A program made the translations under genes and the position numbers. From Trinickia dinghuensis (GTDB taxonomy: Bacteria > Pseudomonadota > Gammaproteobacteria > Burkholderiales > Burkholderiaceae): a stretch of DNA of 64,000 nt. Where the stretch lies: positions 248,001 through 312,000 of the forward strand of contig NZ_QRGA01000010.1 of the NCBI RefSeq assembly GCF_003367175.1. The letters run 5' to 3'. The notes beneath the pieces were generated by a model, which was given only the letters and a program-made list of their open reading frames with translations, searched no databases and was not told the origin of the DNA. Of this stretch, positions 1-64,000 are shown one piece after another; position 1 is the first letter of the stretch, and the number at the start of each line of letters is the position of its first letter.

Positions 1-220
1 CGGCGTTCGCGTTGGCGGTAACGGCCGGCTGAGCGCAGGCGTCGTCCATCCGCTGCGCCGCCGCCAAGGCCGCAAGATCAGCCGTGCGCTGGAGCGAGCG
101 GCGCGCAAAGAACGCGTTGCCGACGTCGAGCGCGCCGAGTGCCGCGATCAAGACCGTCATGAACAAAGCCACGATCGGGGCGACCGAGCCGCGCTGGAGG
201 GAAAATCTCGGCTTCGACAT
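1..220 (-). CDS. TadG-like pilus assembly protein, N-terminal fragment (cut by window start)
   Basis: Partial minus-strand gene that runs off the left edge. The visible N-terminus, MSKPRFSLQRGSVAPIVALF, is a short basic leader followed by one hydrophobic segment, and then an R-S-L-Q-R-T-A-D-L-A-A-L motif. This is typical of the Tad-locus TadG/TadE-like membrane-anchored pseudopilin-type proteins (Tad_N domain). TadG is thought to link the Flp pilus apparatus to the cell envelope. It is the last visible gene of the tad operon and lies 127 bases downstream of the DUF3613 gene. An in-frame ATG at 235 is an alternative start; neither has a strong ribosome-binding site. The C-terminal part, including any von Willebrand-like domain, cannot be seen. 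Confidence 0.75.
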   Translation of the reverse strand, partial: MSKPRFSLQRGSVAPIVALFMTVLIAALGALDVGNAFFARRSLQRTADLAALAAAQRMDDACAQPAVTANANA

Positions 221-347
221 CGGTATCGACCGCATCCGCCCAGGCATGCGGCGCGTCGTGCGCACACAGGCGGCCGGCGCCGCGGCCACGCGCGGGCGGC
301 GGCTCCATGCGATAGGCGGCGTAGTACGCGGCACGATCGGCAAGGCC

Positions 348-779
348 TCAGTTCGCGCCCGGCGGCGGCGTGGACCCGGACCCGGTGTCCGTATAGCCGA
401 AGCGCGAGGTGTCACCTTCGCTCGATAACGCCGAGCCGAACGACGCTGGAATCTTGTTGCGGAACGAGTTCATATATCGCTCGTAGGCCAGCGTCGCTTG
501 CGCTCCCGGCATCGGCAAAGCCGGCGCGGCGGCTGCGTTCGTCCGCTGCAGTTCGAGCCAGGTGCGGGTTGCCCGGCCAATGTCGCTCGCCCGCGCGCGA
601 GACGGCGTCGCGTTCGCGCTCGCACCGGCGGAGTCCGCACTCGTCTGCGCATGGACATCGAACGCCGCCCATGTGCTGGCCAGGGCAAGCGCCACGGCCA
701 TGCCGGAACGCAACACGGGGCCAATGCCAATCGTCCAATGTCGATTCACGCGCTCTCTCCGTTCGATCTCGTCATTCAT
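348..779 (-). CDS. DUF3613 domain protein of the tad locus
   Basis: 143-residue predicted exported protein. A hydrophobic segment (about residues 28-42) ends in VHAQT, which looks like a signal peptidase I site. The C-terminal half has the T-W-L-E-L-Q-R-x-N-A-x-A-A-P-x-x-P-M-x-G-A-x-A pattern and the Y-E-R-Y-M-x-S-F-x-x-x-I-P motif that I associate with DUF3613, a small family found in beta-proteobacterial tad loci. Its start overlaps the end of tadD by 8 bases, so translation is probably coupled. Its function is unknown; the position suggests a periplasmic accessory of the Flp pilus. An in-frame GTG about ten codons in would also leave a normal signal peptide. Confidence 0.75.
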   Translation of the reverse strand: MNDEIERRERVNRHWTIGIGPVLRSGMAVALALASTWAAFDVHAQTSADSAGASANATPSRARASDIGRATRTWLELQRTNAAAAPALPMPGAQATLAYERYMNSFRNKIPASFGSALSSEGDTSRFGYTDTGSGSTPPPGAN

Positions 780-1569
780 TCGTTAGTCGCCCTGGAATCG
801 CCATGGCCTCCCAAGAGTCGCGCAGCGACACACTGCCGGCCTTATAGGCGCGGGCGGCGGCCGCCACTTTCTTGGCATCGTCGTGAACGGCTGCCCGCAC
901 CGCCGGTGCGAACTGCTGTTCGTCCATCAACGCGCGGGCCTCCTTCGCATGCCCTTGTGCCAGCAGAAGCAACACGATGTTCGATTGAATCCGCGCGCTG
1001 TGAGCATCAAGTTCCGCCGCCTGCATCAGCGGCACGCGGGCGCCCGCAATGTCGCCTTCGCGCAGCCGTGCATAGCCGAGGTCCGACAGCGTGGCGGCAT
1101 CGGTCGGGGCAAGCTGCGCCGCTTGCGCCAACTCGCGCGCCGCCTCGCCAAAATCTCCCCGTGCGCCGGCCAGCAAACCAAGCCCGTGACGGCCGCTCGC
1201 CGCGAGCGGCGTGGTCAGCAACGCGCGGTAGGCTTGCGCGCTTGCCGAAGGCTGTCCGGTTTCGCGCAACGCCTGAGCGCGCAGCAACGTGGAATCGGGC
1301 GTCGCGCCATACTGCTTCTCGTACGCATCGATATGCGCCAGCGACGCGTAATACAGCCCTTGCCGCTGCATCCGATCGATCAGCGCGAGGTACATGCCCG
1401 GGGTATCGGGCTGCGGGGCTTTCTCGGCCGTGGCCCGCGCCGCCGCGCGCTCGGCCTGCGCGCCTGCGCCATAGCCCGATTCCTTGAATGCGCATGCGCC
1501 GCACGACAAGGCAAGCGCGAGTACGCAAAGCGTGCGAAGGCGATATCGCATCGGCCATTTCCCCATCAT
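772..1569 (-). CDS. tadD: TadD, TPR lipoprotein of Flp pilus assembly
   Basis: 265 residues. The N-terminus has a basic start and a hydrophobic run ending LALSCGACAF, which looks like a lipoprotein signal. The body is built of helical repeats of TPR type, such as D-A-A-T-L-S-D-L-G-Y-A-R-L-R-E-G-D-I-A-G-A, as in TadD proteins that assist secretin or pilus assembly at the outer membrane. The start is the ATG of an ATGA overlap with the tadC stop, so translation is probably coupled; a second ATG follows directly and another lies at 1551. It sits between tadC and the DUF3613 gene in the operon. Confidence 0.85.
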   Translation of the reverse strand: MMGKWPMRYRLRTLCVLALALSCGACAFKESGYGAGAQAERAAARATAEKAPQPDTPGMYLALIDRMQRQGLYYASLAHIDAYEKQYGATPDSTLLRAQALRETGQPSASAQAYRALLTTPLAASGRHGLGLLAGARGDFGEAARELAQAAQLAPTDAATLSDLGYARLREGDIAGARVPLMQAAELDAHSARIQSNIVLLLLAQGHAKEARALMDEQQFAPAVRAAVHDDAKKVAAAARAYKAGSVSLRDSWEAMAIPGRLTNE

Positions 1570-2687
1570 CGATGTATCACGGACAGCGATCGGATGACCG
1601 CCAGCAAACCGGGCCCCGCTGTGACGATCAAGAGCGCGGGAAGCAGCGTCAAGATCATCACGCCCGTCATCTTGACCGTCAGTTGTCCTATCTTTTCGCG
1701 CAACCTCGCCCGCCGGGTCTCGCGCAAGCGGTCGCCGAACTGCTTGAGCGGCTCTTGCACCGCGCCGCCGTGTCGATCGACCTGGATCATCAAGCGGACG
1801 ACGGCGCGCAAATCCTCGTTGTCGAAACTCGTCGCCAGGCGTTGCAGCGATTGCTCGCGCGTGCGACCCGCCGCGAACTGGCGCTGCGCGATTTCGAGCT
1901 CGCTCGCGAGCACGGGCAGCATCGCGCGGAAATCGTTGATCGTGACCTGCAAGCTCTGATCGAGCGAGAGGCCGACACCTTGCAGCAAGCGCAGCAGATC
2001 GACGAACACCGGCATTTCGTCGGCCACCGCGCCGCAACGCATCGCGGCCCGCCGTCCCAGCAGCAGCTTCGGCACCATGAAGCCGACCGCGAACGCCGCG
2101 ATGACGAAAGCGGCACGATAGGCGCCCGGAATGCGCGAGCCCCAGAGCCAGGTTGCCAGCGGCGGCGCAACGAACGCGCAGGCGACGCGCGACAGAAGGA
2201 AGAACCCGCGCGCGTTGGCGTCGACAAAGCCGCACTGCTCGATGAGGCGCCTGTCTTCCGCCGCCACCACCTGCTTGCCGAGCGGCGTATCGAGCCAGCG
2301 GGTCCCCGCACGGCCGCAGCGCGCGCGCCAAGCCGCCAGGCGGCCCGCCATCGTCGAAGGCGGTTTCGCGGCTGTCTGCGAGGCGGCGTTCTCGCGCCGC
2401 TGTCCGGGTCCGGGCGGCGTCATGTAGCGCGCTTGCGGCACCGGCCCGCTCAGCGCCGCGGCGGCCGTCGAGGCCAAGCCGCCGGCTGCAGCGGCCGCTG
2501 CGGTGGCGGTGGCCGTCGCAGCCCCAGCCGCTGCCGCGGTCGCCCTGCGATCGATCGCGTTGGCGAGCGTGCGCGCGCCACGCCGGGCAGCCGCGATGCG
2601 TCCGATCGCCTCGTAGGCCAGCAGCAGGCATCCGAGCGCGCCGAGTCCCAGCGCAAGCGCGATGAGCCGATCGATTTGCATCGTCAT
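1566..2687 (-). CDS. tadC: TadC, inner-membrane platform protein of the Flp pilus
   Basis: 373 residues with a type II secretion F-type (T2SSF) domain in the C-terminal half, containing LQGVGLSLDQSLQVTINDF. There is an N-terminal membrane segment at about residues 8-26 and hydrophobic segments near 160-200 and 340-370. TadB and TadC together form the inner-membrane platform on which TadA acts. Residues of roughly 50-75 form an Ala/Thr low-complexity linker, a local oddity compared with the family. The start is the ATG in an ATGA overlap with tadB; an ATG two codons later is possible. The stop overlaps the tadD start. Confidence 0.9.
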   Translation of the reverse strand: MTMQIDRLIALALGLGALGCLLLAYEAIGRIAAARRGARTLANAIDRRATAAAAGAATATATAAAAAAGGLASTAAAALSGPVPQARYMTPPGPGQRRENAASQTAAKPPSTMAGRLAAWRARCGRAGTRWLDTPLGKQVVAAEDRRLIEQCGFVDANARGFFLLSRVACAFVAPPLATWLWGSRIPGAYRAAFVIAAFAVGFMVPKLLLGRRAAMRCGAVADEMPVFVDLLRLLQGVGLSLDQSLQVTINDFRAMLPVLASELEIAQRQFAAGRTREQSLQRLATSFDNEDLRAVVRLMIQVDRHGGAVQEPLKQFGDRLRETRRARLREKIGQLTVKMTGVMILTLLPALLIVTAGPGLLAVIRSLSVIHR

Positions 2688-3715
2688 GTCCTCAAGCGTG
2701 TCAATCGATAAAGCAGATAGCCGCCCGCTGCCTGCAGCGCGAACGAGACGAAAATCAGCCGGCGTCCGACGATGTCGCTCCACATCGTCGTGAAATACGA
2801 GGGATTCGTCGCGACCAGATAGCCGCCGATCAAGAGCGGCAACGCGACGAGCACCCATGCCGAGAGCCGCGTCTCGGCCGACATCGCCGAAAGCTCCCGC
2901 TCCGCCTGTTCGACGTCGCGCATGAAGGTCGACATGCGCTCGAGCATGACGTCGGCCCGTCCGCCGTATTTGACCGAGAGCCGCAATACCGCACCGACGA
3001 AATCGAATTCGCGCGTTCGATAGACGATCGCGACATGGGCCAGCGCGCGATCGATCTCGACGCCCGCGCGCATCATCCGCGACACGTGGTCGAGGCATTC
3101 GCGCAAGGGGGCTTCAGTGGTTTGCAGCGCCGCCTGAAACGCGGCCGGCACGCTGTTGCCTAGCGTGACGAGGCGCACGATGCCGTCCAGAAACGTGGGC
3201 AGTTGCCTGACGATGGCCAAGCGGCGGTGCTGCGAACGCGCCGTCACGAACAGGCTCACCGCCACCGCCGAAACGACGAGCGCGGCACCGGCGGCCACCA
3301 GGCCCACGCGCAGTCCGAGCCACGCCACGCCGAGCGTGAGCGCCGCCAGCGCGATCGTCAACGGCGTACCGGCGCCGGACAGCCCGGCACGCACGACAAT
3401 ATGCTCGATCGCCTGCGGCAGATGCCAATGCCGCTCCGGCCCCGCGCGCTCGGCGGAACCCGGCGAAGCCGATGCCCCGGCGGCGCGCGCCGGCGTAGCT
3501 CCGGAAGCCGGCGCGGACGTGGGACGCGCGCCCGTAGCGTGCGCCGCCGCGCCATCTTTAGGGCCACCGGCTGACCCCGGCGCGGCGACGCGGCGCTCGA
3601 CGAAGCGCTGCGTGCTGACGCGGCGCTGCGCGCGCACGCCTCGCTGCCAGAGCAGCAGCGCGAGCGCGACGCACACCAAGGCGAGCGCCGCGAGGAGCAT
3701 GACGCCTCTAGGCAC
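2684..3715 (-). CDS. tadB: TadB, inner-membrane platform protein of the Flp pilus
   Basis: 343 residues. A first membrane segment lies at about 4-22, then a Pro/Ala/Gly-rich linker to about residue 95, membrane segments near 115-155, a T2SSF domain (R-Q-L-P-T-F-L-D-G-I-V-R-L onward) and two C-terminal membrane segments. This arrangement matches TadB, the paralogue and partner of TadC. It overlaps tadA by 8 bases upstream and tadC by 4 bases downstream, in keeping with a tightly coupled operon. Confidence 0.9.
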   Translation of the reverse strand: MPRGVMLLAALALVCVALALLLWQRGVRAQRRVSTQRFVERRVAAPGSAGGPKDGAAAHATGARPTSAPASGATPARAAGASASPGSAERAGPERHWHLPQAIEHIVVRAGLSGAGTPLTIALAALTLGVAWLGLRVGLVAAGAALVVSAVAVSLFVTARSQHRRLAIVRQLPTFLDGIVRLVTLGNSVPAAFQAALQTTEAPLRECLDHVSRMMRAGVEIDRALAHVAIVYRTREFDFVGAVLRLSVKYGGRADVMLERMSTFMRDVEQAERELSAMSAETRLSAWVLVALPLLIGGYLVATNPSYFTTMWSDIVGRRLIFVSFALQAAGGYLLYRLTRLRT

Positions 3716-5039
3716 GGAACCCGCCTTGCGAGAAGCCGTCGTCGAAACCGGCGCCGAGCAGGGTCTTGAACCGGGCTAGTTTCGGCGAATGCGGATGGAT
3801 GCCGAGCGACGTCCAGTTATCGATCTCCTCCCCGTCCGCATTGATGAGCGGCTCGTAGCGATAGAGTTCCTGCGTCGCGATGATCGTATCGGACAAGCCC
3901 GTGACCTCGGTGATCGACAAGATGCGCCGTCGCCCGTTCGAGAGCCGGCCGATCTGCACGATGAAGTCGATCGCATTCGCGATCTGCCGCCGCAAGCTCG
4001 ATTCCGTGCCTTGAAACCCCGCGAAGCCCGCCAGCATTTCGAGCCGATAAAGGCACTCGCGCGGCGAACTCGCATGCACGGTCCCCATCGAACCATCATG
4101 CCCCGTGTTCATCGCTTGCAGCATTTCGAGCACTTCCCCTCCGCGCACTTCGCCGACGATGATGCGATCGGGCCGCATCCGCAGCGTATTGCGCAGCAGG
4201 TCGCGAATCGTGACGAGCCCCGAGCCGTCGAAGCCACCGGGCCGGCTCTCGAGGCGGACGACATGCGGATGGTTCAGTGACAGCTCGGCGGTGTCCTCGA
4301 TCGTGACGACGCGCTCCGGCTCGGGGATATGGAACGCGAGCGCATTCAACAACGACGTCTTGCCCGAACTCGTTCCGCCCGAGACGAGCACGTTGCAGCG
4401 CGCCGCCACGGCCGCTTCGAGCAGCATGCCGATCTCTTCGTTGTAGGTTCCGTTCGCGAGCAGGTCCGAGGGACGCAGCGGATCCTTGCGAAACTTTCGG
4501 ATCGAGACGACCGGCCCGTCGATCGACAGCGGCTCGATGACGACGTTGACCCGTCCGCCGTCGGGCAGGCGAGCATCGACCATCGGATTCGACTCGTCCA
4601 GGCGCCGGCCGATCGGCGCGAGGATGCGCCGAACGATCCGCAGCAGGTGCGCGTTGTCGGCGAAACGCACGGGCATCTTCGTCAAGATGCCGTGACGCGA
4701 CACGTAGACGTCGCGGTAACCGTTGACGAGGATGTCCTCGACGGCGGGGTCGCCGAGCAGATCCTCGATCGGCCCGAACCCGGCCAGCTCTTTCGTCAGC
4801 GCCTCGGCAATGAGCCGCACTTCGCTCTCGTTGATCGGGATGCGGCGCAGACGCACGAAGCTGTCCATCTCCAGATCGACGAACTGATTGATCGCGGCGC
4901 GCGACCATCGGCCAAACTCCGCGCCGAGCTCTTCGATGCGCGTGAGCAGATGCTCGTGCGCCGCGTTCTTGATGTCCTGAAACTGCTGCGTATGCGCGAA
5001 CGAGGAGGCATCGTCGGCAAATTCGATTTCGTTTGCCAT
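3708..5039 (-). CDS. tadA: TadA/CpaF, Flp pilus secretion ATPase
   Basis: 443 residues, the usual size. This is the hexameric cytoplasmic ATPase that drives Flp pilus extension, and in tad systems probably retraction too. The Walker A motif [14 protein letters not shown] is at about 221-234, an Asp box ([10 protein letters not shown]) at about 244-253, Walker B ([12 protein letters not shown]) at about 291-302 and a His box ([11 protein letters not shown]) near 313-323. All key residues are present. The N-terminal 60 residues form the helical CpaF N-domain. It starts 3 bases after the tadZ stop and overlaps tadB at its end. Confidence 0.95.
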
Positions 5040-5042
5040 CGT

Positions 5043-6341
5043 CTATGACCGCTTCGGTGGAAGGTGAATGAATCGTTTGAATCGCTTGAATCGCTCGAGT
5101 CGTTCGAATCGCGTGGGCGCCGCGTGCTCCGCTCGCTCGCCCCCGTATCCGGCGGCACCGGCCGCGCCATCCGTATCGCTCGGCGCGATACGCTGGGCGA
5201 GCGCGTCGACCGCGCGCACGTATGGATCGCGCTCGGCAACGTCCGCCAGCAGCTTGCCTTGATTGGCCGCTTGCGCGAGCGGCACGCGCCGCGACGGCAG
5301 CGTCGCGACGAGCGGCAGCGCCAGCCGCGCCGCGATCTGCTCGGCCGTCAATCCGAGCCGCGCGTCGTATTTGGTGACGACGATGCCGATGCGCCCGGTA
5401 TCGAACTGCGCCGTAGCCAACTCGCGCAACAAGTCCACGGCCGATACGACCGATGCGATCGCCGGATCGCACACGAGCCACACTTCGTCGGCGGCCTGCG
5501 CCACCTGCGCGATGAACTCGTGATTCGAAAAACCGCCGAGGTCGACGATTTGCTGATCGAAGAACGCGCGCAGGCGCGTCAACAGTGCGACGGCCGAGGC
5601 ATACGACACCGTGCGCAGCGCCGAAAGATCCGGAGAGAGCGTGGTCAACGCAAGGCCGCTCCCGTGATGCGCGAGCGCCGTATGGATGAAAGTTTCATCG
5701 AAGCGGCGCAGATTGCGGACCGCTTCGACGAAATCGAACTCGCTGCGCGTGTCGAGGTAGAGCATGCCGTCCCCAGCAGGCAGCCCGAGATCGACGAGCG
5801 CCGCTTGCCGCCCCGCTGGCAATCCGCGCTTTTGTGCGAGCACGCCGAGATGCGCCGCGAGCGTGGACACGCCCACGCCCACGCGCGCGCCGAGCAGCAC
5901 CGTGAGCCGGCCGTGGCGTGCCGGGATCTGAGCGACGTTTTCGAGCGCTTCGCGCGTGATGCGCGCTGCCTCTTGCGCGCCCCCCTCCAAATCCACGAAA
6001 TCGCGCACACCGGCACGCAGTGCGGCAATCGCGCCCTCCGGTTCGGCCAGCTTTCCCACGGCGATCACGGGCACCTGTGGCGAAAGCGTGCGCACGGCTT
6101 GCACGGCCCGCGTCGCGGAATCGATGAGTTGTCCTGAGAAATCGACGAAGACGAGCGAGGGCCGCAGCGCAGCGATGCGCTGCGACAGCGGTCCCGCTTC
6201 CTGTGCGACCGGCTCGACCGCACCGGTCGACGCGAGCGCGTCGGCCAGCCATCGAACGTGGGCATCGCGGCTCGACGCGAACACGAAGTAATCGACGATC
6301 GCTCGTTCTGGGTCACTCAAGGTTTGCGCTCTCGCGTTCAT
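5043..6341 (-). CDS. tadZ: TadZ/CpaE, pilus-localising ParA/MinD-like protein
   Basis: 432 residues. The N-terminal receiver-like domain (about 15-130) precedes a MinD/ParA-fold domain. TadZ/CpaE proteins place the Tad machine at a pole or focus. The region equivalent to the deviant Walker A reads GARVGVGVST, so the signature lysine and the second lysine of a KGGxGKT loop are both missing; this resembles atypical TadZ proteins that bind ATP poorly. The C-terminus is a short Phe/Arg/Lys-rich tail (RFERLERFKRFKRFIH). It lies between rcpA/cpaC (48-base gap) and tadA (3-base gap). Confidence 0.88.
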   Translation of the reverse strand: MNARAQTLSDPERAIVDYFVFASSRDAHVRWLADALASTGAVEPVAQEAGPLSQRIAALRPSLVFVDFSGQLIDSATRAVQAVRTLSPQVPVIAVGKLAEPEGAIAALRAGVRDFVDLEGGAQEAARITREALENVAQIPARHGRLTVLLGARVGVGVSTLAAHLGVLAQKRGLPAGRQAALVDLGLPAGDGMLYLDTRSEFDFVEAVRNLRRFDETFIHTALAHHGSGLALTTLSPDLSALRTVSYASAVALLTRLRAFFDQQIVDLGGFSNHEFIAQVAQAADEVWLVCDPAIASVVSAVDLLRELATAQFDTGRIGIVVTKYDARLGLTAEQIAARLALPLVATLPSRRVPLAQAANQGKLLADVAERDPYVRAVDALAQRIAPSDTDGAAGAAGYGGERAEHAAPTRFERLERFKRFKRFIHLPPKRS

Positions 6342-6389
6342 GCTGCTCGCCTCGCTGGTCGATGGGCTCGCACCGCGTGTTCGCCGGTG

Positions 6390-7889
6390 TCATTGCGAGA
6401 ACCCCGGGCCGGCATCGCGCGAAAGCGCACCGCCCAAGTACGATCGCCACACGGGACCGTCGCGCTGCTCGGATTGTTCGCCGGGCGTCGAGGGCAGCGG
6501 CGCATCTTTCGCGAGCGGCGAGACGAGGTGCGGCGTCACGACGATCACGAGTTCCTTGTCGTTCTGCTGGTAGTTCAACTGCTTGAAGAACGTGCCGATG
6601 ATGGGCAGATCGCCGAGCAGCGGCACTTTGCTGACGTTCGACAACGTCTCGCGATCGATGAGCCCGCCGATGACGAAGCTTTCGCCGTCGCCGAGTTCGA
6701 CCGTCGTATCGGCCCGCCGCGTCGTGATCGCCGGAACCGACACGCCGTTGATCGTCACGGCGTTCTGGAAATCGAGCTGGCTCGCCTCGGGGGCGACCTT
6801 CAACGCGATGCGCCGTGGGCTGAGCACGGTGGGCGTGAGCGTGAGACCGACGCCGTAAGGCTTGTACTGGATCGACGTCGTGCCCAGTGCCTGGGGCACG
6901 GGCACGGGAATCTCGCCGCCCGCGAGAAAGCTCGCGCTCTGCCCCGACAGCGCGACGAGCGTCGGCTCGGCGAGCACGCGCGCGAGGTTGTTGCTTTCCA
7001 TTAGGCTCAAGTCGGCAAACAAGCCCCGGCTCGCCGAATTGAGCACGAGGTTGAACGCCGACGCGATCGGGGTATTGGCCGTGACCTGAAAATTCGACGT
7101 GCCTGCGCCCGATACCGAGTTCAAGCCCGATGGCGCGAAGGTGCCGAACGAGAATCCGTTGGTCTGCTTGAACAAGTTCAAGCCGACCTGCTTGAGCACG
7201 GTCCGGCTGAACTCGACGACACGCACGTCGACTTGCACGACGCTGCGCGTGGACACGGTCGATTCGTCGACGATCGAACCCGAATCGCCGCCGGCATGCT
7301 TGCCGTCGCGGGGTTGCGCGCCGCCGCCACGGCCGTCGCCATGCTGTGCGTTCGAGCGGTCACCCGCATTGACGGCATTCGCCGCCATCGCCGCGAGATC
7401 CGCGCCGCGTTGATGCGTCTCCATCGTCGGGGTCTTTCCCGAAACGACGACGTCACCGCCGTAGGTCTCGACCCGCGGCGCCCCTTCATCGGCGAGCGCG
7501 GCGGCCGCACCCGGCTCGACCACGAGCGCGAGCGTTCGCGGCGTGGTGCGGCCGGGTTCCCACAGCATCAGATTCGTCTTGCCCGGCGCCTTCCCGACGA
7601 TGAGCACACCGCCGCGCCCATTGCCGTCGCGAATCACGAGCACGTCCGCAACATTCGGATCGCCGACGGCGACACGCGTGAGCCGCTGCCCCGGCGCGAT
7701 CTGCCGCTGCTCGCCGACGGAGACGACGATCGCCCCCTTTCCTGGCGATATCCGATCCTGGTCACGAACTCGATTGCCGTCGCTCGCCGCATGCGCCGCA
7801 TTCGGTGCGCCGCTCAAAGCGATCGCGACGCCGCAGATCCACGCGCAGGCCATCGCGCTCCAATTCACCTTCGCCGCTTTTTTTGCCAT
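6390..7889 (-). CDS. rcpA: RcpA/CpaC, outer-membrane secretin of the Flp pilus
   Basis: 499 residues. A Lys-rich start and hydrophobic signal peptide end near NAAHAASD. There is an N-terminal secretin/TonB short domain (P-G-K-G-A-I-V-V-S-V-G-E and V-A-D-V-L-V-I-R), then a non-conserved Ala/Gly/Asp-rich linker (about 175-235) and the secretin channel domain from about 240. The family end motif (VIGGLIDRETL, then KVPLLGDLPIIGTFFK and DKELVIVVTPHLVSP) is intact. It forms the outer-membrane pore for the pilus. There is a 158-base gap between cpaB and its start, in which I see no gene. Confidence 0.93.
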   Translation of the reverse strand: MAKKAAKVNWSAMACAWICGVAIALSGAPNAAHAASDGNRVRDQDRISPGKGAIVVSVGEQRQIAPGQRLTRVAVGDPNVADVLVIRDGNGRGGVLIVGKAPGKTNLMLWEPGRTTPRTLALVVEPGAAAALADEGAPRVETYGGDVVVSGKTPTMETHQRGADLAAMAANAVNAGDRSNAQHGDGRGGGAQPRDGKHAGGDSGSIVDESTVSTRSVVQVDVRVVEFSRTVLKQVGLNLFKQTNGFSFGTFAPSGLNSVSGAGTSNFQVTANTPIASAFNLVLNSASRGLFADLSLMESNNLARVLAEPTLVALSGQSASFLAGGEIPVPVPQALGTTSIQYKPYGVGLTLTPTVLSPRRIALKVAPEASQLDFQNAVTINGVSVPAITTRRADTTVELGDGESFVIGGLIDRETLSNVSKVPLLGDLPIIGTFFKQLNYQQNDKELVIVVTPHLVSPLAKDAPLPSTPGEQSEQRDGPVWRSYLGGALSRDAGPGFSQ

Positions 7890-8047
7890 GTTTTAGATGG
7901 CCCTCGCCGTAGGCCTTTTTTAATGTTCGATACCGAATCCATCCCGCCCGCGGCTAGCACTGCAGCCGTCCTCGCATCAACACCAACATCGTCATCCTTG
8001 CCCTTGCCGTCGCCGCGCGCGTCGTTGCGCAACCGTCCACCGCCGAT

Positions 8048-8974
8048 TCAATCGCTGAGCGTTTGCGCGCGCCCCCCTCGTATCACTTCGATGCTCGGTC
8101 CGGCGTAGGCGCGCTCGACATGCACGCGCGCGGGCGCACGGGCAGGCTCGACGCCTCCCGACAGCTCCCGCAGCGAAATGCCGGCGGCCGCCTGCATCGA
8201 CGCGGTTTCGGCAACACCGTTGGTCGTGCCTACGCTCGCGCGCACGGCGCGTTGCGGCGCTGTCCGTTCGTTCGGATCGATCACATCCTCGTCGCGCGGA
8301 TTGCGCAGGGCCAACAACACGTGTCCCGCGCTATCGGCCAGGGCGAGCCGATCGACGTCGGCAATCGGCACGGCCAGCACTGCCGTGCGCGCCCCCACGC
8401 CGAACTGCGACGGATTGCCGGCCCCCGAGGCCGTGCCGCCGAAAGCCAGCACGCGCACGCGCGAGAGCAGCAGGCGCGTCTGCGACCGCGTGATCTCGGC
8501 ATTCGGTCCGATGCCGCCCGCGTCCCGCTTGAGCGTGAAGAAGACGTCGACGAAGTTGCCCGGCCGCACGCGATTGCCGACCGCGCTGGCGTCGTCGACA
8601 TGAATCGCGACGGCACGCTCGCCCGGCGCGACCTGCTCGGCGAAGCCCGACGAGAGCTGCGCTTCGAGCACCGGCACGTTCGCGCCGATGTCCGACAGCG
8701 GCACGCGCCGCGCGACGAGCGACGTATCGGAGAACGCGCCGCTCGGACGCACGGGCAGCATGACGACGCGCAGGTCGCCGCTTGCGATCGCGGCGCCGGC
8801 GGGCAACAGATGCGTCGCGACGACGACGGGGAACGATGCGGCAGGAACGACCGCTTTCGCCACGGGCGCCACCGGCGCCGGGCGACGGCTCAGGACCAGT
8901 GCGTAGAACCCAAGCAACAGCGCCGCGGCGATCAGGGCGACGGCGGCCATCTTCGTCATGTTCAGATGCTTCAT
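8048..8974 (-). CDS. cpaB: CpaB/RcpC, SAF-domain Flp pilus assembly protein
   Basis: 308 residues. A single N-terminal membrane anchor (AAVALIAAALLLGFYALVL) is followed by a SAF domain (VVATHLLPAGAAIASGDLRV) and the RcpC/CpaB C-terminal beta domain. This family sits in the periplasm next to the secretin. I chose ATG 8974 because GAGGA lies 7 bases upstream; the in-frame ATG at 8995 adds seven residues and has no ribosome-binding site. Confidence 0.88.
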   Translation of the reverse strand: MKHLNMTKMAAVALIAAALLLGFYALVLSRRPAPVAPVAKAVVPAASFPVVVATHLLPAGAAIASGDLRVVMLPVRPSGAFSDTSLVARRVPLSDIGANVPVLEAQLSSGFAEQVAPGERAVAIHVDDASAVGNRVRPGNFVDVFFTLKRDAGGIGPNAEITRSQTRLLLSRVRVLAFGGTASGAGNPSQFGVGARTAVLAVPIADVDRLALADSAGHVLLALRNPRDEDVIDPNERTAPQRAVRASVGTTNGVAETASMQAAAGISLRELSGGVEPARAPARVHVERAYAGPSIEVIRGGRAQTLSD

Positions 8975-9059
8975 GCTTCGATCCTCGTCGGCCATGAACG
9001 GACACTCGGTCCGGCAGGCGCAATACCGCCGCGCGCGTACGCAGCTCGCTCGCGTCGAA

Positions 9060-9527
9060 TCACAGCAAGTTCTCCGGATCGAGCTGCACCGTTGCGACGC
9101 TCGATAACGTTTGCGGCAAAGCTAGACTCAAAAGCGGCAGGGTCGGCACGATCGGATGAGCCGCGTAGTCGTAGGTCAAGGTGACCTGCACGCAGGACAT
9201 CGCGCCGTCGTAGCTGCAGTTCTGTGCCTGAGCGGCACACTGCGCATAAGCGCCGAGCCACCCCGCCGATTGATTCGCGACGTTGCACGCATTGCTGCTG
9301 CGCGCGGACAACGCACCGGCCACGCTCGCCGCGCTCTGGTAATTGAGTGCCGCCCGCGCGCCCTCTTCCGCGGCCAGCGTGAGGCTCTGCTGGGCGACGA
9401 ACAGCACGCTGTAAGTGACGATGCCGTACAGCACCAGGAACAACAGCGGAAACACGAGCGCGAATTCGACGGCGGCGTTGCCGGCGGACCGCGCGCGTTT
9501 GCGAGGCGGGCGTCCCGAGCGCTTCAA
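9060..9527 (-). CDS. tadE: TadE-like pseudopilin
   Basis: 155 residues. The N-terminus has basic residues, then SAGNAAVEFALVFPLLFLVL: a prepilin-type cleavage context (Gly, then Glu five residues in) followed by one hydrophobic helix. This is the TadE pseudopilin pattern. Four cysteines in the C-terminal domain could form disulfides in the periplasm. The start is an unusual TTG at 9527, supported by AAGGAG 7 bases upstream and a 4-base TTGA overlap with the tadV stop. No in-frame ATG would preserve the leader. Confidence 0.85.
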   Translation of the reverse strand: MKRSGRPPRKRARSAGNAAVEFALVFPLLFLVLYGIVTYSVLFVAQQSLTLAAEEGARAALNYQSAASVAGALSARSSNACNVANQSAGWLGAYAQCAAQAQNCSYDGAMSCVQVTLTYDYAAHPIVPTLPLLSLALPQTLSSVATVQLDPENLL

Positions 9528-10036
9528 TGCATCGCTCCTTGCAGCGAACGTCCGAGCAAATGCAGCGAAGCCGCACCGACGAGCAACGCCGCGTAAGGCG
9601 TGGCGCGGCGAGCCCCGATCGCGAACGTGGGCTGCCCGTTGCGCCATGGCGACCAACCCGCCGCCCCGGCACCCGAACGCACCCGGGCGGCGACGAGCAG
9701 CGCGATCGCGTGCAGCGCCGACACGATCGTCGCCGCGATCCACAGCCCCAGCAGCGCGGACACACCGCACCAGGCGCCGAGCACCGCAAACACTTTCACG
9801 TCGGCCGCGCCCATGACGCCGAGCAAAAAGAACGGCAGCAACGCCACGAAGCCGACGAGCGCGCCCACGGCCGCCTGCATCGGCGCCACGCCGAACGGCG
9901 CCGCATGCATCGCGGCGCAAGCGAGCGCAGCCGCGGCACCAAAGGCAACGAGGCCATTGGCGACGCGACGATCGCGGCAGTCGCTCCAAGCGACGAGCAC
10001 AGCCCAAACGGTAAATACGGCGCTTCCGAACGGCAT
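9524..10036 (-). CDS. tadV: TadV/CpaA, prepilin peptidase of the tad locus
   Basis: 170 residues, a polytopic A24-family aspartic prepilin peptidase that processes Flp and the TadE/TadF pseudopilins. The first catalytic Asp is in VLVAWSDCRDRRVANG and the second in the GxxD-type motif LGVMGAADVKVFAVLG. It lacks the N-methylase domain of larger PilD enzymes, as usual for TadV. The ATG at 10036 is chosen; an in-frame TTG at 10054 would add six residues, and neither has a clear ribosome-binding site. It ends in the overlap with tadE. Confidence 0.88.
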   Translation of the reverse strand: MPFGSAVFTVWAVLVAWSDCRDRRVANGLVAFGAAAALACAAMHAAPFGVAPMQAAVGALVGFVALLPFFLLGVMGAADVKVFAVLGAWCGVSALLGLWIAATIVSALHAIALLVAARVRSGAGAAGWSPWRNGQPTFAIGARRATPYAALLVGAASLHLLGRSLQGAMH

Positions 10037-10157
10037 GCGTGTTTTTTGAGCCAAAAATGACCGAATTAAGCCACGCCGATTGCAGGAACAATCAGCGCTC
10101 GAAACGCTATAAATGAAACAGGAAAGCGGATGATTTAATACTTTGTTACAAGCTGCA

Positions 10158-10319
10158 TCACATGGAATTCACCACGGCGGTGAAAACCGCTGTGATTTTC
10201 CCGGTGACGCCTGTGATCGCAGTGGCGACAGCCGCCGCCATAAGTCCGGCGATCAGTGCATATTCGATCGCGGTTACGCCGCGGTCTTCGCGTAGAAAGC
10301 GTTTGATGAGCTTGTTCAT
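10158..10319 (-). CDS. flp: Flp-family type IVb pilin
   Basis: 53-residue major pilin. The leader MNKLIKRFLREDRG is followed by VTAIEYALIAGLMAAAVATA: cleavage after Gly leaves Val at +1, Glu at +5 and Tyr at +6, the Flp signature. Length and hydrophobic profile match the family. GAGGG upstream of ATG 10319 serves as the ribosome-binding site. It is the first gene of the tad operon, 121 bases ahead of tadV. Confidence 0.95.
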   Translation of the reverse strand: MNKLIKRFLREDRGVTAIEYALIAGLMAAAVATAITGVTGKITAVFTAVVNSM

Positions 10320-10965
10320 GATGCCCTCGGAAAGTCGACGAACGACGTGCAGAAATGGCCAGGCGGCACGCAACGCAATGCAACGAAAAGCCGGAGCACG
10401 CTTCGTTGCCCGGCTCAATGTCCTGCATAAGTTGCTTGGTTGATGTGCCGTTCGCCCGCAAATACGACTCAGGCAGTACGTTTTAGTGATGACCCCGACA
10501 AAGATCGATCGATAGCGTCCTCCAGTGTCTATCGGCGTTGTTTTTTCTCTTATAGCCGACCCGAGTTGACGATGCATTTCGTACAGGATGACTCTACCCT
10601 CATCGAAGGCGCCTTGTGATCTCTTGCGACTTAGGGCTTACGATAGGTTTAGATTATATCCACTAATTTTCCGCCACTGGCGATCAATATCACGTTACGG
10701 CTGATTCGGTAACAAAAACGTTGGGTCGTTACGTTACATCGGCTTCCGGGACAATCCTCAGCGCCCCAATCGCCCACTCCTTCGCCATTGCGTTACTCGC
10801 CGAGATCGTCTCTATCGTCTCGACAAGTCCTTGCGCGATCGGCATGCGCGCCCAACTCTGCGCAACACAACTCCCAATTAGAGGACTTGCTAAGGGACCT
10901 TGGCATAGCCATTGCAAAGCTTGCGTCCGCAACTAATCCGATAAACCGAAATGCGAGGGACAGCG
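10320..10965. promoter_or_regulatory. Divergent intergenic region between flp and the collagen-like locus
   Basis: 646 bases with no convincing gene. On the minus strand a perfect TATAAT -10 lies at 10653-10658 but without a good -35; if used, flp would have a leader of about 320 bases. The sequence around 10640-10700 is clearly more A/T-rich than the surroundings, as expected for promoters. A CGTTAC-containing element occurs at about 10692-10698 and again, doubled, at 10727-10738. I see no strong sigma70 match for the plus-strand gene at 10966. Confidence 0.35.
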
Positions 10966-12534
10966 ATGAATAAGCAGATGCGCGACGGGGTACTGGGCAA
11001 GACGTGGATCGCGGTGGCGGCCGCAACGATGGTTTCACTGACTGCGTGCGGCGGGTCCGGCACGTTGAGCCAAGGGCTCGGATCCGGCGCGGGCGCCGGA
11101 ACGGGCGGCGCGATTGCATCCGGCAGTGGTAGCGGCAGTGGCACCGGAACAACCGGGGCGACCGGATCGGCTGGAGCCACCGGATCGGCTGGAGCCACCG
11201 GATCGGCTGGAGCCACCGGATCGGCTGGAGCCACCGGATCGGCTGGAGCCACCGGATCTACTGGAGCCACCGGATCTACTGGAGCTACGGGATCTACTGG
11301 AGCCACCGGATCAACTGGGACCACCGGGGGCGGCAGCACACCCGCCGTAACGGCCAATGCCATCGGGCAAACGCTCGGCGGCGGCGGCAACGTCCTCAGC
11401 ACGACGGGCTCGACCGTCTCGAGCCTAGGCACGACGATCGGCGCCCAGACGCTGCCCGGCACGAACCCGCAATCGTCGCAGGCCGCCGGCGGCGTAGTAC
11501 AGAGCGTCGGAGCGGCTGTCTCGACGCTCGGCAACGGTGTGTCTCAAGGCCTCGGCCAGCTCGGCGCGACGAGCAATCCGGTGGGCACGACCCTCGTCAG
11601 CGCCGGCCCCGCGGTCAGTCAACTCGGCAATGCCGTGACGAGCGCCGGCTCGGTCGTGACGAGCGTCGGCGCCACCGGACCGCTCTCCCCGCTCGCACCG
11701 GTGACCGGGCCGCTCGGCAGTGCGGTCGGCACGCTCGGCAACGCGATCTCGGGCGCAGGCTCGACACTCGGCGGCACGCTTGCCGGCGGCGCCGTACAGC
11801 AAGTCACGCAACCGCTCAGTTCGGCTATCACGCCGATCACGTCGGTGGTCGGGTCGACGACGCAGACAGTCGGCACGACGACCGGCGCCGGCCCGCAGCT
11901 CGCGGGGCTGCTCGGCACGGTCGCCGGCGGCCTGAATCGGGCGGGCAGCACGGTCGCCTCCACGGGCGGTAACCCCATCGCGAGTGGAATCGGCAACGTG
12001 CTGACGTCGAGCGGCGCCGCCGCGACATCGGCAGGCGGACTCGTCACCGGCGGCAGCGCGTCAAGCGGCGGCAACCCGCTCGCCCCCCTCACGGGTGCGC
12101 TGTCGGGACTCGCAAGCACGGCAGGCGGCGTCTCGAGCAGCAATCCGCTGGCGCCCGTCACAGGCCTCGCATCGACCGCCACCGGCGCGCTCAGTGCGGC
12201 GACCGGCGGCAGTACGCCCGCGAGCCCGCTGGCTCCCGTCACAGGCCTCGTATCGACCGCCACCGGCGGACTCGGCGCAACGACCCGCGGCAGCTCCCCG
12301 ACGAGCCCGCTGGCTCCCGTCACGGGCCTCGTATCCACGGTCACGAGCGCCGTCAGCGCGCCTAGCACTGGCACGTCGAGTGCCGCCAACCCGCTCGCGC
12401 CGGTCACCGGGCTGCTCACGACGGTCACGGGCGCACTCACCGGCGGCAGCGCCGGCACGACCGCCGGCTCGAATCCGCTGACAGGCCTTTCGTCGCTCGC
12501 GAACGGGCTCGCCGGTTCGCTTGCGAAGAAATAA
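10966..12534 (+). CDS. Collagen-like repeat protein, predicted lipoprotein
   Basis: 522 residues. The N-terminus ends [13 protein letters not shown], a lipobox-like signal with Cys near residue 26. Residues of about 45-120 are Gly-X-Y triplets rich in Ala, Ser and Thr (GAT, GSA, GST), i.e. collagen-like. A Gly/Thr/Ser/Val-rich middle domain contains [17 protein letters not shown]. The C-terminal third repeats PLAPVTGL about five times at intervals of roughly 30 residues. Cys is absent after the lipobox. The start at 10966 has GAGGGA five bases upstream. It is followed by a paralogue and a TpsB-type transporter, which suggests cell-surface export. Function unknown; adhesion or biofilm matrix is only a guess. 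Confidence 0.75.
11161..11322 (+). repeat. Nine-unit 18-bp tandem repeat encoding Gly-X-Y triplets
   Basis: Nine head-to-tail 18-bp units, in frame. The first five are identical (ACCGGATCGGCTGGAGCC); the last four vary, mainly with TCTACT or TCAACT replacing TCGGCT. Each unit encodes two collagen triplets. Identity among the first five suggests recent slippage, so copy number may differ between strains without shifting the frame. Confidence 0.95.
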
Positions 12535-12558
12535 AGCACTCACCACGAGGAGGACATC

Positions 12559-13860
12559 ATGTCCAAGAAGCAACATCGATCGATCATCCAAGCGGCACGC
12601 ACGAATGCAACGACGCTGCGCGCGCCGTTCACGGCCTTTGCCGTCGCCTACCTGCTGTCTGCCTGCGGCGGCAGCGAACTGACGCCGCCGGCCGCCTCCT
12701 CGGCGGCAGGCGGCACCGTGACGCCAACCCCGACGCAGCCGACTACCACGACGACGACCAACGCGACACCGGGCGCCGTGACGACGCTCGGCTCGACAGC
12801 CGGCGACCTTGGCAACACCATTTCCTCGACGTCCGTCCCCGGCGTCGGCTCGGGTATCACGCAAGGCGCCGGCGGCACCGTATCGGCCACGGGCGGCGTC
12901 CTCAACGCGGCGGCCAACGCGCTGAGCAGCGGCCTTGGCCAAACCGGATCGACGCCGAACCCCGTCGGCACGACCGCTGCGGGACTCGGCACGACGGTCG
13001 GCGCGACGAGCGGGGTGATCGCGGGCGCCGCCGCAACGGTCGACGCCGTCGGCACCGGCCCGCTCGCCCCGCTCGCGCCCGTGACGACACCGCTCGCCGG
13101 AGCACTCGATACCGTCGCCAACGGCGTCAGCGCCGGAGGCCAAGTAGCGGCAGCCCAGCTGTCGTCGCCCACGGTGCAGCAGGTCACGCAACCGCTCAGC
13201 TCGGCTATTACGCCGCTCGTCATCACGCTCGGCCAGCAAACGCAAAACGTCGGCACGACGACGGGCATCGGTCAACCCGTCTCCGGTCTGCTCGGCCAAG
13301 TCGGCGGCGCCGTGCAAAGCGCCGGGGCGCGAGTGGCCGGCACCTCGAGCAACCCGTTGGCCACGGACGCAGGCGCCCTCGTCTCGGGCGTCGGCAGCAC
13401 CGTGACGAACGCAGGCGGCCTCGTGAACCCGAACGGCCCGAACGGCGCGGCACCGATCCCCGGGCTCATCACGAGCCTCGTCGGCAGTTCCACGACGAGC
13501 GTGCAAGGCGGTACGGCATCGAGCGGATCCGCCGGAAGCGGTCCGCTCTCTTCGCTGACCGGCGCGCTGAGCGGAAGCGGCGGCAGCCCGCTTTCGCCGC
13601 TGACGAGCGCGCTTGGTACGGTCAGCGGAAGCGCCAGCCCGGTGTCCTCGCTGACTAGCGCGCTTGGCACGGCCACCGGCAGCGCGAGCCCGGTCTCCTC
13701 CCTGACGAGTGCGCTTGGCACGGCCAGTGGCGGAGCGAGCCCCCTCGCCCCGCTGACGAGCGCCCTGGGCTCGCTCGGCACCGCCGTCGGCGGAGCGGCC
13801 ACGCCGGCGAGTTCGCAGACGAGCGGCGGTGCCCTTCCGCTCATCGGCAAGCTGCCGTGA
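12559..13860 (+). CDS. Paralogue of the collagen-like locus protein, predicted lipoprotein
   Basis: 433 residues. Signal sequence ends AYLLSACGGS, a good lipobox. A Pro/Thr linker (about 50-65) leads to a domain shared with the gene just upstream: [14 protein letters not shown], then T-Q-N-V-G-T-T-T-G and L-G-Q-V-G-G-A-V. The C-terminus repeats S-P-V-S-S-L-T-S-A-L-G-T at short intervals. It has no Gly-X-Y tract, so only the middle domain and the repeat style are common. The start has GAGGAGG upstream. It lies 24 bases after the first protein, probably in one transcript with it and the transporter that follows. Confidence 0.75.
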   Translation: MSKKQHRSIIQAARTNATTLRAPFTAFAVAYLLSACGGSELTPPAASSAAGGTVTPTPTQPTTTTTTNATPGAVTTLGSTAGDLGNTISSTSVPGVGSGITQGAGGTVSATGGVLNAAANALSSGLGQTGSTPNPVGTTAAGLGTTVGATSGVIAGAAATVDAVGTGPLAPLAPVTTPLAGALDTVANGVSAGGQVAAAQLSSPTVQQVTQPLSSAITPLVITLGQQTQNVGTTTGIGQPVSGLLGQVGGAVQSAGARVAGTSSNPLATDAGALVSGVGSTVTNAGGLVNPNGPNGAAPIPGLITSLVGSSTTSVQGGTASSGSAGSGPLSSLTGALSGSGGSPLSPLTSALGTVSGSASPVSSLTSALGTATGSASPVSSLTSALGTASGGASPLAPLTSALGSLGTAVGGAATPASSQTSGGALPLIGKLP

Positions 13861-13876
13861 GTGAAGCACCGGGCTG

Positions 13877-13906
13877 CACGCGCGGGCCGAACGAGCGGCC
13901 CGCGTG
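13877..13906. repeat. GC-rich stem-loop after the second lipoprotein gene
   Basis: CGCGGGCC (13881-13888) and GGCCCGCG (13897-13904) pair as an 8-bp stem with an 8-base loop, with further pairing outside. No T-run follows, so it is either a weak terminator or an mRNA-stabilising hairpin between the lipoprotein gene and the TpsB gene. Confidence 0.5.
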
Positions 13907-14007
13907 TAGGCCCCTGTCATATTCGCGCCGGCGCGGCGCGACATAGATGAATGAAAGAAAGGCGGCAGCCATGAGCCCGCCCAAAATCGGCCAACGAGGA
14001 TAATAAG

Positions 14008-15696
14008 ATGATTAGGAATGCCAACCAATGGTTCTGGCTGGCCGTCGCAGCCGCGACGGCCAGCCCGGTATTCGCACAGACACGGCCGCCCGCGAGCGGC
14101 AATCCGCTCGAAGCGCTGCCTCGAATTCAAACGCCCAGCCGCACGCCGAGCGTCAGCGTGCAAATCCAGTCGAACACCGAGCAGTTGCAGCGGCTGCTCG
14201 GCACGCACCTGACACCGAGCAAAGTGCAGATCGACGGCGTCAAAGCCATTCCGTTCGCGCAAGTCGCACAGCACTTCACGCCGCTCGTGGGCAAGGACAT
14301 CACGATCGGCCAGCTCGTCTCGGCCGCGAACGACGTCACACGGCTTTACCAAGCGCGCGGCTATGCGCTCTCGTTCGCTTTCATTCCAGCGCAAACGTTC
14401 GCCGACGGCGTCGTTCACGTCACGGTGGTGGAAGGCTACGTATCGAGCGTCAAGATCACCGGCAACCCAGGCCGCACCGAGCGCAAGATCCGAGAAATCG
14501 CGGATCACATTCGTCGCGAACGCCCGCTCAAACGCGCCACGTTCGAGCGCTACGTCAACGCGCTCGGACTGCTGCCCGGCATTAAGATCGCGGCCACGGT
14601 GCAGCCGCCGCAGACGACGGACGGCGCGACGGCGCTCGATCTGAGCGTGGAGCGCAAGGCGTTCAACGTGGCGACGGGCATCGACTTCAATCACCCGGGC
14701 GTGCAAGGACTCGTGACGGTGACGGAGAACGGCCTCGCTTCGCTCGGCGAAGACCTGAGCGTCTCGACGCTCGTGCCCAAGGGCCGCGACAATCAAACCT
14801 ACTTCGCCGCGAACGGCGCGGTGCCGATCGGCAGCGACGGCCTCGTCGCCAAGCTCAACGCTTCGCACTATCACGGCAATCCCGTCGACAATCCGGGCCT
14901 GCCCTCCTACGTCAAGCGCACGGTCGTCAACGACAAGCTCGGTCTGGCGGCGGCCTACCCGCTCTATCTGAGCAACGCACGCAGCTTGTTGGGCACGCTT
15001 TCGGCGTATGCGTCGCACGATGAGAACAGCTATCAAAACACGCTGACGGGCGCCACGATTTCGTTGCGCTCTCAGGTGCGAGTCGTGCAGATGCAGCTCG
15101 ACTACGCCGATACGCGCCCCGGGCAAACGCGCCGCGCAAGCTTGAACGTCGCAAAGGCGTTCAACCTGCTCGGCGCATCGAAGGCCGGCGAGACGAACAT
15201 TCCCGGTGTGATCGAGACGAATCCCGCTTCGCTGACGTTCGTTCGGACAGGGGCCAGTTTCTCGCAGACGAACGACTGGCCCTTCAAGATCGGCACGGCG
15301 ATTGCAATGACCGGGCAATACAGCGCGGATTCGCTGCCCACGTCCGAGCAGATCGCCTTCGGCGCCCAACGTTTCGCGCGCGGCTACGAGCCCGGGGAAG
15401 TCTCGGGCGACTCGGGCTTCGGCGCGTCGTTCGAGATCAATCGCGCGATCGCCGTTGCTTCGCACTACTTACAAACATTCACGCCGTACGTCGCATTCGA
15501 TATGGCGCGCGTCTATCTGCATACGGGCACGACGCCGCCGGACAAACTCGCTTCGGTGGCGCTCGGCTTTCGCGTCACCGACAACAAGCATTACAGCCTC
15601 GATTTGTCGATCGCGAAGGCCGTGGGCGATGCCCCGATCGAAAGCCCGTCGCGCAGCCCGCGGCTCAATGCGACGTTCTCGTATCAGCTGTATTGA
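14008..15696 (+). CDS. TpsB-type outer-membrane transporter (ShlB/FhaC/HecB family)
   Basis: 562 residues. A signal peptide ends VFAQT. The mature N-terminus is Pro-rich, then POTRA-type domains: the first (VQIDGVKAIPFAQVAQHFTP and ARGYALSFAFIPAQTFADGV), the second around VEGYVSSVKITGNPGRTERK. From about residue 230 it is a 16-strand-type beta barrel, ending in ATFSYQLY with a terminal aromatic. The conserved barrel motif appears as FGAQRFARGYEPGEVSGDSG. Family members export a large TpsA protein with a TPS domain; no such partner is nearby. The upstream collagen-like genes are the obvious candidate cargo. The start has GAGGAT 8 bases upstream. Confidence 0.88.
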   Translation: MIRNANQWFWLAVAAATASPVFAQTRPPASGNPLEALPRIQTPSRTPSVSVQIQSNTEQLQRLLGTHLTPSKVQIDGVKAIPFAQVAQHFTPLVGKDITIGQLVSAANDVTRLYQARGYALSFAFIPAQTFADGVVHVTVVEGYVSSVKITGNPGRTERKIREIADHIRRERPLKRATFERYVNALGLLPGIKIAATVQPPQTTDGATALDLSVERKAFNVATGIDFNHPGVQGLVTVTENGLASLGEDLSVSTLVPKGRDNQTYFAANGAVPIGSDGLVAKLNASHYHGNPVDNPGLPSYVKRTVVNDKLGLAAAYPLYLSNARSLLGTLSAYASHDENSYQNTLTGATISLRSQVRVVQMQLDYADTRPGQTRRASLNVAKAFNLLGASKAGETNIPGVIETNPASLTFVRTGASFSQTNDWPFKIGTAIAMTGQYSADSLPTSEQIAFGAQRFARGYEPGEVSGDSGFGASFEINRAIAVASHYLQTFTPYVAFDMARVYLHTGTTPPDKLASVALGFRVTDNKHYSLDLSIAKAVGDAPIESPSRSPRLNATFSYQLY

Positions 15697-15905
15697 GTGC
15701 GGCATGGCCTAAGCCCGACGCTCACGCCGGCGTCTCGCCGGGCCGTTCCGCCCGCATTTGAATTAGAGGGTCCACTATCAATCGAGCCGCTCGTTTCGCG
15801 CGTATCCTGACCGGATTCTCAGAATGCGCGAAGCGAAGCGATCCAATTCGATTCGATTCGCCGCAGCGCATCGAACGACAGACGATTGATCAACAGGAGG
15901 AAGAC

Positions 15906-16412
15906 ATGACGCACTTCTCGCATTCCGCTAAGACGACCGCATGGAACGCCGTCAAACGTGCCACGGTGGCCGGTGTCCTGATGGCGGCCGCGACAACGGC
16001 ATTCGCGCAAGGCAGCAACACGCCGGTGGGCGTATGGCAGACGATCGACGACAGCACGCATCAACCGAAAGCGCTCGTCCAAATCTCGCAAGGCGATGAC
16101 GGCACGCTCTCCGGGAAGGTAATCAAAGGCCTCGATCCGAAGGACAAGCCGGGCAAGCTTTGCACGGCCTGCACCGACGAGCGCAAGGACCAGCCGATCC
16201 TCGGCATGACGATCATCAAGAGCATGAAGCCGGACGGCGACAAATGGGATGGCGGCAACATCCTCGATCCCGAGAACGGCAAGATCTATAAGTGCAACAT
16301 GCACCTCGAGAACGGCGGACAGAAACTCGTCGTGCGCGGCTACATCGGCTTCTCGCTGCTAGGCCGTTCTCAAACGTGGGTCCGTCAAGATTCGGCGCAA
16401 GCGACGAACTAA
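15906..16412 (+). CDS. DUF2147 domain exported protein
   Basis: 168 residues. A long signal peptide ends TTAFAQGS. The mature part starts P-V-G-V-W-Q-T-I-D-D and continues to a lipocalin-like DUF2147 fold with the K-L-C-T-A-C-T-D motif, then N-I-L-D-P-E-N-G-K-I-Y-K-C and L-V-V-R-G-Y-I-G-F-S-L-L-G-R-S-Q-T-W, which are family hallmarks. Three Cys residues are present. DUF2147 proteins are periplasmic with unknown ligands. AGGAGG lies 6 bases before the ATG. It stands alone, 209 bases after the TpsB gene. Confidence 0.88.
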   Translation: MTHFSHSAKTTAWNAVKRATVAGVLMAAATTAFAQGSNTPVGVWQTIDDSTHQPKALVQISQGDDGTLSGKVIKGLDPKDKPGKLCTACTDERKDQPILGMTIIKSMKPDGDKWDGGNILDPENGKIYKCNMHLENGGQKLVVRGYIGFSLLGRSQTWVRQDSAQATN

Positions 16413-16468
16413 AGAAGAGAAGAGGCGGGCCGGCGGCAAACGCCGGCCGAATGCGCCCGTGCCGCGCG

Positions 16469-16879
16469 CTACGCCGCGCGACGTAACGAAGCGAGATAGG
16501 TCAGCCTCGGCAAATCGACCGTGACGAAAGGCGGCGGAGCCGGCTTACGCGGTTTCCCCGGCTTTTTCTCGCGTATACGCGCTTTGATCGTGTCGCATAA
16601 GGCCAACCCGGCCTCGCCGTACAAACGCGTCAGCACCTGCTTGAAAATGCCCGCCTCGTACCACGTCGAAAACCGCCGGTGACACGTTTGATAGGCCGGG
16701 TAGCGCTTGGGAATCGAAGCCCATGCCGCGTTGCTGTAAATGACCCACAGCACGCCGTTGAGCACTGCGCGCGTATCGGTAACGGGACGCCCCCGCACCC
16801 GCCCACGCGGGCTGAGTTCGGGAAAGAGCGGCACGATGCGCTCCCATTGTTGGTCCGTGATGTCGCTATAGGGGGTCAT
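16469..16879 (-). CDS. Stand-alone DUF4096 (IS5-type transposase N-terminal domain) protein
   Basis: 136 residues. The sequence YSDITDQQWERIVPLFPE, then R-G-R-P-x-x-D-T-R-A-V-L-N-G-V-L-W-V, and Y-P-A-Y-Q-T-C-H-R-R-F-S-T-W, matches the helical DNA-binding N-terminal domain of IS5/IS1182-type transposases. The DDE catalytic domain is absent; instead there is a short basic Pro-rich tail. A good ribosome-binding site (AGGAGG, 5 bases before ATG) and a clean stop argue that it is expressed rather than a decayed insertion sequence. I see no terminal inverted repeats around it. A related protein lies at 42445-42843. It may be a domesticated DNA-binding protein. Confidence 0.65.
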   Translation of the reverse strand: MTPYSDITDQQWERIVPLFPELSPRGRVRGRPVTDTRAVLNGVLWVIYSNAAWASIPKRYPAYQTCHRRFSTWYEAGIFKQVLTRLYGEAGLALCDTIKARIREKKPGKPRKPAPPPFVTVDLPRLTYLASLRRAA

Positions 16880-16979
16880 CCGCGCCTCCTTCTCCAAAAA
16901 AGGAAAAAGCACGATATGCCCCGCCGCGCACGGTGCCTATCGGAATAGTCCGAAAGTGCACCAGGCGGGCATCGAAACG

Positions 16980-18077
16980 CTACGTCAACGTGGCGTCGAC
17001 GATCCTGCGCGGCGTTTCCAGGTACTCCTTCGACTGCATTTCCACGAGGCGCGACACCGTCCGGCTGAACTCGTTCGCCATCGGCCCTTCGACGTAGAGG
17101 TCTTCCGCGCGCACCGCCGCCGACATCAAGAGCTTGACCTTGTGGTCGTAGAAAACGTCGACGAGCCACGTGAAGCGGCGCGCCTCCGACGCCATGCGCG
17201 GCGACATCTGCGGCACGTCCGAAAGAATCACCGTGTGAAAACGCGTCGCCAATTCGAGATAGTCGTTTTGCGAACGCGGCCCGCCGCAAAGCGTGGCGAA
17301 ATCGAACCAGACGACGCCGTCGGCGCGGCGCAGTGCCTTCAGTTCGCGTTTTTCGATGCGCAGAAGCGGGCTTTCGTCGGGCACCGCGGCCAATTGCGCA
17401 TACGCCGAGCGCAGCGCGCGATCGGCCTCGGCCCCGAGCGGCGTGTGATAGACGTTGACCTGCGCGAGCGTGCGCTGGCGGTAATCGATGCCCGCATCGA
17501 CGTTCAACACGTCGAGCTTGGACTTGATGAGTTCGATCGCGGGCAGCAGGCGGTCGCGATGCAAGCCGTCCGGATAGAGCGTGTCGGGATCGTAGTTCGA
17601 CGTCATCACGAACTGCACGCCGTTCGTGAAAAGCCGGTCGAGCAGGCGATACAGAATCATCGCGTCCGCGATGTCGGAGACATGGAACTCGTCGAAACAG
17701 ATCAAGCGATAGCGCTTCGCCATCCGCCGCGCGAGTTCGTCGAGCGGATCCGCCTGCCCCTTCAGTTCCTCGAGCACGCGATGCACTTCGCGCATGAATT
17801 CGTGGAAGTGGATGCGTGTCTTGCGCTGCACGGGCACGATGGCGTAGAAACTGTCCATCAGGAAGCTCTTGCCGCGCCCCACGCCGCCCCACATGTAGAC
17901 GCCACGCGGCAATTGCGGATGGACGATCAGCTTGCGCAAAGCATTGGAGCGCCGCGCCTTGTAGGCGACCCACTCCTCGTAGCATTGCTGCAAACGGTCG
18001 ACCGCGGCGCGCTGTGCCGGGTCCGACGTATAACCGCGCGTCACGAGCTCCTGCTCGTAGTATTCGATGACGTTCAT
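16980..18077 (-). CDS. zapE: ZapE, AFG1-like cell-division ATPase
   Basis: 365 residues, family length. Walker A GGVGRGKS is at about 64-71, Walker B RLICFDEF at about 124-131, followed by H-V-S-D-I-A-D-A-M, a sensor region (VMTSNYDPDTLY) and an arginine finger region near H-R-D-R-L-L-P-A-I. ZapE is a cytoplasmic ATPase associated with the Z-ring in bacteria and is the counterpart of mitochondrial AFG1. It starts about 12 bases after the terminator of the odh operon, so probably has its own promoter. Confidence 0.93.
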   Translation of the reverse strand: MNVIEYYEQELVTRGYTSDPAQRAAVDRLQQCYEEWVAYKARRSNALRKLIVHPQLPRGVYMWGGVGRGKSFLMDSFYAIVPVQRKTRIHFHEFMREVHRVLEELKGQADPLDELARRMAKRYRLICFDEFHVSDIADAMILYRLLDRLFTNGVQFVMTSNYDPDTLYPDGLHRDRLLPAIELIKSKLDVLNVDAGIDYRQRTLAQVNVYHTPLGAEADRALRSAYAQLAAVPDESPLLRIEKRELKALRRADGVVWFDFATLCGGPRSQNDYLELATRFHTVILSDVPQMSPRMASEARRFTWLVDVFYDHKVKLLMSAAVRAEDLYVEGPMANEFSRTVSRLVEMQSKEYLETPRRIVDATLT

Positions 18078-18088
18078 CGTACCGATAC

Positions 18089-18128
18089 AAAAAGACGAAG
18101 GCGGGAGGGGTCTGCCCTGCCCGCCTTC
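18089..18128 (-). terminator. Intrinsic terminator of the sucA-odhB-lpdA operon
   Basis: GAAGGCGGG (18097-18105) pairs with CCCGCCTTC (18120-18128). Read on the minus strand the stem is followed by a short T-tract (complement of A at 18089-18093). It lies 124 bases after the lpdA stop and ahead of zapE. Confidence 0.7.
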
Positions 18129-18252
18129 ATCGTGGCATCTCGCTTACCGATCGCTACCGGCGCCCCCTAGCGCTCGCTGCGTTTGAATTCCCGAAGGGGG
18201 CAGGCAAGCTTGGAGCGGCCCGGTGTTGACTTGCGACCGGTGCGCGAGCGCG

Positions 18253-19683
18253 TTACTTATTGAGCGAGCGTTTGTCGACGTCGAGCGCCGCTTCGCGCAT
18301 CACTTCGGACAACGACGGGTGCGGATGGCAGATGCGGCCGATATCTTCCGACGCGGCCTTGAACTCCATCGCCACCACCGCCTCGGCGATCAGGTCCGAC
18401 GCGTTCGCCGCGATGATGTGCACGCCGAGCAATTCGTCCGTCTTCGCATCGGCGATCATCTTGACGAAGCCGTCCGGCTTCGCGATGCCGAGCGCACGGC
18501 CGTTGATCGAGAACGGGAACTGCCCCTTCTTGATCTCGCGGCCCTCTGCCTTCAACTGCTGCTCCGTCTTGCCGACCCATGCGATTTCGGGTTCGGTGTA
18601 GATGACCCACGGAATGCAGTTGTAGTCGATGTGCGGCTTCTGCCCGTCGATGACTTCGGCGACGAGCACGGCTTCGTCCTCGGCCTTGTGCGCGAGCATC
18701 GGGCCACGGACGACGTCGCCGATCGCGTAGACGTTCGGCACGCTCGTGCGGCAGTGATCGTCGACGTCGACGAAGCCGCGCTCGTTCGCCTTCAGGCCGA
18801 TCGATTCGAGGCCCAGGTTGTCGGTGTTCGGCACGCGGCCGACCGACACGATCAGGCGGTCGGCTTCGAGCGTCTGCGCGTTGCCGTCCTTATCCGTATA
18901 GGCGATCGACACGCCGTCCTTCGACGTCTTCACTTCGCCGATGTTCACGCCGAGATGGATGTCGAGCCCTTGCTTCTTGAAGAGCTTCGCCGCTTCCTTG
19001 GCGAGTGCTTCGTCGGCCGCGCCGAGGAACGCGGGCAGCGCTTCGAGCACCGTGACGTCGGAGCCCAGGCGGCGCCATACCGAGCCGAGCTCGAGGCCGA
19101 TCACGCCCGCGCCGATGACGGCGAGCTTCTTCGGTACCGCTTCGAACGCGAGCGCGCCTTCGTTGTCGGCGACGATCTTGTTGTCGACCGGAACGTTCGG
19201 CAGGTGACGCGCCTTCGAGCCCGTCGCGATGATGACGTTCTTCGCCGTGACGACTTCAGTCTCGCCTTCGCCGCTCACTTCGATCTGCACGCCGCCGTCG
19301 TTCTTGCCGACGAACTTGCCGTGGCCCTGGAGCCACGTGATCTTGTTCTTCTTGAACAGGAATTCGATGCCGCCCGTCATTTTCTCGACGATGCCGTCCT
19401 TGCGGGCCATCATCTTCGTGACGTCCATCTTCACATCGCCGACGCTGATGCCGTGGGCTTCAAGATGGTGCGACGCGTTTTCGAATTCTTCCGACGAGGC
19501 CAGCAGCGCCTTCGACGGGATGCAGCCGACGTTCAGGCACGTACCGCCGAGCTTGAGCGCGCCGGCCGGGTTCTTCCACTTTTCGATACAGGCGACGGTC
19601 TTGCCGAGCTGCGCGGCACGGATCGCGGCGACGTAGCCGCCCGGGCCCGCGCCGATCACGACGACGTCAAATTCTTTGGACAT
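18253..19683 (-). CDS. lpdA: Dihydrolipoyl dehydrogenase (E3)
   Basis: 476 residues. E3 of the 2-oxoglutarate dehydrogenase complex; reoxidises dihydrolipoyl groups on E2 using FAD and NAD+. FAD-binding VVVIGAGPGGYVAA is at about 7-20, the redox-active disulfide GGTCLNVGC has Cys49 and Cys54, the NAD-binding motif is VIGAGVIGLELG, and the His-Glu dyad is in C-H-P-H-P-S-L-S-E near the C-terminus. The start at 19683 has AAGGA upstream and fits the family N-terminus MSKEFDVVVIG. It is the last gene of the odh operon and is followed by the terminator. Confidence 0.96.
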   Translation of the reverse strand: MSKEFDVVVIGAGPGGYVAAIRAAQLGKTVACIEKWKNPAGALKLGGTCLNVGCIPSKALLASSEEFENASHHLEAHGISVGDVKMDVTKMMARKDGIVEKMTGGIEFLFKKNKITWLQGHGKFVGKNDGGVQIEVSGEGETEVVTAKNVIIATGSKARHLPNVPVDNKIVADNEGALAFEAVPKKLAVIGAGVIGLELGSVWRRLGSDVTVLEALPAFLGAADEALAKEAAKLFKKQGLDIHLGVNIGEVKTSKDGVSIAYTDKDGNAQTLEADRLIVSVGRVPNTDNLGLESIGLKANERGFVDVDDHCRTSVPNVYAIGDVVRGPMLAHKAEDEAVLVAEVIDGQKPHIDYNCIPWVIYTEPEIAWVGKTEQQLKAEGREIKKGQFPFSINGRALGIAKPDGFVKMIADAKTDELLGVHIIAANASDLIAEAVVAMEFKAASEDIGRICHPHPSLSEVMREAALDVDKRSLNK

Positions 19684-19812
19684 GACAATCCTTTTGATTG
19701 CGCGGCGGCGCGCGATGCACGATGCGCGATCGGCGCCGCCGCGGTTTCGGTCAATGCGAGTGAAACGCGGCGCTCGCTCGGCCAATCGGCGAGCGAGCGC
19801 GGACAGTACGGA

Positions 19813-21090
19813 TTACAGATCGAGCAGCAGACGGGCCGGATCCTCGAGCGCATCCTTCATCGCGACGAGCGACAGCACGGCTTCGCGGCCGTCGATGATG
19901 CGGTGATCGTACGAGAGCGCGAGATAGTTCATCGGGCGGATGACGATCTGGCCGTTTTCGACGACCGCACGCTCCTTCGTCGCGTGCACGCCGAGGATGG
20001 CCGATTGCGGCGGGTTGATGATCGGGGTCGAGAGCATCGAACCGAACACGCCGCCGTTCGAGATCGAGAACGTGCCGCCCGTCATTTCCTCGATCGACAG
20101 CTTGCCGTCCTTCGCCTTTTGGCCGAATTCGGCGATCTTCTTCTCGATGTCGGCGAGCGACAGTTGATCGGCGTTGCGCAGGATCGGCACGACGAGGCCG
20201 CGCGGCGAACCGACGGCGATGCCGATGTCGAAGTAGCCGTGATAGACGATGTCGTTGCCGTCGATCGACGCATTCACGAGCGGGAACTTCTTCAGCGCAT
20301 GGACGGCCGCCTTGACGAAGAACGACATGAAGCCGAGCTTGACGCCGTGCTCCTTCTCGAACTTGTCCTTGTACTTGTTGCGCAGATCCATGACCGGCGC
20401 CATGTTCACTTCGTTGAACGTCGTGAGGATGGCGTTCGTCTGCTGCGACTCGAGCAGACGCTCGGCGATACGCGCACGCAGACGCGACATCGGCACGCGC
20501 TGTTCCGGGCGGTTCTGCAGCCAGGCTTCGGCCGATGCGGGCGCCTTCACGTCCGGCAGCGACGGCTTGGCCGGCTTCGCGGCCGGAGCGGCAGCGGGTG
20601 CGCGCGCGGCGGGGGCGCCCGCTGCGAGCACGTCGCCCTTCGTGATGCGGCCGTCGCGGCCCGAGCCCGCCACTTGATCGGCGGCGAGGTTCTTCTCGGC
20701 CATCAGCTTACCGGCGGCCGGCGAAGCAACTGCGCCGGCCGTTGCCGTGGCGGCGGTAGCCGCGGCGGCGGGAGCGGCAGCGGCGGGAGCGGCAGCGGTT
20801 GCAGCCGGAGCGGCCGCGGCAGCCGGAGCAGCGGCGGCGCCGGCCTTGCCTTCCGTGTCGATCTTCGCGAGCAGTTGCTCGGATTCGACCGTTTCGCCGT
20901 CGGCGACGACGACTTCGGCCAGCACGCCCGAATCGGGTGCCGGCACTTCGAGCACGACCTTGTCCGTTTCGATCTCGATGAGAATCTCATCGCGCGTCAC
21001 GGCCTCGCCCGGCTTCTTCTTCCACTGAAGCATCGTGCCTTCCGAAACCGACTCCGAAAACTGCGGAACCTTGACCTCAACAATAGCCAT
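19813..21090 (-). CDS. odhB: Dihydrolipoyllysine-residue succinyltransferase (E2)
   Basis: 425 residues. E2 core of 2-oxoglutarate dehydrogenase. The lipoyl domain (1-75) carries the lipoyl Lys44 in [16 protein letters not shown] long Ala/Pro linker (about 80-125) is followed by an E3-binding domain ([20 protein letters not shown]) and the catalytic domain with the active-site [11 protein letters not shown] near the C-terminus. The linker is unusually Ala-rich with short A-P repeats. AGGAAAG precedes the start. It lies between sucA and lpdA on the same strand. Confidence 0.96.
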
Positions 21091-21248
21091 TTGATCTTTC
21101 CTGAACTCTTTAATCTGGTGTGGGGAGCGAGCCGGCTCCGCGCCGCGATGCACGCCTTGCGCGCCTATGCGGCCGCGGGAAAGCTACCCAAGCACTATTC
21201 GCATTTCACGTGCGTGCCGCGTGCTTTCCCGGTTCGCCCTCAATCTAG

Positions 21249-24104
21249 TTATTTAGCGATCTGCGCGCTCTTGAGCCGGCCGAACGCGCCTTCGATCAGC
21301 GTCTTCTGCTGCTCGTAGTGCTTCGCGTAGTAACCGACCGCAGGCGAGGCCGAAGCCGGACGGCCGCTGTATGCCAGCTTCTGCCCGTCCTTCATGCCTT
21401 CCTTCAAGTGATGCTCGACGTAGAACCACGGGCCTTGGTTTTGCGGCTCGTCCTGCACCCACACCACTTCGGTCGCGTTGTCGTACTTCTTGATCTCCGC
21501 TTCGAACTGCTTGTGCGCGAACGGATAGAGCTGCTCGATCCGGACGATCGCAACGTCGTTCGCCTTCGATTCGCGACGGTGAGCGAGCAGATCGTAGTAG
21601 ACGCGCCCCGAACAGGCGACGACACGCTTGACCTTCTTCGCATCGATCGTGCCGTCGACTTCGCCCAGCACCGGCTGGAACGTGCCGTTCGCGAGTTCGG
21701 ACAGATCCGACACAGCTTCCTTGTGGCGCAGCAGCGACTTCGGCGTAAAGACGATCAGCGGCTTGCGGAACAGACGGATCATCTGGCGGCGCAGCAGGTG
21801 GAAGATCTGCGCGGGGGTCGTGGGCTGCACGACTTGCATGTTGTGCTCGGCGCACAGCTGCAGGAAGCGCTCGATGCGCGACGACGAGTGCTCGGGACCC
21901 TGGCCTTCATAGCCGTGCGGCAGCAGCATCGTGAGGCCCGAGACACGGCCCCATTTCACTTCGCCCGACGAGATGAACTGGTCGATCACGACTTGCGCGC
22001 CGTTGACGAAATCGCCGAACTGCGCTTCCCAGGCGACGAGCGTGTTCGGTTCCGCCGTCGAGTAGCCGTATTCGAAGCCGAGCACGGCTTCCTCGGACAG
22101 CACCGAATCGATCACCGTGAACTTGGCTTGCCCATCCGCCACGTTTTGCAGCGGGATGTACGTGCCGTCGTTCCAGCGCTCGCGGTTTTGATCGTGCAGC
22201 ACCGCGTGACGGTGCGTGAACGTGCCGCGGCCCGAATCCTGGCCCGTCAGACGCACGGCGTAGCCCGATGCGACGAGCGACGCGTACGCCAGATGCTCGC
22301 CCATGCCCCAATCGAGCGAGGCTTCGCCACGGCCCATCGCACGGCGGTCGTTCACGACGCGCTCGACGAGCGGGTGCACCTTGAAGTTCTCGGGCACCGT
22401 GGTGATGCGCTCGGCCAGACGCTTGAGTTCAGCGAGCGGCACGGCCGTGTCGGCCGAATCGGTCCATTTGCGGTTCAGGAACGGCACCCAGTCGACCGCG
22501 TACTTGCTCTTGTAGTTCGAGAGCACCGGGTCGATCGTGTGGTGGCCTTCGTCCATCGCCTGACGGAACGCCTTGATGTAGTTCTCACCGTCGTCAGACG
22601 AGATGACGCCTTGCTGAACGAGTTTCTCGGCGTAGAGCGCGCGCGTGCCGGGATGTTGGGCGATCTTCTTGTACATCAGCGGCTGCGTGACGGCCGGCGT
22701 GTCCTGCTCGTTGTGGCCGAGCTTGCGGAAGCAGACGATGTCGAGCACGACATCCTTGTGGAACTGCATCCGGAAGTCGATCGCGATCTGCGTGGCGAGC
22801 ACGACGGCTTCGGGATCGTCGCCGTTCACGTGCAGCACCGGCGCTTCGATCATCTTGACGACGTCCGAGCAGTACAGCGTCGAGCGCGCATCGCGCGGAT
22901 CGGACGTCGTGAAGCCGATCTGGTTGTTGATGACGATGTGCAGCGTGCCGTGCGTGCCGTAGCCGCGCGTTTGCGCGAGGTTCAGCGTTTCCATCACGAC
23001 GCCTTGGCCCGCGAAGGCGGCATCGCCGTGGATCTGCACCGGCAGCACTTGCAAGCCGTTGTCGTCGCCGCGGCGGTCCATCCGGGCCTTGGCCGAACCC
23101 TCCACCACCGGGTTGACGATTTCCAGGTGCGACGGGTTGAACGCGAGCGAGAGGTGGACGGGGCCGCCATCGGTGGCGACGTCCGACGAGAAGCCCTTGT
23201 GGTACTTGACGTCGCCGGCCGGCAGATCGTCGACGTGCTTGCCTTCGAATTCGGCGAACAGGTCAGACGGCATCTTGCCGAGCGTATTGACCAGCACGTT
23301 CAGACGGCCGCGGTGGGCCATGCCGATCACGATTTCCTGCACGCCGTTAGCGCCTGCGTGACGAACGACTTCGTCCATCGAGGCGATGAAGCTTTCACCG
23401 CCTTCGAGCGAGAAGCGCTTCTGGCCGACGTATTTCGTATGCAGATAACGTTCGAGGCCTTCGGCGGCCGTCAAACGATTGAGGATGTGCTTCTTTTTGT
23501 CCGATGAGAAAGCCGGCGTGGCGCGGATCGATTCGAGCCGTTCTTGCCACCAGCGCTTCTGCTCGGGATCGCTGATGTACATGAACTCGGCGCCGATCGT
23601 GCCGCAGTACGTGTCGCGCAGACCCTTGACGATGTCGCGCAGCGACGCTTGCTCGAAGCCGAAGTACAGGTTGCTCGCGCTGAACGTCTGGTCCATGTCG
23701 GCTTCGGTGAAGTCGTAGAACGCAGGCTCGAGCTCGGGAATGGCGGGACGCTCGCGGCGCTTCAGCGGATCCAGATTGGCCCATTGCGAGCCCAGGAATC
23801 GATAGGCGCTGATGAGGGTCTGGACGTGGACTTGCTTTCGCGCGGTGGCGAGATTTTCACCGGCTTCGCGCGGAATGAAGGCATTGGCCTTCGCGCGCTG
23901 GGCGAACGATTCGACGATGGGGCCATGGGCCACGTCGCTCGCGGGGCTGCCGTCCGAGGCAGGCACGTTCTGCAACGCATCGAAGTATTCGCGCCAGTTA
24001 TCGGGAACGGACGCCGGGTTATCTAGGTATTGCTCGTACAATTCTTCGACGTACGGAGCATTGCCGCCGAACAAATACGAGTTCAGCTGGAATTGCTTCA
24101 TCAT
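21249..24104 (-). CDS. sucA: 2-oxoglutarate dehydrogenase E1 component
   Basis: 951 residues. Thiamine-diphosphate-dependent E1 of the TCA-cycle complex. The N-terminus QFQLNSYLFGGNAPYVEELY is the family E1 start, with the E2-interacting segment. Also visible are VIGMAHRGRLNVLVNTLGK, QIHGDAAFAGQGVVMET, the ThDP/Mg motif region N-G-D-D-P-E-A-V-V and H-G-Y-E-G-Q-G-P-E-H-S-S. The ATG at 24104 (MMKQF) is preferred because AAAGGTGAG lies at suitable spacing; an in-frame GTG at 24116 is possible. It heads sucA-odhB-lpdA. Confidence 0.96.
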   Translation of the reverse strand: MMKQFQLNSYLFGGNAPYVEELYEQYLDNPASVPDNWREYFDALQNVPASDGSPASDVAHGPIVESFAQRAKANAFIPREAGENLATARKQVHVQTLISAYRFLGSQWANLDPLKRRERPAIPELEPAFYDFTEADMDQTFSASNLYFGFEQASLRDIVKGLRDTYCGTIGAEFMYISDPEQKRWWQERLESIRATPAFSSDKKKHILNRLTAAEGLERYLHTKYVGQKRFSLEGGESFIASMDEVVRHAGANGVQEIVIGMAHRGRLNVLVNTLGKMPSDLFAEFEGKHVDDLPAGDVKYHKGFSSDVATDGGPVHLSLAFNPSHLEIVNPVVEGSAKARMDRRGDDNGLQVLPVQIHGDAAFAGQGVVMETLNLAQTRGYGTHGTLHIVINNQIGFTTSDPRDARSTLYCSDVVKMIEAPVLHVNGDDPEAVVLATQIAIDFRMQFHKDVVLDIVCFRKLGHNEQDTPAVTQPLMYKKIAQHPGTRALYAEKLVQQGVISSDDGENYIKAFRQAMDEGHHTIDPVLSNYKSKYAVDWVPFLNRKWTDSADTAVPLAELKRLAERITTVPENFKVHPLVERVVNDRRAMGRGEASLDWGMGEHLAYASLVASGYAVRLTGQDSGRGTFTHRHAVLHDQNRERWNDGTYIPLQNVADGQAKFTVIDSVLSEEAVLGFEYGYSTAEPNTLVAWEAQFGDFVNGAQVVIDQFISSGEVKWGRVSGLTMLLPHGYEGQGPEHSSSRIERFLQLCAEHNMQVVQPTTPAQIFHLLRRQMIRLFRKPLIVFTPKSLLRHKEAVSDLSELANGTFQPVLGEVDGTIDAKKVKRVVACSGRVYYDLLAHRRESKANDVAIVRIEQLYPFAHKQFEAEIKKYDNATEVVWVQDEPQNQGPWFYVEHHLKEGMKDGQKLAYSGRPASASPAVGYYAKHYEQQKTLIEGAFGRLKSAQIAK

Positions 24105-24295
24105 GTTTACGCTCACCTTTCTTCGAGCTTCTCGAGAAATAGCGGGTTACTCAACCTTCCGCGACACGGCCTGACCGTTTAGCGGATTGCGCGAATCAAG
24201 TCTTGCTTGGAAGGACCTAAAACTAGCATCGCGCAGCATATCACAGAACGAATAGTCGAGATCGGCCAGAATCGCTGCAAGGCCCCGTCCAGCAA

Positions 24296-24324
24296 AGAAA
24301 AAGCCACCCCGGAGGGTGGCTTTT
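24296..24324 (-). terminator. Intrinsic terminator downstream of typA
   Basis: An 11-bp perfect stem, AAAAGCCACCC (24299-24309) with GGGTGGCTTTT (24314-24324), and a 4-base loop. On the minus strand it is followed by a T-rich run (complement of 24294-24302). It lies about 105 bases past the typA stop and just upstream of the sucA leader. Confidence 0.88.
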
Positions 24325-24429
24325 CGGATGCCTGGGCGCGATGCGGCGCGCCGGGCGGCGGCGGTTGCTCGCTAATCAGCCCGGCTAGTTAGCCCGTATA
24401 GACAGCGAGGACAGCGAGCCGCCCGCCGA

Positions 24430-26256
<1,827 letters not shown>

Positions 26257-26338
26257 AGGAATAAGGGGCGGTTGCGTGCGCGAAGCAAGAATGCAACGAA
26301 AGCCAAAACCGGTGCGCGCACTTTCTGGGTAACTATAA

Positions 26339-26344
26339 ATTATA
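26339..26344 (-). promoter_or_regulatory. Extended -10 promoter element for typA
   Basis: On the minus strand the sequence reads TGCTATAAT, a perfect extended -10 hexamer. The -35 is poor. The same A/T block (26333-26345) is a 13-base palindrome, CTATAA-A-TTATAG. The inferred start of transcription is near 26331, giving a leader of about 75 bases. Confidence 0.6.
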
Positions 26345-26565
26345 GCACGCGAAAGTGACGCCAAAGTGCGGCCGCCCTCTCCTTCGCGCATATCGCCCAG
26401 ATTGACCGACTTCGACGACCTTCCGCGAACTCGAACTTCGACGCAGCCCCTCCCTAAGCACACTCCGCACGCACACCTCGCAAGCGGCGTTCCACGGAAA
26501 GCGTCATAATGAGCGGCTGTCGTTAAGGAATTGCTTAAATACCACAGTTGACGCAGGGTCGATGC

Positions 26566-26594
26566 TTGCCGGGGCACCTTTCCATGCCTATAAT
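26566..26594 (+). promoter_or_regulatory. Sigma70 promoter of the marR-emr operon with a possible MarR site
   Basis: The -35 TTGCCG (26566-26571) and -10 TATAAT (26589-26594) are separated by 17 bases. Just downstream, TAGTCAACTA (26601-26610) is nearly palindromic and overlaps the expected transcription start, a position that suits autorepression by the MarR protein encoded next. The promoter is seen directly; the operator is inference. Confidence 0.7.
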
Positions 26595-26632
26595 CATGCC
26601 TAGTCAACTATTGCAATCGCACGGAAATCGCC

Positions 26633-27112
26633 ATGACCAAACCGCCCTCGCAGCTGCCGCCCGAGGTGTGCAGCTACCAAGTGGACGAAAGCGTCGGCTA
26701 CCTGATCGCGCGGGCGAAATCGAGCCTGTCGAATCTCGTCACGCAACGCACGCTGGGCGAGTTGGGCATCACGAGCACGCAGGCCAGCATGCTGTTCATG
26801 ATCGCGAGCGGGCGCTGCTCGCTCGCGGCGGAACTCGCGCGCGACTACGGAATTGACGCGAGCGCGGTGACCCGGCTGATCGATCGGCTGGAAAAGCGTA
26901 ATCTGCTCTCGCGTGTTCGCAGTTCCGAGGATCGCCGCGCCGTTCATCTGGCCGTGACCGAGGAAGGGCGCGAACTCGCCGCGCGGATGCCGGAGATTTT
27001 CGGAGGGGTCGTCGACAAGGCGCTCGCGGGCTTCACGCCGGAGGAAGTCGGCTTCTTGAAGAACATGCTGCGCCGGATTCTCGCCAACACGGGCGATCCC
27101 GCGGCGGATTAG
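26633..27112 (+). CDS. MarR-family transcriptional regulator
   Basis: 159 residues. Helical dimerisation ends and a central winged helix (STQASMLFMIASGRCSLAAE, then the recognition helix DASAVTRLIDRLEKRNLL and wing SRVRSSEDRRAVHLAVTEEG), which is the MarR pattern including the D-x-R wing motif. It is the first gene of a plus-strand operon with an outer-membrane factor, emrA and emrB, so it most likely represses that pump and responds to a lipophilic ligand, as EmrR/MarR do elsewhere. Confidence 0.88.
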   Translation: MTKPPSQLPPEVCSYQVDESVGYLIARAKSSLSNLVTQRTLGELGITSTQASMLFMIASGRCSLAAELARDYGIDASAVTRLIDRLEKRNLLSRVRSSEDRRAVHLAVTEEGRELAARMPEIFGGVVDKALAGFTPEEVGFLKNMLRRILANTGDPAAD

Positions 27113-27228
27113 CCGCACCGGGGTTTTTCGTCGGCGCAGGTTGGCTGACACGGCAACGAGTTTCGACCTTCAATCGTAAAAAATAAGTTGCAAAGTCCAT
27201 GATTACATTTACATCGAAAGGCCGCGCG

Positions 27229-28734
27229 ATGACCACCTCTCCTACCCCGGCCCGCATTCGTGCGGGCCGCGGCGCCATCGCAGCCGCCGTTGCCGTGGCC
27301 GTGCTCGCGATGGCCGGATGCGCCAATTACGCGGGGATCAAGAGCGACAAGCAGATCACGCAAGCCAGCACGCTCGAGTCGACGCAAAGCCTGCCCGACG
27401 AGGGCGGCCAGTGGCCGTCGCTCGACTGGGCGAGCCAGTTCGGCGATCCGCAATTGCCCAAGCTCATCGACGAAGCGCTGCAAGGCAATCCGTCGATCGC
27501 GCAAGCCCAGGCACGCATCGCCAAGGCGCAGTCGTATATCGAAAGCACGCGCTCGAATCTGCTGCCCCAGGTGAACGGCAGCTACGCCATCACGCGCGAA
27601 CGCTTCTCGGCCAACGGCCTGTATCCGCCGCCCTTCGGCGGCAACTGGTTCACCGAGAACAACGCCTTGGCGAGCGCCTCGTTCGATCTCGATCTGTGGG
27701 GCAAGAACCGCGCGCGCGTGAACGCGGCGAAATCGCAGGAAAAAGAGGCCGAAGCCGACATGCAGGAAGCGCGCATCACGCTCGCTTCGTCGGTTGCCCG
27801 CACCTACAACCAGCTCGCCCAGCTCTACGCCTTGCGCGACATCGCGGCACGCGAGATCCACAATCGCCAGGAAGTCGGCTCGATCACGGACGGCCGCGTC
27901 GCCGCCGGGCTCGACACGAACGTCGAAAAGGAAACGGCGCGCGGCAATATCGCCACGAGCCAGGCCACGCTGTCCGATCTCGACGGGCAGATCAAATCGG
28001 TCCGCTTCCAGTTGGGCGCGCTGCTCGGCAAAGGCCCCGACCGCGGGCTCGCGATCGCCGATCCGGTATTCACGCCCGGCGGCGCCGTGACGCTGCCGTC
28101 GAATCTGCCGGCCGATCTCGTCTCGCGCCGTCCCGACATCGTCGCGGCACGCTGGGAAATTCAAGCTGCGCTGGCGAACGTCAAGGAAGCGAAGGCCGAA
28201 TTCTTCCCCGACATCAATCTCGCGGCTGGAATCGGTTTGGACGCGTTCGGCTGGGGGCACTTCCTGCAGATGGCGAGCCGGCAGATCACGGCGGGGCCCG
28301 CGATTCACCTGCCGATCTTCGACGCAGGCGCGCTGCGCGCTCAGTTGAAAGGCCGCTACGCCGACTTCGATCTCGATGTGGCGAACTACAACCAGACGCT
28401 GATCAACGCGATGTCCGACGTCGCGACACAGGTGGCGTCGATTCGCGCGATCGACAACGAAATGGGCGACGCGCAGCGTGCGCTCGATGCGTCGGCCGAG
28501 GCTTACCGGTTGGCCGTGATTCGCTACAAGGCGGGGCTGTCGCCGCAACTGCAAGTGCTCGATGCGGACAACAGCCGGCTCGCGGCCGAACAGACGGTGA
28601 CGAACCTGAAGATGAAGCGCCGCGATCTGCAGTTCGCGCTGATTCGCGCGCTCGGCGGGGGCTTCGACGCGCAGTCCGCTGGCGTAGCGGTGCCCGCGTC
28701 GGGGGACGCGGCCGCCGCGGCGCCGAAGGGTTGA
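27229..28734 (+). CDS. NodT/OprM-type outer-membrane efflux lipoprotein
   Basis: 501 residues. The lipobox LAMAGC places the lipidated Cys at residue 31. The TolC-like fold is shown by duplicated coiled-coil repeats: W-A-S-Q-F-G-D-P-Q-L and S-I-A-Q-A-Q-A-R-I in the first half, and L-S-R-R-P-D-I-V-A-A-R-W-E-I-Q-A-A and F-D-A-G-A-L-R-A-Q-L in the second. The family motif N-G-S-Y turn and R-x-Y-x-x-G-L-S equivalent (R-Y-K-A-G-L-S-P) are present. ATG 27229 is chosen for its upstream AAAGG; an ATG at 27199 lacks one. It provides the outer-membrane duct for EmrAB. Confidence 0.9.
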   Translation: MTTSPTPARIRAGRGAIAAAVAVAVLAMAGCANYAGIKSDKQITQASTLESTQSLPDEGGQWPSLDWASQFGDPQLPKLIDEALQGNPSIAQAQARIAKAQSYIESTRSNLLPQVNGSYAITRERFSANGLYPPPFGGNWFTENNALASASFDLDLWGKNRARVNAAKSQEKEAEADMQEARITLASSVARTYNQLAQLYALRDIAAREIHNRQEVGSITDGRVAAGLDTNVEKETARGNIATSQATLSDLDGQIKSVRFQLGALLGKGPDRGLAIADPVFTPGGAVTLPSNLPADLVSRRPDIVAARWEIQAALANVKEAKAEFFPDINLAAGIGLDAFGWGHFLQMASRQITAGPAIHLPIFDAGALRAQLKGRYADFDLDVANYNQTLINAMSDVATQVASIRAIDNEMGDAQRALDASAEAYRLAVIRYKAGLSPQLQVLDADNSRLAAEQTVTNLKMKRRDLQFALIRALGGGFDAQSAGVAVPASGDAAAAAPKG

Positions 28735-28922
28735 GCGGTGAAGCAGCTGTAGCACCTACGGGAGCTATGGCTGCTGCGGGAACGATGGCAGCGACGGCAA
28801 CGTTAGCTGAACCGCCGGGCCCGACGTGACGCCCCAACGATCAATAAACAAGACCTGAGCAAGATTCATCGATAGAGCTTCGAGCGATCGAGACTCGAGA
28901 AACGGAACCGGAGAGCATTTCC

Positions 28923-30113
28923 ATGAGCGACACTCAACAAACCGCCGCGAGCGTGCAGTCGCAGAACAACAACAGTCGGCGCAAGCGCTTGATGACGCTG
29001 CTCATCGGCGTCATCCTCATCGCGGCCGTCGCATACGGCTTGTACTACTTCCTCGATGCGCGCTTCCACGAGGACACCGACGACGCCTACGTCAACGGCA
29101 ACGTCGTCCAGATCACGCCGCAAGTCACGGGCACGGTCATCGCCGTGAACGCCGACGACACGCAAACCGTGAAGTCCGGCGACCCGCTCGTCGTGCTCGA
29201 CGGCGCGGATGCGAAGGTCTCGCTGGAGCAAGCCGAAGCGAACCTCGCGCAAACAGTGCGGCAAGTGCGCGGCCTCTTCGTCAACAACGATCAGTACCAA
29301 GCACAAATCGCCCAGCGCCAGGCCGATCTGTCGCGCGCGCAAGACGACCTGCGCCGTCGCCTGGCCGTCGCTCAAACGGGCGCGGTGTCACAAGAGGAAA
29401 TCTCGCACGCCCGCGACACGGTGAAGGGCGCGCAAGCCGCGCTCGACGCCGCCCAGCAGCAGCTCGCGTCGAACCGCGCGCTGACGGCGAACACGACGAT
29501 CGCCACGCACCCGAACGTGCTCGCCGCAGCCGCCAAGGTGCGCGACGCCTACCTGAACAACGCGCGCAACGTGCTGCCCGCCCCCGTCACCGGCTATGTC
29601 GCGAAGCGCTCGGTGCAGGTCGGCCAGCGCGTCTCGCCGGGCACGCCGCTGATGGCGATCGTGCCGCTCGAATCGGTTTGGGTCGACGCGAACTTCAAGG
29701 AAGTGCAGCTCAAGCATATGCGCATCGGTCAGCCCGTCGAGTTGACGGCCGACATCTACGGCTCGTCCGTCGTCTATCACGGCAAGGTCGTGGGCTTCTC
29801 GGCGGGCACGGGTTCGGCGTTCTCGCTGCTGCCCGCGCAAAACGCGACCGGTAACTGGATCAAGGTCGTGCAGCGCCTGCCCGTGCGGGTCGCGCTCGAT
29901 CCGGCTGAACTGCGCGCGCATCCGCTGCGGATCGGCCTGTCGATGCAAGTGGACGTCGACATCAAGAACGATTCGGGCAGCCAGCTCGGCAACGCGCAGA
30001 ACACCGTCTACCAGACGAACGTGTTCGACAAGTACGGCGACGAAGCCAATGCGGAGATCGCACGCATCATCGCCGAGAACGCAGGCTCCAATTCGAAGCT
30101 CGCACAAAAGTAA
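28923..30113 (+). CDS. emrA: EmrA-type membrane fusion protein
   Basis: 396 residues. A single N-terminal membrane segment (about 21-43) precedes an HlyD-type adaptor: F-H-E-D-T-D-D-A-Y-V-N-G-N-V-V-Q-I-T-P-Q-V-T-G (barrel-sandwich start), a coiled-coil hairpin (about 95-195) and the closing half V-L-P-A-P-V-T-G-Y-V-A-K-R. The N-terminus is Gln/Asn-rich. It bridges the inner-membrane EmrB and the NodT-type outer-membrane protein. It lies 5 bases before emrB. Confidence 0.93.
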   Translation: MSDTQQTAASVQSQNNNSRRKRLMTLLIGVILIAAVAYGLYYFLDARFHEDTDDAYVNGNVVQITPQVTGTVIAVNADDTQTVKSGDPLVVLDGADAKVSLEQAEANLAQTVRQVRGLFVNNDQYQAQIAQRQADLSRAQDDLRRRLAVAQTGAVSQEEISHARDTVKGAQAALDAAQQQLASNRALTANTTIATHPNVLAAAAKVRDAYLNNARNVLPAPVTGYVAKRSVQVGQRVSPGTPLMAIVPLESVWVDANFKEVQLKHMRIGQPVELTADIYGSSVVYHGKVVGFSAGTGSAFSLLPAQNATGNWIKVVQRLPVRVALDPAELRAHPLRIGLSMQVDVDIKNDSGSQLGNAQNTVYQTNVFDKYGDEANAEIARIIAENAGSNSKLAQK

Positions 30114-30118
30114 ACCCA

Positions 30119-31678
30119 ATGGCTCAGCCCCAAGCCTCTCATCCGCCGCTCACCGGCGCCGCGCTCGTCATCGGGACGATCGCGGTGTCGCTTGCGGTGT
30201 TCATGAATGTGCTCGACACGTCGATCGCGAACGTGTCGATCCCGACCATCTCGGGCGACCTCGGCGTGTCCGCCGATCAAGGCACGTGGGTCATCACGTC
30301 GTTCGCCGTCGCCAACGCGATCTCGGTGCCGCTGACGGGCTGGCTTACCGAGCGGCTCGGGCAGGTGCGCTTGTTCCTCGCTTCGATCGTCCTGTTCGTG
30401 ATCTCGTCGTGGATGTGCGGGCTCTCGCCGACGCTGCCGTTCCTGCTGATGTCGCGCGTGATCCAAGGCGCCGTGGCGGGGCCGATGATTCCGCTGTCGC
30501 AAACGCTCTTGCTGGCCAGCTATCCGCGCGCGAAAGCGCCGCTCGCCCTATCGATGTGGTCGATGACGACGCTGATCGCGCCTGTCGCGGGGCCGATTCT
30601 GGGTGGATGGATCTCCGACAACATCTCGTGGCCGTGGATCTTCTACGTCAACATTCCCGTCGGCATCGTGGCGGCGATCGCGACCTGGTCGATCTTCCGC
30701 AAGCGCGACTCGGTCATCAAGAAGGCGCCGATCGATACGGTCGGCCTCGCGCTGCTCGTGATCTGGGTCGGCTCGCTGCAGGTGATGCTCGATCAGGGCA
30801 AGGACCTCGATTGGTTCTCGTCGCCGACGGTGGTCGCGCTCGGGCTCACGGCGCTCATCGGATTCGCGTTCTTCGTCGTTTGGGAATTGACGGCCGATCA
30901 CCCCGTCGTCGATTTGTCGCTGTTCAAGCTGCGCAATTTCACGGGCGGGACGATCGCGCTGTCGATCGGCTATGGGCTCTACTTCGGCAATCTCGTGCTG
31001 CTGCCGCTGTGGCTGCAAACGGACATCGGCTACACGGCAACGGACGCGGGCCTCGTCATGGCGCCCGTCGGCGTGTTCGCGATCCTGCTCTCGCCCGTCA
31101 CCGGCAAGTTCCTGCCGCGCACGGATCCCCGCTTCATCGCCACGGCCGCGTTCATCGTCTTCGCGCTGTGCTTCTGGATGCGCTCGCGCTATACCACCGG
31201 GGTCGATACGTGGTCGCTCATGTCGCCGACGCTCGTGCAAGGGATCGCCATGGCGGGCTTCTTCATCCCGCTCGTCTCGATTACGTTGTCGGGGCTGCCC
31301 GGTAATCGGATCGCCGCGGCGTCCGGGCTCTCCAACTTCGTGCGGATCATGTGCGGCGGCATCGGCACGTCGATCTTCACGACGGCGTGGGATCACCGCA
31401 CGAGCTTTCACCACGCGCAGTTGACTGAGCGCGCCAGCACGTTCGATCCGACGTTCGGGCAATCGATGACGCAGCTTGGGCAGATGGGCTTGGATACGTC
31501 GCAGGGCTACACCCTGTTCGATCGGCTCGTGACGCAGCAGGCGGCGCAGTTGGGCGTGAACGATCTGTTCTATATCTCGGCGGTCATCTTCCTCGTGCTG
31601 ATCGCGCTGATCTGGATCACGCGGCCCGAGCGGAGCGGCGGCGGGGATTCGAGTGCCGCGGCATCGGCGGCGCACTAG
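30119..31678 (+). CDS. emrB: EmrB-type DHA2 multidrug transporter
   Basis: 519 residues with about 14 membrane segments, an H+-coupled MFS transporter of the DHA2 family. Motif D1 appears as LDTSIANVSIPTISGDLG, motif A-like region as PLTGWLTERLGQVRLFL, and motif C-like P-V-A-G-P-I-L-G-G-W. The C-terminus is a short Ser/Ala tail. With the upstream lipoprotein and EmrA it should make a tripartite pump for hydrophobic drugs or uncouplers. A strong terminator follows. Confidence 0.93.
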   Translation: MAQPQASHPPLTGAALVIGTIAVSLAVFMNVLDTSIANVSIPTISGDLGVSADQGTWVITSFAVANAISVPLTGWLTERLGQVRLFLASIVLFVISSWMCGLSPTLPFLLMSRVIQGAVAGPMIPLSQTLLLASYPRAKAPLALSMWSMTTLIAPVAGPILGGWISDNISWPWIFYVNIPVGIVAAIATWSIFRKRDSVIKKAPIDTVGLALLVIWVGSLQVMLDQGKDLDWFSSPTVVALGLTALIGFAFFVVWELTADHPVVDLSLFKLRNFTGGTIALSIGYGLYFGNLVLLPLWLQTDIGYTATDAGLVMAPVGVFAILLSPVTGKFLPRTDPRFIATAAFIVFALCFWMRSRYTTGVDTWSLMSPTLVQGIAMAGFFIPLVSITLSGLPGNRIAAASGLSNFVRIMCGGIGTSIFTTAWDHRTSFHHAQLTERASTFDPTFGQSMTQLGQMGLDTSQGYTLFDRLVTQQAAQLGVNDLFYISAVIFLVLIALIWITRPERSGGGDSSAAASAAH

Positions 31679-31749
31679 CGCTGCGGCGGTGACGGCCGCG
31701 GCGGTGCAGCAGGCCGCGGCGCTCGCCTTGAGCGATCGCCCCAACGAGA

Positions 31750-31775
31750 AACGCCCGACATGCCGGGCGTTTTTT
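31750..31775 (+). terminator. Intrinsic terminator of the emr operon
   Basis: AACGCCCG (31750-31757) pairs with CGGGCGTT (31764-31771) around a 6-base loop, followed by a T-run to 31775. It lies 72 bases after the emrB stop. Confidence 0.9.
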
Positions 31776-31826
31776 CGTCATATCCATCGACTCGATTTTG
31801 ATCGCGGAAAGCGATTCGTCGGAGGA

Positions 31827-32798
31827 CTAGGCCGACACAGGTGCCGTCACAACCAAACGTTCCGGAGCAAGCACGCCGTTTTCCGCTCTTGCCACGCCTA
31901 GTAGCGCGCCGTCTTCATCGCGGTAGACCCGCACACGCGTATCGATGCTTTCGTCCGGGCCGGCTTGGTGCTCCGAGCGCACCGGCACGGGCGGCAAATC
32001 CGCCAAGCGCAATCGCTGTCCCTGGAGAAAGCGCTTCGCTTCCACGGCACCGAGCCGCATGACGGGAAACGTCGACAGCAAGGCATCGACGGGCCGCAAG
32101 CACGTATCGCGCGCGGCGCTGTCCATGGCATCGAGCGCTTCGAGCGTCACCGCGTGTTCCAGCGTCAACGCCCCTACCCCAGTACGCCGCAAAGCGACCA
32201 GGTGCGCTCCGCAGCCGAGCGCCGAACCGATATCCTCGGCCAGCGTGCGCACATAGGTGCCCTTGCTGCACGTGACGCGGAATGTCACGTCCGGCAACGC
32301 GGCACCGAGCAATTCGAGCGCGTGAATCGTCACCTCGCGCGCCGCGCGTTCGACGACCTGGCCCGCACGGGCATATTCGTAGAGCGGCTTGCCGTCGCGC
32401 TTGAGTGCCGAATACATCGGCGGCACTTGCGAGATCGGTCCGCGAAAGCGGGCCAGTGCGGCTTCCACCTCGGGCACGCCGACGTCGACCGGATGGGTCT
32501 CCAGCACCTCGCCCTCGGCATCGCCGGTCGTGGTGCGGATACCTAGCCGCATCGTCGCTTCATAGGTCTTGTCGGCTTCGAGCAAGTCCTGCGAGAACTT
32601 CGTCGCCTCACCGAAGCACAGCGGCAGCAACCCGGACGCCAGGGGATCGAGCGTGCCCGTATGGCCCGCTTTCTGAGCGAGGAATAGACGCTTGGCACGC
32701 ACTAAGGCATCGTTGCTCGAGAGCCCGAGGCCCTTGTCGAGCAGCAAGACGCCATCGAGCGCACGACGAGGCACGCGCGGACGTTGAGGTTGTTTCAT
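31827..32798 (-). CDS. truB: tRNA pseudouridine-55 synthase TruB
   Basis: 323 residues. Makes pseudouridine 55 in the tRNA T-loop. The catalytic Asp51 is in GHTGTLDPLASGLLP; G-V-L-L-L-D-K-x-x-G-L-S-S-N-D at 16-30 is the family N-motif; C-S-K-G-T-Y-V-R-T-L-A-E-D is in the second half, followed by a C-terminal PUA-like domain. ATG 32798 gives the standard N-terminus; the reading frame stays open upstream to 32906 through a tandem repeat but this is not part of the family. It follows rbfA, as in many proteobacteria. Confidence 0.93.
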   Translation of the reverse strand: MKQPQRPRVPRRALDGVLLLDKGLGLSSNDALVRAKRLFLAQKAGHTGTLDPLASGLLPLCFGEATKFSQDLLEADKTYEATMRLGIRTTTGDAEGEVLETHPVDVGVPEVEAALARFRGPISQVPPMYSALKRDGKPLYEYARAGQVVERAAREVTIHALELLGAALPDVTFRVTCSKGTYVRTLAEDIGSALGCGAHLVALRRTGVGALTLEHAVTLEALDAMDSAARDTCLRPVDALLSTFPVMRLGAVEAKRFLQGQRLRLADLPPVPVRSEHQAGPDESIDTRVRVYRDEDGALLGVARAENGVLAPERLVVTAPVSA

Positions 32799-32829
32799 CG
32801 AATAGCTTTGCTTCAAAACGGTCCGGCCG

Positions 32830-32874
32830 GGATAGGCCCAGCCAGGATAGGCCCGGCCAGAAGAGGCCCCGCCA
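32830..32874. repeat. Three-copy 15-bp tandem repeat ahead of truB
   Basis: Copies GGATAGGCCCAGCCA (32830-32844), GGATAGGCCCGGCCA (32845-32859) and the more diverged GAAGAGGCCCCGCCA (32860-32874). They lie between the rbfA stop and the truB start, in the truB leader. The unit length keeps an open frame with truB. Confidence 0.85.
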
Positions 32875-32912
32875 GGCTCAAACCATGACGCCTGTTCCTT
32901 GATCACCGACGC

Positions 32913-33281
32913 TCAATCGTCTTTGGCGCGCGTGGCGTTCGCTTCGTCGATCAGGCGTGACATCTCGACGGCCTTCTCGATCGTCTTGTCGTAATGGAAG
33001 TGCAGCGTCGGCACGGTATGAATGTGCAGCCGCTTGAACAGCAGGTTGTGCAAATGCCCCGCCGCATGATTGAGCGCGACCTGCGTGGCCTGAGGATCAC
33101 CCGTTAGCGTCGTGAAATAAACCTTTGCATGGGCGTAGTCGGGCGTGAGCTCGACGCTTTGAATCGTGACGAGCCCGATGCGCGGATCTTTCACTTCGCG
33201 CGCAATGAGTTCGGACAGATCGCGCTGGATTTGATCGGCGATCTGGACGTTGCGGTTAGGAGATGTGCGTTTCTTCGACAT
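32913..33281 (-). CDS. rbfA: Ribosome-binding factor A
   Basis: 122 residues, family length. RbfA binds the 30S subunit for late 16S rRNA maturation and cold adaptation. The KH-like fold is visible: [30 protein letters not shown], then V-Y-F-T-T-L and the [15 protein letters not shown] motif. It lies between infB and truB, but a terminator precedes it. Confidence 0.95.
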
Positions 33282-33399
33282 GATGAACCCGCCTAGCGGT
33301 TAGGGCGCATTGTCATGATTCATGGTGTATGCACCCCGGCGGCGTCGATGCGGATGAAGGGCCCTGCCTTTCTTTCATCCGCGCTCGGCGCGACGCCAT

Positions 33400-33441
33400 A
33401 AAAACAACGGGGCGGAGGAGGCTTGCCGCCTGCTCCGCCCC
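33400..33441 (-). terminator. Terminator-like hairpin between infB and rbfA
   Basis: GGGGCGGAG (33409-33417) pairs with CTCCGCCCC (33433-33441), with further pairing inside (AGGC with GCCT). On the minus strand a T-rich tract follows (complement of 33400-33404). It lies 18 bases after the infB stop and could lower rbfA-truB expression relative to infB. Confidence 0.7.
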
Positions 33442-33458
33442 GAGCCGCGCGCCTGCGA

Positions 33459-36431
33459 TCAGAGCGTACGCGCGACTTCCGTGACTTCGAATACCTCGAA
33501 CTGATCGCCTTCGACGATATCGTTGAAGTTCTTGATCGACATACCGCACTCGAAGCCTTGCTTCACTTCCTTCACGTCGTCCTTGAAGCGCTTCAGGGAA
33601 TCGAGCTCGCCCGTGAAGATGACGACGTTGTTGCGCAGCACGCGCACCGACGACGAACGCTTGACCACGCCGTCCGTGACCATACAGCCGGCCACCGAGC
33701 CGACCTTCGGCACCTTGAAGACTTGGCGCACTTCGACCATGCCCGTGACGACCTCGCGCTTCTCCGGCGCCAACATGCCCGACATCGCCGCCTTCACCTC
33801 ATCCACTGCGTCGTAGATGATGTTGTAGTAGCGGATGTCGATGCCGTTCGTCTCGGCAAGCTTCCGTGCTTGCGCATCGGCACGCGTGTTGAAGCCGATG
33901 ATGACCGCCTTCGATGCCGTGGCCAGGTTGACGTCCGACTCGCTGATGCCGCCGACGGCGCCGTGCACGATCTGCACGCGCACTTCGTCGGTCGACAGCT
34001 TCTGCAGCGACTGAACCAACGCTTCTTGCGAACCTTGCACGTCGGCCTTGACGATGAGCGGCAGCGTCTGCACTTCGCCCTCGCCCATCTGCTCGAGCAT
34101 GCTTTCGAGCTTCGCGGCTTGCTGCTTAGCCAGCTTGACGTCGCGGAACTTGCCCTGGCGGAACAGCGCGATTTCGCGCGCCTTGCGCTCGTCCGGCAGC
34201 ACGATGACTTCCTCGCCCGCGGCCGGCACTTCCGACAAACCTTGAATCTCGACCGGAATCGACGGACCCGCTTCCTTCGTGGGCTTGCCCGTTTCATCCA
34301 GCATCGCACGCACGCGGCCATAGGCGCTGCCGGCCAGCACGACGTCGCCACGCGAGAGCGTGCCCGACTGCACGAGAATCGTCGCCACCGGGCCCTTACC
34401 CTTGTCGAGCTTCGCTTCGATCACGAGGCCCTTGGCCGGCGCCGTCACCGGTGCCGTCAACTCCAGCACTTCGGCTTGCAGCAGCACGTTTTCGAGCAGA
34501 TCGTCGATGCCCGCGCCCGTCTTCGCCGAAACCGGGACGAACGGCGAATCGCCGCCGTACTCTTCCGGCACGACGCTTTCGGCGACGAGCTCTTGCTTCA
34601 CGCGATCGGGGTTCGCCTCGGGCTTGTCGATCTTGTTGATCGCCACCACGATCGGCACGCCACCGGCCTTCGCGTGGGCAATGGCTTCCTTCGTCTGCGG
34701 CATCACGCCGTCGTCGGCCGCCACCACGAGAATGACGATGTCGGTGGCCTTCGCACCGCGCGCACGCATCGCCGTAAACGCTTCGTGACCCGGCGTATCG
34801 AGGAACGTGATGACGCCACGCGGTGTCTCGACGTGATATGCGCCGATGTGCTGCGTAATGCCGCCCGCTTCGCCGGCCGCCACCTTCGCGCGGCGGATGT
34901 AGTCGAGCAGCGAGGTCTTGCCGTGGTCGACGTGGCCCATGACCGTCACGACCGGCGGACGCGGCAGCTGCTCGGCGTCCGTCGCTTCGCCTTCGACCAG
35001 CAGCGCTTCCGGATCGTCGAGCTTGGCCGCGACCGCACGGTGGCCGAGCTCCTCGACGATGATCATCGCCGTTTCCTGGTCGAGCATCTGGTTGATCGTG
35101 ACCATCTGCCCCATCTTCATCATCACCTTGATGACTTCCGATGCCTTCACGGACATCTTGTGGGCGAGGTCGGCCACGGTGATCGTTTCGGGCACGTGCA
35201 CTTCACGCACGATCGGTTCGGTGGGCGCCTGGAACGACGTGGCCTCCTGATGCCGGCCGCGCCCCTTCGGGCCGCCGCGCCAGCCGCGGTCGACACCGCC
35301 GCTCGAATCGCCGCGCGTCTTGATGCCGCGGCGTTTCGCGGCGTCGTCCTGCCATCCGCCCTTGCCGCCCTGCTTCTTCTTATCCGCCGAACCGGGTGCC
35401 GTCGAAGGCTGAGCCGTCGACGAAGGCGCGGCCGTGCCGCCCGCGGCCGGCTTGCGCGCGGCGGCGGGACGCGGCGATTCGCCGGCGGGGCGCACGGGCT
35501 TGTGCAGCGTGCCCTTCGCTTCCGCCGCCTTGGCAGCCGCTTCGGCCGGCTTCGGCGCGGGCGCCGGTTCCGGCGCCTTCACTTGCGCCTTGCGCGGCGT
35601 GTTCATCATTTCGCGAATCGCGCGTGCCTCGGCCTCGGCCTTTTCACGGCGCTTGCGAATCTCTTCCTGCTCGGCGCGTGCCTTCTCGGCTGCTTCGCGA
35701 GCCGCATCCTCGGCCTTCTTGGCCGCTTCGCGCTGAGCCGCGCGCTCGGCGGCGGCGCGCTCGTCGTCGGCGGCTGCGCGTGCGGCCTGCTCGCGAGCGG
35801 CAGCCTCGGCGTTCTTTTCAGCCTCGGCATTCTTTTCGGCCTCGGCGGTCTTCGCGGCTTCGGCATGCTTTTGAGCCGCAGCTTCGGCATGCTTCTTCGC
35901 AGCCTCTTCCTCGGCACGCTGACGCTCGGCTTCGGCCGCCTTTTCGCGCGCTTGGCGCTCGGCTTCCTCGCGCTCGAGCCGCTCCTGGCGCTCGCGCAAC
36001 TCCTGCGCTTGCTGCTCGAGCAACTCCGCTTCGCGCCGCGCTTCTTCCTCGCGGCGCTGCAACTCGGCGCTTTCGTCGGCGGTGGCCGGCGCTTCTTGGC
36101 CCGCCGCATCGCCCGCGCCGTCGCTCGCTTCGTCCCGCTTCACGAACACACGTTTCTTGCGCACTTCGACCTGAATGGTGCGAGCCTTGCCCGTCGCGTC
36201 GGATTGCTTGATCTCCGACGTGTGCCGCTTCGTCAGCGTGATCTTGCGCTTGTCGGTATCGGACGAGCCGTGCGACTTACGCAAATGATCGAGCAGACGC
36301 GCCTTGTCCGATTCGGACAGAGCATCGTCCTCGCTCGCTTTCTGGACACCCGCCGCCTGAAGCTGCTCGAGCAGCACCCCGGACGGCATTTTGAGTTCCG
36401 CGGCAAATTGGGCTACGTTGTTACTCGCCAT
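33459..36431 (-). CDS. infB: Translation initiation factor IF-2
   Basis: 990 residues. The N-terminal IF2 domains ([20 protein letters not shown]) are followed by a long charged Ala/Glu/Arg coiled-coil region (about 110-270), an Ala/Pro/Gly linker, a second IF2_N domain ([16 protein letters not shown]), and the GTPase from about residue 495: G1 GHVDHGKT, G3 DTPGH, G4 NKID. Domains II-IV then follow, ending [12 protein letters not shown]. It delivers initiator tRNA to the 30S subunit. It follows nusA in the usual order. Confidence 0.97.
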
Positions 36432-36527
36432 TCATTCCTCTTAGTGCAAGGACCGATTCCTTGCGGTTAGCATCGGGTCATGCGATCGATCGATCGCTAT
36501 CTATATCAGTGCGCCATGGTCATTCAC

Positions 36528-38003
36528 TCACTGGAACCAGTGTTCACGTGCTTTCATGATCAACGCCTTCGCGGCTTCGTCTTGCATTCCGGTCATTTCG
36601 ACCAATTCGTCGACGGCGAGCTCCGCAAGCTCGTCGCGCGTCTGGATCTGATGCTCGGCAAGCTTAGCCAGCAGGTCGGCATCCATTCCTTCCAAGCTCT
36701 TTAGATCGAGTGCAACACCTTCGACCTTCTCTTCGTTCGCGATCGCCATCGTCAGCAGCGCATCGCGGGAGCGATTGCGCAACTCGTGGACGGTGTCTTC
36801 GTCGAACGCTTCGATTTCGAGCATCTCGTTGAGCGGCACGTAGGCAATCTCTTCGAGGCTCGTGAAGCCCTCGTCGATGAGGATGTCGGCAACTTCCTCG
36901 TCGACGTCGAGCCGCGCCATGAACAAGTCGCGCAGAACGCCGCGCTCCTGGTTCTGCTTCTGCGCCGACTCGTCGGGCGTCATGATGTTGATCTGCCAGC
37001 CCGTCAATTCGCTGGCGAGACGTACGTTCTGGCCGCTGCGGCCAATGGCGACCGCGAGTTCGCTTTCGTCCACGACGACGTCCATCGAGTGCTTTTCTTC
37101 ATCGACGACGATCGACTGGACCGCGGCCGGCGCAAGCGCGCCGATCACGAACTGGGCCGGATCTTCCGACCAGAGCACGATATCGACGTTCTCGCCGCCG
37201 AGTTCGTTACGCACGGCCTGCACACGCGAACCGCGGATACCCACGCAGGTGCCGATCGGATCGATGCGCTTATCGTAGGCCACGACGCCGATCTTCGCGC
37301 GCACGCCGGGATCGCGCGCCGCCGCCTTGATCTCGAGTAGGCCCTGCTCGATCTCGGGCACTTCCATTTCGAACAGCTTCATCAAGAACTCGGGCGCCGT
37401 GCGCGAGAGTTCGATCTGCGGGCCGCGCGCCGTGCGGTCGACCTTGCCGATATAGGCACGCACGCGGTCGCCCACGCGCAGGTTTTCCTTCGGAATCAGC
37501 TGATCGCGGCGCAGCAGCGCCTCGACACGGCCCGATTCGACGATGAAGTTACCTTTGTCCAGGCGCTTGACCGCGCCGGTCATGATCTTTTCGCCGCGCT
37601 CGAGGAAATCGTTCAGGATCTGCTCGCGCTCGGCGTCGCGCACCTTCTGCAAGATGACTTGCTTGGCGGCCTGAGCACCGATGCGGCCGAACTCGATCGA
37701 CGGGATCGGATCTTCGATGAACTGGTCGATTTCAATTTCGGCCTGTTGTTCGCGCGCTTCGAACAGCAGGATTTCCTGATCCGGTTCTTGCAGGCCGGCT
37801 TCGTCCGGCACGACGCGCCAACGGCGATACGTCTCGTGCTCGCCCGATTCCCGATCGATATGCACGCGAATGTCTACGTCTTCTTCGAAGAGCTTCTTGG
37901 TGGCTGAAGCAAGTGCGGCTTCGAGCGCAGCGAACACTACATCTTTATTGACGTTTTTTTCGCGCGCCAGCGCATCGACCAGCATCAGTACTTCGCGACT
38001 CAT
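36528..38003 (-). CDS. nusA: Transcription elongation/termination factor NusA
   Basis: 491 residues. Domain order matches proteobacterial NusA: N-terminal RNA-polymerase-binding domain ([20 protein letters not shown]), S1 domain ([12 protein letters not shown]), KH1 and KH2 ([14 protein letters not shown] and [12 protein letters not shown]), and two C-terminal acidic-repeat domains from about 365. The start overlaps the rimP stop in an ATGA. NusA modulates pausing and intrinsic termination, relevant to the leader terminator upstream of rimP. Confidence 0.97.
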
Positions 38004-38458
38004 TGTTTCCGGCTCCTAAAGTCAACCTGCGGGACCAGGCGTGCGCGGTCCATGTCCGCGAGCGTGAAATCGAGCATCGCGGCGCCTTCTTTTCCTTCAA
38101 ATTCCAAACCGATCGTGTCACCGTTAGGCGCATGCAGGATGCCCCGGTACGTCTTGCGCCCGTCAAACGGCTTTTTCAGTGTCACGACCGCCTCGCTGCC
38201 GGCGAAGCGCGAGAAATCCGCCAATTTCTTGAGCGGACGATCGAGCCCCGGCGACGACACTTCGAGCCGTTCGTAGTCGATGTTCTCAACCGTCAGAACG
38301 TGCTGGAGCTGACGCGTGACTTTTTCGCAATCCTCGATCGCGATGCCGGCGGGCTGGTCGATATAGACGCACAGCATTCCGCGACCGGTTCGCTCGAGGT
38401 CCACGAGCTCGTAGCCCATGCCCGAGACCGTGGTTTCTATCAGTTCCGTCAGTTGCAC
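38000..38458 (-). CDS. rimP: Ribosome maturation factor RimP
   Basis: 152 residues. RimP assists 30S assembly. The sequence [35 protein letters not shown] and the C-terminal [11 protein letters not shown] are family motifs. The start is GTG at 38458, with GAGGG 6 bases upstream; an open extension upstream to 38518 has no homologous sequence. First gene of rimP-nusA-infB. Confidence 0.94.
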
Positions 38459-38568
38459 ATTGCCCTCTAAGGTGTTCGCGCTCGCGCGTTTCACCCACGG
38501 GGCCGCGCGCCGCGCCATGCCGGCCGCGCGAGAAGGTGCGTTACCCGAGATGCCGAACCGTTACCGCC

Positions 38569-38593
38569 AAAAAAAAATGGGCGAAACGCCCAT
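38569..38593 (-). terminator. Intrinsic terminator in the leader of rimP-nusA-infB
   Basis: ATGGGCG (38577-38583) and CGCCCAT (38587-38593) form a 7-bp stem with a 3-base loop, followed on the minus strand by nine T residues (complement of 38569-38577). It sits between the promoter at 38662-38690 and the rimP start at 38458, so it acts on the operon leader rather than at an operon end. Confidence 0.85.
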
Positions 38594-38661
38594 CATCTTC
38601 TTACCGGTGGTCGCACCTGAGCCGCACAAACAAAAAAAGCCGCACGCCCAGCGACTTTGTA

Positions 38662-38690
38662 AGTTTAGCATTTTTAACGGCGCGTTGCAA
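38662..38690 (-). promoter_or_regulatory. Sigma70 promoter for rimP-nusA-infB
   Basis: On the minus strand, -35 TTGCAA (38685-38690) and the extended -10 TGCTAAACT (hexamer 38662-38667) are 17 bases apart. Transcription should begin near 38655, giving a leader of about 200 bases that contains the terminator at 38569-38593. Confidence 0.7.
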
Positions 38691-38816
38691 AGCAGCGACC
38701 ACGCGAAGATCCCGATAAAGGGGCCTTCGCGCAACAGTTCGGCGGAATCGACCACACCACGCCGGCTGCGCCGCGACGCGCGAGCCCCATGCGGAGCCCG
38801 CCCGAGTCCGGCCCGC

Positions 38817-40619
38817 TCAGCGGCCGCGCGATCGACCGCGTGCCGCCGGACCTTGTCCGCCGCCGCGATTGCCGCCACCGCCGCCCGTGCGATTGCCGCC
38901 GGGAGCACGATTGCCGTTCGCATTGCCGCCGCCGCCGAACGCTCGCTTGCCGCCACCCGCGCTGGCGCCGGGCGCGGGTGCCCGATTGCCGTCCACATCA
39001 CGCTGAGGACGGCGCCCTTTCTGACCGCCACCGGCGCCCGCGCCGCCGCCCGCTCCACCGCCGCGGTTGCCGTAACCGCCGCCCGGCGAATCGCCGAAGC
39101 CGCCCGCGCCGCCGCCGAACCCGCCGGCGCCACGGCGCCCCGCACCGCCGCGACCAGGCTGCTCGAAGCGCCCGTGCGCGGTCAGCACCGGCTCACGGTT
39201 GATGAAGCCCATCGACGTTTGCATCGGATCGGGCTGGCGCCGCTCGGCGCCTTGACGGCGCGCACCCTTCTCTTCGGTCGGGGCTTTGAGGCCGACGGCC
39301 GCCATGAGGCTGCGCACCTGGCTTTCCTCGAGTTCCTCCCAGCGGCCGCGGCGCAAACCGCGCGGCAGCGAGATCGGACCGTGCCGCGTGCGAATGAGCC
39401 GGCTGACCATCAGGCCCACCGCCTCGAACATGCGGCGCACTTCGCGATTGCGCCCTTCGGCTAGTGCGACGTGATACCAGTGATTCGTGCCCTCGCCGCC
39501 GCCGTCGCGAATGCGCAGGAAGTTCGCCGGGCCGTCCTCGAGCTCCACACCGTGCAGCAGCTTTTGCCGCGCGCCTTCCGCCAGCTCGCCGACGACCCGT
39601 ACCGCGTACTCGCGCTCCACGCTGTAGCGCGGATGCATGAAGCGGTTCGCCAGATCGCCCGAGGTCGTCAGCATCAACAGCCCCTCGGTATTGAAGTCGA
39701 GCCGGCCAACGGCCAGCCACTTGGCCGTTTTCATCGGCGGCAGCTTGTCGAACACGGACGGCCGCCCTTCGGGATCGGCATGGCTGACGATTTCGCCGGT
39801 CGGCTTGTGATAGAGCAGCACGCGCGGCGGCTTCGTTTGCACGCGGCGCTTGATGGGTTTGCCGTTGATCCGCACTTGATCGGTCGGCATGATCCGTTGG
39901 CCGATATGCGCGGGTTCGCCGTTGACCGACACGCGGCCCGCCACGATGAGTTCTTCCATCTCGCGGCGCGAGCCCATGCCCGCTTCGGCCAGAACCTTGT
40001 GCAGCTTCGGCGCGTCGTCGTCCGGTGCCAACACGCGCTTTTGCGGCTCCGGGCGGCCGCGCCGCAGCATCGGCGCACGGACACCGCCCGTCGTGCCGTT
40101 GTCGGCATCGAATGCCGGCGACGTCACATAGTCGAACAAGTCGTCCTGCGCGCCCGTCGCGGGTGCGCCGCGTTTCGCCGGCTTACCCTTGTCCTTCTCT
40201 CTGTCTTGACCGGCGGCTGCGCCCGCTTCCTCGCGACGATTAGCGGCTTGCTTGCGGCCACCTTTCTCGCCCCGCTCGCCCTTTTGCGGGCCTTTGCGCG
40301 GCGCGCGCGCCGGCGCGGGGGAAGCGCTTTCGGCGGCCGGCGTCACGGCTTGAGCGTCGGCGTCGCCATCCTCGGGGGTGTCCGGACCTTGCGCTTGCGC
40401 GCCGGTTTCGCCCTTCGTCTTGGCCGCGGCGCGGCGGCGCGCGATCAAGCTGCGCGGGCCTCGCCGCAAGCCGCGGCGGGGACGTTCTTGATCGCCCGTT
40501 TCCGCGATGTGGGCGCCATGCTCGGACTCGCCGGCCGGCGCGCGCTGCGCGTCGTCGCGGCCCGCGGCGTCTACGGCATGCCCGGATGCGGACAAATCGG
40601 TGTCGTGGGTATTCGTCAA
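38817..40619 (-). CDS. rluB: 23S rRNA pseudouridine synthase RluB, with long disordered ends
   Basis: 600 residues, about twice the usual core. The core spans roughly 200-440: S4 domain ([20 protein letters not shown]), then the RsuA-type catalytic domain with Asp307 in [11 protein letters not shown]. The N-terminal 200 residues are Ala/Arg/Lys/Glu-rich and disordered; the C-terminal 150 are Gly/Arg/Asn-rich (RGG-like). RluB modifies U2605 (E. coli numbering) in 23S rRNA. TTG at 40619 is the preferred start because TGAGG lies 5 bases upstream; another TTG at 40637 is possible. It follows scpB by 59 bases. Confidence 0.92.
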
Positions 40620-40678
40620 AACAACCTCAGATGTCAATTGCGCGCACCCATTGCAGGTGCTGCGTGCGTTCGGTTACG

Positions 40679-41692
40679 TCAGGCTCTTCGCGAGGCGGGT
40701 TCGTTGTCGGCGTCGCCCGTATAAGCGTCGGTGTCGCCGGCCGATAAGCCGCGATCCGGCGCATGCTCGCCCGGCAAGCCCGTCGGCCGTTCTTCGCCGG
40801 CCGGCGAAGCTTCGTCTTGCGCGTGCCGTTGCGGCTCGATGCCCGTCTCGTGCGAGGCGCCCTCGTGCGGCGCGTCCTCGTGCGAGGCGCGGCGATCGTC
40901 GTCACTGTCGTTCGCGGCATCGATCGTGCCGCCATCCAACGGCGCAACGTTTGCTTGCGGATCGTGCAGCTCGCTCGTATCGCTGTTCTCGTGCTCGGCG
41001 CACTCGCTTCCGGCCACGGTGCCAGCGTTCGGTTCGTCACCGGCCCCAGCGGCTTCGTCGAGCGTCTCTGCGGCTTCGCCGTGAGCCCCGGCATCTTCCT
41101 GCACGACGGCTTCCACCAGCGCCGCGTCCTCCGGGAACTGGATCGCATGCTGCGCCAGCAGTTCCGCCGCGTTCTGCGTCGTCGGATCCTCGAGCGGCGG
41201 CAGCTCGTCGAGCGCCTTCAGCCCGAGATCGTCGAGGAACTGCTTGGTCGTCGCGTAAAGCGCCGGGCGGCCCGGGACATCGCGATGCCCGATCACCTCG
41301 ACCCAACTGCGGTCCTCCAGCTGCTTGATTACCTGCGTGTTCACGGTGACGCCGCGGATTTCTTCGATATCGCCGCGCGTGACCGGCTGCCGGTACGCGA
41401 TGATCGCCAGTGTTTCCAGAACCGCACGCGAATATTTCGGCGGCTTTTCCGGGTGCAAGCGATCGAGATAACCGCGCATGGCCGGCTTGCTTTGAAAGCG
41501 CCAGCCGGTCGCAAGCCCGACGAGCTCGACGCCCCGCCCGGACCATTCGTTTCGGAGATCCTCAAGTAACGCACGGACTGTATCCGCCGATACGGCGTCG
41601 GCGAAAAGCTTACGCAGATCGCCGACCTTGAGCGGCTCTTGCGCGCAAATCAAAGCAGTCTCGAGGACGATCTTCGCCTCTTGGGTATTCAT
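40679..41692 (-). CDS. scpB: Segregation and condensation protein ScpB with acidic tail
   Basis: 337 residues. The first 185 are a normal ScpB: two winged helices ([16 protein letters not shown], and [26 protein letters not shown]). It partners ScpA and SMC in chromosome condensation. The C-terminal 150 residues are Asp/Glu/Ala-rich with short His-Glu repeats and look disordered; this tail is longer than in most ScpB proteins. It heads scpB-rluB on the minus strand. Confidence 0.92.
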
Positions 41693-42444
41693 GCAGCTAG
41701 GTCAGACCCTGTGGTCAACGAACCGGATCAAACAGACGATATGGAACTGAAGACGCGCTCGCCCGATTTTGATCGGTCATATTGATGGGAGCACGGACCG
41801 GGGGGCGGCGAATCGAGCAGCGCTCGGGCCAAACCCAGCCGGACTAAGCAGCGGTTTTCCGGAGAAGGCGCCGCGTGACTGAACGCCATCTTACGCAAAA
41901 AGCCCGGGAGCGTAAACAGCGAATCGAACTCACCCTTCGTCGCGTAAAGCACACCACAAGCACACCACAACCCAAATATTGAACACCGCCGCGCTACGCA
42001 TACCAATAGGCGGATCACGTTGTCTTGCTGCAATTGCAAAGCAATCCGCATACATGCGATGCGCCCGCTGCAAGCGACTCCGGCGCATTCGCCGCCTTTC
42101 GCTCAAGGTATTTTTATCGCATCGCAATATGCGGGCGCGACCGCACTTGCCATGAGCGAGGCTGCACAAGATTGGTGATTGCCCTGATTTCCGGCCCCGG
42201 CATTTTGGCGTCTTATACGCCCCTAGCTGACGTCCCCACAAGGCTGTGGCGGCGGGGCCTCCAAGCATTCGCCGCCGGTATGGCACGCTTCATGCGTCGC
42301 ACGGCGCGCAGCGGGTTGGAGCGCTACTGAATGGTCGACATCGTTCGCGGCGCCCGCCAGTTCGCTCGACACCCAACCAGGGTGTGTCAAGGGTGCGCGG
42401 CACGGGGCAGCGCACCGGGGTCAGTTTCGCTGAGGTGAGGACAT
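41693..42444. promoter_or_regulatory. Intergenic region with a likely scpB promoter
   Basis: 752 bases without a convincing gene. On the minus strand, -35 TTTACG (41911-41916) and -10 TAAGAT (41888-41893) are 17 bases apart, giving a leader of about 190 bases to scpB. The block 41940-42180 is less GC-rich than its surroundings. A minus-strand frame over 41728-42051 is open but has no ribosome-binding site or recognisable motif. Confidence 0.4.
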
Positions 42445-42843
42445 ATGGTGTTCGACGATTTGAGAGATAACGAGTGGGCGCTGGTCGAAGCGCTGTTCTG
42501 CGCCGAGCCCGCCCGAAACGAGCGACGCGGACGCCCGCGCGTCGAAGCGCGCGCCGTCGTCAATGCAGTGCTGTGGGTGTTGTCCACGGGCGAAGGGTGG
42601 TCCAAGCTGCCGGGCCGCTATCCCTCGCCGCCGACCTGCCGGCGCCGCTTCGACGAGTGGCAAGCGGACGGCACGCTCGTCGAGATCGTCCAGCGCTTGG
42701 GAACGTGCGGCCGCCAGATTTCGCTGCGCGGACGCATCGGCACCAGCACCGTCAAGCCGCCGGCCCCGCGGAGCCCGGACCGCCTGCGCGGCGCGTTCTG
42801 GACCAACCCCGAATCGTGGCGCGCGCCCGTCAAAATGGCCTGA
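42445..42843 (+). CDS. Second stand-alone DUF4096 (IS5-type N-terminal domain) protein
   Basis: 132 residues. The sequence VFDDLRDNEWALVEALFC, then R-R-G-R-P-R-V-E-A-R-A-V-V-N-A-V-L-W-V-L-S-T-G and Y-P-S-P-P-T-C-R-R-R-F-D-E-W, aligns by eye with the 16469-16879 protein and with the N-terminal domain of IS5-type transposases. The catalytic part is missing; the tail (from about residue 90) is Arg/Pro-rich. GAGGTGAGG precedes the ATG. No inverted repeats of an insertion sequence are visible. Probably an expressed DNA-binding relative rather than a mobile element. Confidence 0.65.
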   Translation: MVFDDLRDNEWALVEALFCAEPARNERRGRPRVEARAVVNAVLWVLSTGEGWSKLPGRYPSPPTCRRRFDEWQADGTLVEIVQRLGTCGRQISLRGRIGTSTVKPPAPRSPDRLRGAFWTNPESWRAPVKMA

Positions 42844-42869
42844 GCACCCCCAGCCGTCATCTAGCCGAA

Positions 42870-42900
42870 CCGCACGGCTACCCTCCCGGGAACCGTGCGG
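42870..42900. repeat. Inverted repeat after the DUF4096 gene
   Basis: CCGCACGG (42870-42877) and CCGTGCGG (42893-42900) form a perfect 8-bp stem around 15 bases. There is no following T-run. It may be a weak terminator or a repeated extragenic element. Confidence 0.5.
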
Positions 42901-43097
42901 AACGGCAACGAGTGCTGCAGCGACTGTCGCGCCGCGACCCCACCGCGCTCGCCTCCCTGCCCCGCCCCATCCGGCCTACACGCGGTCGAGCGACTCCGAA
43001 ACATCCATTTACTAATATTTACAGCGCCCTTTCGCGAGCACGCCTATCGTGACGGCATGCCGATACGCAGCCGGCACGTCGTGCCGGATACTTCCGA

Positions 43098-43361
43098 ATG
43101 AAGGCAGCGATTTACGCAACGGGTGTCTTGATTTGCAGCATCGCGGTGGCGCATGCCGCGCTGGTCCGCGCGCAGTCCCTTCGTGCGCCCAGACCGCGCC
43201 CGCCGGAGATCTCGGCCGACTGGCACGCCCCGCGCCCGCACCCGCCCGTGGCTGCGTCGGCGCCCACACCCGCGCCGCGGGGAAATCTGCGCGGCGACAT
43301 CGAAAGCAACGCGCGCTGGAACGAAAACGGCGCACACCCTCGCCCGCCCCCAAAACGTTGA
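43098..43361 (+). CDS. Small Pro/Arg-rich exported protein
   Basis: 87 residues. MKAAIYATGVLICSIAVAHA is a clear signal peptide with cleavage after A-H-A. The mature part is Pro/Arg/His-rich (P-R-P-R-P-P-E-I, P-R-P-H-P-P-V) and ends in P-P-P-K-R. I do not recognise a family. A terminator follows at 43476. Ribosome-binding site is weak. Confidence 0.5.
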   Translation: MKAAIYATGVLICSIAVAHAALVRAQSLRAPRPRPPEISADWHAPRPHPPVAASAPTPAPRGNLRGDIESNARWNENGAHPRPPPKR

Positions 43362-43475
43362 TTGGGTGCATATCGCGGCATTCACGCATTTCAAATCGAA
43401 ACAAAGGGAACCACTGGCCGTTCGGCTAGTCGGAGTGATTGCCATGAGCACAGCGTGGCAGCAGAAATATCCGGT

Positions 43476-43505
43476 ACCCGTATCCTCGCGATACGGGTTT
43501 TTTTT
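43476..43505 (+). terminator. Intrinsic terminator
   Basis: ACCCGTATC (43476-43484) pairs with GATACGGGT (43490-43498), 5-base loop, followed by T residues to 43505. It probably ends the transcript of the small exported protein gene. Confidence 0.85.
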
Positions 43506-43578
43506 CGAGGATATTCGCGGCGAAAGGACTCGATCGCCGAAAACGATACGACGAAGAGGGTGACGACGGGGTGAGACC

Positions 43579-43887
43579 TTACGACCGCTCGATTGCGGCG
43601 GCCGTTTCACTCGGCGCGTACTCGCCCGCTTTAGCGTCGGTCCAACTCAGCGCTCGCTCTTCCCGGGCAAGCCGATTGAATTCGGCGCGCCCTTTATCCG
43701 TCAAGACTGCAATATCGACAGGAGCATGAAAGCCCGCACCCGGCGCAACGGTGCGCTGGCGGACCGTCTCCATCAAGCCGAGCCCTCGAAGATATTCGAA
43801 CACACCAGGGCGCCTGGCCCATGGAACCTGACGATATTGCACTCGCCTAAGCGCTTCGAGCACCGCTTCGTTGGAATACGTGGTCAT
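43579..43887 (-). CDS. Hypothetical small protein
   Basis: 102 residues, MTTYSNEAVLEALRRVQYRQ at the start. Helical at the N-terminus, then V-F-E-Y-L-R-G-L-G-L-M-E-T-V and D-I-A-V-L-T-D-K-G-R-A-E-F-N-R-L, which resembles the end of a winged helix (recognition helix and wing before a helix, as in MarR/PadR ends). No cysteines. I do not recognise the family. It is convergent with the small exported-protein gene and diverges from the ydcF-like gene. Confidence 0.6.
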   Translation of the reverse strand: MTTYSNEAVLEALRRVQYRQVPWARRPGVFEYLRGLGLMETVRQRTVAPGAGFHAPVDIAVLTDKGRAEFNRLAREERALSWTDAKAGEYAPSETAAAIERS

Positions 43888-44006
43888 CTCGACTCTTTCT
43901 TAAAGTGCGGCCACCGTCACGCATGACGGTGCATATCTTACGGCGGCCGGTACAGATGAGCGCCAGCCGTCGAGCCGGGGCGGCGACCGGGTGTACCGGC
44001 CCCGTC

Positions 44007-44852
44007 ATGTCGTGGACTGCATATAATCAGGCGCTACTCCACGCATCGGAATGCGCGTTTCACCCATGGTCATTCAATGTATCACCGCTGCATGCGGCGC
44101 GAACCCCGAAACCATACGTTACCCTATCTCAATTGATCATATTCACTTTATTCGCGCTTTTTTCAGCGGTTTTCGTGCTATGGCGGCGAGCGCGGAAGGT
44201 CATCGCCGTTGCAGCCCTCGCCCTGTTTTGGCTGCTTTCGGCGGGGTGGCTGACTGCCCCGGTGCTCGCTCTGGTGCAGCATGACGCGTCGCACTATCCG
44301 CCTCCGACGTTCGGCCCTCGCACGATCATCGTCGTACTCGGCGCCGGAACCGAATATGATCGGCACGGCGCGCTGGTGCCCAAATCCGACGCGTTGTCGC
44401 GGTTAGCGACGACGGCATCGCTGTATGCACAATGCAAGCAGGGAAACCGGCACTGCGAAATCATCATCAGCGGCGGCAACCCGCAACGACACCCCGCCAC
44501 CGAAGCGCAGACCTACGCGCCATATCTCACCGAAGCGCATGTCGCGCGCGACGATCTCGTTCTGGAAAAGGCCAGCCTCACGACCTATGAAAACGCCGAG
44601 TTTGTCGCACGTATTTTGCACAGCGAACGTTACGATTCGTTGATGCTCGTGACATCGGCCTACCACATGCCGCGCGCACTCCTGGATTTTCACCGGTTCG
44701 GACTGACGCCCGAGCCGGTCGCCTCGAGCGGCAAGATCGTCCGCTGCGGCTTGCTGCCGCGCCTGCCGAACTTGATCGCGGCCAACGTTGCGCTGCATGA
44801 ACTGATCGGCATGGCCCAGTTCTATGTCTATCGCGCGTTGGGCTGGTTTTGA
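44007..44852 (+). CDS. YdcF/ElyC-family (DUF218) membrane protein
   Basis: 281 residues as given. Two hydrophobic segments (LIIFTLFALFSAVFVLW and VIAVAALALFWLLSAGWL) lead to a DUF218 domain: T-I-I-V-V-L-G-A-G-T-E-Y-D, then S-D-A-L-S-R-L-A-T-T-A-S-L-Y, I-I-I-S-G-G-N-P-Q, L-E-K-A-S-L-T-T-Y-E-N-A and L-V-T-S-A-Y-H-M-P-R-A. This family includes ElyC and SanA, linked to envelope integrity. The start is uncertain: a TATAAT at 44022-44027 would place transcription after the ATG at 44007, in which case translation could begin at TTG 44133 just before the first membrane segment. Confidence 0.8.
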   Translation: MSWTAYNQALLHASECAFHPWSFNVSPLHAARTPKPYVTLSQLIIFTLFALFSAVFVLWRRARKVIAVAALALFWLLSAGWLTAPVLALVQHDASHYPPPTFGPRTIIVVLGAGTEYDRHGALVPKSDALSRLATTASLYAQCKQGNRHCEIIISGGNPQRHPATEAQTYAPYLTEAHVARDDLVLEKASLTTYENAEFVARILHSERYDSLMLVTSAYHMPRALLDFHRFGLTPEPVASSGKIVRCGLLPRLPNLIAANVALHELIGMAQFYVYRALGWF

Positions 44853-45007
44853 CGGCACAGTCCCGACATGTAACGATACGTAACCGAACGTCGCATTTGC
44901 TCCACACGAATCCCGTTCTTGGGCTTATGCTGGCTAGAATTTGCAATGTCCAGCCGGACGGGCAGCATCTGGACCACCATCCATCCATTTTTCGCACGGA
45001 GGCAATA

Positions 45008-45292
45008 ATGAAGAAAGCGTCCCTGACTGTCATGTTTTCCCTGTCGCTGCTGGCCGGCGCCGCTTACGCACAAACTGACGAAGGCGGTGTCACGATGAGC
45101 ACCGATCCGGCGAGAGCCGCCGACGTCGAACAGCGGGCGCAAGCGCTTCAGCAGCAGCAAGAGCAAATGCCGATGCAAGAACACGAGCATATGCAGATGA
45201 AGCACAAGATGCATCACCATCCGATGCACAAGCACGCTGCGAAGGGCAAGGCGAAAGCCGACAAGGCCGAGGCGGCGAGCGGCGCCAAGTAA
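45008..45292 (+). CDS. Small His/Met-rich periplasmic protein
   Basis: 94 residues. The signal peptide MKKASLTVMFSLSLLAGAAYAQ is clear. The mature part has a Gln-rich helix, then alternating His and Met (M-P-M-Q-E-H-E-H-M-Q-M-K-H-K-M-H-H-H-P-M-H-K-H), and a Lys/Ala-rich tail. This composition suggests binding of a soft metal such as copper, nickel or silver in the periplasm; I do not recognise a family. GGAGG lies upstream of the ATG and a strong terminator follows. It is a single-gene unit. Confidence 0.75.
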   Translation: MKKASLTVMFSLSLLAGAAYAQTDEGGVTMSTDPARAADVEQRAQALQQQQEQMPMQEHEHMQMKHKMHHHPMHKHAAKGKAKADKAEAASGAK

Positions 45293-45325
45293 TCGCTACT
45301 GCGGCGAGGCGCCGCGGCTCACGAT

Positions 45326-45361
45326 AAGCCGAAGCCGGTCCTGCCGGCTTCGGCTTTTTTA
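45326..45361 (+). terminator. Intrinsic terminator of the His/Met-rich protein gene
   Basis: A 13-bp perfect stem, AAGCCGAAGCCGG (45326-45338) with CCGGCTTCGGCTT (45344-45356), 5-base loop, then T residues to 45361. Confidence 0.92.
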
Positions 45362-45461
45362 TATGCGCGAAACAGCGCGGCCGGCATGCCGGGCCGGTAT
45401 GCTACAGTCGCGCACCCGAACATTTCGTAACCCGCGCGCACCCTGGTGCGGAGAGGACAGC

Positions 45462-45719
45462 ATGAGCAACATCCAGTTGGATATCGAATGGACTGAAGCG
45501 GCATCGCGCAAGATCGAGAAACTGATGCCGCGCGGTTCACAAGAAGCGTTTCTGGCGTTGCCGCCCGTCGAATGCCTGCCCATGGAAGGGGACGTCCTAT
45601 TCCTCGGCCCGGCCGGCAAGCAGCAGCCGTTCATCGTCGTCGAGCGGCAATACCACCACGACGGCGACGCCGACTGGACCATCATCCTGATCCTGGACGT
45701 GCCGCAAGCCAGTCACTGA
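45462..45719 (+). CDS. Hypothetical small protein
   Basis: 85 residues, MSNIQLDIEWTEAASRKIEK at the start. Acidic/hydrophobic with a likely beta-rich end (F-I-V-V-E-R-Q-Y-H-H-D-G-D-A-D-W-T-I-I-L-I-L-D-V-P). No signal peptide or cysteine. GGAGAGGA precedes the ATG at good spacing. I do not recognise the family. Confidence 0.65.
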   Translation: MSNIQLDIEWTEAASRKIEKLMPRGSQEAFLALPPVECLPMEGDVLFLGPAGKQQPFIVVERQYHHDGDADWTIILILDVPQASH

Positions 45720-45768
45720 GCGGCTCATATTCGTTCGGGGTCCTAACGACCCCACCGATCCGGCGCAC

Positions 45769-45801
45769 AAAAAAATACCCGCATTCCGTGGAACGCGGGT
45801 A
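45769..45801 (-). terminator. Intrinsic terminator, minus strand
   Basis: TACCCGCATTCC (45776-45787) pairs with GGAACGCGGGTA (45790-45801), one G-T pair. On the minus strand a run of seven T follows (complement of 45769-45775). No protein gene ends upstream of it on this strand; it closes the candidate RNA at 45769-46012. Confidence 0.85.
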
Positions 45802-46012
45802 AAACCGTCACCCTACGAGGATAGGCGACGGGGCCACCGTCGCTCGCGCAAGAAACGCGAGCCGTGTCATTTCGAGGCGGCGCTTCGAATGGATTCGAAC
45901 CGCGCTTTAGTTGCGGGCACAATCGCATCAGCGTGGCGTGCGTCGCGGCCGCAACTCGCGGCTATTTGTTGATCGAAGGCCGCCTCGGCCTCCCTGCATT
46001 TTTTGCCCTACC
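45769..46012 (-). ncRNA. Candidate sigma54-dependent structured small RNA
   Basis: About 244 bases between a sigma54-like promoter and an intrinsic terminator with no convincing protein gene. Read on the minus strand it can form several hairpins: GTTGCGG with CCGCAAC (long loop), GCTCGCG with CGCGAGC (7-base loop), TTCGAA with TTCGAA, and CCTA with TAGG inside CGTC with GACG before the terminator. No tRNA or known riboswitch fits. The transcript and its role are inferred only from sequence; no family is recognised. Confidence 0.5.
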
Positions 46013-46023
46013 GCAAGCTAAAA

Positions 46024-46038
46024 GCAGCTTACGTGCCA
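46024..46038 (-). promoter_or_regulatory. Sigma54 (-24/-12) promoter
   Basis: On the minus strand the sequence is TGGCACGTAAGCTGCT: GG and GC are exactly 10 bases apart and the match to TGGCACG-N4-TTGCW has one mismatch. The implied +1 is a G at 46012. No protein gene follows on this strand within 244 bases, so it probably serves a non-coding RNA. Confidence 0.6.
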
Positions 46039-46192
46039 TGCCAAAATATGCAGGCAACCCTCTGATTTAAAAAAAGAAAAAATCAACCACCCGGAAAATG
46101 AAATCGTTTCGTGATCGAAACGTTACGTCGTAACGTCACGTGACACGCAAGGCCGAGCGGGAACACGGCGCGATGGTCGATAAAGCCAGGGC

Positions 46193-46226
46193 GACAAAAA
46201 AAAGAACCCGCCGAGCGGCGGGTTCC
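46193..46226 (-). terminator. Intrinsic terminator of bamC
   Basis: GAACCCGCC (46204-46212) pairs with GGCGGGTTC (46217-46225), 4-base loop, with eight T following on the minus strand (complement of 46196-46203). It lies about 42 bases after the bamC stop. A nearby inverted repeat, ACGTTAC-GTC-GTAACGT at 46119-46135, is of unknown role. Confidence 0.9.
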
Positions 46227-46267
46227 GATTGAAGCTGGTGTGAAGCTCGTACGGTTTCGAGCGTCGA

Positions 46268-47500
46268 TCAGTGCAGTTGATCGACGAGCATCGACATGAT
46301 TTCCTTGGCGGGCTGCGAACTCTCGACGTCGCCCTTGTCGTTCACGACTGCCACGCGCGTTTGGTTTTCGGTGACGGCCTTCACGTTGATGTAGTACTGC
46401 TTCGCCACCTTCTCCTTGCGGCCGTGGAAGACCTGGCTCCAGAAACCCTGCTCCTCGGAACTCTTGTCCTTCGGATCGACATAGCGGATCTGGTAGAGCC
46501 CCTTCGTACGATCGCGATCGTCGACCGTGAAGTTCGAGCGATCGAGCGCGAGACCAACGCGCTCCCACGCTTGATCGTACGACTCGTCGAGCGTCAGCTC
46601 CGTCGACGTGTATTGCCCGCCCGTTGCGGCACCGGCACCTTGGGCCGCGTCTTGCGCCTGTGCCGACATCGTGGCATTGCGGGCCGCGATGGCAGCTGCG
46701 TTTGCATCGGGCTTGCCGGCCTTGGCCGCGGCGGCGTCGCTCGCGCCATTGGGCGCGATATCGGCGGCAACCGGGCCGGCCGTGTCGCTGCCGCGTGCGT
46801 CGGCCAATGCGAGGCCAGCCATCAGGCGCTTCAGATACTCGAGTTCGAGCGCCGGATCGTTCGGCTTCGCCACCCACTTCGTCGTATCGCTGTTCGTGCT
46901 CTCGAGCTCCTCGTGCATGCCCTTTTGGCTAATGAACACGTAGGTGCCGCCGTTCGGCGCCGACTCTAGACGCGTGCGGTACTTGTTGCGCTCGGCGGCA
47001 ACGTAGGCGTTGCCCATCGCCTTCGAGATCGTGCCGCGGATGAGACCCAGGTTGATTTGCGGACGCGTTTCGTTCCAGTCTGTCTCGAGCACGTGCTTGT
47101 CGCGCTGATCGACGACGAGCAGGAAGCCCTGTTCCTGCCAGAAGCGGCGAACGCGGGGCCACACTTCGTCGGGCGTGCGGTTATCGATGACGAGCCAGCT
47201 TTCCGTGCCGTCACGTTGGATGTGCATCCCTTTGACCGGCGGCATCACGTTGTTTTCGGACGGCGCGGCTTTCTGCACTTGAGCGAGCGTGGAGGCCGAC
47301 GTCTCGCCTCCTTGCGGCGGCAGCGAACGCTGATCGGCCGTTTCGTCGAGCAGGTTCGGCGGAACGGCGAGCGAAGCTTGCTTCGACTTCGAATCGCTCT
47401 TGTAATCGATCTTGGTGGGAGACGGGGTGCTGCAACCGGCAACGAGGCCGCCTGCCAAAATCAAAGCGGCGAGCCGCGAGGTAAAACGAAGATCGGTCAT
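46268..47500 (-). CDS. bamC: BamC, lipoprotein of the outer-membrane beta-barrel assembly complex
   Basis: 410 residues. The lipobox LVAGC puts the lipidated Cys at about 23. The unstructured N-terminal segment with S-K-Q-A-S-L-A-V-P-P-N-L-L resembles the part that contacts BamD; two helix-grip domains follow (W-L-V-I-D-N-R-T-P-D-E-V-W-P-R-V, and the C-terminal L-T-L-D-E-S-Y-D-Q-A-W-E-R-V-G-L-A-L-D-R). An Ala/Gly-rich linker separates them. The start at 47500 is the one that gives a proper signal. It is bounded by a terminator at 46193-46226. Confidence 0.9.
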   Translation of the reverse strand: MTDLRFTSRLAALILAGGLVAGCSTPSPTKIDYKSDSKSKQASLAVPPNLLDETADQRSLPPQGGETSASTLAQVQKAAPSENNVMPPVKGMHIQRDGTESWLVIDNRTPDEVWPRVRRFWQEQGFLLVVDQRDKHVLETDWNETRPQINLGLIRGTISKAMGNAYVAAERNKYRTRLESAPNGGTYVFISQKGMHEELESTNSDTTKWVAKPNDPALELEYLKRLMAGLALADARGSDTAGPVAADIAPNGASDAAAAKAGKPDANAAAIAARNATMSAQAQDAAQGAGAATGGQYTSTELTLDESYDQAWERVGLALDRSNFTVDDRDRTKGLYQIRYVDPKDKSSEEQGFWSQVFHGRKEKVAKQYYINVKAVTENQTRVAVVNDKGDVESSQPAKEIMSMLVDQLH

Positions 47501-47686
47501 GTTCGGGAAATCCTTGCGCCTTCGCCGCCAATGTGTGAATGGATCAGCCGGGCATTTTACCGGACGCGGCGAGGCATGTGTAAAAACACGCCGGGCGCAG
47601 CGCCGGGGCGGCAATCGGCGGACACGCCGGGAAGGGGCATCGCCATTTCGGCTACTTCAGATTTCGGTTACTTCGGCTTCGTTGCT

Positions 47687-47926
47687 TCAATGCCGAGGCG
47701 AGCCGCCCTGCTCGAGGATATGCACCAATGCCGCCGATTTAGCGGCTTCCTCGGCCTGCTGCGCCGTGGCGAATGGCCCTTCGGCAACGTGAACGATCGG
47801 CCAATCGGCTTCGTCGCCGGGTTCGCCCGACACGCGGAAACGAGCCGCGTAGCCGCTCGGCTGCGCGGGCACGATCTGAATGTCGACCGAGACGCCTTCC
47901 ATTTGATGCCGCACGAAACCATCCAT
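47687..47926 (-). CDS. Hypothetical small protein
   Basis: 79 residues, MDGFVRHQMEGVSVDIQIVP at the start, with G-E-P-G-D-E-A-D-W-P-I-V-H-V-A-E-G-P-F-A-T-A-Q-Q-A-E-E-A-A-K-S-A-A-L-V-H-I-L-E-Q-G. It looks like a small alpha/beta protein with a C-terminal helix. AAGGAGG upstream of ATG 47926 decides the start over an upstream in-frame codon at 47959. No family recognised. Confidence 0.7.
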   Translation of the reverse strand: MDGFVRHQMEGVSVDIQIVPAQPSGYAARFRVSGEPGDEADWPIVHVAEGPFATAQQAEEAAKSAALVHILEQGGSPRH

Positions 47927-48003
47927 GGCCGCCTCCTTGTCGCTTGCGAACGGACGCAAGCGAACATGCTAGCACCGCGCGGCGGGGGCTCGCAGTGCGT
48001 GGG

Positions 48004-48393
48004 TCAGCCCTTCGCCGGTGCGGGCGGGTTAGCCAGTTCGGGAGGGGCGAACCAGTGCAGGGCCTGGAGCTTGTTGCCTTCGAACGTGCATTCGGCCGAG
48101 GCCGGCTTTGCGACGGGCTTGGCCTTGGGGTGCGGCGCGCTCGCGCCGGAGGCGTCCGATGCATTGGCGGTGGGTGCGGCAGCCGCCTCGAGCGTGCCCT
48201 CGACGACGACGCGCGAACCGTGGATGCCGACGCCGACATGCGAGATCGACAGCTTTTCGGGCGGCGTGGCCTTGCCCGCTGCTTCGCGCATTTGCGCCTT
48301 GCAGGCGCTGGGGTTCGAGTACAGCGTGCAGCCACCGGCCAAGAGGGGCGCGATCGTGAGCAGCGCGACCAGCATAAGCGGGGGCTTGTTCAT
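48004..48393 (-). CDS. Predicted small lipoprotein
   Basis: 129 residues. Signal sequence ends P-L-L-A-G-G-C-T-L, a good lipobox with Cys near 22. Four or more Cys in total (C-T-L-Y-S-N-P-S-A-C-K and E-C-T-F-E-G-N). The middle is V-G-V-G-I-H-G-S-R-V-V-V-E-G-T-L then an Ala/Pro/Lys linker. No family recognised. It lies just upstream of, and divergent from, the tRNA-Leu gene. Confidence 0.7.
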   Translation of the reverse strand: MNKPPLMLVALLTIAPLLAGGCTLYSNPSACKAQMREAAGKATPPEKLSISHVGVGIHGSRVVVEGTLEAAAAPTANASDASGASAPHPKAKPVAKPASAECTFEGNKLQALHWFAPPELANPPAPAKG

Positions 48394-48504
48394 CGGCGTT
48401 CCTGAGGTTCGAGAGGGCCGCCATTTTATCCGAGGACGCGTTCGGCCGTTCGCCAATGCCCATCTTGGCGCCGCCACCCTAGCGGAATTGCGCCCGACCG
48501 GTGG

Positions 48505-48510
48505 TAGAAT
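48505..48510 (+). promoter_or_regulatory. -10 element of the tRNA-Leu gene
   Basis: TAGAAT at 48505-48510 is followed by a GC-rich discriminator (CGCGTCCGCC), as is common at stringently controlled stable-RNA promoters. The -35 is not clear. The tRNA 5' end is at 48523. Confidence 0.5.
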
Positions 48511-48522
48511 CGCGTCCGCCCT

Positions 48523-48893
48523 GCCCGGGTGATGAAATTGGTAAACATAGCGGACTTAAGCAATTGAGTGCCCGGCTGGAAACGGCTGGTGCAGAACCCT
48601 TCAAATTCGGCGAACCCCCTGGCCCCTGCTCTCGCGATAATGCGCGCCGCAGCGACAGCCGAGGCAACGCCGAGCCAAGCCCGAAAACGCAGCTGCAAGG
48701 CTGTTTCGTGGAAGGTGTAGAGACTAGACGGGGGGCGCCTAATTCAGCGCGCACGAGTTTTCGTGTGCGTAGAGACGGCGAAGGCATAGTCCAGCGCACG
48801 AACGGCGACGCCTATCGCCGGCATCGAAAGATGTAGTGTGACGAAAATCCGCCGCCGAAAGGCTTGCCGGTTCGAGTCCGGTCCCGGGCACCA
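48523..48893 (+). tRNA. leuZ: tRNA-Leu(UAA), interrupted by a group I intron
   Basis: Exon 1 (48523-48557): acceptor GCCCGGG, D-arm ATG...CAT, anticodon 5' strand GCGGA and loop CTT. Exon 2 (48844-48893): AAAA, anticodon 3' strand TCCGC, variable arm (CGCC-GAAA-GGC), T-arm GCCGG-TTCGAGT-CCGGT, acceptor CCCGGGC, discriminator A and encoded CCA. Joined, they give an 85-base tRNA with a 7-base loop CUUAAAA and anticodon UAA. All stems pair; the T-stem has one G-U. The intron lies within the anticodon, after U34. The symbol is by analogy only. Confidence 0.93.
48558..48843 (+). ncRNA. Group I (IC3-type) self-splicing intron
   Basis: 286 bases. The conserved core elements are present in order: TCAAATTCGGCGAA at 48601-48614 (P/Q region), GGCAACGCCGAGCCAAGC at 48663-48680, AAGGTGTAGAGACTAGACGG at 48712-48731 (R/S, P7 region) and GAAGGCATAGTCCAG at 48780-48794. 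These match those I know from the Azoarcus tRNA-Ile and cyanobacterial tRNA-Leu introns. P1 can form between exon ACUU and intron GAGU (U-G at the 5' splice site), and the last intron base is G (48843). No open reading frame for a homing endonuclease is present. Confidence 0.95.
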
Positions 48894-48934
48894 GAACAAG
48901 ACAGAAAAGCCCCGACGCCTAGTGAAATCCATGC

Positions 48935-48975
48935 CGGGCTACGCTCGTCTGGACGCGCAACGCGAGCCCGTTTTT
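48935..48975 (+). terminator. Likely terminator of tRNA-Leu
   Basis: CGGGCT (48935-48940) pairs with AGCCCG (48965-48970), extended by CGC with GCG inside one bulge, followed by five T (48971-48975). The loop is large, so confidence is moderate. Confidence 0.5.
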
Positions 48976-48988
48976 CGCGGCATGGAAA

Positions 48989-49011
48989 GAAAAAGGCCGC
49001 TTATTGCGGCC
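48989..49011 (-). terminator. Terminator of the HEPN gene pair
   Basis: GGCCGC (48995-49000) pairs with GCGGCC (49006-49011), 5-base loop; on the minus strand a T-rich run follows (complement of 48989-48994). It lies 8 bases after the stop of the HEPN gene. Confidence 0.8.
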
Positions 49012-49018
49012 ACGGAGC

Positions 49019-49441
49019 TTAGGCTTGCTTAGGACTCTGCTGCTTGTCGTAGAGCGCGCGAGCGTCGCGCACTAACTTGAGGATCCTCCGCGAGTCCACA
49101 ACGCAGGAAGCAACGTTGTGCGAATCGACCGGGTCGGCAATTTCATACTCCGCGTCCTTGCGGGCTTTCTTCAAAACGGCCAGATTTCTGGCAGCCTGTT
49201 GAGCGCCGGTGCGACCAGGCGCTACCGCTTTTCCCCACCTAGCCAAACTATCGATAACTGCCTTGTGCGTTTCCCCACGGCTGAGTTCCGCCTCCGTCGG
49301 GACAAAGGGACGCGGCACACTATCACGACTCGCGTGCAAAGCACCGTAGTATGCGCGCGAGACGGCGCTTCTCTGGTCAGCTTCCTTACACGGCTCGACA
49401 AGCAATCGCTCAGCTGTCTCGATGAACTCCTCAGGAGACAC
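49019..49441 (-). CDS. HEPN-like protein
   Basis: 140 residues. SAVSRAYYGALHASRDS (about 25-41) has the R-x6-H pattern (Arg29, His36) of HEPN domains, which are often RNases or helical partners in toxin-antitoxin and defence systems. The rest is helical and basic with an R-x-Y-D-K-Q C-terminus. GTG 49441 is preferred: AGGAGG lies 6 bases upstream; ATG 49447 is directly against that motif. Its start overlaps the end of the upstream gene by 11 bases, so the two are co-translated. Lower G+C than core genes suggests transfer. HEPN assignment is by motif only. Confidence 0.6.
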   Translation of the reverse strand: MSPEEFIETAERLLVEPCKEADQRSAVSRAYYGALHASRDSVPRPFVPTEAELSRGETHKAVIDSLARWGKAVAPGRTGAQQAARNLAVLKKARKDAEYEIADPVDSHNVASCVVDSRRILKLVRDARALYDKQQSPKQA

Positions 49442-50210
49442 GTGCATCCTCCTGGCCTTCCGCGATTAGTCCAATGTAGAACGACCCCAGCGGGAAAGCA
49501 TCAACCGCATCGAACAGGACGGGCGTCAATTCCTCGTCTAACTCCTTCACTTGCTCAGGATCCCCCTTAATTCTGACCAGGATATAGATCGATTCCTCCC
49601 CGGGACTCGTATCCGAATCACAGACTGTTCCAATTGTACGAACACGCCGGTCATGGAGAAACGAATACACAGCGGTATGCAACGCCTCAATCGTTTGCAG
49701 CGAGACCCCATTGCGTTTAACCACGGCGATCATTTGCTTCTGCGTATTTAGGTGAGGAAATTCCTCATCGGGAGAACGTTTTGCCAACTCGTCCGCCAGA
49801 TCGAGAGTTCGCTGCCACCGGCCCGCTTGCCAGTTGGCTTGCATCGCTCGACGCCAAATGGCACGGTCAGTCGGATGCGTATTCGCCGCGCGCTCGTACA
49901 AATTTGCGCTTTCGATGCAACGCCCCGCGCCGTCGAGCGTCGATGCGTAATTCTCTTCCACGGTCGCTCCGGCGTCGTAGCGCATCGCTATGCCGAACTG
50001 CTCGTCCATTGTGGCGTCGTCCCACCGGATGGCAGCCACGATGCCGAGAACCTGGTGGGCCAGAACCGGATCTACGGGAATGCCGTTCTTAGCAGCTCGC
50101 TCAAGACGAGCGAGCGTAAACGAGTCAATCGAGCCCCAATCCTTGTGTACGAGGGACGACAGTTCGTCAAACGCCTCTTCGGCAACAGATTTTGCTCGTG
50201 GAGCGGCCAT
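49431..50210 (-). CDS. Partner of the HEPN-like protein, TPR-like plus unknown C-terminal domain
   Basis: 259 residues. The middle (about 70-165) has TPR-like helical pairs (E-N-Y-A-S-T-L-D-G-A-G-R-C-I-E-S-A-N-L-Y-E-R-A-A, A-I-W-R-R-A-M-Q-A-N-W-Q-A-G-R-W). The C-terminal part (about 180-250) is alpha/beta: T-I-G-T-V-C-D-S-D-T-S, then S-I-Y-I-L-V-R-I-K and L-G-S-F-Y-I-G-L-I. No nucleotidyltransferase motif (GSxxRG) is seen, so it is not a standard MNT antitoxin. Codon use is less GC-biased than in the surroundings. The tight overlap with the HEPN gene suggests a two-component module. Confidence 0.6.
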   Translation of the reverse strand: MAAPRAKSVAEEAFDELSSLVHKDWGSIDSFTLARLERAAKNGIPVDPVLAHQVLGIVAAIRWDDATMDEQFGIAMRYDAGATVEENYASTLDGAGRCIESANLYERAANTHPTDRAIWRRAMQANWQAGRWQRTLDLADELAKRSPDEEFPHLNTQKQMIAVVKRNGVSLQTIEALHTAVYSFLHDRRVRTIGTVCDSDTSPGEESIYILVRIKGDPEQVKELDEELTPVLFDAVDAFPLGSFYIGLIAEGQEDARVS

Positions 50211-50893
50211 GAAGCAGAAGTTTCCTTACACAAAGACGCAAGCGCACGTCGAACCCTGTAGTGGGTCGGATCGTAACATTTCGATGAAAAACATAGCTCT
50301 TTTTTCCGTACTCCGACGGCGCATAACAAGCAACCGGTGATCGTCGCGGGAGCCCGGCAACGGCCTGCTCCATGTCACTCGCGCCGGACCTCGCGAGGCG
50401 TTACGTCGACCGATCCGCCACTGGCAAGGCCTAGCGCCTGCGGCACGGTCAATGTTTGAACCACTCGAATACAGGATCATGCGGCTCTCCTGAAGGCCTC
50501 GAGCCTATCGGACTGTGCCGCGGCACGGTACTCGCACCACTGGCGGGAACCCGAAAGTTTAAATATCTCGAAATATAGGGCTTCGCGCCGCGCAACTTCA
50601 AATACGGTTTTGTATGGCAGCTACCGTGCAAATATCAACCGCCGTCGGTTCGGTTAAAATGCCGCTCCCCATCCCGAAATCCACAGGTGTCCCGAATGAA
50701 CAAGTAATGCCTGGATGCCTTCGCATCTTGCCCACTCGCTGCCTCGTGCGCGAGCCGCATTGCTTTTTCATTTCGATCCTCCTGCTCATGCCGTCCCCCT
50801 GAGATCCGGGGTTTCACGGTTTATTGATGCGGGATCGTGCTCGCGGCAAGCGTACCGACAGGCAGTTTTCCAAGCCCATTCGAGGAAAACACG
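50211..50893. other. Intergenic stretch with possible small genes
   Basis: 683 bases, partly A/T-richer than the genome (e.g. around 50550-50620). The best small frame is on the minus strand at 50598-50771: 57 residues starting MKKQCGSRTRQRVGK with AGGAGG at ideal distance. A second minus-strand frame, ending at 50635 and containing MRLAHEAASGQDAKASRHYL, overlaps it. Only one can be real and neither is recognised. An inverted repeat-like CCCCGGATCTC/GAGATCCGGGG block lies at about 50800-50813. Confidence 0.3.
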
Positions 50894-51697
50894 ATGCCCG
50901 CTTTGCCGACCAACGAATTAGACATCTTCGACCACAACCGTACTGCCTGGAACCGTCAGGCCGCGAACCGGTGTGAATGGTCTCAACCCGTCGGCCCCGA
51001 TGTCATCGCAGCCGCCCACCGCGGTGATTGGACCGTCCATCTGACGCCCAATGCGCTTCCTCCACACTGGCTACCTGACGTTCGGGCGCAGCGCATTCTC
51101 TGCCTCGCTTCGGCGGGCGGTCAGCAAGCACCGGTTCTCGCTGCAGCCGGCGCCGACGTCACGGTCTTTGACGCGTCCGCTTCGCAACTTGAGCTGGACG
51201 AGATGGTCGCGCGCCGGGATGGTCTCGCCTTGAAAATCGTGCAAGGCGACATGCGCGATCTATCAGTCTTTGCGGATGCATCGTTCGACGTCATTTTTCA
51301 TCCGATCTCCAACTTGTATGTGCCGGATGTGCGGCCCGTGTGGCACGAATGCTTCAGAGTATTGCGAGCGGGTGGCGGACGCTTGCTTAGCAGTTTCTTC
51401 AATCCCGTCGTGTTTGTTGCAGATCGGAGCCCAACGTTCGCCGAGCAGGGCTTGATCTGCCCGCGCTTCAGCGTCCCGTACTCGGATGTGCGCGACCTCG
51501 CTCCAGAGGAGTTGGCGCGAAAACAGTCGAACGGAGAGGCCTTGGTATTCGGTCACAGCTTGAGTGAACAGATCGGCGGCCAACTAGAGGCGGGATTCGT
51601 GCTGAAAGGATTCTACGAAGATAAACAGCCCAAGCCTCGGTTTGTCATCGACAACTTTCTTCCGACGTTTCTGGCTACGCTCGCCGTCAAGCTCTGA
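50894..51697 (+). CDS. Class I SAM-dependent methyltransferase
   Basis: 267 residues. The Rossmann motif I region is I-L-C-L-A-S-A-G-G-Q-Q-A-P-V-L-A-A-A-G-A-D-V-T-V-F-D-A-S (acidic end of beta2), motif II/III is Q-G-D-M-R-D-L-S-V-F-A-D-A-S-F-D-V-I-F-H, followed by E-C-F-R-V-L-R-A-G-G-G-R-L-L. Substrate unknown. GAGGAAAA precedes ATG 50894. It is a single-gene unit in the accessory region. Confidence 0.85.
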   Translation: MPALPTNELDIFDHNRTAWNRQAANRCEWSQPVGPDVIAAAHRGDWTVHLTPNALPPHWLPDVRAQRILCLASAGGQQAPVLAAAGADVTVFDASASQLELDEMVARRDGLALKIVQGDMRDLSVFADASFDVIFHPISNLYVPDVRPVWHECFRVLRAGGGRLLSSFFNPVVFVADRSPTFAEQGLICPRFSVPYSDVRDLAPEELARKQSNGEALVFGHSLSEQIGGQLEAGFVLKGFYEDKQPKPRFVIDNFLPTFLATLAVKL

Positions 51698-51762
51698 CGG
51701 ATGCGATGCGAATGCAAGCCGAAGAGAACACGCGAACGCAGGCCTAAGCATGGCCACGGCTC

Positions 51763-51793
51763 GCAATCGTGCAACGATCCGTTGCACGATTGC
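51763..51793. repeat. Perfect 14-bp inverted repeat upstream of parA
   Basis: The arm GCAATCGTGCAACG (51763-51776) is followed by 3 bases and its exact reverse complement (51780-51793). It lies 131 bases before the ParA start. No T-run follows, so it may be an operator, a centromere-like site or the base of a stem-loop. Confidence 0.85.
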
Positions 51794-51923
51794 CTTGGTC
51801 GCGCACGCTCGTGCAGTTTCCAAGACCATCTACTCCGCAGCAAACGCCTCTCCGTCTTCCACATCGGGTATGCTGGCCGCTCTTCCGCATCACCGGACTA
51901 ACGCGAAACAGGGGAACGATGAC

Positions 51924-52691
51924 ATGCGGCGTGTCGTGTTCAATCAGAAGGGTGGCGTAGGCAAATCCACCATCGTTTGCAATCTCGCTGCGATCTGCGC
52001 GAAGGAAGGCCGGCGTACGCTGGTCATCGACCTCGACGCGCAGGCGAATTCGAGCCAGTACTTGCTGGGCACCGCGTTGGCCGACGCGAAGCCCAACGCC
52101 GCGGACTTCTTCGAAACCGCGCTCAACTTCAACTTCCGGCCCATCGATGTGACGTCGTTCATCCATTCGACGCCCTTCGAGAATCTGGACATCATGCCCG
52201 CGCACTCCGATCTCGACACGCTGCACAGCAAGCTCGAGTCGCGCTACAAGATCTACAAGCTGCGGGACGCGCTGAACGAACTCGACATGTACGACGCGAT
52301 CTACATCGACACGCCGCCCGCGCTGAATTTCTATACGCGGGCCGCGCTGATCGCGGTCGAGCGCTGCTTGATTCCGTTCGACTGTGACGACTTCTCGCGC
52401 CGCGCGCTCTACGCGCTGCTCGACAACGTGAAGGAAATTCAGCAGGACCACAACGCCGATCTCGCCGTCGAAGGCATTGTCGTCAACCAGTTCCAGCCGC
52501 GTGCGAGCCTGCCGCAGAAACTTGTCGACGAACTCGTCGACGAAGGCTTGCCCGTCCTGGCGTCGCGGCTGTCGTCGTCGGTGAAGATTCGCGAATCACA
52601 TCAGCAGGCGAAGCCGGTCATTTACCTCGATCCGGCGCACAAGATCGCGCGAGAGTTTGTCGCCCTGCATCAGGAGTTGAGCGGAGCTTAA
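51924..52691 (+). CDS. Orphan ParA-family ATPase
   Basis: 255 residues. The deviant Walker A motif KGGVGKST (with the signature Lys) is near residue 9-16, Walker A' VIDLDAQANSS near 34-44, Walker B I-Y-I-D-T-P-P-A at about 128. All are intact, so it is probably an active partitioning-type ATPase. No ParB gene is adjacent on either side within the window. Start at ATG 51924 is set by MRRVVFNQKGGVGKST; AGGGGAA lies upstream. Possible roles are partitioning of DNA or of a protein cargo. Confidence 0.88.
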   Translation: MRRVVFNQKGGVGKSTIVCNLAAICAKEGRRTLVIDLDAQANSSQYLLGTALADAKPNAADFFETALNFNFRPIDVTSFIHSTPFENLDIMPAHSDLDTLHSKLESRYKIYKLRDALNELDMYDAIYIDTPPALNFYTRAALIAVERCLIPFDCDDFSRRALYALLDNVKEIQQDHNADLAVEGIVVNQFQPRASLPQKLVDELVDEGLPVLASRLSSSVKIRESHQQAKPVIYLDPAHKIAREFVALHQELSGA

Positions 52692-52729
52692 GGCCGCACA
52701 TGGCGGGCGAATCTCGTCAGCGGGAAGTC

Positions 52730-53218
52730 CTAAGGGTTCTTCGTTACGCCACTGGCCGTGACGCTGTCGAGCAAGACCTTCATCTGCTGTTGGGTCCTGC
52801 TTACGTCCTCTTGGACCTGCTTCAGTTGGTCGGTGGCCTGCACAATTGACGTTGGCGTGTTCTTGCCTGACTCGAACGAGGCAACCCTATTCGACAGCAC
52901 AGTAGCGTTGAAAGCTGCGTTCCCGCCGACAATCGCAGTCACTGCGCCTATCGCGGTTGTTACCGTCACAGTCTTGAGACTACGTACTTGTTCTGCGGTC
53001 TCCTTCCGAGCAGCAGTCGAATCGTCGCGCAGGTCCTTAACGGCATCCGCGAGACGCTGGTCTCGCTCATCCATAAGCTTCTGCTGCCCTTCCCTCCACT
53101 GAGTGTACAAGGCGCTCTGGCTACTTATGCGTTCGTCAAGGAGACGAACGTGGGCCTCCAGCCTATCGTCTAGGCGGCGCAGGTGTAGCTCAAATTCGTC
53201 TTTGGTCGGAGCGCTCAT
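52730..53218 (-). CDS. Coiled-coil protein with one membrane segment
   Basis: 162 residues. The first 95 residues are a charged helix with heptad character (F-E-L-H-L-R-R-L-D-D-R-L-E-A-H-V-R-L-L-D-E-R), then one hydrophobic segment (TVTVTTAIGAVTAIVGGNAAF), then a second helical stretch ending in T-K-N-P. No family recognised. It is convergent with parA, 38 bases away. Base composition is less GC-rich than the core genes. Confidence 0.6.
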   Translation of the reverse strand: MSAPTKDEFELHLRRLDDRLEAHVRLLDERISSQSALYTQWREGQQKLMDERDQRLADAVKDLRDDSTAARKETAEQVRSLKTVTVTTAIGAVTAIVGGNAAFNATVLSNRVASFESGKNTPTSIVQATDQLKQVQEDVSRTQQQMKVLLDSVTASGVTKNP

Positions 53219-53460
53219 AGGTAATCGCGATCGATGTTCGAACCTCCCGGCTCTGGAAGTTCGGCTGCTCCCGTAAGAATACCGGCCGCACCGGGTCGCC
53301 CCGCGTTCGCCCCCAAAATTCAGACGATCGAACACCCCGACGACCACGTTGCGCAAGCATCGTGTCGACCATCGCCACCATTCGTCATCGATCTGAAAGA
53401 AACAGAAGTTCTGCTATACAGCTAAAGAAGCATTTTGGGGTTTAGTTTAGCGATTTCCGC

Positions 53461-53484
53461 TAGTTTTGCTGTACAGCAAAACTA
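53461..53484. repeat. Perfect 24-bp palindrome
   Basis: TAGTTTTGCTGT (53461-53472) is followed directly by its exact reverse complement (53473-53484). About 40 bases upstream, CTGCTATACAGC (53411-53422) repeats the centre with one change. It lies in a gene-free stretch between the coiled-coil gene and the small membrane protein gene, and looks like an operator pair. Confidence 0.85.
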
Positions 53485-53644
53485 TCCTAACGAAACTCCA
53501 TCGCTCCGATGTCGTTGCCGCTGCGCGCCTCCAGGCCCGGCGTATGCGCCTAGAATCAATACAGACAGACCCAGCCACCTGCAATGCGAACCCGCCCGAC
53601 CGTCGCCGGGCACAGATCGGGCCTGACCAACCTGGAGCAACATC

Positions 53645-53812
53645 ATGCCTTTCTTCCCCATATTTCTCGTGGCCGTTGTCGCGCTGGTTGTAGCCATGCA
53701 CCGCGGCATAACCCGCAGCGAAGACGAGCGACTTCGCACGCAATTCCAAGCGGAAGGCGAGGAAAGCGAGTTGTCGCGCCAGTTGATGCACGCTTCGGGA
53801 TACGGCGTCTAA
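53645..53812 (+). CDS. Small membrane protein (55 residues)
   Basis: The sequence begins MPFFPIFLVAVVALVVAMHR, one membrane segment, followed by a charged tail (GITRSEDERLRTQFQ and AEGEESELSRQLMHASGYGV). GGAGCA lies 8 bases upstream of the ATG. No family recognised. The charged tail after one helix resembles small membrane-bound accessory proteins. Confidence 0.5.
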   Translation: MPFFPIFLVAVVALVVAMHRGITRSEDERLRTQFQAEGEESELSRQLMHASGYGV

Positions 53813-53996
53813 GCGCCTACGCAGTCCAGCATCCTTCAGCTTGCCAAGATGCGGTCCCAAAGCACTCGTGAGTAGGCCGCGGTCCGCATCCCCCTTCAGT
53901 TCGACGTCTCCCGACATCGGCCCGCTCAAGCCATAAGCCTTCGACAGCCCTGCTCCTCGATGTCGGGCACCACACCCTCTAAGCGTCGCCCTCAAC

Positions 53997-54017
53997 TCTT
54001 ATATAAGACATAAGACA
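53997..54017. promoter_or_regulatory. Possible operator upstream of acnB
   Basis: TCTTATATAAGA (53997-54008) is a perfect 12-bp palindrome, and ATAAGAC recurs at 54003-54009 and 54011-54017. It lies about 115 bases ahead of the acnB start, in an A/T island of an otherwise GC-rich region. Confidence 0.5.
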
Positions 54018-54124
54018 TTTGACGTTACAGAGCGTCGCGACTAAAATCGCGTTCGATGCAGTGCCAGGGCAGCCTCACCGTGCCTGACAAGCCTTCCCCT
54101 CAAACACGATCCAGCAGGTCCCCC

Positions 54125-56710
54125 ATGCTTGAAAACTTTCGTGCTCACGTGGCCGCACGCGCCGCGCTCGGTATCCCTCCCCTGCCGCTGACGGCTCAGC
54201 AAACCGCCGAGCTGGTGGAACTGCTGACGAATCCGCCCGCAGGCGAAGAGCAAACGCTGCTCGACCTGATCACCCATCGCGTGCCCGCCGGCGTGGACGA
54301 AGCCGCTCGCGTAAAGGCCGGCTTCCTAGCCGCCGTGGCTAAAGGCGAGACGGCCTGCGCGCTGATCTCGCGCGAGCGCGCCACGGAACTGCTCGGCACG
54401 ATGCTGGGCGGCTACAACATCCAGCCGCTGATCGAGTTGCTGTCCGACGCCGCGGTCGCCGCCGTGGCAGCCGAAGCGCTGAAGAAAACCCTCCTGATGT
54501 TCGATCAGTTCCACGACGTCAAAGAACTGTCCGACAAGGGCAACGCCCACGCGAAGGCCGTGATGCAAAGCTGGGCCGACGCCGAATGGTTCACGAGCCG
54601 TCCGGAAGTGCCGCAAAGCCTGACCATCACCGTATTCAAGGTGACGGGCGAAACCAACACCGACGATCTGTCGCCGGCCCCCGACGCCACCACGCGCCCG
54701 GACATCCCGATGCACGCGCTGGCGATGCTGAAGAACGCCCGTCCCGGCATCACCCCGGAAGAAGACGGCAAGCGCGGCCCGATCAAGTTCATCGAATCGC
54801 TGAAGGAAAAGGGCCACCTGGTCGCGTACGTGGGCGACGTGGTCGGCACCGGCTCCTCGCGCAAGTCGGCCACGAACTCGGTGCTGTGGTTCACGGGCGA
54901 AGACATCCCCTTCATTCCGAACAAGCGCTTCGGCGGCGTGTGTCTCGGCGGCAAGATCGCCCCGATCTTCTACAACACGATGGAAGATGCCGGCGCCCTG
55001 CCGATCGAACTCGACGTGTCGCAGATGGAAATGGGCGACGTAGTCGAACTGCGCCCGTACGAAGGCAAAGCGCTGAAGAACGGCGCCGTAATCGCCGAAT
55101 TCCAGGTCAAGTCCGACGTGCTCTTCGATGAAGTGCGCGCCGGCGGCCGCATTCCGCTGATCATCGGCCGCGGCCTCACGGCCAAGGCGCGGGAGGCGCT
55201 GGGCTTGGCTCCGTCGGCCTTGTTCCGTCTGCCGCAGCAGCCGGCCGACAGCGGCAAGGGCTTCTCGCTGGCCCAGAAGATGGTCGGCCGCGCATGCGGT
55301 CTGCCGGAAGGCCAGGGCATTCGCCCGGGCACGTATTGCGAACCGAAGATGACTTCGGTCGGCTCGCAGGACACCACCGGCCCGATGACCCGCGACGAAC
55401 TGAAGGACCTGGCATGCCTCGGCTTCTCGGCCGACCTGGTGATGCAGTCGTTCTGCCACACCGCCGCTTATCCGAAGCCGGTGGACGTGAAGACGCACCA
55501 AACCCTGCCGAACTTCATCAGCACCCGTGGCGGCATCGCGCTGCGTCCGGGCGACGGCGTGATCCACTCGTGGCTGAACCGCATGCTGCTGCCCGACACC
55601 GTCGGCACCGGCGGCGACTCGCACACGCGCTTCCCGATCGGCATCAGCTTCCCGGCGGGTTCGGGCCTGGTCGCCTTCGCGGCCGCCACCGGCACGATGC
55701 CGCTGGACATGCCGGAATCGGTGCTGGTCCGCTTCAAGGGCAAGATGCAGCCGGGCGTGACGCTGCGCGATCTGGTCAACGCGATTCCGCTGTACGCCAT
55801 CAAGCAAGGCATGCTGACGGTGGCCAAGCAAGGCAAGAAGAACATCTTCTCGGGCCGCATTCTCGAAATCGAAGGCCTGCCCGACTTGAAGGTCGAGCAA
55901 GCGTTCGAGTTGTCGGATGCGTCCGCCGAGCGCTCGGCCGCCGGTTGCACGGTCCACCTGAACAAGGAACCGATCATCGAGTACCTCAACAGCAACGTCA
56001 CGCTGCTGAAGTGGATGATCGCCGAAGGCTACCAAGACCCGCGCAGCCTGCAGCGCCGTGTCTCGGCGATGGAGCAGTGGCTGGCCGATCCGCAACTGCT
56101 GTCGCCGGATGCCGACGCCGAGTACGCAGCCGTCATCGAGATCGACCTGGCGGACATCCACGAGCCGATCGTGGCCTGCCCGAACGATCCGGACGACGTG
56201 AAGACGCTGTCGGACGTGGCCGGCGCCAAGATCGACGAAGTGTTCATCGGCTCGTGCATGACCAACATCGGTCACTTCCGCGCCGCGTCGAAGCTGCTGG
56301 AAGGCAAGCGCGACATCCCGGTCAAGCTGTGGGTGGCCCCGCCGACCAAGATGGACCAGAAGCAGTTGACGGAAGAAGGTCACTACGGCGTGTTCGGCAC
56401 GGCCGGTGCCCGCACCGAAATGCCGGGCTGCTCGCTGTGCATGGGCAATCAGGCACAGGTGCGCGAAGGTGCAACGGTCATGTCGACGTCGACCCGCAAC
56501 TTCCCGAACCGTCTGGGCAAGAACACGAACGTGTACCTCGGCTCGGCGGAACTGGCGGCGATCTGCTCGCGTCTGGGCAAGATCCCGTCGAAGGAAGAGT
56601 ACATGGCCGACATCGGCGTGCTCAACGCCAACGGCGACAAGATCTACAAGTACATGAACTTCGACCAGATCCAAGACTTCAAGGAAGTGGCGGACACGGT
56701 GAATATGTAA
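54125..56710 (+). CDS. acnB: Aconitate hydratase B
   Basis: 861 residues. Interconverts citrate and isocitrate in the TCA cycle and also carries out the hydration step of the 2-methylcitrate cycle in some bacteria. Domain order is the AcnB type: N-terminal HEAT-like helices ([20 protein letters not shown]), swivelling domain, then the catalytic domains. Iron-sulfur ligands are Cys711 (GSCMTN), Cys769 and Cys772 (GCSLCMGN). ATG 54125 gives the family start; the frame is open upstream to 54056 but lacks similarity. It ends at a shared bidirectional terminator. Confidence 0.97.
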
Positions 56711-56754
56711 ATGAGCCGCTGGGCTAGGGCGTGACGTTCACGTCGTAGCGCCAC

Positions 56755-56795
56755 AAAAAAGCGCTGCGGGCTAAGTTGCCTGCAGCGCTTTTTTT
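56755..56795. terminator. Bidirectional intrinsic terminator between acnB and the ABC operon
   Basis: AAAAAAGCGCTGC (56755-56767) pairs with GCAGCGCTTTTTT (56782-56794), with T or A runs on both sides. It ends acnB on the plus strand and the ABC-transporter transcript on the minus strand. Confidence 0.93.
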
Positions 56796-56852
56796 GTTTG
56801 GGTTGCGATGAGTTCGTCGTTCGGAAACGCCGGCGGCGCGACTGGCAGTCCC

Positions 56853-57629
56853 CTATCGCCCCACCCGCGCCTCGATGAATCTCGACAAGAAAGCGCGGGT
56901 TGCCGCCTGAGTGGGATGATCGATCACCTGCTCGGCCGGCCCCGCTTCGACGACCACTCCGTCGCGCATGAAAATCACCTGATCGGCAACCTCGCGCGCA
57001 AACGCGATTTCGTGCGTGACGAGAATCATCGTCATGCCGTCTTCCGCAAGCGCCCTCATCACCGAGAGCACCTCGCCGACTAGCTCCGGATCCAGCGCGG
57101 ACGTCGCTTCGTCGAACAACATCACGTCGGGACGCAACGCCAGCGCCCTCGCAATGGCGACACGCTGCTTCTGCCCGCCGGACAACTTGTCGGGATAGGT
57201 ATCGGCCTTGTCGGCAAGCCCCACGCGCGTCAGCAATTCCATCGCGAGCGCGCGAGCCTCCGGCTTGGGCACCTTCTTGACGGAAATCGGCCCTTCCATG
57301 ACGTTCTGAACGACGGTCATGTGCGGGAACAGATTGAAATGCTGAAACACCATCCCCGTCGTGGCGCGATAGCTGGCGAGATCCTTCTCGCGCATCTTGC
57401 TCGCCTGTCCGCCTTGAAACGACATCGTCCGAGCGCCGACGCGAATCTTTCCGCCGTCGGGAATCGTCAATAGATTGATACAACGCAGCAAGGTGGATTT
57501 GCCCGAGCCGGATGGGCCGATCATCGCCACGACCGATCCCTTCCCGACCTTCAGCGATATGTCCTTCAAGACAACGTGATCGCCGAAGCGTTTGCTCAGA
57601 TTGTCGACCTCGATCATCAACTCGCTCAT
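56853..57629 (-). CDS. Amino-acid ABC transporter, ATP-binding protein
   Basis: 258 residues. Walker [13 protein letters not shown] at about 40-51, Q-loop [13 protein letters not shown], signature [15 protein letters not shown], Walker [15 protein letters not shown] and the H-loop VTHE are all present. This is the polar amino-acid (HisP/GlnQ) subfamily. It lies 2 bases after the permease gene, and its stop is followed by the bidirectional terminator. Confidence 0.94.
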
Positions 57630-57631
57630 GA

Positions 57632-58300
57632 TCAGTTCCTGTCTTGCTTGGCGAGGCGGCTCTCGAGACGCTTGGACCAAACCGTTGCGGGAAAGAGAAC
57701 GATGAAATAGCAGACGGCCGCAATCGTATAAAGCTCGAGCGGCCGATAGGAATCGTGCGCCGCCGACTGGGCTTGATACAACAGATCCGGCACGGCGATC
57801 ACCGAAAGCAGTGAAGTGTTCTTCAACTGCATGATGGATTGGCTCATCAGCGGCGGAACCATCCGTCGAAACGCCTGCGGCAAGATGACCCTGCGCATGA
57901 TCTGTTTGCGCCGCATGCCCAGCGCCATCCCCGCCTCCGTCTGCCCCCAATCCACGGCGAGAATGCCGGCGCGCACGATCTCCGCGTAGAACGCTCCGCC
58001 GTACAACGTCAGAGAGAGCGCTGCCGCCATGGCCGGCGACATTTCAATCCCGGTGAGAATCGGCAACGCGTAGTAAAACCAGATCAGCTGCACCAGCACC
58101 GGCGTGCATCGAAACACCTCGACGTAGCAGCGAAAGAGACCGGCAATGACCGCCGGCCCCCGTACCCGTCCAATGCCGACGATCATGCCCAGCAACAGTC
58201 CCGCCGCAACGACGATCACCGTATAGACCAGCGTATAAGCCAAGCCGCTCAGCAAAAGCTTGTGATAAACCCAAACCGATCCAAAATCCCAGTGGTACAC
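57632..58300 (-). CDS. Amino-acid ABC transporter, permease
   Basis: 222 residues, about five membrane segments. The EAA loop is [29 protein letters not shown], and [14 protein letters not shown] is the HisM-type motif. Only one permease gene is seen, so the transporter may be a homodimer or use another partner. It lies between the binding-protein gene and the ATPase gene. Confidence 0.92.
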
Positions 58301-58340
58301 GTCCCCTCCAGTTGCTGTTGCCGGCCGTCGTTTCCTGGAC

Positions 58341-59180
58341 CTACAGCGTCACTTCCTTCGGGAACAACTTCGGATCGATCCCGGCGAGCTTCTGCATATT
58401 GTCGAGAATGGTCTTTCTGATGTTGCCGCTTGCCCGCTGCTTCGAGAGCCAATCGTTGAGGTAATTCATGAACGCCGGATCGTCTTCTTTCTGAAGCCCC
58501 ACGGCGGTGGGCGCGGTCGATTGCGGACTCGGCACGACCAAATGGCCCAATTGCGGCGACTTCGACAAAACCGTGACCGCCAGCAGCACGACCAGCACCT
58601 GTGCGTCGACTCGCCCGGTCTGCAAGGCAAGCGTCGCATCGCCCGAGGTTTCGAAGCGGCGCAGCGACGCATGCGACAAACTCTGAGTCGCAAAGGTGTC
58701 CTGATTGGAGCCCTGATCGACCGAAAGGCGAACACTCGGCTTGTCGACGTCCGCCCATGTCTTCGGATCGAAACCCTTTCGCGCAACCAGCGTGAAGGTG
58801 TTCAGGAACAGCGGACTCGTGAAACCGACGGTCTTCTTGCGCGCCTCGGTCGGCGCCAGCCCGAACATGCAATCGATCTTGTTCGATTGCAGATCGAGCA
58901 CGGAATTGCCCCACGTCGTATCGACGACCTGCAACTGCACGCCCAGCGACGCCGCCAGTTGCTTCGCGAAATCCACGCAGAAGCCTTGCCATTCGCCTGT
59001 TGCGACGGACTTGACGAAATACGGCGCCGCACCGGCGACGAATCCCGTACGAAGCACCTTCGTGCGCTTGATACGCGCCATCGTGGATTCAGCCTGCGCA
59101 AGGGCGGGCACCGACACCATCGTACCCAGACCGGCGGCACACATCCCTGCGACAAAATCTCTGCGGGTGATCACAACCAT
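58341..59180 (-). CDS. Amino-acid ABC transporter, periplasmic binding protein
   Basis: 279 residues, family-3 solute-binding protein. The N-terminus VVITRRDFVAGMCAAGL has a twin-arginine-like motif (T-R-R-D-F) with a hydrophobic stretch ending P-A-L-A-Q, suggesting Tat export. The binding lobes show V-L-R-T-G-F-V, W-Q-G-F-C-V-D-F-A-K-Q-L-A and W-G-N-S-V-L-D-L-Q-S-N-K-I-D-C-M-F-G. Likely ligand is a polar amino acid, imino acid or opine. First gene of the transporter group, 133 bases after the racemase-gene stop. Confidence 0.9.
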   Translation of the reverse strand: MVVITRRDFVAGMCAAGLGTMVSVPALAQAESTMARIKRTKVLRTGFVAGAAPYFVKSVATGEWQGFCVDFAKQLAASLGVQLQVVDTTWGNSVLDLQSNKIDCMFGLAPTEARKKTVGFTSPLFLNTFTLVARKGFDPKTWADVDKPSVRLSVDQGSNQDTFATQSLSHASLRRFETSGDATLALQTGRVDAQVLVVLLAVTVLSKSPQLGHLVVPSPQSTAPTAVGLQKEDDPAFMNYLNDWLSKQRASGNIRKTILDNMQKLAGIDPKLFPKEVTL

Positions 59181-59313
59181 TCTCCTCGAGCCAGTGGACT
59201 ATTTTGTCAGTCTGACAATATGCCCAGTGCCGCGCCGCAGATGCATGCGGGCAAACCCTAGCGCACGGTGCGCGCCATAACGTTCACTCCCGCCTCGTGA
59301 GAAAGCAGGCCAC

Positions 59314-60048
59314 CTACGCGGCGTGCGACTGGATAGCGGCAACGAACCAGCGGATCAATCCGACCATGTCGAATACGGGCAGCCCCGTTGCCGCGCGCAA
59401 CGCCGGCGCGAAGGGCGGCATGTTGGTGCATTCGCAAACGATCGCTCCGACTTCGGGATGGCTTGCCGTCAGGCGCCGTGCCGCGTCGACCATCTCTCGT
59501 TCAAGCACGGAGAAGTCCGCGGCCGACGGCAGCGCCTGGTCCGTGAACGCCTTGCGAAAGAGACTGTGCTCGTGCATTCCGACGATCGGCGTCGTCGCAT
59601 CGACGCCCACGGCCGCGAGGTGCCGGTCCGTCAATGCGCGTTCGTTGATCGTCAAGATGCCGACGCGTTTTCCCTTCGGCAGCATGCGCTCGACGATAGG
59701 CACCTGCAACAGCGAGCTAGTCGCCACGGGGACCGGCAACGCCTCGCTCAGTTCGCGTTGGAACAGCGCGAGGAATCCGCAGCTCGTCGTAATACCCTGC
59801 ACGCCCAGGTCGATCAACTCACGCGCGGCTTCGATGAACGGCTCGAGCAGGCCGGCGCCCTCGTCGTCGATCACGCGGGCGGGCGTCGCGCCTTTGACCA
59901 CTTTGAACTGAAGCGCAACGGGCCAGGTGAGCCCATTGCCGATCTCCCCCGGAAAGCGCACGAAGCGCGTGTCCAGCATCAGGACGCCAAGCGTCAATCC
60001 GTTGACGACGGGCCGCGCCGGCTTCGACAGGGGGTGTCGTGGGTTCAT
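59314..60048 (-). CDS. Aspartate/glutamate/hydantoin racemase family protein
   Basis: 244 residues. The two catalytic cysteines of the family appear in T-T-S-C-G-F-L-A-L and I-V-C-E-C-T-N-M-P-P. Gly/Ile-rich strands such as G-V-L-M-L-D-T-R-F and R-V-G-I-L-T-I-N fit the fold. It would interconvert D/L forms of an amino acid or a hydantoin. It starts 2 bases after the upstream FAD enzyme gene, so it is part of the same operon. Confidence 0.85.
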   Translation of the reverse strand: MNPRHPLSKPARPVVNGLTLGVLMLDTRFVRFPGEIGNGLTWPVALQFKVVKGATPARVIDDEGAGLLEPFIEAARELIDLGVQGITTSCGFLALFQRELSEALPVPVATSSLLQVPIVERMLPKGKRVGILTINERALTDRHLAAVGVDATTPIVGMHEHSLFRKAFTDQALPSAADFSVLEREMVDAARRLTASHPEVGAIVCECTNMPPFAPALRAATGLPVFDMVGLIRWFVAAIQSHAA

Positions 60049-60050
60049 GA

Positions 60051-61382
60051 TCACAGTGCTTTCGGTGCGTTCGGTGCTTCCAATTCTTCGGCCGCCGCTA
60101 GCGCTTTGATGGAAACCGGCCGTATGGGCCATCTGAGCGACGCGCCATCGATGTCGGCCGCGGCAAAGCTCACATCTTGCGCCTGCGTTGACTGGCTGGC
60201 TACATGCGCGCAGAACCGGCCCTGGCACAGCCCCATGCCGACGCGGCCGACGAGCCGCATTTCACGCGGCGACTGGAAATTCATGGAAGCGAGATTGCCG
60301 TTGGTCACGCGCTCGCACCGACAGACGATCGTCTCGTCCGTCATGTCCACCGGCGGCTTTTCGAACCAGTTCGCGAGCGATTGCTGGAAGACTCGTGCCA
60401 AATCGAACGCATCCGCATGCGGCTCGACGGGGCGCCCCGATAGCCTCGACGCGATGCGTTGCGCGGCTTTGCGCCCTTCCGTGATCGCAGCGTCGGCGCC
60501 TAGGACCTCGTTGCAGTCTCCCGCGCGGGCAACCGCGATGCCGTGCACATCGACAGTGGGCAGGCCCCGATCGTTTCGGGCGAGACCATCGTGCAACACC
60601 AGGGTGTCGACGACGTATTGCGCGTCGTTGCCTTTGTCATCCGTCGTTTCGACCACAAGCCGATCATTCTCCCGGCGTACGGCCTTCACCCGAATACCGG
60701 TCCGGTACGGGACCTTCGCGCGCATCAATACCCTGAAATAGCCCAGTGCCTCGACGAGTTGCCGAGGTCCGGCCATCAGGCCGAGCAGTGCGGCCGGATG
60801 CGCGAGCAGATTACGCAGCGGACGCGCTCGCTCGAGGACGGCAACCGGCGCATTGCCGAGCGCGGCCAACTGCGCGCCCACCGCGATCGGCAAGGGGCCG
60901 CTCGCGGCGATCAGAATGCGGCCACGCGGTGCTTGGCCGCTCTCTTTCATCTGGACCTGAAGGCCGCCCGCGGTCACCACGCCGGAGAGGTCCCAGCCCG
61001 GCACGTGGGGCACGCGTTCGATCGCCCCCGTCGCGAAGACGATCGCTTTGGGTTTGACCAGCTTGACCTGATTCGAAACACGGTGATCGATCAGGCAGAC
61101 GCCGTGTCCGTCGATTCCAAGGAACACCGCCTCGGTAAGGACCCGGATACGATCGGCGTGCCGCTCGAGCGCAAGCCTCAAGCGCGCCCAATTCCTTTTG
61201 TGCCTCGCCGGCATCTTGACTGTGCTCGGCTGTCCATCGAAAGCGGCACGATGGATAGCCCCGCCTGCTGTCGGCCGCTGTTCGACGAGCAGCACCTGCA
61301 CGCCCCGAGACGCCAGCTCGACGGCGGCGGCGACGCCGGCGGGTCCGGCGCCTACGACGAGAACGTCACATACGCTCGACAT
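60051..61382 (-). CDS. FAD/[2Fe-2S] oxidoreductase, HcnB/opine-oxidase A-like subunit
   Basis: 443 residues. FAD-binding DVLVVGAGPAGVAAAVELAS near the start, a second Rossmann region (I-L-I-A-A-S-G-P-L-P-I-A-V-G), and a C-terminal BFD-like cluster motif C-R-C-E-R-V with G-M-G-L-C-Q-G-R-F-C (about 355-390). This is the pattern of HcnB, OoxA and D-hydroxyproline/nopaline-type dehydrogenases. It lies between the small [2Fe-2S] subunit gene and the racemase gene. Confidence 0.88.
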   Translation of the reverse strand: MSSVCDVLVVGAGPAGVAAAVELASRGVQVLLVEQRPTAGGAIHRAAFDGQPSTVKMPARHKRNWARLRLALERHADRIRVLTEAVFLGIDGHGVCLIDHRVSNQVKLVKPKAIVFATGAIERVPHVPGWDLSGVVTAGGLQVQMKESGQAPRGRILIAASGPLPIAVGAQLAALGNAPVAVLERARPLRNLLAHPAALLGLMAGPRQLVEALGYFRVLMRAKVPYRTGIRVKAVRRENDRLVVETTDDKGNDAQYVVDTLVLHDGLARNDRGLPTVDVHGIAVARAGDCNEVLGADAAITEGRKAAQRIASRLSGRPVEPHADAFDLARVFQQSLANWFEKPPVDMTDETIVCRCERVTNGNLASMNFQSPREMRLVGRVGMGLCQGRFCAHVASQSTQAQDVSFAAADIDGASLRWPIRPVSIKALAAAEELEAPNAPKAL

Positions 61383-61389
61383 AGTCGCC

Positions 61390-61632
61390 TCAATAGCCGG
61401 AAGTCACTTTGGAATCGGCTTTAGCCGGCGTGATACAGGACTCCACCGGCGCGCTTCCATCGATCGAGACCAGACATCCTTGGCACTGCCCGATTCCGCA
61501 AAAGTATCGCGCCGCCCCACCGTTCGGCGTCGGTCCGAAGTTGGCGACACCGGCTCGTCGAAGCGCAAGCGCCACCGTTTCGCCTTGCACGAACTCGATC
61601 CGCAGCGCATTCCAGTAGAAACCGTTCATCAC
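61390..61632 (-). CDS. Small [2Fe-2S] subunit, HcnA-like
   Basis: 80 residues. A plant-type ferredoxin cluster: Y-F-C-G-I-G-Q-C-Q-G-C-L-V with a fourth Cys in V-E-S-C-I-T-P. It is the electron-transfer subunit matching HcnA in HcnABC and the small subunit in opine and D-hydroxyproline dehydrogenases. Spacing to the neighbours is 7 bases downstream and 18 bases upstream. Confidence 0.85.
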   Translation of the reverse strand: MMNGFYWNALRIEFVQGETVALALRRAGVANFGPTPNGGAARYFCGIGQCQGCLVSIDGSAPVESCITPAKADSKVTSGY

Positions 61633-61650
61633 ACGTCCACTCGGATAGCC

Positions 61651-62850
61651 CTACCGTTGTTGAGCGGTGGGGCTCGGTTGCGCGAGGCCCACCGCTGCCG
61701 AGAAGCGCGACGGAGACAACGGGCTGATGCCAATATCGAGCGAGCAAGGTTTGCCCATGACGATCTCGGCCGCAAGCCGCCCCATCAGAGGTCCAAGGCA
61801 AATACCATCGCCCTCGAATCCCGTCGCGATCGTGAGCGCGGCGTGATGCGGATGGGCACCGACGATGGGAATGCCGTCGACGGTCGCGGTTCGAACACCG
61901 GCGAACGTGCGGATGACCCTGCGCTGTTCGAGCGATGGATAAATATCTACCGCCTGCCTTAGCATTCCGGAAACATAGTTGATCGTGGTCTCGCCGTCGC
62001 CGAGTCCATCTTCGCGCGTGCCACCGATGAGAAACTGCCCCGTCAGCAGCGGATCGATGACCAAGCTGATCGGATCGCGCTTGGACGCCGAGACGTCGCG
62101 CTTGGCCGCGAGATAGGAAGCGGACATGAGCTGCCCATCGAAGGCGGCTTGGTTATCGGCCGCTCGATCGGTAATCACGATTTGACCTTTGCGCGGGCGC
62201 AGGATTTCACCGAGGCCAAGCAACGCCTTCGAGCCCAAGCCCGCTGCTATCAATACGGCATCGGCGCCCATGAAGCCCGCATCCGTTTCGACGCCGATTG
62301 CCCGGCCGTGTTCGATCCGCACGCTACGGACCGCTGCGTGACGAATGATGCGGGGAGCCGCAAGCCGAAGCATTCGTTCGACGACTTGGTAGCCGAGCGC
62401 ATGCCCATCGTCGGGAACGGAGACAGCCGATACGATGGACCGGCTCAAGCCCGGTATTCGGTGAGCCAGTTCATCGGTGCTCAGCCGATCGACGCGAACC
62501 CCGGCATCGACGAGGTCGGTGGCGTGCAGGGACAGCACCTCGGCTTCGAGGGCATTGCGCGCAAACAAATAGGTGGGACGGCTGTAAAAGAGCCCGCTGA
62601 GTACTCCGTCGCGCTGGAGTTCGACGTAGAGATCGCGTGCTCGCTGCGCCACCTGCATCAAGAACCCGGGCTTTTTGCTACCGACCGATACGGCGCCGTC
62701 GGACGCGCCGGACGCACCGGCCATGGGCGTGTCGGCATCGATGACGGTCACCGCATGGCCCGCCTGGGTCAGGAAATAGGCCGCGGATGCACCGACGATG
62801 CCCGCGCCGACCACAATGATATGTGCCCCTGATCCCTTCGCCGTGCTCAT
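61651..62850 (-). CDS. DAO-family FAD oxidoreductase, HcnC/opine-oxidase B-like subunit
   Basis: 399 residues. FAD-binding IIVVGAGIVGASAAYFLTQ at about 11-29, a typical DAO (D-amino-acid oxidase/glycine oxidase) fold, R-K-G-Q-I-V-I-T-D motif and the C-terminal G-F-E-G-D-G-I-C-L-G-P motif. This is the catalytic subunit. Together with the two genes downstream it makes a heterotrimeric dehydrogenase for a D- or imino-acid-like substrate. First gene of the operon. Confidence 0.9.
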   Translation of the reverse strand: MSTAKGSGAHIIVVGAGIVGASAAYFLTQAGHAVTVIDADTPMAGASGASDGAVSVGSKKPGFLMQVAQRARDLYVELQRDGVLSGLFYSRPTYLFARNALEAEVLSLHATDLVDAGVRVDRLSTDELAHRIPGLSRSIVSAVSVPDDGHALGYQVVERMLRLAAPRIIRHAAVRSVRIEHGRAIGVETDAGFMGADAVLIAAGLGSKALLGLGEILRPRKGQIVITDRAADNQAAFDGQLMSASYLAAKRDVSASKRDPISLVIDPLLTGQFLIGGTREDGLGDGETTINYVSGMLRQAVDIYPSLEQRRVIRTFAGVRTATVDGIPIVGAHPHHAALTIATGFEGDGICLGPLMGRLAAEIVMGKPCSLDIGISPLSPSRFSAAVGLAQPSPTAQQR

Positions 62851-63075
62851 TCCTTCCGCGTCCGTGGCAAGCCGAGCGTCCCAGTTTAAAGCTTATCGGG
62901 ACGTCGTCAACCTGGACCGAGGGGTCACCCCGTGACGGTAGATAATCGAAAGGCATTGCCGGCGGTCTTGTTACCTCTTCTCGCGAGCGGCCCCACCGTG
63001 TTACTTCACGCCGATCCGAATGGAGGACGCACGCCCCCCGCATGCGTCACGCGGCGCACATACGGGGAGCCGGCA

Positions 63076-64000
63076 CTACGATGCCCGGTTACGCAGCGTT
63101 TTAGCCGCAGCCACCATGTTAGTCAGCGCGGGGATAACCTCCTCCCACTGACGCGTCTTCAAGCCGCAGTCCGGATTCACCCACAGGCGTTCCGCCGGAA
63201 TGCGCTCGCCGGCCTTCTTCATCAGCTGAACGATGTGATCTTGGGTCGGGATGTTCGGCGAGTGGATATCGTAGACACCCGGCCCGATCTCGTTCGGATA
63301 TTTGAAGTTGTCGAATGCATCGAGCAGCTCCATGTCCGAACGCGACGTCTCGATCGTGATCACGTCCGCGTCCATATCGGCGATCGACGCGATGATGTCG
63401 TTGAACTCCGAGTAGCACATATGCGTGTGAATCTGCGTTTCATCCCGCACGCCGTTCGCAGTGATGCGGAACGATTCCACGGCCCACTGCAGATACTCGT
63501 TCCATTGCGCGCGGCGCAGCGGCAATCCTTCGCGCAGCGCGGCTTCGTCGATCTGAATCACGCGCACGCCGGCCTTCTCGAGGTCGAGCACTTCGTCGCG
63601 GATCGCAAGCGCCAGTTGATAGCACGACACCGAGCGGGGTTGATCGTCCCGCACGAACGACCAGTTCAAGATCGTCACGGGGCCGGTCAGCATGCCCTTC
63701 ATCGGCTTGTTCGTGAGCGACTGCGCGTACGTGATCCACTCGACCGTCATCGCCTTCGGCCGGCTGATGTCGCCGAACAGGATGGGCGGCTTCACGCAGC
63801 GCGAGCCGTACGACTGCACCCAGCCGAACTGGCTGAACGTGTAGCCGTCGAGCTGTTCGCCGAAGTACTCGACCATGTCGTTACGTTCCGCTTCGCCGTG
63901 CACGAGGACGTCGAGGCCCAGCGCTTCCTGCTCGCGTACGCTGCGCTCGATCTCGCGGCGCATCGCGGCACGGTAGCCGGCGTCGTCGAGCTTGCCGGCC
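63076..64000 (-). CDS. metE: Cobalamin-independent methionine synthase MetE, C-terminal part (cut by window end)
   Basis: About 308 C-terminal residues; the gene continues past 64000. It transfers a methyl group from 5-methyltetrahydropteroyl-tri-glutamate to homocysteine. The zinc-binding residues are visible: [10 protein letters not shown] (His and Cys), I-E-T-S-R-S (Glu), and N-P-D-C-G-L-K-T-R (Cys). [15 protein letters not shown] is a further family motif. Upstream control elements lie outside the window. Confidence 0.95.

Follow-up and report, generated by a model that had tools for sequence, protein, structure and literature searches.

A group I intron in the tRNA-Leu(UAA) gene of Trinickia, the sole UAA gene found in a draft genome, and its spread across Burkholderiaceae

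How is UUA read in a bacterium whose only detected tRNA-Leu(UAA) gene is interrupted within the anticodon loop? This question was raised by positions 48523-48893 (plus strand) of a 64-kb stretch of a Trinickia genome, referred to throughout as the window, where a tRNA-Leu(UAA) gene is split by an intron. The reading preferred here (probability roughly 0.94) is that the sole UAA gene found carries a compact group I ribozyme after U34, which would be removed by two-step splicing and which has been inherited mostly by descent, with repeated exact losses.

Gene structure was read from the sequence and with ARAGORN. Run without introns, ARAGORN returned zero tRNA in the 64-kb window. Run with introns on 48301-49100, it returned a single gene, tRNA-Leu(taa), spanning 48523-48893 and interrupted by a 286-nt intron after base 35 (U34). 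The joined exons comprise 85 nt, have the seven-base anticodon loop CTTAAAA and fold as a full cloverleaf with a long variable arm and a UAA anticodon. An earlier note, made from the letters alone, had read the exons, splice sites and intron at these positions, named the gene tRNA-Leu(UAA) with an 85-nt product and an insertion after U34, and expected standard tRNA searches to miss it. The first two readings agree with both sources, and the last is true of default ARAGORN. Upstream of the tRNA, a consensus scan did not find a sigma-70-type site; the hexamer TAGAAT was present 10-27 nt upstream of the tRNA at all 20 loci checked. Coordinates are collected in Table 1.

Table 1. Features of the intron-split tRNA-Leu(UAA) gene (window coordinates)
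Feature	Position	Strand	Remarks
-10-like box TAGAAT	48505..48510	+	12 nt upstream of tRNA
5' exon of tRNA-Leu(UAA)	48523..48557	+	35 nt, last letters GCGGACTT (U34); ARAGORN and sequence reading
Group I intron	48558..48843	+	286 nt; begins AAGCAATTGAG, finishes GTGTGACG
P1	48555..48568	+	exon CUU and intron AA pair with UUGAG; splice-site U.G 48557/48566
P2 hairpin, GAAA loop	48570..48592	+	hand-placed, alignment-scored
P3 5' strand	48597..48602	+	partner 48730-48735
P4 5' strand	48606..48612	+	partner 48668-48674
P5 5' strand	48618..48623	+	partner 48658-48664, one base bulged; intervening loop variable
P6 (48675-48676 with 48714-48715) and variable P6a (unscored)	48675..48715	+	
P7 5' strand GACTA	48722..48726	+	pseudoknot, partner 48787-48791 TAGTC
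P3 3' strand	48730..48735	+	partner 48597-48602
P8 (48736-48739 with 48777-48780) and variable extension	48736..48780	+	
P7 3' strand TAGTC	48787..48791	+	partner 48722-48726
P9 (48795-48799 with 48836-48840)	48795..48840	+	includes P9a 48803-48820 and P9b 48822-48833 with GAAA loop
Terminal guanosine (omega G)	48843	+	G in 38/38 sequences
3' exon of tRNA-Leu(UAA)	48844..48893	+	50 nt, AAAATCCGC..CCGGGCACCA, CCA encoded

The window belongs to a 49-contig draft assembly, in which 46 tRNA matches were obtained and all typed with ARAGORN. The leucine genes were CAG (two), UAG, CAA and GAG, plus UAA solely as the intron-split gene; a pattern search of the 49 contigs found no intact UAA anticodon arm. 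This tRNA list is incomplete, because the 46 include no Tyr, Thr-GGU or Gly-UCC gene and four CAU genes were left unsorted between Met and Ile2. The earlier note had allowed for this gene being the only UAA isoacceptor or for an intact copy elsewhere; the interrupted gene is the sole UAA gene found, in an incomplete draft where a second copy is conceivable. The same genome also contains an unusual class-II tRNA (L069; G000:C46:459097-459181), whose variable arm is long and whose anticodon is CAU.

Codon usage was counted in the 39 predicted ORFs of the window, where UUA made up 14 of 15,737 codons. Two of the UUA-containing ORFs resemble scpB (ScpB) and rimP (RimP) genes by eye. Splicing is probably essential for UUA reading; loss of tRNA-Leu(UAA) might be tolerated because UUA is rare.

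The intron has a group I core, with helices P3-P8 and the P7 pseudoknot all present. Conservation was assessed in an alignment of 38 pre-tRNAs from 38 genomes (the window copy and 37 relatives). These were derived from 65 UAA introns by removal of six of a second lineage and the divergent L087 (58 remaining), a 93% identity filter (39 remaining) and removal of L084, which has long inserts. P1, P2, P3, P4, P5, P6, P7, P8, P9, P9a and P9b were placed by hand; P6a and the P5/P8 loops were left unscored because the alignment there is unsafe. The splice-site U.G, the terminal G, the GAAA loop capping P2 and the UU that precedes the guide were invariant in 38/38, as were the core columns, and peripheral loops varied freely.

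Standard pairs occupied 96.9% of 2238 base-pair cells in the 38 sequences, against 31-42% when partners were slid by 1-3 columns. Because the window sequence served as the template for the structure, this comparison is biased towards it and against the slid alternatives. Independent of that bias, both-side changes were present at 18 of 59 pairs; they numbered 113 cells, where shuffling gave a mean of 37. P7 is invariant within the lineage of the window and therefore uninformative there. In the sister lineage it reads GAGCA/TGCTC in place of GACTA/TAGTC, a difference of two compensated pairs. GACTA/TAGTC was present in 59 of 65 UAA introns; GAGCA/TGCTC was present in the other six and in 12 of 13 CAA introns.

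The Rfam model RF00028, proposed in the earlier note as a check, gave a divided answer. Against the window it stayed below the gathering score (cut-off 50 bits), and a scan of the whole genome at E<=10 gave zero matches, though the local stretch searched alone scored 27.5 bits (E 4.8e-5) with the full model covered. Six of seven other introns of the same kind were matched at 25.7-51.5 bits, one of them above the cut-off, and a tRNA-Ile2-type intron (L140) scored 29.1 bits, close to the window intron. The seventh, a tRNA-Ser intron (L136), was not matched at E<=1. Given these scores, the weak score of the window intron looks like a limit of the generic model. Group I identity is confirmed by the comparative evidence from aligned sequences, not by the Rfam score alone.

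Features of subclass IC3 are a compact core, GAAA loops L2 and L9, a CCUAAG-like receptor in P8 and the lack of P5abc. The loop L2 was GAAA in 38/38 sequences, the P9b loop was GAAA in 35/38 and P8 contained CCTAA(G/T/A) in 29/38. Of the group I (IC3) assignment given in the earlier note, group I is borne out by core and covariation, and IC3 is consistent with the GAAA loops and the P8 motif. Intron lengths were 214-368 nt (65 UAA introns) and 232-250 nt (13 CAA introns). None of the 78 introns examined, that of the window included, has room for a homing endonuclease gene, the longest stop-free run in six frames being 106 codons.

Occurrence was determined in a sample of 200 Burkholderiaceae genomes. 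The UAA intron was present in 77 and an intact intronless UAA gene in 118; both together were found in none, with no overlap between the 74 introns found by similarity and the 86 genes found by the first pattern, nor between the three introns added later and those 86, and with a wider anticodon-stem pattern run on 38 genomes. The 77 comprised these 74, G037 and G053, and G016 (a 28-letter match). ARAGORN confirmed 65 plus G037 and G053; nine were identified by BLAST rows alone and G016 by its 28-letter match. The 118 comprised the 86 and a further 32 with a different anticodon stem (three ARAGORN-checked). The remainder of the sample was G121, with a split gene and an intact replacement, and four genomes (G014, G015, G035 and G057) assigned neither state. 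A 5'-junction scan of named genomes gave 110 stretches; among the 80 listed, two were chance matches.

Carriage was universal in sampled Trinickia (11/11), Burkholderia (genus code g12; 22/22), genus code g14 (3/3) and Mycetohabitans with Vallotia (g8; 8/8). It was patchy in Paraburkholderia (g21; 12/21) and in genus code g11, where 2/22 had the UAA intron. The earlier note had treated the locus as a single oddity, a view that does not stand with 77 of 200 family genomes carrying the intron. In the eight g8 genomes the UAA and CAA genes are both intron-bearing, and one search pattern detected no intact copy of either. The UAA gene of Vallotia lies on a 61-72 kb plasmid in genomes of 1.1-1.2 Mb. 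On the 72-kb plasmid of Candidatus Vallotia tarda (NZ_OU343032.1; L342), from a 1.2-Mb endosymbiont, the intron-bearing tRNA-Leu(UAA) was observed approximately 1.1 kb from rpsU, a plasmid thus with translation genes. Two Mycetohabitans loci have antisense protein annotations over the split tRNA: a 'hypothetical protein' from the intron to beyond the 3' exon (NZ_CP062169.1; L343) and a J-domain protein over the 3' exon end (NC_014718.1; L341). Both are likely over-annotations.

An intron tree was built and read against genus names. For this, 41 loci were tried, L200 and L228 (3' exon out of reach) and L203 and L241 (chance matches) were dropped, and two were added to give 39. AcnB was tried as a species-tree marker and dropped, since a near-full-length match was obtained in just 12 of 30 genomes. 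The introns group mostly by genus: Trinickia, Mycetohabitans with Vallotia, and Glomeribacter each hold together, as do two eight-row sets, one of Paraburkholderia and one of Burkholderia (81/88). The window intron falls in a seven-row set (95/95) in which all other rows share its genus code (Trinickia symbiotica, T. fusca, T. dabaoshanensis, Trinickia sp. Y13 and two rows labelled Paraburkholderia sp.), so that the chromosome described as Burkholderia-like in the earlier note can be placed in Trinickia. Other Paraburkholderia rows are scattered, with P. kururiensis beside Mycetohabitans (81/96). The support mark was reached by 13 of 35 inner branches, and deep forks are unsupported.

Loci with and without the intron were compared in 15 plus/minus pairs, of which six have kilobases of upstream sequence in common; in the other nine, little except the tRNA is alike. 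In the pair formed by P. heleia (L296, with intron) and G020 (L285, without intron), approximately 2.4 kb of upstream sequence is common, in two pieces at about 80% identity; the exons align end to end and the intron is absent from L285. The same pattern was obtained for L285/L298, L286/L296, L295/L297 and L285/L301, and a weaker one for L291/L302. For the genes upstream of the split tRNA in the window, matches at other loci were confined to Trinickia (L304), the one exception being a weak match to a lipoprotein in L293 and L294. The comparison of the locus in related genomes that the earlier note had proposed thus gave shared loci, exact intron-minus alleles and a conserved core. We infer that the intron-minus alleles at common loci arose by exact loss, gain being less likely. 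Read together from these sequences, the intron appears to be old and, within the Burkholderia group, mostly passed on vertically.

A second intron lineage was also found. tRNA-Leu(CAA) with a 232-250 nt intron after C34 was present in 13 of the 200 family genomes (12 by pattern, and G028). These introns group with the UAA introns found in genus code g3 and in other families, and separately from the lineage of the window; support for the fork was 83/91, or 94/94 with the tRNA-Ser intron (a long branch), both below the support mark. In a class-wide sample of 369 genomes the exact core motif occurred in nine, including the genome of the window and one stretch that is not an intron (L143). The other seven were four tRNA-Leu(UAA), one tRNA-Leu(CAA), one tRNA-Ser(UGA) and L140, which ARAGORN calls Leu(cag) and which is read here as Ile2(CAU). 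By eye, L140 is like the window kind in its core strings, GAAA P2 loop and CCUAAG P8 start. The tRNA-Ser(UGA) gene (L136; G479) has a 217-nt group-I-like intron whose P7 was read by eye as GATCA/TGATC. The region of the intron-bearing tRNA-Leu(CAA) was also partially matched, at 69-74% identity, by two Cupriavidus replicons (H40, H41) and ten further sequences, mostly Bradyrhizobium plasmids (H42-H51). These twelve may be further intron-bearing tRNAs.

Recent homing of a mobile intron between genomes would account for the patchy genera (12/21 and 2/22), for a second lineage found across the class in tRNA-Leu(UAA), tRNA-Leu(CAA) and possibly further tRNAs, and for the scattered Paraburkholderia rows. 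It is disfavoured and considered unlikely, since an endonuclease gene was present in 0/78 introns, carriage was universal in sampled Trinickia (11), g12 (22), g14 (3) and g8 (8), and Trinickia, Mycetohabitans with Vallotia, Glomeribacter and the two eight-row sets cohere in the tree. That the locus is instead a dead relic, a tRNA pseudogene with a decayed intron while UUA is read by another gene, is hardly credible. The two exons fold as a complete tRNA; the core columns, U.G and terminal G are invariant in 38 sequences whose loops vary freely and whose pairs covary; an intact second gene was found in 0/77 intron-bearing genomes by the first pattern, the wider pattern having been run on G016 of these; and the gene is retained in Vallotia genomes of 1.1-1.2 Mb. 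Set against this are the RF00028 score under the cut-off, the rarity of UUA codons and the draft state of the assembly.

Rarity of UUA also bears on regulation. The bldA tRNA of Streptomyces limits UUA decoding, and splicing could in principle act as a similar control here, with 14 of 15,737 codons in few ORFs being UUA. Such control is judged very improbable: two of the UUA-containing ORFs look by eye like ordinary ScpB and RimP genes, and the intron is absent from sister species, with no trace left.

With descent and repeated exact loss of a group I ribozyme preferred, the following sequence of steps is proposed. The transcript would fold such that exon CUU pairs with the intron guide in P1, and a bound guanosine would attack after U34, the predicted P1 cleavage site. 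The UU preceding the guide could then swap intron AA for 3' exon AA. The freed 5' exon would attack after the terminal G and the exons would join, giving the 85-nt UUA-reading tRNA. Both chemical steps and splicing in the cell are predicted from exons, splice sites, core and pseudoknot as read in the sequence, and proteins may help. The intron, with no gene of its own, would be transmitted mostly vertically and repeatedly lost exactly.

Islands that split tRNA-Leu genes were found in three genomes (G100, G194 and G121), and a corresponding left end in a fourth (G164). In G100, G164 and G194, a complete intron-bearing tRNA-Leu(CAA) gene is preceded, approximately 200 nt upstream, by the broken 5' half of an intronless one. 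The missing 3' half is 49,544 nt downstream in G100 (L132-L133-L350-L351; G100:C62:20494-70038) and 18,003 nt downstream in G194 (L130-L131; G194:C6:45887-63890); the left end of G164 (L134) is like these and its contig ends before the other end. In G100 and G194 the acceptor stem of each 3' half is complementary to the corresponding 5' half, and the halves, once rejoined, form a tRNA-Leu(CAA) fold; within the stretches read, the core GGACTCAAAA is confined to the two island ends. Near the left end of each is the complete tRNA-Leu(CAA), in which the intron breaks GGACTCAAAA, and beside the right end a tyrosine integrase (PF00589). Cargo comprised Dsr1-like and PD-Lambda-3-like proteins in G194 and a secretion ATPase, a coupling protein and a replication initiator in G100. 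By one pattern, no intact CAA gene was found elsewhere in the three genomes (G164 being 88% complete). In G121 a 9,258-nt island (L404; G121:C6:187851-197109) splits an intronless tRNA-Leu(UAA) at GACTTAAAATC, with an integrase beside the left end and an intronless replacement UAA tRNA near the other. GACTTAAAATC was absent from 65/65 intron-bearing UAA genes and from the window. G178 has an intron-bearing tRNA-Leu(CAA) with no orphan half upstream (L093) and, on a different contig, a lone 3' half whose T loop is altered (L352); this genome is perhaps intermediate between island-borne and resident intron genes.

Apart from the intron, these islands show the arrangement of tRNA-dependent lysogeny in actinobacteriophages. 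In the available text on that system, a tyrosine integrase acts at a roughly 10-bp common core within a host tRNA, which is left unrestored, and the element carries a replacement tRNA of the same isotype (PMC10865867). No protective intron is described in that text for the phage replacement tRNA (PMC10865867), whereas the CAA replacement on the Burkholderiaceae islands is intron-bearing; the G100 island also differs from the phages in its conjugation-type genes. Anticodon-loop introns might thus shield tRNA-Leu from integrases, islands might exploit this and spread introns, and the window intron might persist for the same reason. This idea is tentative and rather doubtful. GGACTCAAAA is kept in two of 13 intron-bearing CAA genes (Vallotia L079 and L122), because their introns begin with A's, and the G121 replacement UAA tRNA is intronless and keeps 10 of 11 core letters. 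Split genes numbered 1/119 for intronless UAA and 0/77 for intron-bearing UAA, too few for statistics. Intron-bearing replacement tRNAs on islands were not found reported in open-licence literature, a weak sign of novelty, and the arrangement could be new in its kind of use. If true, shielding would give a concrete, testable reason for the anticodon-loop site of bacterial tRNA introns.

Several known systems are comparable to the Trinickia intron. A tRNA-Leu(UAA) intron was reportedly described in a gamma-proteobacterium by Vepritskiy et al. in 2002; tRNA and intron class are the same and the host is likewise a proteobacterium, but a single isolate was concerned, against family-wide occurrence in Burkholderiaceae. 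The intron of cyanobacterial and plastid tRNA-Leu(UAA) lies after U34, as in the Trinickia gene. It is also like the Trinickia intron in isoacceptor, small size and lack of an endonuclease; the cyanobacterial hosts are of another phylum. One exact position is common to the cyanobacterial and plastid introns of tRNA-Leu(UAA), while 37/38 is given as the site of most tRNA introns in bacteria and plastids (PMC4033280); the latter site disagrees with the Trinickia gene. Introns in cyanobacterial tRNA-Leu and in the tRNA-Ile of Azoarcus are already known (PMC4033280, PMC11408192), as are tRNA-Ile2 introns in Acidovorax and Burkholderia (PMC8450103). The Ile2(CAU) introns of these three genera differ from that of Trinickia in tRNA and anticodon. 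Group I introns of tmRNA follow the same U.G and terminal-G boundary rules and are of the compact self-splicing type in a tRNA-like gene; their site is the T-loop, whereas that of Trinickia is the anticodon (PMC11915505).

tRNA-Leu(UAA) introns in Burkholderiaceae were not found reported in open-licence literature, which is a weak sign of novelty. The kind of intron is itself known; what is notable is its wide occurrence across the family in the sole UAA gene found. Generic tools overlook the gene (default ARAGORN, and Rfam at its cut-off), and annotated tRNA sets of intron-bearing genomes may lack UAA through missed detection. Closely related genomes that differ in whether a shared locus contains the intron provide clean pairs for measuring its cost or gain. 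In a large bacterial group, the sole UUA-reading tRNA found relies on an RNA that is predicted to excise itself.
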